Notes under the pieces: generated by a model
Database searches by the model: none
The model's input: only the letters and a program-made list of their open reading frames with translations
Told to the model about the DNA's origin: nothing
NCBI GenBank assembly: GCA_030373145.1
Contig: JAUCZK010000028.1
Span: 1-32,096 of the forward strand
DNA length: 32,096 nt
DNA from: Cyanobium sp. CZS48M
GTDB lineage: Bacteria > Cyanobacteriota > Cyanobacteriia > PCC-6307 > Cyanobiaceae
Direction: 5' to 3'
Shown here: piece after piece, positions 1-32,096 of the stretch
Position numbering within the stretch: the first letter of the stretch is position 1
Layout of the letters: every line of letters begins with the position of its first letter
Translations under genes and position numbers: made by a program

Positions 1-47
1 CCGCGGGCATCAGCCTGAGCAACGACCTTGGTGAAGGCGTCGAACAT
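1..47 (-). CDS. cpcB: Phycocyanin beta subunit, N-terminal fragment (cut by window edge)
   Basis: Only the first 15 codons lie in the window. They read MFDAFTKVVAQADAR, the well-conserved start of C-phycocyanin beta. The protein carries phycocyanobilins and pairs with CpcA to form the phycobilisome rod hexamers. The start is supported by an AGGAG Shine-Dalgarno sequence at 57-61, nine bases before the ATG. It is transcribed leftward and lies downstream of cpcD and the rod linker on the same strand. A terminator between them suggests a separate transcript. An allophycocyanin or phycoerythrin beta chain would start differently. Confidence 0.93.
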   Translation of the reverse strand, partial: MFDAFTKVVAQADAR

Positions 48-56
48 GTAAAAAAG

Positions 57-61
57 CTCCT
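57..61 (-). promoter_or_regulatory. Ribosome binding site of cpcB
   Basis: The minus strand reads AGGAG nine bases before the cpcB ATG, followed by a run of six T residues. It is one of the few strong Shine-Dalgarno sequences in the window, as expected for a very highly expressed protein. Confidence 0.8.
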
Positions 62-386
62 GTTCTCGACGGGTGGGGGTCGGGAGTTGGGTGATCAACA
101 GCGAGAGCGCCAAAGGCGGACTCGCATGTCGAGTGCGAGATCATCTGACCTGAAGCGGAAAACCGGCTGACCGGCTGGACCGATCAATGGTCAGAAGTGG
201 CTCGACTTGACCTGTGTATTTTTGGCCCTGGACCCGACGAAGCGCTCGATCATTCACAAATGGTCATCTCGGCGACACTGCTGTTGCCGCGCAAGCCCTT
301 TGGTGTCCTTCCAGGAGTTCAGTCCCCGCCCCTTGGCCCCGCTTTGGCCGTTCTGTAGCCAGTTGAACAGTAAAATCCAACAGGGG

Positions 387-413
387 AATGCGTTGCTCCA
401 AAATGCGTTGCTC
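387..413. repeat. Tandem 12-base direct repeat upstream of cpcB
   Basis: AATGCGTTGCTC occurs at 387-398 and again, identically, at 402-413, a period of 15 bases. On the minus strand the copies read GAGCAACGCATT and lie about 340 bases upstream of the cpcB ATG. Identical closely spaced copies in an otherwise non-repetitive promoter region suggest a protein binding site, but the spacing is not a multiple of a helical turn and no known regulator motif is recognised. Confidence 0.6.
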
Positions 414-419
414 TGACAG

Positions 420-435
420 ATCCTGTCCTCAGGAT
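420..435. repeat. Inverted repeat next to the tandem repeat
   Basis: ATCCTGTCCTCAGGAT is a perfect 6-base inverted repeat with a 4-base spacer. It lies seven bases from the tandem 12-base repeat in the cpcB upstream region. It could be an operator or part of a transcript hairpin. No T run follows, so it is not a simple terminator. Confidence 0.4.
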
Positions 436-520
436 CGCACCAGGGCTAAGGCTGCTTCCCCCATCAACGGGCCGGGCGATCAGGCCACAGTCGTGCCACT
501 GTGTTGGAGGTTGGAGAGCA

Positions 521-546
521 TCAAAAAGCCCCCCTTGCGGAGGGCG
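521..546 (-). terminator. Rho-independent terminator after cpcD
   Basis: On the minus strand, GCCCTCC, a GCAA loop and GGGGGGC form a 7-pair stem with one G-T wobble, followed by TTTTT. It lies about 80 bases beyond the cpcD stop codon and should end the linker transcript before cpcB, which would make cpcB a separate transcription unit. Confidence 0.8.
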
Positions 547-627
547 AATCAGTGGGTGCGTAGGCGAGCACTGCTCCAGGAGCCCTGGACGGGCTCACCT
601 CGTTCAGCGCCGAATTGCCCTCAGCCT

Positions 628-855
628 TCAGTCCTCAGAGTTGGAGTGGTTTCCGGAGCCACTGACACTGACACCGGTGATGGTGCCCCCCAGGCGATGA
701 ACGAGCTGCATGGTTTCGTTCATGCGGGTGTAGGGGACCTGCATGGTGCAATCGGAGCTGCGCACGTAGTCGTTGTTGGCCAGGCCAGTGACCTGAATCG
801 TGACTTGGCGGTTGCTGCTGAAGCTGCTGCCGCGGGTGCCTGCAGAGACCTTCAT
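628..855 (-). CDS. cpcD: Phycobilisome rod-capping linker, CpcD type
   Basis: A 75-residue basic-to-neutral protein made of a single CpcD-like domain. The segment VPYTRMNETMQLVHRLGG (about residues 40-57) matches the CpcD signature, in which a VPYxRMN stretch precedes an RLGG(K/T)I strand. CpcD caps the membrane-distal end of the phycocyanin rod and limits its length. The length fits the family (about 70-85 residues). It starts 35 bases after the preceding rod linker on the same strand, so the two are probably co-transcribed. ApcC, the related core linker, starts differently and is less likely. No strong ribosome binding site is visible. Confidence 0.85.
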   Translation of the reverse strand: MKVSAGTRGSSFSSNRQVTIQVTGLANNDYVRSSDCTMQVPYTRMNETMQLVHRLGGTITGVSVSGSGNHSNSED

Positions 856-890
856 GGGGGGTGGGGAACGACGGGGATGGGGGAGGAGGT

Positions 891-1736
891 TCAGTTGACC
901 GGGCTGACGCTGGCGATGCGGCCGCCCTCGCGCTGGATCTGCTGCTGGTAGTCGAGCAGCTTGTTGAAGGGGATGAAACGCACCCGGTTGCTGCGCTTGT
1001 GCAGGCGGTAGTTGTTGAAGCCGGAGATTTCAACCCGGTAGGTGCGGCCCTGTTCGCCTGCGCCCACTCCCATGCGGGTGACCCCATCGGCTTCGACCGA
1101 GCGGAACGCGGATCCCTTGGCGTTGGGGCTGACCACGGGAATGGCGGCTCCCTTGTGCACGGAGGGATTCAGCCGTGACTGATTCTTGGCGAGGTCGCCC
1201 TTGATCGATGCCGCCGCGCCCCTGGTGAGTTGCAGCATGTAGGAGAACTGGAGACCCTGCTGGCCGACGGAATAGTTCCAGCCATGCAGATAGGGCACCT
1301 GCTCTTCACCGAAGCGGTCCTGGTATTCGGCGCTGTCGATGTAGGAATCGATTTCAGCGTCGAAGCCTTCGTTCTGCAGGATCGTGAAGTGGTGCAGCAT
1401 CTCAGCTTTGTTCTGAGGCGCCCGGCCCAGCAGATGCTTGTGGTTCAGTTCGATGAACCGGTAAGGGTTGCTGTTCTCAAAGAACCGCTGCCTGTAGAGA
1501 TTGCTCTTGGCCACCTGGCGCACGAACTCCCGCACACTGAGGTAGCCCCGGCGGAACAGCGACTCAGGACCATCGAGCCGCTCGCTCTTCATCACGTACT
1601 GGTAACCGAGCACCTGCTGGTAGACCGAACGAATCAGTCCGGCAATGTCGGCTTCGGTGGCGTTCGACCAGTTGTCCTTGTCGCGGACGTTTGCGAAGCG
1701 ATCGATGCCCAGGTAGGCAGCGTTGACGAGTGTCAT
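891..1736 (-). CDS. cpcC: Phycocyanin-associated rod linker, CpcC type
   Basis: A 281-residue linker with the usual two parts. Residues about 25-155 form the phycobilisome linker domain (SVYQQVLG, FRRGYLSVREFVRQVAKS, NPYRFIELNHKHLLGRAP, EYQDRFGEEQVPY). Residues about 230-278 form a C-terminal CpcD-like domain (TYRVEISGF, RFIPFNKLLDYQQQIQREGG). Such linkers fill the rod hexamers and join one disc to the next. The length agrees with CpcC (about 275-290). I chose the ATG giving MTLVNAAYLG, because the 30 residues upstream are low-complexity and unlike the family. cpcD follows at once, but no cpcBA precedes it, so it needs its own promoter in 1737-1970. A phycoerythrin linker is possible but less likely beside cpcB. 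Confidence 0.88.
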   Translation of the reverse strand: MTLVNAAYLGIDRFANVRDKDNWSNATEADIAGLIRSVYQQVLGYQYVMKSERLDGPESLFRRGYLSVREFVRQVAKSNLYRQRFFENSNPYRFIELNHKHLLGRAPQNKAEMLHHFTILQNEGFDAEIDSYIDSAEYQDRFGEEQVPYLHGWNYSVGQQGLQFSYMLQLTRGAAASIKGDLAKNQSRLNPSVHKGAAIPVVSPNAKGSAFRSVEADGVTRMGVGAGEQGRTYRVEISGFNNYRLHKRSNRVRFIPFNKLLDYQQQIQREGGRIASVSPVN

Positions 1737-1898
1737 GGGCGTGCAGGCCGGGAAGGAAGGGGAGACGTGGGGGGTCGGGGCTGACGAGGCAGGGCTGTCA
1801 AGTGAAGTGCTGGACACAGGCCACAACGTCCCCGACGATGCTGTCTGCAGCCGGATCCTATGGGGGCGGTTCCGCTCTCACCGACGCTTTTCAGAATC

Positions 1899-1906
1899 GT
1901 TACAAA
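1899..1906 (+). promoter_or_regulatory. Possible HLR1-like half-site (RpaB)
   Basis: GTTACAAA matches one half of the high-light regulatory element bound by RpaB in cyanobacteria, (G/T)TTACA(T/A)(T/A). It lies in the divergent region between the rod linker and the coiled-coil gene. The second copy expected two bases away is poor (5 of 8 at 1889-1896), so this is only a suggestion. Confidence 0.2.
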
Positions 1907-1970
1907 GCTTCCCCCTGGCGCCTGCCGCTGAGGCCGATACCATCCGCGCATCGTGGTCGCTGAATGACCC

Positions 1971-2384
1971 ATGACATCGGCACCTGATTCAGAGGCCTGG
2001 CCCCTGCGCTTCGGTCTTCAGCTCAAAGGCCTTGGTGAGCTCACCGAAACGCTGACCCTGCGCCTCCTGGAGATGGAGGCGCGCGTGCTGCATCTGGAGG
2101 ATCAACAGTGTCGCCTGCTGGATCGAGCCGGACGGGATGGTGTCGATTCGGCCGCTGTTCTCGACCTGCTCGAGCAGACCGATGATCGATTGAGCCGGCT
2201 TGAAGTTCTGCTGGAGCAGTCTGCTCGCAGCCAGGAGCCTAAGGAGAGGCCCCCTGCTGGGGCCCCGGTGAGACCCCTGCGCGTGCTCGACGACGCCGTC
2301 CCTGCCGCTGAGCTGGAGTTCGGGGCGGAACCCCTGTTTCCAGAAGAAGGGGAGCAGCCCTTCATGGATGAACTGATCGCCTGA
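1971..2384 (+). CDS. Conserved-looking coiled-coil protein of unknown function
   Basis: A 137-residue protein I do not recognise. Residues about 15-85 are rich in Leu, Glu and Arg in a heptad-like pattern (LGELTETLTLRLLEMEARVLHLED, in part), predicting a long helix or coiled coil. Residues about 86-110 are Pro/Arg-rich, and the tail is acidic (FPEEGEQPFMDELIA). There are no Cys motifs, signal peptide or membrane segments. It is the only plus-strand gene among the phycobilisome genes and converges on the cpcG-family gene, with 41 bases between stops. Its position suggests a role linked to phycobilisome assembly or regulation, but nothing in the sequence proves it. Confidence 0.7.
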   Translation: MTSAPDSEAWPLRFGLQLKGLGELTETLTLRLLEMEARVLHLEDQQCRLLDRAGRDGVDSAAVLDLLEQTDDRLSRLEVLLEQSARSQEPKERPPAGAPVRPLRVLDDAVPAAELEFGAEPLFPEEGEQPFMDELIA

Positions 2385-2425
2385 GTCGGGCCATCAGTAC
2401 AGGCCGCTCCAGTGGGAGCACCGCC

Positions 2426-3193
2426 TCAGCCAGGGGAGCCCGTGCTGAGCATGGCGCCCGCCGTGGTGATCAGGATGCGCAGCAGTTCCGCTGCGCCGAT
2501 GGCGGCCAGCCCGAGCCAGAGGGTCTGAGCCAGCTGGGGCGGCTGACCATCGACCCAGGCCGGAGAGCGCACCCCTCGCTCCAGCTGTGCGCCAGCGTTG
2601 AAGGATCCGGCGGGGGCACGGGAGGCACTGATGTCGCGCCAGTAGGAGGAATAGCGAGGGGCCTGCTGGTTGAAGGGTTTCTCCCCTTGGCTGCGGCCGG
2701 GGAGCACCCGCGCGCGCTGATAGGGCACCTCATCGTCCCCGAAGGTGTCGATGTATTCGGATGAATCGAGCAGGGCATCGACGAAGCCCTGCATTCCTTC
2801 AGAAGCAATCAGAATCGAGAGGGCGATGCGTTCCCTCTCCCCATGCACGGGACGGCCAAGAACACGGCCAACCACCTGCTCCACCACGGCGTAGTTGCTG
2901 TTGCAACGGTAGAAATCCCTGCGGAACTTCTCGGAAAGAAGCAGGCCACGGATGAACTGTTTCGTGCTGATCTGACCGCGGCGCAGTCTGGATTCCAGGC
3001 CCGGCTCTCTGTCGGCTTTGAAGGCATGGAAGAAGATCTGTCGGTAGGCCCTCTCGATCAGTTCATCCACGGCCTGGGGGCTGCGGAGCACCCCTTCCGG
3101 TGTACGCCGCGGCTCTTCTTCGCTGCCCACCGCCAGGCTGGTGACGCGGGCATTGAGGGCAAGGGGACTGAGCTCGAGCAGGGGCAGGGCCAT
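2426..3193 (-). CDS. cpcL: CpcG-family rod linker with hydrophobic C-terminus (CpcL type)
   Basis: A 255-residue protein. It starts MALPLLELSPLALNARV, like the MALPLL(x)YxPxxQN(x)RV start of CpcG proteins. The linker domain covers about residues 35-165 (ERAYRQIFFHAFKADREPGLESR in part, RRGQISTKQFIRGLLLSEKFRR, DSSEYIDTFGDDEVPYQR). Ordinary CpcG joins rods to the allophycocyanin core. Here residues about 221-250 form a hydrophobic helix broken only by one Glu and one Arg, the mark of CpcL (formerly CpcG2). CpcL anchors core-less rods in the thylakoid membrane and feeds photosystem I. The assignment to CpcL rather than CpcG1 rests on this tail. It starts 164 bases before the cpcT stop and is probably transcribed on its own. 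Confidence 0.82.
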   Translation of the reverse strand: MALPLLELSPLALNARVTSLAVGSEEEPRRTPEGVLRSPQAVDELIERAYRQIFFHAFKADREPGLESRLRRGQISTKQFIRGLLLSEKFRRDFYRCNSNYAVVEQVVGRVLGRPVHGERERIALSILIASEGMQGFVDALLDSSEYIDTFGDDEVPYQRARVLPGRSQGEKPFNQQAPRYSSYWRDISASRAPAGSFNAGAQLERGVRSPAWVDGQPPQLAQTLWLGLAAIGAAELLRILITTAGAMLSTGSPG

Positions 3194-3357
3194 GAAGTGC
3201 CAGGGGAATGGGCGATGAACTTAGGCACCCCGGTTGAGCACAAACCCCTAGTGACAAAAGACCTCACAGAGCTTTACTGATTTCGCCCAATTTATTGACT
3301 AGCTTCATTGTCTTTTGTTGCGCCCTGGTGCGGGTCCGGGCCGGCTCAGGGCCCTGC

Positions 3358-3963
3358 TCAGCTGGCCCAGCTCTCCAGCCAGGTGGCTGGAAGCTCAGGG
3401 CTGAAGTCGTCGGTGCGCTGGAATTCGAACGGTCCTGCCAGGGATCCCCAGAGCTGTTCATGGCTGGCGGGGTCGTGGCCCCGATCGATCGTGCGCATCG
3501 ACGCGCCGTCGAGTTCAAAGGTGCTCACCAGGTAGGCCGTGGCCCCTTTGCGTTCCACCAGGCAGCGGCAGCCGGGTTCCACCTCACCGACGAAGCCCTC
3601 GCCCTGCTCACGCACCACGTAGGTGCAGCCTTCCAGCAGGCGCAGGTCTTCCTTCTGGATCTGGGCCATGCGTTCTGGATCCTCCACCGCTCCCCAGAAC
3701 CGCCGCTCGTCGTGGAGGGCGTGGTTGTGGATGCGCAGGCTGCCATCCGGCGCGTTCTCCGCTCGCAGCACGCGGATGCGGTAGGGCTGGCCAGGGGCGA
3801 AGGCATACCACTGCTCCAGCAGCAGCGAGCCTGGATCCAGATGCGGCAGCGGCCGGAAGCGCACCAGGATGTGGGCGTAGAGGGGGGGGTTCTCGAAAGC
3901 CTGGTCCTGGTTGCTGAACCCGGCGCTCAGCATCCGGACCAGGCGCGTCAGGGAGCTGGTCAT
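3358..3963 (-). CDS. cpcT: Phycobiliprotein bilin lyase, CpcT/CpeT family
   Basis: A 201-residue soluble protein of the CpcT/CpeT family. Recognisable segments are an N-terminal LVRMLSAGFSNQDQAFENPP, then LVRFRPLP, LLLEQWYA, PYRIRVLRA and GCRCLVER. CpcT attaches phycocyanobilin to the second cysteine of phycocyanin beta (Cys-153/155), which fits the nearby cpcB. The start was chosen at MTSSLTRL. A longer frame adds 39 unrelated residues that overlap the neighbouring unknown gene. The length matches the family (about 195-200). Members of the family differ in bilin and target; CpcT is preferred because only phycocyanin genes are seen here. Confidence 0.86.
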   Translation of the reverse strand: MTSSLTRLVRMLSAGFSNQDQAFENPPLYAHILVRFRPLPHLDPGSLLLEQWYAFAPGQPYRIRVLRAENAPDGSLRIHNHALHDERRFWGAVEDPERMAQIQKEDLRLLEGCTYVVREQGEGFVGEVEPGCRCLVERKGATAYLVSTFELDGASMRTIDRGHDPASHEQLWGSLAGPFEFQRTDDFSPELPATWLESWAS

Positions 3964-4000
3964 AGGGCGAATCCTATGGGGCCGGCCTTCAGCCGTGCCC

Positions 4001-4237
4001 TCAGCGCTTGAGCAGGCGCAGGCGGAATTCCGCCACATGGCGCACCAGCTCAGGCTCCTTGAGGGCGAAAGGGTGCTCACTCAAGGCACCGATCACCCCC
4101 TCAAGGGCGGCTTCACGGGCGGCTGAATCGGCGGGATCGAGGCTGCCGATCTGTCCCCAGGCCTCATCGAAGGCCATGGCGTAGCTGTCCGCGTTGCTGA
4201 ACTGCTGGTTGGAGGGTTGCTCGGGAGGGGTTCGCAT
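4001..4237 (-). CDS. Small protein of unknown function upstream of cpcT
   Basis: A 78-residue soluble protein I do not recognise. It is predicted mainly helical, with a polar start (MRTPPEQPSNQQFSNADSYA) and a Leu/Arg-rich end (AEFRLRLLKR). No Cys pairs, signal or membrane segments are present. Its stop lies 37 bases before the cpcT start on the same strand, so the two may form one transcript following comF and tRNA-Phe. The co-orientation suggests a phycobilisome-related or general helper function, which is inference only. Confidence 0.6.
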   Translation of the reverse strand: MRTPPEQPSNQQFSNADSYAMAFDEAWGQIGSLDPADSAAREAALEGVIGALSEHPFALKEPELVRHVAEFRLRLLKR

Positions 4238-4309
4238 CGCGTCAGATCAGCGCAGCTTCGAGTAATACCCACCGGAGTTGGCGGGTCTGGCCCGCTGGAA
4301 CGTGGGAGT

Positions 4310-5098
4310 TCAGAACAGAATGCCAGGACCCAGATTTGAACTGGGGACACGGCGATTTTCAGTCGCCTGCTCTACCAACTGAGCTATCCCGGCCGGCCGC
4401 TTGGCAGCACCGCAGGATCTTAGATCACGGCCTGGAGCAGGCGTCCGGGCCAGACAGAGCAGCCCCATCACCGGGTATCCAGCCTCCCTGAGGGCAGCGG
4501 CGGCGGCCATGGCTGTGGCTCCGGTGGTAAGGATGTCATCCACCAACAGCAGGCCCTGGCGGGAGCGCCGGCTGCGGGAGACGCCGCTGGGGATCACCCG
4601 GAAAGCCCCCTCCTGGTTGAGCGCCCGCAGGCGGCGGTTGAGGTGGTGCTGTCCCAGCGTGGCCCTGCTGCGCTCCAGGGGGGCCACGCTGGGCAGGCCC
4701 AGCCCTTGGCAGATCAGCTGGGGCAGGGGGTTGGCCCGCCGTTTCCAGCTGGGGATCGCCACGACACTCAGCCCCCGCAGGGAGGCGGGCAGGGTGGCGG
4801 CCAGGCAGCTGGCCAGGCAGGGGATCGCCTGACTGCCGGGCTCGCGCCGCTGGCGCAGCAGCAGGTGGCGCAACCCCCCCTGGTACCAGCCCAGGGCCCA
4901 CCAGGGCATGGGCTCGAGGCCGCACAGACCCCCGACCTGATCGGGCTGGGTCTCGAGATCCAGTGAGTGGCGGCAGGCCTGGCAGGGCTGCGGCTGGTGA
5001 GGATCCTCTCTGCGCTCAGCTTCGCTGGCGTGGCCGCAGAGCGGACAGGTGGCCTGGGTGATCAGCTGGAGGCATCCCCTCCACAGGGCCTGGACCAT
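4310..5098 (-). CDS. comF: ComF-family phosphoribosyltransferase-like protein, frame running into tRNA-Phe
   Basis: The protein is 262 residues from the ATG at 5098, which has GGGAG nine bases upstream; a GTG at 5119 has no such site. An N-terminal zinc-finger region has two CxxC pairs (CPLCG and CQACR). The C-terminal phosphoribosyltransferase domain carries the PRPP-binding motif LLLVDDILTTGATA. ComF proteins act in DNA uptake and recombination in competent bacteria, though the exact reaction is unsettled. The frame has no stop before tRNA-Phe, so the last 26 or so residues (from AGIAQLVEQ onward) are the tRNA gene read as protein and are probably not real. A TAA in another frame at 4420-4422 may be the ancestral stop, so a one-base shift is possible. 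Confidence 0.8.
   Translation of the reverse strand: MVQALWRGCLQLITQATCPLCGHASEAERREDPHQPQPCQACRHSLDLETQPDQVGGLCGLEPMPWWALGWYQGGLRHLLLRQRREPGSQAIPCLASCLAATLPASLRGLSVVAIPSWKRRANPLPQLICQGLGLPSVAPLERSRATLGQHHLNRRLRALNQEGAFRVIPSGVSRSRRSRQGLLLVDDILTTGATAMAAAAALREAGYPVMGLLCLARTPAPGRDLRSCGAAKRPAGIAQLVEQATENRRVPSSNLGPGILF
4321..4393 (-). tRNA. tRNA-Phe (anticodon GAA)
   Basis: A 73-base cloverleaf on the minus strand starting GCCGGGATAGCTCAG. The acceptor stem GCCGGGA pairs with TCCTGGC (one G-T pair). The anticodon arm GGCGA / CTGAAAA / TCGCC carries GAA. The T arm CCCAG-TTCAAAT-CTGGG is intact. The CCA end is not encoded. The gene lies inside the 3' end of the comF reading frame on the same strand (see that entry). 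A hairpin without a T run lies at about 4266-4286 downstream. Confidence 0.97.
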
Positions 5099-5151
5099 GG
5101 CACTGTTCTCCCGGAACACGAGTGACGTTGCCGCCCAGTGTTCCCATCAGC

Positions 5152-5421
5152 TCAGGCCTCGGGCAGACCCTTGAGCATCGCCACCAGGGTGCGGTGGGCG
5201 TCCTCGCTGTCGCTGAGCACGTGATCGAAGGGCACCGAGAGGTGGGCGCCATCCACCTCGAGCTCCATGGCCTCGGGACCGACCCGCAGCATTCGAGCGG
5301 CGCTGGCCTGCTGCGCTCCGCCGTAGTGGCGGGCGTAGGCCAGCACGGCGGAGCCGTGGTCCTTGTTCATGTGGCGACAGATCCGATCGCTGACAGCTTC
5401 GCTGAGGGGATCGCTGGCCAT
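5152..5421 (-). CDS. DUF2470-domain protein
   Basis: An 89-residue protein that is entirely one DUF2470 domain. The signature CRHMNKDHGSAVLAYARHYG (about residues 15-34) resembles the (I/M)NxDHxDA(L)xxYAR stretch of this family, and VPFDHVLSDSEDAHRTLVAML forms the end. The domain occurs alone in cyanobacteria and plants, and at the C-terminus of HugZ-type heme oxygenases, where it contributes to heme binding. A role in heme or tetrapyrrole handling is plausible but not shown. It lies 53 bases before comF and 44 bases after the small membrane protein gene, all on the same strand. Confidence 0.78.
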   Translation of the reverse strand: MASDPLSEAVSDRICRHMNKDHGSAVLAYARHYGGAQQASAARMLRVGPEAMELEVDGAHLSVPFDHVLSDSEDAHRTLVAMLKGLPEA

Positions 5422-5465
5422 GGGGGCAGGGCAATGGTTGCTGTCGATTGTGGCGGAGACTGGAC

Positions 5466-5585
5466 TCAGACCAGCGCGAACCGCTGCCAGAGCAGCAGTC
5501 CCAGCCGGATGGCGCTGAAGCCGACATAGCCGGCCAGGACCACGAACAGGGTCATCGAGATCACGGTCCGCAGGCGGTCGCTCAT
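5466..5585 (-). CDS. 39-residue single-span membrane protein
   Basis: The frame encodes MSDRLRTVISMTLFVVLAGY followed by a further 19 residues ending in WQRFALV. Residues about 9-33 form one hydrophobic span after a basic start, which suggests that the N-terminus stays in the cytoplasm. The ATG overlaps the stop of the sugar kinase gene as ATGA, a usual sign of translational coupling and the main reason to call the gene real. No function is known to me. Small cyanobacterial membrane proteins of this size often belong to photosynthetic or NDH complexes, but nothing here points to one. Confidence 0.6.
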   Translation of the reverse strand: MSDRLRTVISMTLFVVLAGYVGFSAIRLGLLLWQRFALV

Positions 5586-6874
5586 GGGCTCTTGGGCAGG
5601 GGGGCAGGCCCCTCCATCTTCGGCGTTGGGCCGGTCGCCCTGAGGGAGCCCAGGGCCAGCCGCGCCATGCCCTGGGCCGCCGTGAGGCCCGGACGGTTGA
5701 GCACTGGCCTTGCGATCGCCTGCTGGCGCAGCTGACGCCACTGGGGATTGCGTGCACCGCCCCCCAAGCTGATCACCCGCCGCAGTGGCGGGGCACCCAG
5801 TTGAGCCAGGCGCACCCACCCCTGGGCCTCGATCCGGGCCAGCCCCTCCAGCAGCCCCTGGAGAAAGAGTGCATCGCTCACGGGCCGAGGCTCCAGGATC
5901 GGCAGCAGATCCGGGTCGTCGATCGGGAAACGCTCCCCCTTCGCTGGCAGGGGCCGGTAGTGCAGTCCGCTGGGCCTGGAGGGATCGATCTGACGGCTGA
6001 GCCGCTCCAGCTCGGCATCACTGAAGAACTGGCGCAGCACGCCTCCACCGGCGTTGGAGGCTCCGCCCACCAGCCAGCGCCCCCCCAGCCGATGGCAGCT
6101 CAGCCCCGGGGCCTCGATCGGCTCCGCCACGAACTGTTTCAGCACCAGGGTGGTGCCCAGCACGGTGATTCCGTCGCCAGGGGCCGGATCGGCCGCCAGC
6201 ACTCCGGCGTTGGCGTCGGTGCTGCCGGCCACCACCAGGCAGGAGCCCGGCAGCCCCAGCTCAGCGGCGCAGCCGGGAGCCAGCGGTCCCAGCACCGTGC
6301 CGCTTTCGACCACCTCGGGCAGCGCCGCCGCCCACGCTTGCCGCTCCAGCTCTCCGGCCCAGCACTGTCGCCTGAGATCCCAGCCCAGGCGCAGGTTGTT
6401 GCCTTCTTCGCCCCAGCGCCAGTCGCCCAGCAACCAGCCCATCAGCCAGTCGGCCTGGTGGCGCAGAAGCAGATCAGCACCTGCTCCGGCTCCCGCAGTC
6501 CTCCCCGTGGGCGAGGCCAGCAGGCGCAGGGCCCGGGCCAGGCTGCCGCTGACACTGGCGGCGGCGCAGCCGGCGGGCACCAGCGCCGTGAGGGCTTGCG
6601 CCTGCTCGGGGCAGGCCAGGCTGTAGGCCAGGGCGGGTCCCAGCGGTGTGCCGTCCGAGCGGCAGGCCAGCAGGGTGCCCGATGTGCCATCGACGCTGAT
6701 GGCGGCCAACCGCCGCCTGAGCTGGGCGGGCAGAGCCTGCACAAGCGCCACCAGGCCCTGCCGCCAGCTCCCTGGGTCGTTGAAGCTGCTGGGATAAGCC
6801 GTGGCCTGCTCACTCAGCACCTGTCCCTGGGCATCGATCACCGCCAGGCGGATTCCACTGCTGCCGGCATCCAC
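5582..6874 (-). CDS. FGGY-family sugar kinase (D-ribulose/xylulose kinase-like)
   Basis: A 430-residue ATP-dependent carbohydrate kinase of the FGGY family. The phosphate-1 motif DAGSSGIR lies at the very start. SVDGTSGTLLA, the segment GSTDANAG and the adenosine-site motif SLGGGARNPQW follow in the expected order. In cyanobacteria and plants this subgroup is described as acting on D-ribulose or xylulose, producing the 5-phosphate for the pentose phosphate pathway; the substrate cannot be read here. The GTG start leaves out the first beta strand. The codons upstream continue in frame as PLAAGV before DAGSS, so the true start may be a rarer codon further up. It follows metK by 53 bases and overlaps the next small gene by four. 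Confidence 0.82.
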   Translation of the reverse strand: MDAGSSGIRLAVIDAQGQVLSEQATAYPSSFNDPGSWRQGLVALVQALPAQLRRRLAAISVDGTSGTLLACRSDGTPLGPALAYSLACPEQAQALTALVPAGCAAASVSGSLARALRLLASPTGRTAGAGAGADLLLRHQADWLMGWLLGDWRWGEEGNNLRLGWDLRRQCWAGELERQAWAAALPEVVESGTVLGPLAPGCAAELGLPGSCLVVAGSTDANAGVLAADPAPGDGITVLGTTLVLKQFVAEPIEAPGLSCHRLGGRWLVGGASNAGGGVLRQFFSDAELERLSRQIDPSRPSGLHYRPLPAKGERFPIDDPDLLPILEPRPVSDALFLQGLLEGLARIEAQGWVRLAQLGAPPLRRVISLGGGARNPQWRQLRQQAIARPVLNRPGLTAAQGMARLALGSLRATGPTPKMEGPAPLPKSP

Positions 6875-6927
6875 CCCCGCCGCCAGGGGGCAGAGCTCGG
6901 CGTCGCCAGGGCAGCTGAGCGCGGAGT

Positions 6928-8190
6928 TCAGGCGGCTGGCTGGCCCACGGGGACCTGATCGGCCGTGGCTTGCTGCAGCCTGGCGGCCGCTTCACTCACG
7001 TCTTCCCAGGGCAGGTTGAGGTCGGGCCGACCGAAGTGGCCGTAGGCGGCCACATCCTGATAGAAGCGGCCGCCCCGCTGACGAGGAAGTTCGCGCAGGC
7101 CGAAGGTCTCGATGATCGCCCCGGGGCGGAGGTCGAAGTGCTCCTGCACCAAGGCGGTGAGATCGTCGTCGCTGATCCTGCCGGTACCGGAACTCTGAAC
7201 CAGGATGCTCACCGGCTTGGCCACGCCGATCGCATAGCTGAGCTGCACCTCCACCCGCCGGGCCAGGCCAGCCGCCACCAGGCTCTTGGCGACATGGCGG
7301 GCGGCATAGGCCGCGGAACGATCCACCTTGGTGGGATCCTTGCCCGAGAAAGCTCCGCCGCCGTGACGCGCCGTTCCGCCGTAGGTGTCAACGATGATCT
7401 TGCGGCCCGTCAGGCCCGCATCACCCTGGGGGCCGCCTACCACGAACTTGCCGGTGGGATTGACCAGAAAACGCACCGCACCGCGCTCGGGTTGCAGCGG
7501 CAGATCGGCCGTAGCCGGGATCACCACATGGGTCCAGAGGTCATCGGCGATGCGCTGGCGCAGGCCTGCCTCGTCACTGATGCCGTCGATCTCTGGCAGG
7601 TGCTGGGTGGAGATCAGCAGGGTGTCGATCGCAACAGGTCGATCGTTCTCATAGACCACACTCACCTGGGTCTTCCCATCGGGGAGCAGGTAGGGAAGGG
7701 TGTTGTCGTGACGCACCTGGGCCAGCTGGCGCGCCAGCCGGTGGGCCAGGCTGATGGGCAGGGGCATCAGCTCCGGGGTTTCGTCGCAGGCAAAGCCGAA
7801 CATGATCCCCTGATCGCCGGCTCCCACCAGATCAAGCGGGTCGCCGTCGTGGTCGTCGGCTTCATTGACGCCCTGGGCGATATCAGGGGATTGCTGGTCG
7901 AGGGCGGTGAGCACCGCGCAGCTGTTGGCATCGAATCCACCGGCTTTGGCGCCGCTATAGCCGATTGAGGCGATCACCGATCGCACCAGGCTGGTGATGT
8001 CGACCCGGGCGGTGGTGCTCACCTCGCCGGTGACCAGGCAGAGACCCGTGTTCACCACGGTTTCGCAGGCCACCCGGCTGGCGGGGTCGGCGCTCAGCAG
8101 AGCATCGAGAACGGCATCGCTGATCTGATCGCAGATCTTGTCGGGATGGCCCTCGGTGACCGATTCAGAGGTGAAGACGTAGCGGCTCAT
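6928..8190 (-). CDS. metK: S-adenosylmethionine synthase
   Basis: A 420-residue enzyme that makes S-adenosylmethionine from methionine and ATP in the cytoplasm. It starts [20 protein letters not shown], the strongly conserved family start with the ATP-binding His in [21 protein letters not shown] and [19 protein letters not shown] are the two diagnostic loop motifs. An in-frame ATG 18 bases upstream would add MTVQAG, which is not typical, so the internal ATG is preferred. It lies 32 bases after the HAD gene and runs with it and rpsA in one direction. Confidence 0.97.
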
Positions 8191-8222
8191 CCCGGCTTGC
8201 ACGGTCATCAAGATGGCTGAGC

Positions 8223-9023
8223 TTATCGCCCGACTCCCAGCTCCTGCCAGTGATCGAGATGGGGCAGATGCTCCGGCAGCGGCGGCCTGCTGCTCCAGCC
8301 GGCGCTGTAGCCCAGGGCCAGGCCCACCCCCGCCCCCTCGGCCATGCGCAGATCACTGCTGGCATCCCCGATCAGGGCACAGGCCGAAGGGTTGACCCCA
8401 AGCCTGGAGCAGAGCCCGTGCACGGCCGCTGGATCCGGCTTCAGCGGTCGCATGTCGGCGCTCCAGATCTCCTGGAACAGCTCGGAGAGCCCATGGCCGC
8501 CCAGGAAGCGATGGATTCCCTCGCTGTCATCGTTGCTGATCACCGCCAGCAGCACGCCCGAGCGGTGCAGCTCCAGCAGCAGGGGCTTCACCCCCTCGGT
8601 GAGCGGTGCCAGGGGCGCCTCGCCCGGACGCGGCCCCTGGCCATGGATGGGCTCACGATCTATGGCCGGATCGGTGGTCGGATCGGTGGCCGCGAACACG
8701 GCTTCGCTGTGGGCCAGGGCATCCGGCCATCCCAGACCCACCTGACAGAACGCGGTGGCGGTGGAGATCAGGTTGTGCTGGCGGCTGGCCACGGCGGTGG
8801 TGCCCGCCGGGTGGAGCCGATCGCCCTCCAGGCCGTAGGCCCGCTCCAGCAGGTGCTGGAACTGGGGGCGGCTGGCCTCAGGCAGATGCTCCAGACAAGC
8901 CTGGAGCCTGGCGCGGCTCAGGGCCAGCAGGCCCGGCTCACTGAGGCTGAGGGTGCCGTCCTTGTCAAAAAGGATGGCTTCAACCGATCCGAGGGGTTGA
9001 CCACGCAGAAGCAGTTCCACCAT
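8223..9023 (-). CDS. HAD-superfamily hydrolase, phosphoglycolate phosphatase-like
   Basis: A 266-residue haloacid dehalogenase-type phosphatase. The four motifs are visible: I, LFDKDGTL with the nucleophile Asp near residue 20; II, VISND; III, the Lys in PLKPDP; and [17 protein letters not shown]. The insert after motif I is a helical cap of the phosphoglycolate phosphatase kind. Removing 2-phosphoglycolate after the oxygenase reaction of Rubisco would suit a cyanobacterium, but the substrate is not established by sequence. It lies 32 bases after rpsA and 32 before metK, so all three could share a transcript. Confidence 0.85.
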
Positions 9024-9055
9024 CGGATCGGTGCAGGGGCCTCAGGCTATGGCGC

Positions 9056-10141
9056 TCAGTCGAGGGTGACGCCCATGGGTTCGTTCTCCTCGGCCTGCTC
9101 CAGCAGCATCTGCTTGTAGCGGGCGGCCATTTCCTCGGCCTTGTCGAACACCTTCTGGGGATCGGTGAGCATGTCACCGGGTTCGGGCTCGAGGGCCTTG
9201 GTGGAGAGGGAGATGCGGCCCCGCTCGGCGTCGAGGTCGATGATCATCACCTTCATCTGATCGTTCACGTTGAGCACCGTGTGGGGGGTCTCGATGTGCT
9301 CGTGGCTGATCTCGGAGATGTGCAGCAGACCGCTGACCCCGCCGATGTCGATGAAGGCGCCGTAGGGCTTGATGCCCCGCACGGTGCCGATCACCACCTC
9401 GCCCACCTCGAGGCGATTCATCTTGCGCTCCACCAGGGCGCGGCGATGGCTGAGCACCAGGCGGTTGCGCTCTTCGTCCACCTCCAGGAACTTGAGCGGG
9501 AGGAAGTCGGCAACGAGATCTTCCTTGGGCTTGCGCGTGCTGATGTGGCTGCCGGGGATGAAGCCGCGCAAGCCTTCCACCCGCACCAAGGCGCCGCCCC
9601 GGTTGGTGGCGAACACCTCCGAGTAGATGGTGGCGTCTTCCTTCTGGAGCTGACGTACGCGCTCCCAGGCCCGCTGGTATTCGATCCGGCGGATCGACAG
9701 CGAAAGCTGGCCGTCCTCGTTCTCCTCACTCATGATGAAGAACTCACGGACCTCGCCGGGCTGCAGCACGTCGCTGAGGGCCTCGACCCGGTTGATCGAC
9801 ACCTCCTGCAGGGGCATGAAGGCGGCGGTCTTGGCACCGATGTCGATCATGGCGCCCTTGGGCTCCATGGCGAACACGGTGCCGTTGACCACGTCGCCGG
9901 GCTTGAAGTTGTAGTCGTACTTGCTGAGCAGGGAGGCGAAATCCTCCAGCGAGAAGCCGGCACCGTCAGTGTCGCGGCTGGCGGCACGGCTGCTGGGATC
10001 GTCGGCTGTGGGGACCTCTTCCGGAATGTCGAGGTTCAGATCAGCCGAGGTCTCGCTGGTCGGATCCAGATCTGCCGGGGCCTCGCCCGTCGGATCCAGT
10101 TCGGCCTCGGTGCTGCTGATCTCGGAAGGGGTCACGGTCAT
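9056..10141 (-). CDS. rpsA: 30S ribosomal protein S1
   Basis: A 361-residue S1 of the cyanobacterial/plastid type with three S1 RNA-binding repeats: about residues 72-145 (FKPGDVVNGTVFAMEPKGAM), 160-225 and 240-312 (LEVGEVVIGTVRGIKPYGAF). It holds mRNA to the small ribosomal subunit at initiation. The start is set at MTVTPSEISS; the frame upstream adds unrelated residues. As in other rpsA genes no clear Shine-Dalgarno sequence precedes it. The first 55 or so residues are acidic and contain a near-duplicate ten-residue unit (LDPTGEAPAD, LDPTSETSAD). nrdR lies 104 bases upstream on the same strand. Confidence 0.96.
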   Translation of the reverse strand: MTVTPSEISSTEAELDPTGEAPADLDPTSETSADLNLDIPEEVPTADDPSSRAASRDTDGAGFSLEDFASLLSKYDYNFKPGDVVNGTVFAMEPKGAMIDIGAKTAAFMPLQEVSINRVEALSDVLQPGEVREFFIMSEENEDGQLSLSIRRIEYQRAWERVRQLQKEDATIYSEVFATNRGGALVRVEGLRGFIPGSHISTRKPKEDLVADFLPLKFLEVDEERNRLVLSHRRALVERKMNRLEVGEVVIGTVRGIKPYGAFIDIGGVSGLLHISEISHEHIETPHTVLNVNDQMKVMIIDLDAERGRISLSTKALEPEPGDMLTDPQKVFDKAEEMAARYKQMLLEQAEENEPMGVTLD

Positions 10142-10245
10142 GGAAGGGAGGCGGTCTGCCCAGGGCAGAATGAAGGGAACCGAGTGCCTGCCCGCCGACA
10201 GACGCACGCGATCCACGATCATACAAATCCGCCCTCCTCAGGCCT

Positions 10246-10743
10246 TCAGCTCACGGCGGCGAGGGCCCCATCGGGGCGCTGGCGGGATGTCCGGCCGCTG
10301 AGCCCCTCGAGGGTGGCGACGAAGTCGCTGATGCCCTGGAACTGCCTGTAGACGGAAGCGAAGCGCACGTAGGCCACCTCGCTGATCTCGCTGAGCTGCT
10401 GCAACACCAGTTCACCGATCTCAGCGCTGCTCACCTCGCGGCCATGGCGCTGCTGCTGCAGTTGCAGCTCGATGTCGTCGACGACGGATTCCAGACGCGC
10501 GGGCTCAAGGCCGGTTTTTTCACAGGCGCGCACCAGGCCATGCAGCAGTTTGCTGCGACTGAAGATCTCTCGGTTGCCGGTGCGTTTGATCACCGTGATC
10601 GGCACGGTTTCCACCCGTTCGTAGGTGGTGAAGCGAAAGTCGCAGTGGAGGCACTCACGTCGCCGCCGCACACTGCGGCCAGCGTCCGCAGATCGGGATT
10701 CCAGCACCCGGCTCTCGGTGTGTTGGCAGGAGGGACATTGCAT
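10246..10743 (-). CDS. nrdR: Transcriptional repressor NrdR
   Basis: A 165-residue regulator of ribonucleotide reductase genes. It starts [17 protein letters not shown], with a zinc ribbon closed by [16 protein letters not shown]. An ATP-cone domain follows (about residues 45-140; [20 protein letters not shown] in part), which senses ATP and dATP. The Arg-rich link between zinc ribbon and cone contacts NrdR boxes in DNA. An upstream GTG would add five residues before MQCPSC and is not favoured, because the family begins at that Met. It lies between psbT and rpsA, as I recall from other picocyanobacteria. Confidence 0.95.
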
Positions 10744-10910
10744 CCCTTGGCGACCCACGCGGTTTGATTCCTGAAAGTGTAGTCAGTTGCGCTCCGATTG
10801 AGAAGCGGGGAGTGCTCAATTCAGCGCCGGAGGCAGAGCTGAGCTGTCCTTTGCAGGGCGTTTGTTGTTGGTAGCCGCTGATGGGTGATCACCGGTGATG
10901 GCTGCGCCCA

Positions 10911-10939
10911 TCAAAAAGCCCCCGCCGGGGCGGGGGCTG
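10911..10939 (-). terminator. Rho-independent terminator of psbB-psbT
   Basis: The minus strand reads GCCCCCGCC, a short CC loop and GGCGGGGGC, a perfect 9-pair stem, followed by TTTTT. It lies 32 bases beyond the psbT stop codon and closes the psbB-psbT transcript. Confidence 0.88.
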
Positions 10940-10971
10940 AAGGGGTCTGGGGCCTCAGTGGACCCAGGGTC

Positions 10972-11067
10972 TCACTTGCCGATCTTCGGGGGATCGCGGA
11001 AGGCGATCGCGAAGAAGAGGGTGGCGATCGCCAGGGTGAGGATGAGGATGTAAGCGAAGCTCTCCAT
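10972..11067 (-). CDS. psbT: Photosystem II protein T
   Basis: A 31-residue protein starting [20 protein letters not shown] and ending in FRDPPKIGK. It has one membrane span followed by the conserved RDPP(K/R)I tail, the standard PsbT form and length. It sits at the photosystem II dimer interface beside D1 and CP47. A strong ribosome binding site, AGGAGA, precedes the ATG. It starts 24 bases after psbB and ends before a strong terminator, so psbB-psbT is a two-gene transcript. Two GCGATCGC (HIP1) octamers lie within the gene. Confidence 0.96.
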
Positions 11068-11091
11068 CGAGAATCTCCTGAGTGGGGGCGA

Positions 11092-12651
11092 TCAGCTGAG
11101 CTTGGAGCCAGCCGGTGGGATGTAACCCTCGGGGAGACGGCGGGTGGTGCGGTCTCCCAGCTTCTGGAACAGGCCGAATTCCACCTGTTCACCCAGGTCG
11201 GGGTCGATGCCGGCGAACACATCCCGATACAGGGTGCGAGCGCCGTGCCAGATGTGCCCGAAGAAGAAGAGCAGGGCGAAGGTGGCGTGGCCGAAGGTGA
11301 ACCAGCCGCGGGGTGAGCTGCGGAAGGTGCCGTCGGAGTGGTAAGTCTCGCGGTCGAATTCGAACGCTTCACCCAGCTGGGCCTTGCGGGCCAGCTTCTT
11401 GACAGCTGCAGGGTCGGTGTAGGTCTGGCCGTTGAGGGCACCGCCGTAGATGGTGGCCGTCACGCCGGTCTGCTCGAAGGAGTAGCGGGCTTCGGCGCGG
11501 CGGAAGGGAATATCAGCCCTGACGATGCCCTGGTCATCTTCGAGAACCACAGGGAAGTTCTCAAAGAAGTTGGGCAGGCGGCGCACCTGGAGGTTGCGGC
11601 CGTCCTTGTCGGTGAAGCTGATGTGACCCAGCCAGCTGGTGGGCAGGCCATCGCCGTTGACCATCGGACCGACGCGGAACAGACCACCCTTGGCGGGACT
11701 GTTACCGACGTAGTCGAAGAAGGCCAGTTTCTCGGGGATGGCGCCATAGGCCTCTTCGGCGCTGGAGCCGTTCTCGAGGGCTGTCTGGACGCGGCGGTTG
11801 ATTTCGGTGCGGAAGTAGCCCTGATCCCACTGGTAGCGGGTGGGGCCGAACAGCTCTACAGGTGTGGAGGCTGATCCGTACCACATGGTTCCGGCCACGA
11901 TGAAGGCCGCAAAGAACACCGCAGCAATGGCACTGGCCAGCACCGTTTCGATGTTCCCCATCCTCAGCGCCTTGTACAGACGCTCCGGTGGGCGAGTGGT
12001 GATGTGAAAAATGCCGGCGATGATGCCCACGATGCCGGCTGCGATGTGGTGGGCCACGATCCCGCCCGGGTTGAAGGGGTTGAATCCTTCAGGTCCCCAG
12101 GCGGGCTGCACCTTCTCAAGGTGACCCGTGAGGCCGTAGGGATCGGAGACCCACATCCCCGGTCCGAAGACCCCGGTGAGGTGGAAGGCGCCGAAACCGA
12201 AGCAGCCGAGGCCGGCGAGCAGCAGGTGGATGCCGAAGATCTTGGGAAGATCCAGCGCCGGTTCACCGGTGCGGGGGTCCTGCCAGATCTCCAGATCCCA
12301 GTAGGTCCAGTGCCAGATGGCGGCCAGGAACAGCAGGCCACTGAAAATGATGTGTGCGGCAGCGACGCCTTCGAAACTCCAGAAGCCGGGGTCGACTCCG
12401 GTTTCTCCGGTGATGCTCCAGCCGCTCCAACTGCCGGTTACACCCAGGCGGGCCATGAACGGCATGACGAACATGCCCTGGCGCCACATCGGGTTGAGCA
12501 CCGGGTCGGATGGATCAAAAATGGCGAGCTCATAGAGCGCCATGGAGCCGGCCCAGCCGGCGACCAAAGCTGTGTGCATGAGGTGCACGGCCAACAAGCG
12601 GCCCGGGTCGTTGATCACGACCGTGTGCACCCGATACCAGGGCAATCCCAT
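11092..12651 (-). CDS. psbB: Photosystem II CP47 chlorophyll protein
   Basis: A 519-residue core antenna of photosystem II. It begins [20 protein letters not shown] and continues with [20 protein letters not shown], the classical CP47 start. Six membrane spans carry the chlorophyll-binding His residues, with a large lumenal loop between spans five and six (about residues 255-450) and the [20 protein letters not shown] span near the end. The ORF can be extended upstream, but the ATG at MGLPWY is the conserved start. It diverges from the ferredoxin-like gene across 236 bases that must hold both promoters; psbT follows. Confidence 0.98.
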
Positions 12652-12887
12652 GGGGGTCAGGTCCGGGGTAACGAACAGCTGCCTGTGTCGGCATGACGCC
12701 AGCACAAGCAGTGGACGATCAAAAGGATCGTTCCGTGCTGGCGATCGTAAGGGGTCCCCCTGGCCAGCGGGAGCGGGGCCGGGGAGCTGAAACGAGCCGT
12801 GACGCGCGATCCGGCGCTTTGCCCGGATGGTTGTTTACAAAACTCAACTTGCAGGGCTCAGAATGGAGGCTTCCTCGCCAGATCCTG
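12652..12887. promoter_or_regulatory. Divergent promoter region psbB / ferredoxin gene
   Basis: No gene is seen here. The region separates psbB (leftward) from the 2Fe-2S protein gene (rightward). An A/T-rich patch, GTTTACAAAACTCAAC (about 12833-12848), stands out in GC-rich surroundings. TTTACA (12834-12839) could be a -35 element for the rightward gene, with CAGAAT about 19 bases on. TTTACAAA (12834-12841) also matches one half of an RpaB HLR1 site. Transcription starts cannot be assigned. Confidence 0.35.
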
Positions 12888-13361
12888 ATGCCCGTGATCC
12901 GCTTCGTCCGTGAGGGCCGTGATGTGGAGTGCTACCCCGGCGAAAACCTGCGGGAGGTGGCCCTGCGCGAGGGGCTGGAGCTCTACGGGCTCAAGGGGCA
13001 GCTCGGCAATTGCGGGGGCTGCGGACAGTGCATCACCTGCTTCGTCGATGTGGTGGCCGAAGCCTCGCCGGGCGCGCTGACCCCCCGCACCGCCGTCGAG
13101 GACCGCAAGCTGCGCCGACGTCCCGAGGGTTGGCGTCTGGCCTGTCAGGCCTTGGTGCAGCGCTCGCTGGTGGTGCTCACCAGGCCCCAGGCGGGCCTGG
13201 CTGATCGTGAGGCCCTGCTGGCGGCGGCCCGGGCGGAGCCCCTGGGGGCCGGGCCCACGGCCTGGCCGGCCACGGAGGAGCCGCCGGCAGCTGAGCCCAC
13301 CGAACTGGAGTCAACCGCTACGGCCGGTGAAGCGGTGGAGGAAGGCCCCATCGGTGGGTGA
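12888..13361 (+). CDS. 2Fe-2S ferredoxin-like protein with extended C-terminus
   Basis: A 157-residue protein beginning MPVIRFVREGRDVECYPGEN. The cluster motif at residues 42-51 is CGGCGQCITC. Cys42, Cys48 and Cys51 fit the C-x5-C-x2-C pattern, and Cys86 in RLACQ fits the fourth ligand. Cys45 is an additional cysteine. Residues after about 100 are Ala/Pro/Glu-rich and likely unstructured, so the fold is only the first 100 residues. It is an electron carrier in the cytoplasm with unknown partner. The gene lies between psbB and psbM, where picocyanobacteria carry a gene usually described as a possible ferredoxin. It is 42 bases before psbM and may be co-transcribed with it. Confidence 0.85.
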   Translation: MPVIRFVREGRDVECYPGENLREVALREGLELYGLKGQLGNCGGCGQCITCFVDVVAEASPGALTPRTAVEDRKLRRRPEGWRLACQALVQRSLVVLTRPQAGLADREALLAAARAEPLGAGPTAWPATEEPPAAEPTELESTATAGEAVEEGPIGG

Positions 13362-13403
13362 TACGGTCGCTCCACGCCACCCTCTACCCGCCCTGAAGCT
13401 TCC

Positions 13404-13511
13404 ATGGAAACCAATGATCTGGGTTTTGTGGCCAGCCTCATGTTCGTGCTGGTGCCGGCCGTCTTCCTGATCGTTCTCTACATCCAGACCAGCAGTCGCG
13501 AGCAGGGTTGA
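13404..13511 (+). CDS. psbM: Photosystem II protein M
   Basis: A 35-residue protein starting METNDLGFVASLMFVLVPAV and ending in YIQTSSREQG. One membrane span (about residues 8-28) and the LVPxxFLIxLYIQT stretch are the PsbM signature. PsbM sits at the dimer interface of photosystem II with PsbT. It follows the ferredoxin-like gene by 42 bases and is closed by a strong terminator 60 bases beyond its stop. Confidence 0.96.
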   Translation: METNDLGFVASLMFVLVPAVFLIVLYIQTSSREQG

Positions 13512-13570
13512 TCCTGGTTTGGGGCCGTTACAAGGCCGCCTGAACGTTCTGTTGCCTCCCACGCTGAACA

Positions 13571-13612
13571 ACCGCCGGTGGCCATGGCATCCATGGTCAT
13601 CGGCGGTTTTTT
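13571..13612 (+). terminator. Rho-independent terminator after psbM
   Basis: A long stem, ACCGCCGGTGGCCATGG pairing with CCATGGTCATCGGCGGT around a CAT loop (17 pairs with two G-T wobbles), is followed by TTTTTT. It separates psbM from the convergent universal stress protein gene. Confidence 0.9.
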
Positions 13613-13639
13613 GGTGTCTTCAGCGCAGGCTCGACGGGC

Positions 13640-14488
13640 TCAGCGGCCTGATTCGGGCTCCCGCACCAGCAGCACCGGTGCCGGTGCATGCACACGGATG
13701 TAATCGCTCACGGAGCTGCCCAGCAGACGGTCGATGTCCACCAGACTCCTGGCCACGAGGGGTCTGCGGTCCTGGGAGGCGATCACCAGCAGATCGGCCT
13801 TGGTCTCATTGGCCATGGCACAGACCCCGCGGCCGACGTCGCCGGTGCCATGAACACCCTTGAGCTCCACCCCGAGGGTGCGGGCCCGCTGCACCGCTTT
13901 GTCGATCACCAGGTCGGCGGGGCTTTTGCCACCTCGGCTGGGTTGGATGTCCTGGCGGGAGATGTGCACGCCTGTGAGGGTGCCTCCGGGGATCTCCCGC
14001 ACCAGTTCGCAGGCGATCCTGAGGGCGTCATCGCCCACGCCGGTGCCGTCGAGGGTCACCATCACCTTGTTCACGTGGCGCACATAGAGGTCGTCGCGCA
14101 CCAGCAGCATCGGCCGAGTCGAGAGCTGGAAGACGTACTGGCTGGAGCTGTTGGCCAGGATTGACTGCAGCCGCCCCAGACCCCTCGACCCCATCAGGAT
14201 CAGATCGGCATCCAGCTCGTCGGCCACCTTGAGCACGGTTTGCTTGGTGTCGCCCTGGCGAATGATGGCATTCACGTCCGTGGGATCGAGCCCCAGCCGC
14301 TGGATCGCTTCGGCCACGATGCCGGAGGCTTTCTGCCAGTGCTCCTGAAAATCCTCGCCCGCCTGCTCCGGCACCACGTGCAGCAGGTTGAGCCGGGCCT
14401 GGCGGAACGCCGGGAGTTCCCGCAGCATGCGCACCATTTCCTCGACATGGCCTTTGCCGGAATCGGCGATCAGCAGATTGCGGAACAC
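13640..14488 (-). CDS. Tandem universal stress protein
   Basis: A 282-residue protein with two universal stress protein domains: residues about 1-135 (FRNLLIADSG start, LLHVVPEQ, ADLILMGSRGLGRLQSILANSSS) and 140-277 (VNKVMVTLDGTGVGDDALR in part, TGVHIS, ADLLVIASQDRR). In the first half GSRGLGRL with a following NSS resembles the G-2x-G-9x-G(S/T) ATP-binding signature; the second half is less complete. Such proteins bind ATP or small ligands and support stress survival; the target is unknown. The start is GTG; no ATG lies near. It converges on psbM and diverges from the thioesterase gene over 71 bases. Confidence 0.88.
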   Translation of the reverse strand: MFRNLLIADSGKGHVEEMVRMLRELPAFRQARLNLLHVVPEQAGEDFQEHWQKASGIVAEAIQRLGLDPTDVNAIIRQGDTKQTVLKVADELDADLILMGSRGLGRLQSILANSSSQYVFQLSTRPMLLVRDDLYVRHVNKVMVTLDGTGVGDDALRIACELVREIPGGTLTGVHISRQDIQPSRGGKSPADLVIDKAVQRARTLGVELKGVHGTGDVGRGVCAMANETKADLLVIASQDRRPLVARSLVDIDRLLGSSVSDYIRVHAPAPVLLVREPESGR

Positions 14489-14559
14489 GAGGCTGTCGCG
14501 GCTTTTTGGCAGCCTATGGCCTGCATCTGGTTGCTCGAGCTGTGGCGGGAGAGGCTGTA

Positions 14560-15012
14560 ATGGAGTGGCAAGAGGGGCAGCCCTGCTGGCTGCTGCGGCG
14601 CCGTGTGCTGCCTCAGCACACGGATCACGGGGGTGTGATGTGGCACGGCGCCTATCTCGCCTGGCTGGAGGAGGCCAGGGTGGAGGCCCTGGCAGCCGCG
14701 GGTCTCCCCTACGCCCTCCTTTCGGCCGAGGGTCTGGAGCTGCCGGTGCTGACCCTGCAGATCGACTATCGCCAGGCCGTGGGCCATGGCGAGCTGGTGG
14801 AGCTGCGCAGCCAGGCCCTGCCCCGGCGCGGCCTGCGGCTGCCCTGGATCAGTCGCTTCATGCTCAGCGGTGAGCGGCTGGCGGCGGAAGCCCGGGTGGA
14901 GCTGGCGCTGGTGCGGCGCCGGGGTGCGGCCCTCCAGCTCGTGCGGCGCCAGCCGCCGGAGCTGGAGGGCGCCCTGCGGCGGCTGCTCGACGGACCAGAG
15001 AAAATGTGCTAG
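14560..15012 (+). CDS. Hotdog-fold acyl-CoA thioesterase (YbgC/FadM type)
   Basis: A 150-residue hotdog thioesterase. The segment VLPQHTDHGGVMWHGAYLAW (about residues 15-34) holds the family motif, in which an Asp precedes G(V/I)V(Y/W)H and the helix begins; LTLQIDYRQAVGHGELVEL follows. Such enzymes hydrolyse acyl-CoA esters. One cyanobacterial member acts on 1,4-dihydroxy-2-naphthoyl-CoA in phylloquinone synthesis, but the resemblance is not close enough to claim that. The ATG at 14560 is favoured by a GGGAGAGG ribosome binding site; a longer frame begins 54 bases upstream. It precedes dprA by 19 bases, and its stop codon forms part of the LexA-like box. Confidence 0.8.
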   Translation: MEWQEGQPCWLLRRRVLPQHTDHGGVMWHGAYLAWLEEARVEALAAAGLPYALLSAEGLELPVLTLQIDYRQAVGHGELVELRSQALPRRGLRLPWISRFMLSGERLAAEARVELALVRRRGAALQLVRRQPPELEGALRRLLDGPEKMC

Positions 15013-15024
15013 TACATCTGTACT
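15011..15024. promoter_or_regulatory. LexA-box-like operator before dprA
   Basis: AGTACATCTGTACT is a perfect 6-base inverted repeat with a 2-base spacer. It matches at every position the LexA-box consensus given for cyanobacteria, RGTACNNNDGTWCB. It starts inside the TAG stop of the thioesterase gene and ends seven bases before the dprA ATG. A promoter covering it would give a dprA transcript repressed by LexA. No clear -10/-35 pair is identified, so function is inferred. Confidence 0.6.
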
Positions 15025-15031
15025 GAATGGC

Positions 15032-16276
15032 ATGGCCATGGGCGAGCTGCTGTCGCTGTCCTTTGCGCTTGGCTCCAGGGCTGGAAGCGCAGCCGCGGCA
15101 GGGTTCTCTGCCAGCGGGCCCACTCCCGCAGCGCTGGATTGCCCCTGGGCTGAGCGGCGGCAGTGGTGGTTGCTCTGGAGTCGTTGTCCTGGCCTGGGCT
15201 GGCGACGCCTGGGGGAGCTGGAGCGGGCCTTTGGCGGGCTGGCGGCAGCCTGGAGGGTCAGCAGCACCGAGCTGGCTGGTCTGAGCGGATTCGGTCCGGG
15301 CGTGCTCGCCAGCATTGAGGTGTACCGCCAGAGCTGGGGCAAGGATCCGCTGGAGGCAGGCGGCTGGTCTGATCAGGCTGCGGGGCGAGTGCTCGTGCCC
15401 GGGGATCCCGCCCGCCCCGCCTCCCTGGATCAGCTGCAGCGGCCCCCACTGGTCCTGCACTGGGCCGGTCGAGGTTCCCTCTGGGCTCCCCTGCGCCGCC
15501 GCCAGGCGATTGCGGTGGTGGGCACCCGCCGGCCTTCCTTGCACGGGCGAGCCATGGCCGAAGGGCTGGGCGCCGCCCTGGCCGAAGCCGGCTGGCCCGT
15601 GGTCAGTGGCCTGGCGGAGGGCATCGATGCCGCCGTGCATCGCGGTTGCCTGGAGCGGGGCGGACGGCCCATCGGCGTGCTCGGCACCCCGCTCGATCGG
15701 GTGTATCCACGCCATCACCAGGGGCTGCAGGCGGCCGTGGCCCGCCATGGCCTGCTGGTGAGCGAGCACCCCAGGGGCACGCCGGTACGCCGGGGCCATT
15801 TCGCCGCCCGCAATCGCCTCCAGGTGGCCCTGGCCCAGGCGGTGGTGGTGGTGGAGTGTCCCGAGTCGAGTGGGGCGCTCCACTCCGCCGCCCTGGCCTG
15901 GGAGCAGGGGCTGCCGCTCTGGGTGGTTCCAGCCGACGCCGGCAAAAGCTCAGCCTTGGGCAGCAATCGCCTGCTGGCCCAGGGGGCCAGCCCACTGTTG
16001 TCGGCCGCAGACCTGATTGCCCAGCTGGGGGCCGGGCCCCTCGGCCGCCCCGGGGCCCACTCCAAGGCCAGCTCGGCTCCCGCCCCAGCCAGCGGCGGTC
16101 CCGAGCAGCTCCTGCTGGCCGCCCTCGGCCAGGGGGCTTCACTGGAGCAGCTGGCCCTGGCCCTGGGCCGCCCAGGGGCTGAGCTGGCCACCCAGTTGCT
16201 GCACTTGGAGTTGGCGGGCCGCGTCCGTGCGGAGCCGGGTTTGCGCTGGCGCCCTGCCCCGGGGGCCTCGGCCTAA
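15032..16276 (+). CDS. dprA: DNA-processing protein DprA
   Basis: A 414-residue DprA/Smf. The Rossmann-type core (about residues 150-365) carries AIAVVGTRRPSLHG, VSGLAEGIDAAVHRG, GVLGTPLDRVYPRHHQGL, FAARNRLQVALAQAVVVVEC, SGALHSAALAWEQG and GSNRLLAQGASPL, all in family order. A helical N-terminal domain precedes it and a winged-helix-like domain follows (residues about 365-405). DprA loads RecA on incoming single-stranded DNA in natural transformation. The start lies at one of two nearby ATG codons (15032 or 15038). The LexA-like box immediately before it suggests SOS control. prmC follows nine bases after its stop. Confidence 0.93.
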   Translation: MAMGELLSLSFALGSRAGSAAAAGFSASGPTPAALDCPWAERRQWWLLWSRCPGLGWRRLGELERAFGGLAAAWRVSSTELAGLSGFGPGVLASIEVYRQSWGKDPLEAGGWSDQAAGRVLVPGDPARPASLDQLQRPPLVLHWAGRGSLWAPLRRRQAIAVVGTRRPSLHGRAMAEGLGAALAEAGWPVVSGLAEGIDAAVHRGCLERGGRPIGVLGTPLDRVYPRHHQGLQAAVARHGLLVSEHPRGTPVRRGHFAARNRLQVALAQAVVVVECPESSGALHSAALAWEQGLPLWVVPADAGKSSALGSNRLLAQGASPLLSAADLIAQLGAGPLGRPGAHSKASSAPAPASGGPEQLLLAALGQGASLEQLALALGRPGAELATQLLHLELAGRVRAEPGLRWRPAPGASA

Positions 16277-16285
16277 ATTTGGGCC

Positions 16286-17266
16286 ATGTCAGCCTCCAGG
16301 CCTTTGCCAAGCGCTGCTCCTGAGCTGGCAGCGGCCAGCTCAGCGCCAGAGGCCTCAGATCAGCTGATCCTGGGCTCCGAGTTGCTGACCTGGCGCCGCC
16401 AGCGGCTGGGGGAAGGAGGCCGCGCCGCCGACCTCGACTGGCTGCTCGACCTCGGCGCCGGGCTGCGCTGGACGAAGCTGCAGCGGGTCTGGCTCGATCC
16501 CACGGCAGCCGTGCGCTTGCACAGGGGGCTGGGGGAGCTCACCCTGCTCTGGCGGCAGCATCTCGAGGCCCACAGCCCACTTCAGTACCTGGTAGGGGTG
16601 TGTCCCTGGCGGGAGTTCTCCCTGGCCGTGTCCCCGGCGGTGCTCATTCCCCGCCAGGAAACGGAGGTGCTTGCAGATCTGGCTCTGGCCCTGGCCTTGG
16701 CCCTGCCGAAGCCGGCCCACAGGCCCCTCACCTGGGCAGACCTCGGCAGCGGATCCGGCTGCCTGGCCCTGGCCCTGGCCCGCTCACTACCCGAGGCCCG
16801 GGGCCTGGCGGTTGATTGCTCCGCCCAGGCCCTGGCCCAGGCCACGATCAATCTCGAGCAGGAGGGGCTCCTCGATCGGGTCGCCTTGCACCACGGCAGC
16901 TGGTGGGAGCCCCTGCGCCCCCACTGGGGCTCGCTGGACCTGGTGGTGAGCAATCCCCCCTACATCCCCACGGACGTTTTCGAGGAGCTTGAGCCGGTGG
17001 TGCGGGACCATGAACCGCGGCTGGCCCTCGATGGTGGGCCGGATGGCCTTAATGCGATCCGCGACCTGGTGGGCGGGGCCTGGGCGGCCTTGGCTCCCGG
17101 CGGCTGGTTGCTGCTGGAGCACCACCACGACCAGAGCGATGCCGTGGCCGAGCTGTTGCTTTCCTGCGGGCTGGTGGAGATCAGCTCCCACCCTGACCTC
17201 GAGGGGCGCTGGCGCTTCGCCCAGGCCCGGCGGCCCATGCCAGCCCCATGGCCCGAGTTCCTTTGA
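16286..17266 (+). CDS. prmC: Peptide chain release factor N5-glutamine methyltransferase
   Basis: A 326-residue PrmC/HemK. An N-terminal helical domain (about residues 30-110) is followed by the S-adenosylmethionine-binding fold with ADLGSGSGCLALALAR and the catalytic NPPYIP, then DGGPDGLN. The family start of the catalytic domain, PRQETEVLADLAL, is clear. It methylates the Gln of the GGQ motif in release factors RF1 and RF2, so that termination is efficient. The first 25 residues are low-complexity and could be shortened by a later start. The stop codon overlaps the tsaC start as TGATG, suggesting coupled translation. Confidence 0.94.
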   Translation: MSASRPLPSAAPELAAASSAPEASDQLILGSELLTWRRQRLGEGGRAADLDWLLDLGAGLRWTKLQRVWLDPTAAVRLHRGLGELTLLWRQHLEAHSPLQYLVGVCPWREFSLAVSPAVLIPRQETEVLADLALALALALPKPAHRPLTWADLGSGSGCLALALARSLPEARGLAVDCSAQALAQATINLEQEGLLDRVALHHGSWWEPLRPHWGSLDLVVSNPPYIPTDVFEELEPVVRDHEPRLALDGGPDGLNAIRDLVGGAWAALAPGGWLLLEHHHDQSDAVAELLLSCGLVEISSHPDLEGRWRFAQARRPMPAPWPEFL

Positions 17267-17916
17267 TGGGTCCATCCCTCCAGCCACCTGGCCCACCAGC
17301 CCCGTCAGGCCGGGCTGACGCCCTCGCCGCCGCTGCCCTGGCGGAGTGGATCCTGGCGGGCGGCGCGGCGATCTTCCCCACCGACACCCTGCCGGCTCTG
17401 GCGGCTCTGCCGGCCGCCGCCGGCCAGATCTGGGCACTCAAGGCCCGCCCGAGCAGCAAGCCACTGATCCTGATGGGGGCGGAAGCTGGGCCGTTGTTCG
17501 CGGCGCTGGAGCTGCCGCCGCACCCGCGCTGGCTGGAGCTGGCAGAGCGCTGCTGGCCCGGCGCCCTCACCCTGGTGCTGCCGGCCCGGGGCTCGGTGGT
17601 GGCGGCTCTGCAGCCTGGAGTGGTGGCCGCCGAGGCCAGGCTTGGTTTGCGCATTCCGGCCTGCGAGCGGGCCCGCGAGCTGCTTCGGCGCACCGGCCCT
17701 TTGGCCACCACCAGCGCCAACCGCTCCGGCGACCTTCCGTGTCTCACGGCGGCGGCCGCCGAGGCCACATTCCCCCAGGTGCCGCGGCTGGCACCCCTGC
17801 CCTGGCCCCAACCGTCAGGGGAGGGCAGCACGGTGCTTGCCTGGAGCCAGGCCGGCACCTGGCAGGTGCTGCGCTCCGGTGCTGTGATGCCGGATCTGGA
17901 TCTCCTCCGCCCCTGA
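17266..17916 (+). CDS. tsaC: L-threonylcarbamoyladenylate synthase (Sua5/YrdC/TsaC family)
   Basis: A 216-residue enzyme from the ATG that overlaps the prmC stop (TGATG); an in-frame ATG 18 bases earlier is also possible. The YrdC domain shows AIFPTDTLPALA, WALKARPSSKPL with the substrate-binding basic residues, and the TTSANRSGD stretch. It makes threonylcarbamoyl-AMP for the universal t6A37 modification of tRNAs that read ANN codons. The C-terminal Sua5 domain is absent, so it is the short form. prmC-tsaC is a gene pair also known in other picocyanobacteria. Confidence 0.92.
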   Translation: MGPSLQPPGPPAPSGRADALAAAALAEWILAGGAAIFPTDTLPALAALPAAAGQIWALKARPSSKPLILMGAEAGPLFAALELPPHPRWLELAERCWPGALTLVLPARGSVVAALQPGVVAAEARLGLRIPACERARELLRRTGPLATTSANRSGDLPCLTAAAAEATFPQVPRLAPLPWPQPSGEGSTVLAWSQAGTWQVLRSGAVMPDLDLLRP

Positions 17917-17923
17917 GGCCGCG

Positions 17924-18082
17924 ATGCTCTGGCTTGTGCTGGCCGTGTTGATCACCCTCGGTTTGTCCAACACCTTGATCGAGCCCTGGTTGACCTGGGC
18001 CACCCCTGCGGCGGGATTGCACGGTTGGGGTTGGGCCGCGCTGGTGCTGGTGGGCTTTCTGCTGGCCGGTCGCCGGAGCTGA
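17924..18082 (+). CDS. 52-residue two-span membrane protein
   Basis: The frame begins MLWLVLAVLITLGLSNTLIE and ends GRRS. Two hydrophobic segments (about residues 2-19 and 36-49) flank a Trp/Pro-containing loop, so both ends probably face the same side. It starts seven bases after tsaC with GAGG near the ATG, and faces the Mrp operon across 23 bases. I do not recognise it, but its position, start and hydrophobic pattern support a real gene. Confidence 0.6.
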   Translation: MLWLVLAVLITLGLSNTLIEPWLTWATPAAGLHGWGWAALVLVGFLLAGRRS

Positions 18083-18105
18083 TCGGGGCAATGGCCCCAG
18101 CAGGC

Positions 18106-18768
18106 CTAGAGCAGGCCGCGATAGCGCACGAACAACTGAAGGATGGCCCAAGAGCCCAGGGTCACCTTGATGGCCACCAGCATGTTGAGCAGGGGAATCC
18201 AGCCGCCGCTGGCCAGGCTGCCGAACTCTCCGGCCGGTGGGGCCAGCCCCGAGAGGCTGCACTGGGCCAGGATCAGGAAGATGATCACCGCCACCTTCTC
18301 CCAGGTGCCAGCCCGGTAGCGCTGGTAGAACGCCGCGGTGCGCTCGGCTGAGCCACTGATCACCAGCAGGCCGATGGCGGTGCCACCAGCCACCCCCGCC
18401 CCAAATCCCCCTCCCGGGGAGAGATGGCCGCGCAGGGCCAGCTCCACCGCCACCAGGGCGCAGACGGTGGCCCCGAGCTGGCAGAGCACCAGAGATGGGG
18501 CATCTTCCATGGCCAGGATGGAGCGGGCCGGCGCCTCACCGCTCAGCAGCCGCTTCACCCCCAGGGCCGCGAGGCTGAACACCACCACCTCTCCCACGGT
18601 GTCGTAGAGCCGGGTGTTGAGAATGATTCCTGAGACCACATTCGGTACCGCAACCTCCCTGCTGATCGCCGCCATGGTGGTGCTGGCGATCGGCAGCGTG
18701 ATCGCCTGATCCAGCAGGGGCAGCCCGCAGAGCAGGCCAGCGGCGATCACGTAAAGAAGGGCCCTCAC
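18106..18768 (-). CDS. mrpB: Mrp antiporter subunit B with MbhE-like N-terminus
   Basis: A 220-residue membrane protein. The first part (residues about 1-75) contains NVVSGIILNTRLYDTVGEVVVF, the stretch normally found at the C-terminal end of MrpA (MbhE-like). The second part (about 85-218) is the MnhB domain, with HLSPGGGFGAGVAGG. It is a small membrane subunit of the Na+/H+ antiporter. It starts within the last codons of the DUF4040 gene (4-base overlap) and is the last gene of the operon. The domain border between A and B is thus shifted relative to the classical Mrp gene split. Confidence 0.85.
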   Translation of the reverse strand: MRALLYVIAAGLLCGLPLLDQAITLPIASTTMAAISREVAVPNVVSGIILNTRLYDTVGEVVVFSLAALGVKRLLSGEAPARSILAMEDAPSLVLCQLGATVCALVAVELALRGHLSPGGGFGAGVAGGTAIGLLVISGSAERTAAFYQRYRAGTWEKVAVIIFLILAQCSLSGLAPPAGEFGSLASGGWIPLLNMLVAIKVTLGSWAILQLFVRYRGLL

Positions 18769-19343
18769 GGTTGGACACCGAGCTGGGCTCCTGGCTGCGC
18801 TCCCGCTTCTGCCCCGGCAGGGCCCATTGGGCTCAGGCGGGCGATCGTGCCGCCGGCCTGTCGCCAGGCCAGGGCCCCATCGAGGCTGAGCAACTGCTCC
18901 AGCAATCGGCCCGAGCGGATCAGGAGTTCACCATCGCCTCCGAGCTGGCCATGGCACCGTCCATGCAACGACCCTCCCCTGGGCGCGTCGATCACTTCGA
19001 GGCGGAGAAAGGCCTGCTGCAGCCAGGGCTCCAGCAGGGCCCGGCGCTTGCTGTCCAGCACGTCTCCCTCAGGCAGCGCCAGCCGGAACACCATCGACGA
19101 GCGCAGGGCGATGGCGTAGAGCGTGGTGGAGAGCAAGGTGCCCACCAGCGCTTCGGTGAGGGCCACATCGGCGGCCCCCAGCAAGGCATAGAGCAGGGTG
19201 GCGATCGCTCCGAGGATGCCCCGAAGCACCAGGGTCTGGTAAGGATTGCGCTGCAGCACCATCAGGATGGCTGTCAGGGGCAGCAGAGCCGCGATCGGCA
19301 GCAGCTGGGCCAGGTTCCCGCTCAGATCCAGAGGCAGGCTCAT
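18765..19343 (-). CDS. mrpA: Mrp antiporter subunit A, C-terminal (DUF4040/MbhD) part only
   Basis: A 192-residue protein with three hydrophobic spans (about residues 10-95) and the ALLGAADVALTEALVGTLLS stretch of DUF4040/MbhD. The soluble remainder (about 100-192) is Leu/Arg-rich and ends in a repeated AGAQPGAQLG tail. A full MrpA is about 800 residues and carries an NuoL-like proton channel in its first 500 or so; that part is missing here. It overlaps mrpG and mrpB by four bases each. The name mrpA follows gene-cluster usage only. Confidence 0.8.
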   Translation of the reverse strand: MSLPLDLSGNLAQLLPIAALLPLTAILMVLQRNPYQTLVLRGILGAIATLLYALLGAADVALTEALVGTLLSTTLYAIALRSSMVFRLALPEGDVLDSKRRALLEPWLQQAFLRLEVIDAPRGGSLHGRCHGQLGGDGELLIRSGRLLEQLLSLDGALAWRQAGGTIARLSPMGPAGAEAGAQPGAQLGVQP

Positions 19344-19651
19344 GGTGCCGGCTCAAGGCCTACCGGCCCTGGGAGCGTGCGGCTGCGGGAGCAGAAGCCC
19401 AGCACGTAGCCGAACAGCGTGTTCCAGATCACCAGCGAGAAGAGGGCAAGGCTCAGCACCGGCCATTCCGCCGGTTGCAGCACCAGCAGACCGAGCACGA
19501 TCAGTGCCGAGCCGAGGGTGTCGGCCACCGACAGTCCATGGAGCTTGGCCAGGTAACTGGAGCGGCCCAGCAGAGGCCAGGTTCCCATCAGCCAGAACAC
19601 CAGTCCGCTGCTCAGCAGCAGTCCGCAGAGCAGGCCACTGAGCAGGGTCAT
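19340..19651 (-). CDS. mrpG: Mrp antiporter subunit G
   Basis: A 103-residue membrane protein of the MnhG/PhaG family, with three spans and the conserved central stretch YLAKLHGLSVADTLGSALIV. It is a small accessory subunit of the cation/proton antiporter complex. It overlaps mrpF by four bases (ATGA) and mrpA by four. Confidence 0.85.
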   Translation of the reverse strand: MTLLSGLLCGLLLSSGLVFWLMGTWPLLGRSSYLAKLHGLSVADTLGSALIVLGLLVLQPAEWPVLSLALFSLVIWNTLFGYVLGFCSRSRTLPGPVGLEPAP

Positions 19652-19896
19652 GGCTCCATCTCCCGCAGCAGGTTGGCCAGCAGCATCACCCCCGCATTGC
19701 CCACGCTCAGCACGATCACGCCCACCACACCGATCATCCGGTCGCCGCGGGCCACATCAAACACCAGCAGCAGGATCGAAACCTTCGTGGAGATGCTGGC
19801 GAAGGCCGCCAGCCGGTGCCAGAGATCCGGGTTGCGCAGCACCACCAGCACCGGCAGCAGCAGCCCCAGCACCATCCCGTAGATCAGCAGCATCAT
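19648..19896 (-). CDS. mrpF: Mrp antiporter subunit F
   Basis: An 82-residue protein of three hydrophobic spans. The middle span region (RLAAFASISTKVSILLLVFD) resembles the MnhF stretch RxxAxxxxxxxxxxxxL. It is a small accessory subunit of the antiporter. It overlaps both neighbours by four bases. The assignment rests on both the residues and the gene order E-F-G. Confidence 0.8.
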   Translation of the reverse strand: MMLLIYGMVLGLLLPVLVVLRNPDLWHRLAAFASISTKVSILLLVFDVARGDRMIGVVGVIVLSVGNAGVMLLANLLREMEP

Positions 19897-20318
19897 GGGC
19901 GCCGCTCCCGCCCCAACTCATGGACCAGGTAGCTGCCATCGGGCCGCCGGCCCAGGGCGATGGTGAGCGGCGTGAGCGTGATCCGGAACACCTCCAGGAA
20001 CACCACCAGCGATGACTGGCTGCCGGAGCTCCCCAGGCTGGTGAGTCGCTCCCGTCGGTGGGGTCTGACGACCATCACCACCGCTTCGGCGTAGGCCTGG
20101 GGAATCGAGAGCACCACGGCCCCCAGCGACTGCAGCAGCAGCCACGGGCTGGCCAGTCTCGTGCGGGCCCGGGGCAGCAGCACCGCCAGGGCCAGCCCCA
20201 CCATCAGGTTGAAGCGCCCCCCATCGGCGGTGAGCAGGAACCAGAGGCCCAACCGGAATCCAGTGGTCAGCCCCCAGCTGGCCGCACGGCGCAGGCGCAG
20301 ACGAGGGCCGATCACCAC
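19893..20318 (-). CDS. mrpE: Mrp antiporter subunit E
   Basis: A 141-residue MnhE-like protein. It has two membrane spans near the N-terminus (about residues 15-55), another hydrophobic segment at about 60-80 (LLLQSLGAVVLSIPQAYAEA), and a C-terminal soluble part with FRITLTPLTIALGRRPDGSYLVHEL. The VxxRP and TPLT pattern suits the family. The start overlaps the mrpD stop by seven bases, and the stop overlaps mrpF by four. Confidence 0.82.
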   Translation of the reverse strand: MVIGPRLRLRRAASWGLTTGFRLGLWFLLTADGGRFNLMVGLALAVLLPRARTRLASPWLLLQSLGAVVLSIPQAYAEAVVMVVRPHRRERLTSLGSSGSQSSLVVFLEVFRITLTPLTIALGRRPDGSYLVHELGRERRP

Positions 20319-21796
20319 GAGAGAATCACCACCAGCGCGGTCCCCATGATGCCCATGCCACCGATCAGATCATCGAAGCCCTCCAGATCCGGCAGCTTGA
20401 TCCGCGGCCTCCAGGGCTGAATCAGGCTGTGCAGCGCCCAGCCGGCCAGCAACACCCCCAGTGATTTCAGCAGCGAGCTCCCCTTGAAGCTGATCAGCCA
20501 GAGCGTGCTGTCGTTGCCCACCAGTGGCAGGCCATTCCCCAACACCAGGGCCACCATCAGCAGCGCCACGCCCCACTGAAACGGTGTGCCGGCAGGGGAG
20601 CCTGCATCGGCAGCCGATCCCTGATCGCCCAGCCGCTCAATCGGGCTGGCCCACAGCCGCGTGTACACAGCGGCGGTGCCCACGGAAAACAACGTGACCA
20701 GCAGAACTGGCAGGGGGGCAAGCTGCTGTTGGAGCTGCTCCTTCGCCAGATACCCCACCAGCAGAGGACAGCCGGCGATTGAGAGGGACGCCAGTCGCAT
20801 CGGCAGAGCCACCGATCGGGGCAGGGGCATCTCAGACCAGCTCTCCAGCCGGCGGCTGGGACAGCGGCGCGTCAGCAGGAACAGGCAGGCCTTGGCCAGG
20901 CCATGGCCCAGGGCGAACAGTCCGGCCGTCACCGGGGAGATCACCACCAGGCCGATCTGCGACACCGTGCTCCAGGCCAGCAGCCGTTTGACGTCGGTTT
21001 CCAGCAGGGCAAAGACCACGGCAAAGCCCGCGCTGGCCAGCCCCAGCCAGAGCAACACCGACCCCAGTGCCGGGGTGGCCTGGCCGATCCTCACCAGCGG
21101 CGCCGCCCCCGCGGTGATCACCACCCCCGAGAGCAGCGCCGACACCTCGGCCGGGGCTTCGGCATGGGTGCGCGGCAGCCAAAGCCCTGAAACGAACAGC
21201 CCCGATTTCGTCAGCAGCCCGATCAGCAGCAGGGCCTGGGCACCTGTGGTGGCACCAGAGACCCCCTCGAAGGCAAAGGAACCGTGGCTGGCCTGCACCT
21301 GGGCACAGCCGATCAGAAAGAAGAGCAGGGCCGTGCTGCCCACCAGCAGATAGCGCAGGGCAATCCACAGGGAGCGGAATTTGTGGCGGTCAGCGATCAG
21401 CAGGAAGGCGCACAGGCTCACCACCTCCAGGGCCACATAGAGGCTGATCAGGTCGTGGCAGACGAGGGCGGAATTGATCGAACCCAGCAGGACCATCACC
21501 AGCAGGCAGAAGCTGGGGTCGTCGTGGCTGTGGCCCCACTCCAGCAGCACCGCCGCGCAGACCAGGGCATTGAGCAGCAGGAAGGGGGCGATCCATCCAT
21601 CCAGCAGCAAGGTCACGCCCGTGGGGCCCACCAGCTGGATCAGGATCGGCTGGGGATCGAAGCTCAGAGCCAGGCCCACGGCCAGCGTGGCGCCACAGCA
21701 GAGCAGGGCCATCCACCAGCCCAGCTTCGGCCAGAGCGCCGAGCTGAAGGCCAGCAGGAACGGCAGCAGTAACCAGCTGATGATCAGGCCATTCAT
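20312..21796 (-). CDS. mrpD: Mrp antiporter subunit D (NuoL/M/N-type proton channel)
   Basis: A 494-residue membrane protein with about 14 spans, related to the NuoL/M/N antiporter-like subunits of complex I. Family segments include the conserved Glu in SLYVALEVVSLCAFLL, the Lys in LLIGLLTKSGLFVSGLWLPRTHAEAP, and LLETDVKRLLAWSTVSQIGLV with HGLAKACLFLL. It is likely the ion-conducting subunit of this complex and the only such subunit in this cluster. It overlaps mrpC by four bases and mrpE by seven. An NDH-1 NdhD/F subunit is ruled out by the Mrp neighbours. Confidence 0.9.
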   Translation of the reverse strand: MNGLIISWLLLPFLLAFSSALWPKLGWWMALLCCGATLAVGLALSFDPQPILIQLVGPTGVTLLLDGWIAPFLLLNALVCAAVLLEWGHSHDDPSFCLLVMVLLGSINSALVCHDLISLYVALEVVSLCAFLLIADRHKFRSLWIALRYLLVGSTALLFFLIGCAQVQASHGSFAFEGVSGATTGAQALLLIGLLTKSGLFVSGLWLPRTHAEAPAEVSALLSGVVITAGAAPLVRIGQATPALGSVLLWLGLASAGFAVVFALLETDVKRLLAWSTVSQIGLVVISPVTAGLFALGHGLAKACLFLLTRRCPSRRLESWSEMPLPRSVALPMRLASLSIAGCPLLVGYLAKEQLQQQLAPLPVLLVTLFSVGTAAVYTRLWASPIERLGDQGSAADAGSPAGTPFQWGVALLMVALVLGNGLPLVGNDSTLWLISFKGSSLLKSLGVLLAGWALHSLIQPWRPRIKLPDLEGFDDLIGGMGIMGTALVVILSW

Positions 21797-22146
21797 CCTT
21801 CGGCGGTCTCCTCCAGGGCCTCGATCTGCAGGCTGGGCTCCCGCTGGGCCAGGTGGGTGATCACCACCAGCAGCAGGGCCTGGACAGAAAAGCCGATCAC
21901 GATCGCCGTGAGGATCACCGCCTGCGGCACCGGATCGGCATAGCCAGCTGCCGGCTCTGAGGCCGTGCCGGTGCTGGAGTCAAGGATGGGAGTGCGCAAG
22001 CCGCTGCGGGCGGCCAGCAGCACGAAGAAGCCGATCACGCCGGTGCTCATCACATCCAGGGCCATCACCTTGAGAAAAAGGTTGCGGCGCAGCAGCAGTC
22101 CCAGAAACCCCGCCAGTGCTGTCACCAGCACCAGGGCCTCGATCAA
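21793..22146 (-). CDS. mrpC: Mrp antiporter subunit C (NuoK-like)
   Basis: A 117-residue protein of three membrane spans, related to NuoK. The stretch LLLRRNLFLKVMALDVMSTGVIGFF resembles the MnhC/NuoK second helix (quoted in parts: RRNLFLKVMALDV, STGVIGFF), and QAVILTAIVIGFSVQALLL (third span) carries the conserved (Q)A(L/V)xLTAIVI. It is the first gene of the operon. The start is a TTG, and no better ATG lies near. It begins 46 bases after tRNA-Thr on the same strand, so both may lie on one transcript. Confidence 0.85.
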   Translation of the reverse strand: MIEALVLVTALAGFLGLLLRRNLFLKVMALDVMSTGVIGFFVLLAARSGLRTPILDSSTGTASEPAAGYADPVPQAVILTAIVIGFSVQALLLVVITHLAQREPSLQIEALEETAEG

Positions 22147-22192
22147 CAGCGCAGGGGTGAGGGAGGGGAAGGAGATGGAGGGGGTGACAGCA

Positions 22193-22264
22193 AGCCGGCT
22201 AACGGATTTGAACCGATGGCCTTCGCTTTACAAAAGCGCTGCTCTACCACTGAGCTAAGCCGGC
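22193..22264 (-). tRNA. tRNA-Thr (anticodon TGT)
   Basis: A 72-base cloverleaf on the minus strand starting GCCGGCTTAGCTCAGTGG. The acceptor stem GCCGGCT pairs perfectly with AGCCGGC, and the anticodon arm GCGCT / TTTGTAA / AGCGA carries TGT. The T arm ends CGGTTCAAATCCG. No CCA is encoded. It lies between the mini LuxR gene and mrpC, all on the same strand. Confidence 0.97.
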
Positions 22265-22276
22265 ACGGGGGAGAGC

Positions 22277-22477
22277 CTATCGCTCGCCCCGTGCCCAGAG
22301 CAGCAGCTGAGATCGATTGCTGCAGCCTGCCTTGGCCAGCAGGCTCGACACATGGCTCTCCACGGTCCTGGGGCTCAGCACCAGTTCCGCGGCGATGGCC
22401 TTGTTGCTCAGGCCCCGCACCAGCCAGCCCAGCACGCGCTGCTCCGCCGGTGTGCAGAACGTCTCTACCAGGGACAT
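22277..22477 (-). CDS. Mini LuxR-type helix-turn-helix regulator
   Basis: A 66-residue protein that is only a GerE/LuxR DNA-binding domain. LTPAEQRVLGWLV is matched here by CTPAEQRVLGWLVRGLSNKA, and IAAELVLSPRTVESHVSSLL forms the recognition helix. No receiver or ligand domain is present. GAGGG eight bases upstream supports the start. Cys8 and Cys52 are the only cysteines. Short LuxR-type regulators in cyanobacteria include PedR, which is controlled by thioredoxin; whether this is related cannot be decided. It lies 12 bases before tRNA-Thr, downstream of minE by 80 bases. Confidence 0.82.
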   Translation of the reverse strand: MSLVETFCTPAEQRVLGWLVRGLSNKAIAAELVLSPRTVESHVSSLLAKAGCSNRSQLLLWARGER

Positions 22478-22557
22478 GGTTCAACCCTCAACGGTTCGCC
22501 CCTGAGGATTCCCACCTGCCTGGGCCTTGGCCCTCTCCGGGGTGGCTCGGGCGCGCC

Positions 22558-22863
22558 TCAGATGGTGGCCATGGAGGGATCGCCACCCGGGGGCAGTGGT
22601 TTGGGGCGTGCCCGCTTGATCGGCAGGTTGGCCACCAGGGCGGTGACGCGGTCCTCGGTTTCAAGGCTCACGTCCCCTTCCTCCAGATCGATTTCCACGT
22701 AACGGGAGACCACCTCCAGGATTTCCCGGCGCATCTGCTCCAGTAGCTCGGGGTTGAGGTCGCTGCGGTCGTGGGCCAGCACCAGTTGCAGCCTCTGGCG
22801 AGCCATGCCCGCACTGGCGGGCTGACGACCGAGCAGCTTGTCGATGAAATCGCGCAAGGTCAT
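22558..22863 (-). CDS. minE: Cell division topological specificity factor MinE
   Basis: A 101-residue MinE. It begins with an amphipathic helix, [14 protein letters not shown], then [20 protein letters not shown], the anti-MinCD stretch, and a C-terminal dimerisation domain with [13 protein letters not shown]. It stimulates MinD ATPase to drive the Min proteins off the membrane, so that the septum forms at midcell. It follows minD by six bases. The tail after residue 83 is Pro/Lys-rich. Confidence 0.95.
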
Positions 22864-22869
22864 CGCGGC

Positions 22870-23703
22870 TCAGAAGATTTTGGTGTGCATCAGGCGCCCC
22901 AGCTTGGCGCGCAGGCCCTGGCCCTCCTTGGAGGGGTCGGCCAGGGGCACCTCTTCACCACGCAGTCGGCGGGCCACGTTGGTGTAGGCCTGGCCCGCCG
23001 GGGAACGGCTGCCGTTGAGGGTGAGAGGTTCGCCCCGGTTGGTGGAGACGATCACCTGCTCGTCCTCCAGCACCAGGCCCAGCAGTGGCAGGGCAAGGAT
23101 GTCGGTGACATCGCTGACCGAGAGCATCTCCTGGTTGGCCATCATGCGCGGACGCACCCGGTTGAGCACCAGCTGAATGGGCTCGATCCCGCGGGTCTGC
23201 AGCAGACCGATCACCCGGTCGGCATCCCGCACCGCCGACACCTCCGGGGTGGTCACCACCAGGGCTTCGCGGCAGGCGGCGGCCGCGTTCTTGAAGCCGT
23301 CCTCGATGCCCGCCGGGCAGTCGATCAGCACGTAGTCGAACTGCTCAGCCAGCAGATCCGTGATCTTTTTCATGTCCTCGGGCGTCAGCCACTCGAGCAT
23401 GCGGGGGTTACCGGCCGGCAGCAGCGAGAGGTTGGGCTCCTGCTTGTGCTTCACCAGGGCCTGCTCCAGGCGGCAGCTGCCGGAGAGCACCTCCTGGGCG
23501 GTGTAGACGATCCGGTTCTCCAGCCCCAGCAGCAGATCAAGGTTGCGCAGGCCGAAGTCGGCGTCGAGCACAGCCGTGCGGGCCCCCTGCTTGGCCAGGG
23601 CAACGCCCAGGTTGGCCGTGAGGGTGGTTTTGCCGACACCACCTTTGCCGGAACAGATCAGAATCGCGCGGCTCTGTGTGCTCGTCACGGGTTTGCCAGA
23701 CAT
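22870..23703 (-). CDS. minD: Septum site-determining ATPase MinD
   Basis: A 277-residue MinD. The deviant Walker A motif CSGKGGVGKTTL and the AVLDADFGLRNLDLLLGLEN region are clear, followed by VLIDCPAGIEDGF (Walker B) and a C-terminal amphipathic helix (GLRAKLGRLMHTKIF) for membrane binding. It recruits MinC and is recycled by MinE. The start is taken at MSGKPVTS; a GTG six codons in, or an ATG 21 bases upstream, are alternatives. In other cyanobacteria minC precedes minD. Here a divergent phospholipase D-like gene starts only ten bases away, and minC is over two kilobases upstream. Confidence 0.96.
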   Translation of the reverse strand: MSGKPVTSTQSRAILICSGKGGVGKTTLTANLGVALAKQGARTAVLDADFGLRNLDLLLGLENRIVYTAQEVLSGSCRLEQALVKHKQEPNLSLLPAGNPRMLEWLTPEDMKKITDLLAEQFDYVLIDCPAGIEDGFKNAAAACREALVVTTPEVSAVRDADRVIGLLQTRGIEPIQLVLNRVRPRMMANQEMLSVSDVTDILALPLLGLVLEDEQVIVSTNRGEPLTLNGSRSPAGQAYTNVARRLRGEEVPLADPSKEGQGLRAKLGRLMHTKIF

Positions 23704-23713
23704 GCCTCTGATT

Positions 23714-24736
23714 ATGACCCCCATCCCCGGCCAGCCCCCGCTGGATCAGCCCGGATTCCATCAACGCCTGCTGGTGATGCCCGACGACGGCATCGAAGCC
23801 ATTGTGAATTTGATCGATCAGGCCAGTGAGCAGCTGCTGCTCAAGCAGTTCAAGCTGCAGTCCGAGGCGCTGGTGGAGGCGCTGATGGGGGCCCATACAC
23901 GGGGGGTCGTTGTTCGTGTGATGCTCAATCCCCACACCTCAGGAGGGGACCGCTGGAATGATCAGACTTTCGCCAGGTTGCAAGCAGCAGGCCTGGATGT
24001 GTCGTGGACCAGTGACTCCTTCCCGGTGACCCATGAGAAGTCCATGGTGGTTGACGATCATCTGGCCCTGATTTCCACCTTCAATCTTGCAGATAAATAT
24101 TTCACCCAGACGCGCGACTATGCGGTGGTCAGCACCTCCGCTTCTGTGGTTGAACAGGTGCGCGCCGGCTTTGAGGCCGACTGGCAACGTTCTTTCTTCG
24201 AGCCCAATCTGGAGGTTGGCCTGGTCTGGAGTAGCTATCACAGCCGTGGACAGATGGCGCGACTGGTGGATTCTGCCGAGCGCACGCTCTGGATCCAACA
24301 TCCCAAATTTGTTGACGCCGTGATTCTTGAGCGGATCATCTCCGCCCGCGAGCGGGGCGTGAAGGTGCGCGTGCTCTGTGGCGGCAAGCACGGAATCAGC
24401 GACTGGGACATCTTCGACACCTTCGCTTCCCTGCGGCTGATGGCGCGTTTCGGGGTGAAGGTTCGGCGGCAGAAGCATCTCAAGCTCCACGCCAAGCTGA
24501 TCCTCGTGGATGGGGTCTCTGCCCTGATCGGTTCAATGAACATCGACCGCAGTGCCTTCGACCTTCGCCGGGAGCTGGGCATCGAAACCGATGCCCCTCA
24601 AGTGGTGTCACGCCTCAAGGACACCTTTCAGCACGACTGGGACCGTGCCAAAAAGTATCGCGCGCCCGATCCCCTGGATCCCTCCCAGCACGAGATTGGC
24701 GAGCTGCCTCCCGATCCCCACTTCGTTCACGAGTGA
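23714..24736 (+). CDS. Phospholipase D / cardiolipin synthase-like protein
   Basis: A 340-residue soluble-looking protein with two HKD motifs: His107, Lys109 and Asp114 (HEKSMVVDDHLALISTFN), and His259, Lys261 and Asp266 (HAKLILVDGVSALIGSMN). Two motifs in one chain are typical of phosphatidyl transferases such as cardiolipin synthase, and of PLD nucleases; which of these applies is unknown. No membrane anchor or signal peptide is visible. The ATG at 23714 lies ten bases from the minD start; another ATG at 23702 is in frame. The stop overlaps the next gene as GTGA. Codons look less GC-rich than those of the min genes around it (for example an ATAAATATTT stretch at 24095-24104), suggesting transfer. 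Confidence 0.85.
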   Translation: MTPIPGQPPLDQPGFHQRLLVMPDDGIEAIVNLIDQASEQLLLKQFKLQSEALVEALMGAHTRGVVVRVMLNPHTSGGDRWNDQTFARLQAAGLDVSWTSDSFPVTHEKSMVVDDHLALISTFNLADKYFTQTRDYAVVSTSASVVEQVRAGFEADWQRSFFEPNLEVGLVWSSYHSRGQMARLVDSAERTLWIQHPKFVDAVILERIISARERGVKVRVLCGGKHGISDWDIFDTFASLRLMARFGVKVRRQKHLKLHAKLILVDGVSALIGSMNIDRSAFDLRRELGIETDAPQVVSRLKDTFQHDWDRAKKYRAPDPLDPSQHEIGELPPDPHFVHE

Positions 24737-25305
24737 CCAACCTCTCACCGCCGCCCAACCATCGCCAGTTGCTGATCGGCATGGCCCAGGTGGCCCTCTC
24801 CTCCTTTGGTGGGGGCCTCTCGGCCTGGAGCCAGCGCATCGTCGTCGACCAGCGACGCTGGATGAGTGATGAGGAGTTCCTCACCGGCCTGACGGTGGCC
24901 CGACTCTTCCCCGGGCCCAATCAGATCAATATGGCCGTGTATATCGGCGCCTACTTCCAAGGCCTAACTGGGGCGATGGCCGCTCTGGCCGGCATTCTGC
25001 TGACTCCGTTCAGTTTGTTGATGGCGCTGGGGCTGATCTATTTCCAGGTGCACCAGATCCCGGCGGTGGATCGAGTGTTGGCCGGGGTGGTGGCCGCGGC
25101 TGCCGGGATGGCCCTCTCGATGGGATTCAGGATTCTGGGCAGTTACTGGCGCGACCCAATCGCCCTGGCCCTGGCGGCTGCCACTTTTGTGGCTCTGGCC
25201 GTGGTTCAGGTGCGTCTGATCCCCCTGGTGCTGGTGGCAGGGCCAGTGGCGATGGCCTGGTATTGGCCGCGGCCAGGCTCGCCTGGGGGGGTGGCTTCGA
25301 AATGA
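24733..25305 (+). CDS. chrA: Chromate transporter family, ChrA half protein 1
   Basis: A 190-residue membrane protein of the short-chain CHR family. The signature SFGGGLSAWSQRIVVDQRRW (in part) and LFPGPNQINMAVYIG, with PGP at residues 60-62, are visible. About five or six hydrophobic segments follow. Full-length ChrA proteins have two such halves in one chain; short ones are encoded as pairs of adjacent genes, as here. The family exports chromate, though many members lack tested function. The start is a GTG overlapping the PLD stop (GTGA), and its stop overlaps the next gene as ATGA, so the three genes are probably translated together. Confidence 0.86.
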   Translation: MTNLSPPPNHRQLLIGMAQVALSSFGGGLSAWSQRIVVDQRRWMSDEEFLTGLTVARLFPGPNQINMAVYIGAYFQGLTGAMAALAGILLTPFSLLMALGLIYFQVHQIPAVDRVLAGVVAAAAGMALSMGFRILGSYWRDPIALALAAATFVALAVVQVRLIPLVLVAGPVAMAWYWPRPGSPGGVASK

Positions 25306-25886
25306 TGGAGGCCTGCACTCAGCTGCGCCAGGGAGACTGGAGCCAGTTGCTGGAGGTCATCAGAACCTTTCTTTCTTTGTCGCTGTTTTCCCTGGGCGGT
25401 GGTAACACTCTGCTGGCGGAGTACCACCATCTCAGTGTCGATCAGTACTGCTGGCTCACCCCCTCGCAGTTCGCTGATCTCTATGCGCTCGCGGAGGCGG
25501 CTCCGGGCCCCAGCTCGATGATTGTCGGTCTGCTCGGAATGGGGGCCGCCTGGCGAGAGGGCCCTCTCTGGGCCCTGTTGAGTGCCTATGCCGCTGAGCT
25601 GGCGGTGCTGCTGCCCTCCACCCTGCTGATGGTGCTGGCCTGCCTGAGTTGGAACACACTGAAGGATTCCCCCTGGCGCCTTGCTTTCGAGAGGGGGATG
25701 GGGCCGATCACTCTGGGGATCCTGTTCTCTGTGGGGGTGAAGATCCTTCAGACCTCCAACCATGGTCTGCCGGCCTATGCGGTGTCGATCGCGGTGTGCG
25801 TGTTGATGCTGCGCACCCGCCTTTCGCCGCTGTGGTTCATGGCTGTGGCCGGATTGCTGGGGGGGTTGGGAGTGATCAACCGTTGA
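25302..25886 (+). CDS. chrA: Chromate transporter family, ChrA half protein 2
   Basis: A 194-residue partner of the preceding gene. SLFSLGGGNTLLAEYHHLSV, PSQFADLYALAEAAPGPSSM (PGP at residues 68-70) and several hydrophobic spans give the same half-ChrA pattern in a distinct version, as expected for paired short-chain CHR proteins. The start ATG overlaps the previous stop as ATGA; a longer frame from 25263 is less likely. Its 3' end overlaps the 3' end of minC on the other strand by 11 bases. Confidence 0.85.
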   Translation: MMEACTQLRQGDWSQLLEVIRTFLSLSLFSLGGGNTLLAEYHHLSVDQYCWLTPSQFADLYALAEAAPGPSSMIVGLLGMGAAWREGPLWALLSAYAAELAVLLPSTLLMVLACLSWNTLKDSPWRLAFERGMGPITLGILFSVGVKILQTSNHGLPAYAVSIAVCVLMLRTRLSPLWFMAVAGLLGGLGVINR

Positions 25887-26559
25887 AGGGCGGCCAGCTC
25901 GGCTCGGCTGGATCGATGCGAATCACCCCATCCACCAGGCGGGCCTGTTCGCAGTACCCCTGCGGGGGTGAATCCTCCGGTCCCCTGGCGATCACCGCGG
26001 CGATGCGCAGTTGCAGGGGCCGCAGCTGAAGGGCCACGATCCTGGAGTTGGGGTCACCGTGGCAGCCGGCATGGGCCACCCCCCGCAGCCGGCCCCACAC
26101 GAGCACGTGCCCGCCGGCGCTGACCCGGGCTCCCGGGTTGACATCCCCAAGCACCAGGGCCGTGCCCTGCACCTGGAGGTGATCGCCGGAGCGCAGGGTG
26201 CCCCGCTGAATCACCAGATCGGGTCTGGGGTCGGAGTGGGCACCGGCTTCTGGGGCGCTCGCTAGCTGCAGGTCTGTGGCCAGGCCGATGGCCGCCGCCG
26301 CCACCAGGGTGAGGGCCTGGCGGCCAGCCACGCCGATCAGCTGGAGCTGGTGGGCGGCCAGCTGGCGCTCCAGGGCGCGTAGCTCGGTCACCGTCAGCAG
26401 CCAGTCGCCGCTCTGGAGCAGCAGGGCTCCGCTGCCGTTCACCCCATTGAGGCCCCGCTGTAGCTGCTGGGGCAGGGGAGCGGCCTCAGGGCCCGGTGCC
26501 GGCAGCAGCAGCTGGTGGGGCAGGCCGCTGCGGGCGGCAGGCACGAACTCAGCAGCCAT
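25876..26559 (-). CDS. minC: Septum formation inhibitor MinC
   Basis: A 227-residue MinC. The C-terminal beta-helix domain (about residues 113-205) is unmistakable: LVIQRGTLRSGDHLQVQGTA in part, LVLGDVNPGARVSAGGHVLV, WGRLRGVAHAGCHGD and VALQLRPLQLRIA. The N-terminal domain (about 10-100) is divergent, as usual. With MinD it blocks FtsZ assembly away from midcell. Its tail, PAEPSWPPFNG, is read through DNA that also encodes the end of the second chrA gene. It begins 23 bases after the HD protein stop on the same strand. minD and minE, its usual followers, lie beyond the inserted block. Confidence 0.92.
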   Translation of the reverse strand: MAAEFVPAARSGLPHQLLLPAPGPEAAPLPQQLQRGLNGVNGSGALLLQSGDWLLTVTELRALERQLAAHQLQLIGVAGRQALTLVAAAAIGLATDLQLASAPEAGAHSDPRPDLVIQRGTLRSGDHLQVQGTALVLGDVNPGARVSAGGHVLVWGRLRGVAHAGCHGDPNSRIVALQLRPLQLRIAAVIARGPEDSPPQGYCEQARLVDGVIRIDPAEPSWPPFNG

Positions 26560-26582
26560 CGCCGCATGCGAAGGAGCCCAAC

Positions 26583-27854
26583 TTAGGCAGCGCCATGGCC
26601 CCTGCCCCCCAGGGCCCTGGCCCGCTCCCGCAGGGCTTCACTCACCTCGGGGGGGTGGATCAACCAGGCCAGCTCCACCGGCTTCACCAGGCTGGCCACC
26701 AGCGGGGAGCACTCCTCCAGGGCTGCCAGAGAGTCCCCATCCCAGAGCCGCAGCCCACCTTTGTAGGGGTCGTAGCCACGGTTCTGACGCTGCTGCAGGG
26801 CGCAGCAGAGGCTGGGCTTCAACCCGGCTGCCTCGCTCAGCCGCTGGGCCAGGGCCAGCAGCTCCAGCCGCCCACCGGCCCCCAGGTGGCTGACGTCACT
26901 GGCCCGCAGCAGACGCCGATCCAGCAGGCGCCCGCAGAGCTCCTGCAGGTCAGTGGGGCCCTCCTCCCGCCAGCGCACCAGGTGATAGCCCGTGCGCAGG
27001 TCGTCGTTGGCCAGGTAGGTCTCCAGGTCGAGGCTCCCAGGGCGCCACAGCCATGCCGCCATCACCGCATCGGCGTCGACGCCGCCCTCGGGTCCGAGGC
27101 GGCGGGCCAGCTGGATCGTCTGGGTCAGCAACCAGTTGCAGACCACATTGAGCCGGTGGTTGTAGAGGCTGCGGTACATCAGGCTGCGCACCACCAGGTA
27201 GTGCTCCACCGCCATCAGTCCCTTCGGGTGCAGCGCCAGGTTGCCGTCGGGAGCCACGGTCAGGGCCCCCAGGATCCGCTCCAGGTCCAGCTGGCCATAG
27301 CGGGTACCGGTGCTGTGGCTGTCCCGCAACAGGTAATCGAACCGGTCGCAATCGAGCTGGCCGCTCACCAGGGAGGCCAGCGCCGGCTGGCGGTGCATGC
27401 CGTGCTCCAGCAGGTCGGCCACGGCATCGGCGCTGCCGGGGGCATGGCGCTCGAGGGGCTCCCGCAGGGCGGGGTGCTCCCGCACCAGCCGGGCCGACCA
27501 GGTTTCATGGCGCAGCCCATACATCTCCTCGCCTGAGTGGCTGAGCGGGGCGTGGCCCACGTCGTGCAGGAGGGCCGCGGCGTAAAGGACCCCTTGATCC
27601 TCTGCCAGCTGGGGGGCCTGGCGCTCCAGCTGGCGCAGGGCCAGCCGCGCCAGATGCAGCACCCCCAGGGAATGGGTGAAGCGACTCGACTCGGCGCCGT
27701 GGAAGGTGAGGAACGCCGGCCCCAGCTGACGGATCCGGCGCAGGCGCTGGAAAGGGGCCGTGTCGATCAGCTCCATGGCCAGGCCTTCGGCTGGATCGTT
27801 GCGCTCCAGCCGGATCGCTCCGTGCAGGGGATCGTGATACGTGCGCTGGCTCAT
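26583..27854 (-). CDS. HD-domain phosphohydrolase
   Basis: A 423-residue HD-superfamily protein related to dNTPase/SAMHD1-like enzymes. It begins SQRTYHDPLHGAIRLE, a typical (I)xDPVHGxI start, then PFQRLRRIRQLG. The metal site is RFTHSLGV and AALLHDVGHAPLSHSGE, with a later Asp in LDCDRFDYLLRDS. The substrate is unknown; related proteins act on deoxynucleotides or other nucleotides. It overlaps ctpA by four bases, so they are probably co-translated. The order HD, ctpA, petB, petD is common in picocyanobacteria. Confidence 0.9.
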   Translation of the reverse strand: MSQRTYHDPLHGAIRLERNDPAEGLAMELIDTAPFQRLRRIRQLGPAFLTFHGAESSRFTHSLGVLHLARLALRQLERQAPQLAEDQGVLYAAALLHDVGHAPLSHSGEEMYGLRHETWSARLVREHPALREPLERHAPGSADAVADLLEHGMHRQPALASLVSGQLDCDRFDYLLRDSHSTGTRYGQLDLERILGALTVAPDGNLALHPKGLMAVEHYLVVRSLMYRSLYNHRLNVVCNWLLTQTIQLARRLGPEGGVDADAVMAAWLWRPGSLDLETYLANDDLRTGYHLVRWREEGPTDLQELCGRLLDRRLLRASDVSHLGAGGRLELLALAQRLSEAAGLKPSLCCALQQRQNRGYDPYKGGLRLWDGDSLAALEECSPLVASLVKPVELAWLIHPPEVSEALRERARALGGRGHGAA

Positions 27855-29113
27855 GTCGGGGGGAGCTCCGGCAGCAGCTGCTCGGCGGCCAGCTCCAGCC
27901 AGGGGTCGTCATCCCCGCCGGGATTGAGTGGTTCCGGCTGGGGCAGCAGCCGGTCGGGCGCGATGCCCTGGTTCTGGATGTCACGGCCGCTGGGGGTGCG
28001 GTAGCGGGCCACGGTCACGGCCAGGCCACTGCCGTCGCCCAGGTTGATCAACGTCTGGATCAGCCCCTTGCCGAAGGTGCGGCTGCCCAGCAGGGGTGAG
28101 CGGCCGTCGTCCTGGAGGGCGCCCGCCAGGATTTCGCTGGCGCTGGCGGTGCCCCCGTTCACCAGGGTGACCATCGGGCCGCCATAGAGCTGGCCGGCCG
28201 CAGCCTGCCTCCGCTCACTCAATCCTTCGCGGTTCATGGTCTCCACGATCGGCTGGGCGGCGAGGAAGGCATTGGCCACCGCCACTCCCCCCTCCACAAG
28301 ACCGCCGGAGTTGTTGCGCAGATCAAGAATCACCCCCTCCACGCCCTCCTGAGCGAAACCCTGGAGAGCCTCCCGCACCCCAGCGGGAACCGGCTCGCTG
28401 AACTGGGTGATGCGCAGCAGTCCCAGGAGATGGCCCCCGCGCTTGAGCAGCCTGGTGCGCACGGGTTGCAACTCCACCCGCTGCCGCCTGAGCAACACCA
28501 GCCTGGGTTCCGCCTCGGGGTCGGGGGGCTGGATCAGCAGCTGCACACTGGTGCCGGACGCACCCCGCAGCCGAGCGGCCGTGGCCTCCAGCCCAAGGAT
28601 CCGGCAGGGTTCACCCTCCACCTCCAGCACCTCGCTGCCCGAGCTGATGCCGGCTTCGGCGGCCGGTGATCCATCCAGCGGCGCGATCACCACGATCCCC
28701 TGCCCGTCTTCCGCGAGGCTCAGCTGCAGGCCGACGCCGCTGACGCTTCCCTCCGTGGTGGCGCGCAGGGCCTTGTAGTCGGCGGGGCGCAGCAGCCGGG
28801 TGTAGGGATCGCCGATCGGCTCGAGCATCGAGGCGATGGCGTCGTAGGCCTCGATACTGGTTTCGATCGGCTGCTCCAGGGCCTTCTGGCGCAGGCGCCG
28901 CCAGTGAACAGTTTCAAAACGTGTGGGGTCGACATAGCTCTGGTTGACCAGCCGCCAGGCCTCCACCACCAGCTGCTGGGCATCGTTGAGGGCCAGGGCC
29001 GGGCTGGGCTGCAGCCCCAGGCCCAGCCCCAGGCCGAGCAGCAGGGCCAGCGCCACAACAGCTCGTTTTGTCCAGGTGATCTGCGGGTTGCAGCGGGGCT
29101 GGGGCGGGCTCAT
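27851..29113 (-). CDS. ctpA: Carboxyl-terminal processing protease
   Basis: A 420-residue secreted serine protease. Residues 1-42 form a signal peptide (ARG/LYS then ALALLLGLGLGLGL, cleaved near ALA-LND). A PDZ domain covers about 120-210 (VSGVGLQLSLAEDGQGIVVI in part). The catalytic site is Ser324 in NGGTASASEI and Lys349 in FGKG, spaced as in D1 proteases. It trims the C-terminus of the D1 precursor in the thylakoid lumen, needed to build the oxygen-evolving cluster. The ATG at MSPPQPRC gives a proper signal peptide; a longer frame crosses into the petB promoter. Paralogs CtpB and CtpC are possible. Confidence 0.9.
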   Translation of the reverse strand: MSPPQPRCNPQITWTKRAVVALALLLGLGLGLGLQPSPALALNDAQQLVVEAWRLVNQSYVDPTRFETVHWRRLRQKALEQPIETSIEAYDAIASMLEPIGDPYTRLLRPADYKALRATTEGSVSGVGLQLSLAEDGQGIVVIAPLDGSPAAEAGISSGSEVLEVEGEPCRILGLEATAARLRGASGTSVQLLIQPPDPEAEPRLVLLRRQRVELQPVRTRLLKRGGHLLGLLRITQFSEPVPAGVREALQGFAQEGVEGVILDLRNNSGGLVEGGVAVANAFLAAQPIVETMNREGLSERRQAAAGQLYGGPMVTLVNGGTASASEILAGALQDDGRSPLLGSRTFGKGLIQTLINLGDGSGLAVTVARYRTPSGRDIQNQGIAPDRLLPQPEPLNPGGDDDPWLELAAEQLLPELPPT

Positions 29114-29195
29114 GGCTGACAAGCTGGGGGCGGGGCGGCAATCACGACCGCAGCGCGGCTTTCGGTAGACTCTCGCAACCCAAACCCAGCACTGC

Positions 29196-29870
29196 ATGGC
29201 GAACTCGTCTCCCGCCGCCAAGTCGTCTCCCGTTTTCGACTGGTTCGAGGAGCGCCTGGAACTCCAGGCGATTGCGGACGACATCTCCTCAAAGTACGTG
29301 CCGCCCCACGTCAACATCTTTTATTGCCTCGGTGGCATCACTCTGGTCTGCTTCCTGATCCAATTCGCCACTGGATTTGCGATGACCTTCTACTACAAGC
29401 CCACCGTGGCTGAGGCCTACTCCTCGGTTCAGTACCTCATGACTGATGTCAGCTTCGGCTGGCTGATCCGCTCGGTGCATCGCTGGAGCGCCAGCATGAT
29501 GGTGCTGATGCTGATCCTGCACGTTTTTCGTGTGTATCTCACCGGTGGCTTCAAGCGCCCCCGCGAGCTCACCTGGGTCACCGGTGTGGTGATGGCGGTG
29601 ATCACAGTGTCCTTTGGCGTCACCGGCTACTCCCTGCCCTGGGATCAGGTCGGTTACTGGGCTGTGAAGATTGTTTCGGGCGTTCCCGCCGCCGTTCCAG
29701 TGGTCGGCGATTTCATGGTTGAACTGCTGCGTGGCGGAGAGAGCGTCGGTCAAGCAACCCTCACCCGCTTCTACAGCCTGCACACCTTCGTGATGCCTTG
29801 GCTGCTGGCTGTGTTCATGCTGATGCACTTCCTGATGATCCGCAAGCAGGGCATCTCAGGTCCTTTGTGA
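29196..29870 (+). CDS. petB: Cytochrome b6
   Basis: A 224-residue four-span heme protein of the cytochrome b6f complex. [12 protein letters not shown] is matched by [20 protein letters not shown]; Cys44 (in IFYC) is the heme c-n ligand, and His95 and His109 sit in [20 protein letters not shown], with the other heme His pair in [10 protein letters not shown] and [11 protein letters not shown]. The first nine residues (ANSSPAAKS) extend beyond the usual 215-residue form. It carries electrons from plastoquinol. It diverges from ctpA over 82 bases, and petD follows after 69 bases. Confidence 0.98.
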
Positions 29871-29939
29871 TCTGAATCTCCAGCCGCGATCCATCGATTC
29901 CGTTTCCACACTCCTTTCACCACCGATTCGGTGCCTCCG

Positions 29940-30422
29940 ATGCACATCCTCAAGAAGCCTGATCTCAGCGACCCCAGCCTGCGGGCCAAGCTGGCCAAGG
30001 GCATGGGCCATAACTACTACGGTGAGCCCGCCTGGCCCAACGATCTCCTCTACATCTTTCCGGTGGTGATCCTGGGCACCATCGCCCTGGTGGTGGGTCT
30101 GGCCGTGCTGGATCCAGCCATGCTCGGTGACAAGGCTGATCCCTTCGCCACACCGCTGGAGATCCTGCCGGAGTGGTACCTCTACCCGGTCTTCCAGATT
30201 CTGCGGGTCGTTCCCAACAAGCTGCTGGGCATCGCCCTGCAGACCATGGTGCCCCTGGGCCTGATGCTCATACCCTTCATCGAGAGCTTCAACAAGTTCC
30301 AGAACCCCTTCCGCAGGCCCGTGGCGATGGCCGCCTTCCTGTTTGGAACGGTGTTCACGATCTACCTGGGCATCGGTGCCGCCCTGCCCATCGACAAGTC
30401 GCTCACCCTCGGCCTGTTCTGA
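29940..30422 (+). CDS. petD: Cytochrome b6f complex subunit IV
   Basis: A 160-residue three-span subunit. [20 protein letters not shown] starts the canonical protein, and [20 protein letters not shown] carries the PEWY motif of the quinol-oxidation site. An in-frame GTG three codons earlier is ignored, because the family begins at MHILKKPDL. It binds beside cytochrome b6 in the thylakoid membrane. A terminator follows 20 bases after the stop. Confidence 0.98.
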
Positions 30423-30441
30423 GCAGAGCTTCAGTGGATTT

Positions 30442-30469
30442 AGCCGCCGTTGACCACGGCGGCTTTTTT
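30442..30469 (+). terminator. Rho-independent terminator after petD
   Basis: AGCCGCCGT, a TGACC loop and ACGGCGGCT form a perfect 9-pair stem followed by a run of Ts. It ends the petBD transcript before the convergent invertase gene. Confidence 0.9.
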
Positions 30470-30497
30470 ATGGCCCCTTGGATCACGGCGGCCGGTG

Positions 30498-31991
30498 TCA
30501 GAGCGGCCCGTCGAGCGAGAGCACCGACACGTCGGCGGGATTGACCCTCAGCAGACGGTGCAGCAGCAGAAAGCCCACGATGGTCCAGGTCTGGTAGGTG
30601 CGGGATTGTTGCCCCACCCAGGTGCCGGTGGGGCCATCGAAGTACTCAGCCCACTGCTGGCGCGGTAGCTGGTTCAGCTGCGACCAGTAGCACTCCTCGA
30701 GCATGGCCTTGGCCTGCCCCATCAGCAGCACATCCGCCCGCGGGTGATTTTGCTCATGCTGAAGAATGGCCCCACCGAACGACCACAGCAGGCAGGGCCA
30801 GTGGCCGCCGTTGTGGTAACTCCACGGCCAGTTCTTGGGATCGGAACCGGTCTTGTTCATCCACTCGGCCGCCTCCATGGGGGGATGGCAGATGCGCATC
30901 GGCATCTGGGCCATCAGGTGGCTGCGGTTGTGCAGCACCAGGCGGAACAGGGCCCGTTGCTGCGGTGCGGTCAGCAGTCCGAACAGGCAGGCCAGGGAAT
31001 TGCCCAGGCTGTAGAAGCGGAAATCCGGACGGCCGGTGCGGATGTTGCCGATCAGGTAGCCACCGCGGTTCTCCAGCCAGTCCTGCAGCCAGTCGGGGAT
31101 CACCTGGGGCTGCACGTTGAACTCGTTCTCGTGCTGTTGATCGCCGTATTGCTCGGTGGGGCGGCGGCGCAGCACCTGCATCGTTTTGCTGGTCACCCAG
31201 TAGTGCTTGAGCAGGTAGGAGCGGAGGTCGTGGATCCACTGGCGGGTGAGCTCCAGCCGCTGCTCCAGCAGGCGGCTGCTGCGATCGCGCCGGGCGATTT
31301 CCATCAGATGGCCGCAACTGCGCAGACAGCCGAAGAGCAGCACTTCCACCTCCAGAGGTGCCCCCCACACGTCCATCGGACGGTCGATCATGAAGGAGCA
31401 GTCGGGCACGAACAGCACCGGGGTGCCCTCGAAGGTGGGGTGCATCACCAGATCGAGCAGCAGTTGCACGCCCCGCTGCACCTTCTGGCTGGCGCCGAAC
31501 TCCCAGTCCTGGCTGCGTTTGACGTAGGCCCAGCACAGGATCGGCCACCACAGGCTGGCGTCCACCGAAGTGATCCGTCCGATCGAGCGTTGGCCGTAGT
31601 CGGCCAGCAGCTGGCCGTTTTCCTCGATGAAGCTGGTGGGAAAGACGCCGCGGGTCTGGTAGGTGCTGCTCTGCAGGTCGAGGCAGACGCTCAGAAAGTG
31701 ACGAACAATGTCAAAGCGACCCTCCAGGAGCAGGTGAATCATCACCGGCACGTTGTCGCGCAGGAACACTTCGCCGTAATTGAGGGTGTCGTGGCTGCGG
31801 GGATGCTCCAGGGCAGCCACCGATCCCACAAGGGATCCCTGCACCGACACCAGCGTGCGCTCAAATTTCTCGCGGGCACTGGCCACCACAGCCTCTTCCC
31901 GGGAGCTGGGGCGGACACGAAGCCGCTCCTGGCTGAAATGTGTCGCCAAGCCTTGACCCCTCTTCAACGCGGCCGGTGCCAGCGAAACCAT
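30498..31991 (-). CDS. Neutral/alkaline invertase (GH100)
   Basis: A 497-residue cytosolic enzyme of glycoside hydrolase family 100, which splits sucrose to glucose and fructose. Family segments seen are NYGEVFLRDNVPVMIHLLLE, the ITSVDASLWWPILCWAY stretch with the proposed catalytic Asp, DRPMDVWGAPLEVEVLLFGC and NGGHWPCLLWSF. No signal peptide is present. The length is near the family norm (about 450-490). It may start somewhat later than MVSLAPAALK; the first 20 residues are not conserved. Sucrose is a compatible solute and possible carbon store in such cells. It faces petD across the terminator. Confidence 0.9.
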   Translation of the reverse strand: MVSLAPAALKRGQGLATHFSQERLRVRPSSREEAVVASAREKFERTLVSVQGSLVGSVAALEHPRSHDTLNYGEVFLRDNVPVMIHLLLEGRFDIVRHFLSVCLDLQSSTYQTRGVFPTSFIEENGQLLADYGQRSIGRITSVDASLWWPILCWAYVKRSQDWEFGASQKVQRGVQLLLDLVMHPTFEGTPVLFVPDCSFMIDRPMDVWGAPLEVEVLLFGCLRSCGHLMEIARRDRSSRLLEQRLELTRQWIHDLRSYLLKHYWVTSKTMQVLRRRPTEQYGDQQHENEFNVQPQVIPDWLQDWLENRGGYLIGNIRTGRPDFRFYSLGNSLACLFGLLTAPQQRALFRLVLHNRSHLMAQMPMRICHPPMEAAEWMNKTGSDPKNWPWSYHNGGHWPCLLWSFGGAILQHEQNHPRADVLLMGQAKAMLEECYWSQLNQLPRQQWAEYFDGPTGTWVGQQSRTYQTWTIVGFLLLHRLLRVNPADVSVLSLDGPL

Positions 31992-32096
31992 AGGCAGGAC
32001 GGGCGATCTGGGCCGCTCTAGGGCTGCATTGACAGTGATGAGGCAGGTGCTGTTGGATTCTGTGGTATGTTTTTGGACTGCGCGTGAGCCGGAAGG

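Follow-up and report, generated by a model that had tools for sequence, protein, structure and literature searches.

A phospholipase D-like gene and a split CHR transporter between minC and minD in Cyanobium and related picocyanobacteria: probably an old insertion upstream of an existing minD promoter

Results

Layout of the min locus

The window, the whole 32,096-nucleotide stretch of Cyanobium sp. CZS48M DNA analysed here (contig JAUCZK010000028.1), carries minE and minD on the minus strand, a PLD-like gene and two ChrA-like genes on the plus strand, and then minC, an HD-domain gene and ctpA on the minus strand. This order, proposed in an earlier note on this DNA, was confirmed by coordinates and family matches, as listed here.

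22558..22863, minus strand: minE; PF03776 at 88.9 bits and TIGR01215 at 92.9 bits, each over its cut-off
22870..23688, minus strand: minD, with a conserved GTG start; TIGR01968 at 352.9 bits, over its cut-off
23711..23716, minus strand: -10-like CATAAT, putative minD promoter, overlapping the PLD start codon
23714..24736, plus strand: PLD-like protein of 340 amino acids; PF13091 (PLDc_2) at 167.6 bits
24733..25305, plus strand: apparent N-terminal half of a CHR transporter, with a GTG start; PF02417 at 107.7 bits, TIGR00937 positions 6-167
25302..25886, plus strand: apparent C-terminal half of a CHR transporter; PF02417 at 107.5 bits, TIGR00937 positions 200-368
25876..26559, minus strand: minC; PF03775 (MinC_C) at 96.8 bits
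26583..27854, minus strand: HD-domain protein, adjoining minC in most genomes compared; PF01966 at 47.7 bits
27851..29200, minus strand: ctpA, placed by synteny upstream of the HD gene and minC; start provisional, within the open-reading frame 27851-29317

In Pfam profile searches with the window proteins, MinE, PLDc_2, both Chromate_transp matches, MinC_C and HD passed their cut-offs, while among NCBIfam models those for MinE and MinD passed and the MinC model, TIGR01222, fell narrowly below (86.8 vs 95.25 bits). The HD gene, ctpA, petB and petD on the minC side stand in the same order in relatives, which bears out their expected place alongside the min genes; the names ctpA, petB and petD are presumed, following the earlier note. 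The PLD gene and the two CHR genes overlap by 4 nt at both of their junctions and read as a single operon, whose last gene and minC share 11 bp (25876-25886) at their converging ends. For minD, an in-frame ATG at 23703 lies upstream of the GTG at 23688; the GTG is kept at the same place across genera in nearly all loci compared and is preceded by in-frame stop codons in most sister-genus loci compared, so the start is better set at 23688. The PLD start codon is 10 bp from the ATG and 25 bp from this likelier GTG. No recombinase gene was found among the open-reading frames and Pfam matches of the block, which holds three genes only, and no long repeat pair was seen framing it in the window, so that on both counts it does not resemble a mobile element.

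Proteins encoded by the cassette

Both CHR proteins exceed the PF02417 (Chromate_transp) cut-off of 28.6 bits. Against TIGR00937, the model of a one-piece chromate transporter, they score below the cut-off, aligning separately to its N-terminal and C-terminal parts, and hence they look like halves of one transporter. The description of two ChrA genes thus holds for the number of frames carrying the domain, which probably amount to a single CHR transporter. The halves are separate genes in 40/40 carriers checked, and family membership would make the product a putative transporter of oxyanions or other anions.

The PLD-like protein has two HxK(x4)D motifs (H107/K109/D114 and H259/K261/D266), no hydrophobic stretch was found in it by hydropathy, and its predicted fold is that of a two-domain PLD (pLDDT 83.9, pTM 0.86). 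It fell below the NCBIfam cut-offs of the models for cardiolipin synthase (72 of 290 bits), NucT (51.6 of 211 bits) and DrmC (81 of 133 bits). Lys109 is kept in 40/40 loci with an adjacent CHR gene and is Thr in all three genomes of the window's genus that have PLD but no CHR (G002, G006 and G007); the motif is missing from two more rows, both of them remnants. Among named records (the best 80 of 81 matches) the lysine is present in 79/80, the exception being Synechococcus sp. 1G10. PLD omega is 0.22-0.44 among G002, G006 and G007 and at most 0.16 in the other pairs computed. Since these three genomes form one group in the backbone tree described below, the loss of Lys109 counts as one evolutionary event. 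Loss of this catalytic lysine only in a lineage without CHR hints that PLD and CHR may be one functional module. Elsewhere, the PLD gene of G204 has an internal stop codon, and a stop flagged in G144 lies at the N-terminal edge outside the aligned stretch and could simply be upstream of the start.

Distribution of the cassette

PLD was found in 87/251 genomes of the family, spread over 16/59 genera (one of the 87, G052, being a fragment), and the C-terminal CHR half in 86/251. A draw of 200 genomes at order level had PLD in 64, all within the same family; a class-wide draw of 291 genomes gave six matches at E <= 1e-35, all again from the family. The cassette is thus shared by many freshwater picocyanobacteria. 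Carrier records bear the names Cyanobium, Vulcanococcus, Synechococcus (including S. lacustris) and Aphanothece, with one 'Microcystis elabens' and uncultured bins.

A set of 81 records with PLD, namely the best 80 of 81 named matches and the window, was then read for gene order. The full order minD, PLD, CHR-N, CHR-C, minC is present in 67/81, and PLD is at the min locus in 77/81; in two of these, whose contigs stop short of minD, minC is what marks the locus. The 14 records without the full order comprise eight truncated by the end of a contig, one holding PLD alone (L096, Synechococcus sp. 1G10), one whose CHR-C alignment fell into two pieces (L097), and four (L104, L118, L125 and L163) where the DNA surrounding the cassette contains no min gene. 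This distribution contradicts the suggestion that the block is peculiar to this genome or recent.

Aberrant composition had been named in the earlier note as a sign of insertion. In the window, third-position GC is 0.739 for PLD and 0.791 and 0.785 for the CHR halves, below minD (0.883) and minC (0.838), but minE (0.804) and petB (0.781) are near the values of the CHR halves and overlap their range. When 13 other loci were compared, the block was likewise lowered in G005 and G008 of the window's genus and in G193, a transferred copy discussed below, and the difference to the flanks was small or nil in the rest, so that the composition is near normal in most relatives compared. An account in which a recently acquired foreign island disrupted the min operon, leaving minD and minE dependent on a new promoter, is therefore contradicted by distribution and, in most relatives, by composition. 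We give this account next to no credence, even with the lowered third-position GC of three own-genus blocks and five carriers that lack the usual minD -10-like element on its side; that element stands at the same place in loci without the block.

Ancestral gene order and trees

Picocyanobacteria usually have minC directly upstream of minD, and in the window three genes lie between them. At loci outside the family (the best 24 of 70), minC was found on the same strand within 1.5 kb upstream of minD in 17/24 and was undetected in the stretch compared in 7/24, with PLD or CHR at 0/24. In the sister group, minC adjoins minD in 31/31 rows. The adjacency assumed at the outset to be the normal order is thus both usual and ancestral, which supports the claim that the block is an insertion into the gene row.

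A backbone tree was built by a quick method, unrooted and without bootstrap, from six flanking proteins in 81 rows having at least four of the six (G008 and G066 were dropped), and a cassette tree from 41 rows having at least two of the three cassette proteins (G001, G002, G006, G007 and G075 were dropped). In the backbone tree, a branch supported at SH-aLRT 100 divides 31 rows without the cassette between minD and minC from 50 rows that include all carriers at that junction. Within the 50, 34 have full-length PLD at this junction (31 full cassettes, including G204 with the stop in PLD, and three with PLD only), four have scars or remnants and 12 have nothing. The minimum number of state changes is 11, a count that on an unrooted tree cannot by itself separate gain from loss. 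For carriers at the minD-minC junction the cassette tree only broadly follows the backbone tree, the conflicts lying at weak inner branches, for example at G087 and genus g51.

Several copies sit elsewhere. In two sister-group genomes, G182 and G193, the cassette is between minC and the HD gene; their MinC, MinD and HD proteins are nearest to other g35 rows, while their cassettes fall, on a long branch, within a set of 33 rows (100/100) of the freshwater cassette tree, pointing to a transfer into the very row of genes that holds the other copies. In G277, G278 and AG-673-A03 the cassette separates deeply from the rest and is sited away from min, and FGCU52, FGCU6 and G567 also have theirs away from min. 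In five of these six minC adjoins minD; in AG-673-A03 minD was not found at E <= 1e-60. The transferred copies at minC-HD and the three genomes FGCU52, FGCU6 and G567 with an undivided minC and minD fit a min region that is a favoured landing site reached several times by transfer. We regard such a history as unlikely, given that the cassette tree broadly tracks the backbone for carriers at minD-minC, that several losses at this very junction have left scars, that a single gain followed by many losses is the simpler history, and that the block in the window is not framed by long repeats.

Losses, scars and selection

The window's own genus holds full cassettes (G000, G005, G004 and G008, the last to its contig end), PLD without CHR (G002, G006 and G007), a PLD stub with a stop codon (G001) and a degraded PLD start (G003). 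Scars matched the cassette better than any of 20 shuffles did in G001 (165 vs 29.2 bits), G003 (35.6 vs 27.4, modest), G052 (1076 vs 31.9) and G075 (253 vs 28.3), and these remnants decide the direction as deletion in several cases. The cassette was deleted repeatedly, and the genus of the window shows a deletion series. Spacers between PLD and minC also matched cassettes above shuffles in G006 (41.0 vs 29.2 bits), G007 (51.8 vs 30.1) and G002 (35.6 vs 25.6), and were not counted as scars because the end of CHR-C lies largely within the minC reading frame. Among sister-group spacers the sole excess over 20 shuffles was in L192 (27.4 vs 26.5 bits, E 0.14), and in the seven g31 loci examined no cassette remnant was seen beyond the shared minD promoter stretch. 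Clean losses of this kind (7/7 in g31) are by themselves indistinguishable from never having had the cassette, except by the tree. The earlier note had reasoned that a block widespread in relatives and of normal composition would be an old, stable arrangement; it appears to be old, and with so many deletions it is not stable.

Nei-Gojobori omega of the window against G005, G008 and G004 is 0.13-0.16 for PLD, 0.09-0.13 for CHR-N and 0.05-0.14 for CHR-C (truncated at the contig end in G008), all within the 0.04-0.34 of the flanking genes. Judged by these ratios, the cassette is under purifying selection.

A conserved -10-like element upstream of minD

The motif TANNNT lies at -26 to -29 of the minD start in 44/44 loci without the block, 4/4 scarred loci and 25/35 loci with it (73/83 overall), compared with at most two matches in any group in seven 4-nt control windows. 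The window is among the 10 misses. In it and in G005 and G008 a CATAAT is shifted by two bases, starting at -28 in the window; in two other carriers, whose reference position lacks a usual start codon, TTAACCT or CTAACCT occupies roughly this place; and five carriers of one basal lineage (g25, g44 and g33) have nothing similar. We infer from its conservation that this element is the active minD promoter. Its presence at the same place with and without the block indicates that in most genomes the cassette sits upstream of a promoter that minD already had.

The claim that minD and minE must have acquired a new promoter can be set aside for most carriers, which share the element with block-free loci and would not need one; in the five carriers of g25, g44 and g33, where the element is missing, minD may use another promoter. 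In the same way, the inserted block does split minC from minD, as had been argued for a broken division operon, but the division genes are not visibly broken and the promoter is kept in most carriers.

A consensus promoter scan did not pick up the minD element. In the sigma-70 and terminator scan of 22400-26800 a single promoter-like site turned up, within PLD, against 0.5 expected, and a single terminator-like site against 2.5 expected, so that neither was informative. In G089 and G193 the first base of the minC stop codon TGA is also the last base of the minD -10-like element.

In the window this element overlaps the PLD start codon, so regulation of the two starts may not be wholly independent. 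Together with the 77 of 81 records (the best 80 of 81 matches and the window) that hold the cassette at min, the overlap could suggest that the cassette is kept there by a tie to cell division, either because both are timed together or because the enzyme modifies lipids at the membrane in concert with MinD. We consider a tie of this sort very unlikely: minC, minD and minE stay together in genomes that lack the cassette or have it at another site, the spacer between minD and PLD varies between genera, and an old gene order can persist without function.

Discussion

Taken together, we hold with good though not full confidence that an old three-gene operon was inserted, most simply once, and has since passed mostly by vertical descent with many deletions, beside a minD promoter that existed before it. 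The PLD and split CHR genes would have entered between the end of minC and this promoter before the Cyanobium, Vulcanococcus and Synechococcus lacustris group diversified, and would later have been inherited mostly vertically and lost many times by deletion. The sequence-based parts of this account are the position of the cassette, its wide distribution, its purifying selection, several deletion scars and the conserved minD -10-like element. The locus would then consist of two minus-strand transcription units, ctpA-HD-minC and minD-minE, separated by an operon that runs divergently on the plus strand. In Prochlorococcus MED4, transcripts of minD and minE are reported to be strongly periodic and those of minC less so (PMC2663038), which is compatible with, and no proof of, separate control of minC and of minD with minE. 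The gene order is unusual and the mechanism is ordinary, in that most carriers had the apparent minD promoter left in place. A conserved division row can evidently accept and retain a foreign operon provided that the downstream gene already has its own promoter, and one genus offers intact, decaying and deleted copies of the cassette as a series.

The cassette is a well-conserved module whose role is not described in the open-licence PMC literature searched, where no title or abstract reported a PLD-CHR arrangement within the min genes. PLD and CHR may work together, as the lysine loss confined to the lineage without CHR suggests, and the module would act on phosphodiesters and an oxyanion, with growth under phosphate limitation as the most plausible setting. 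A link to the Pho regulon was considered and found unsupported: tandem Pho-box-like sites upstream of PLD, scanned by consensus, scored near shuffled sequence and were not clearly beyond it in 31 carriers (mean best 11.1 vs 10.4 of 16). The lead to phosphate comes from ChrA proteins elsewhere. Published accounts report that in Synechococcus PCC 7002 a ChrA mutant (A1320) showed growth at 64% of the wild-type level when phosphate was deficient and at 99% otherwise (PMC11358556), and that two marine studies tie ChrA to low-phosphate niches in picocyanobacteria. Phosphate-limited growth may on this ground be the most likely role of the cassette, a role that we assign with low confidence because it is drawn by analogy and the Pho-box sites show no clear excess. 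More speculatively, and in our view doubtfully, PLD and the split CHR could form an undescribed two-part system of freshwater picocyanobacteria, a cytosolic phosphodiesterase with an anion carrier, serving under phosphorus or oxyanion stress; the enzyme would be useless without the carrier, and the start region shared with the minD promoter in this genus would co-regulate division and the module.

Compared with known systems, the PLD-like protein resembles the PLD superfamily with two HKD motifs in having both HxK(x4)D motifs, and its nearest solved fold is a phospholipase D (7e0m; TM 0.75 on the query, 19% identity). The transporter shares the Chromate_transp domain with the CHR (chromate ion transporter) family in both halves, in the split two-gene form; it differs from the chromate exporters modelled in NCBIfam, below whose cut-offs the halves score. 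The ChrA proteins of PCC 7002 and the marine strains are likened to it by family, as cyanobacterial CHR proteins; in the parts of those accounts available, the split form, a PLD partner and the min locus are not mentioned. To either side of the block, the window matches the picocyanobacterial minC-minD-minE row with HD, ctpA, petB and petD in genes, order and strands; what sets it apart is the plus-strand trio that separates minC from minD.

Placement of the cassette in relatives

Two sister-group genomes (G193, locus L200, and G182, locus L201) have the cassette of PLD-like and split CHR genes at the junction between minC and the HD-domain protein gene, and in the tree these two copies are placed inside the freshwater group. 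The presence of the cassette in sister-group genomes together with this freshwater position reflects a transfer, by which the cassette came to rest in the same gene row.

Altered and cassette-free loci

In genome G052 (L069), an internal deletion has left the first half of the PLD-like gene fused with the 3'-terminal 102 bp of the CHR C-half. Both cassette-free genomes of genus g59, G116 and G066 (L195, L197), have a minC-minD spacer of ~340-410 bp, and comparison of these spacers with a carrier gave 41.0 and 40.1 bits versus 31.0 when shuffled, with similarity only near the minD side. The usual -10-like element of minD is absent in genera g25, g44, and g33 (L079, L207, L208, L209, L212), and at these loci the minC-HD gap is ~680-700 bp, aligned end to aligned end. 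The record L162, titled as a Bifidobacterium breve bin, contains cyanobacterial DNA (cassette, minC, HD gene, ctpA, and petB), so its bin or title is probably wrong.

A LuxR-type reading frame beside minE

In the window, a free-standing LuxR-type HTH open-reading frame is flanked by minE and a tRNA gene:

22193-22264, tRNA-Thr
22277-22477, minus strand, free-standing LuxR-type HTH open-reading frame, 66 aa (PF00196, 58.8 bits)
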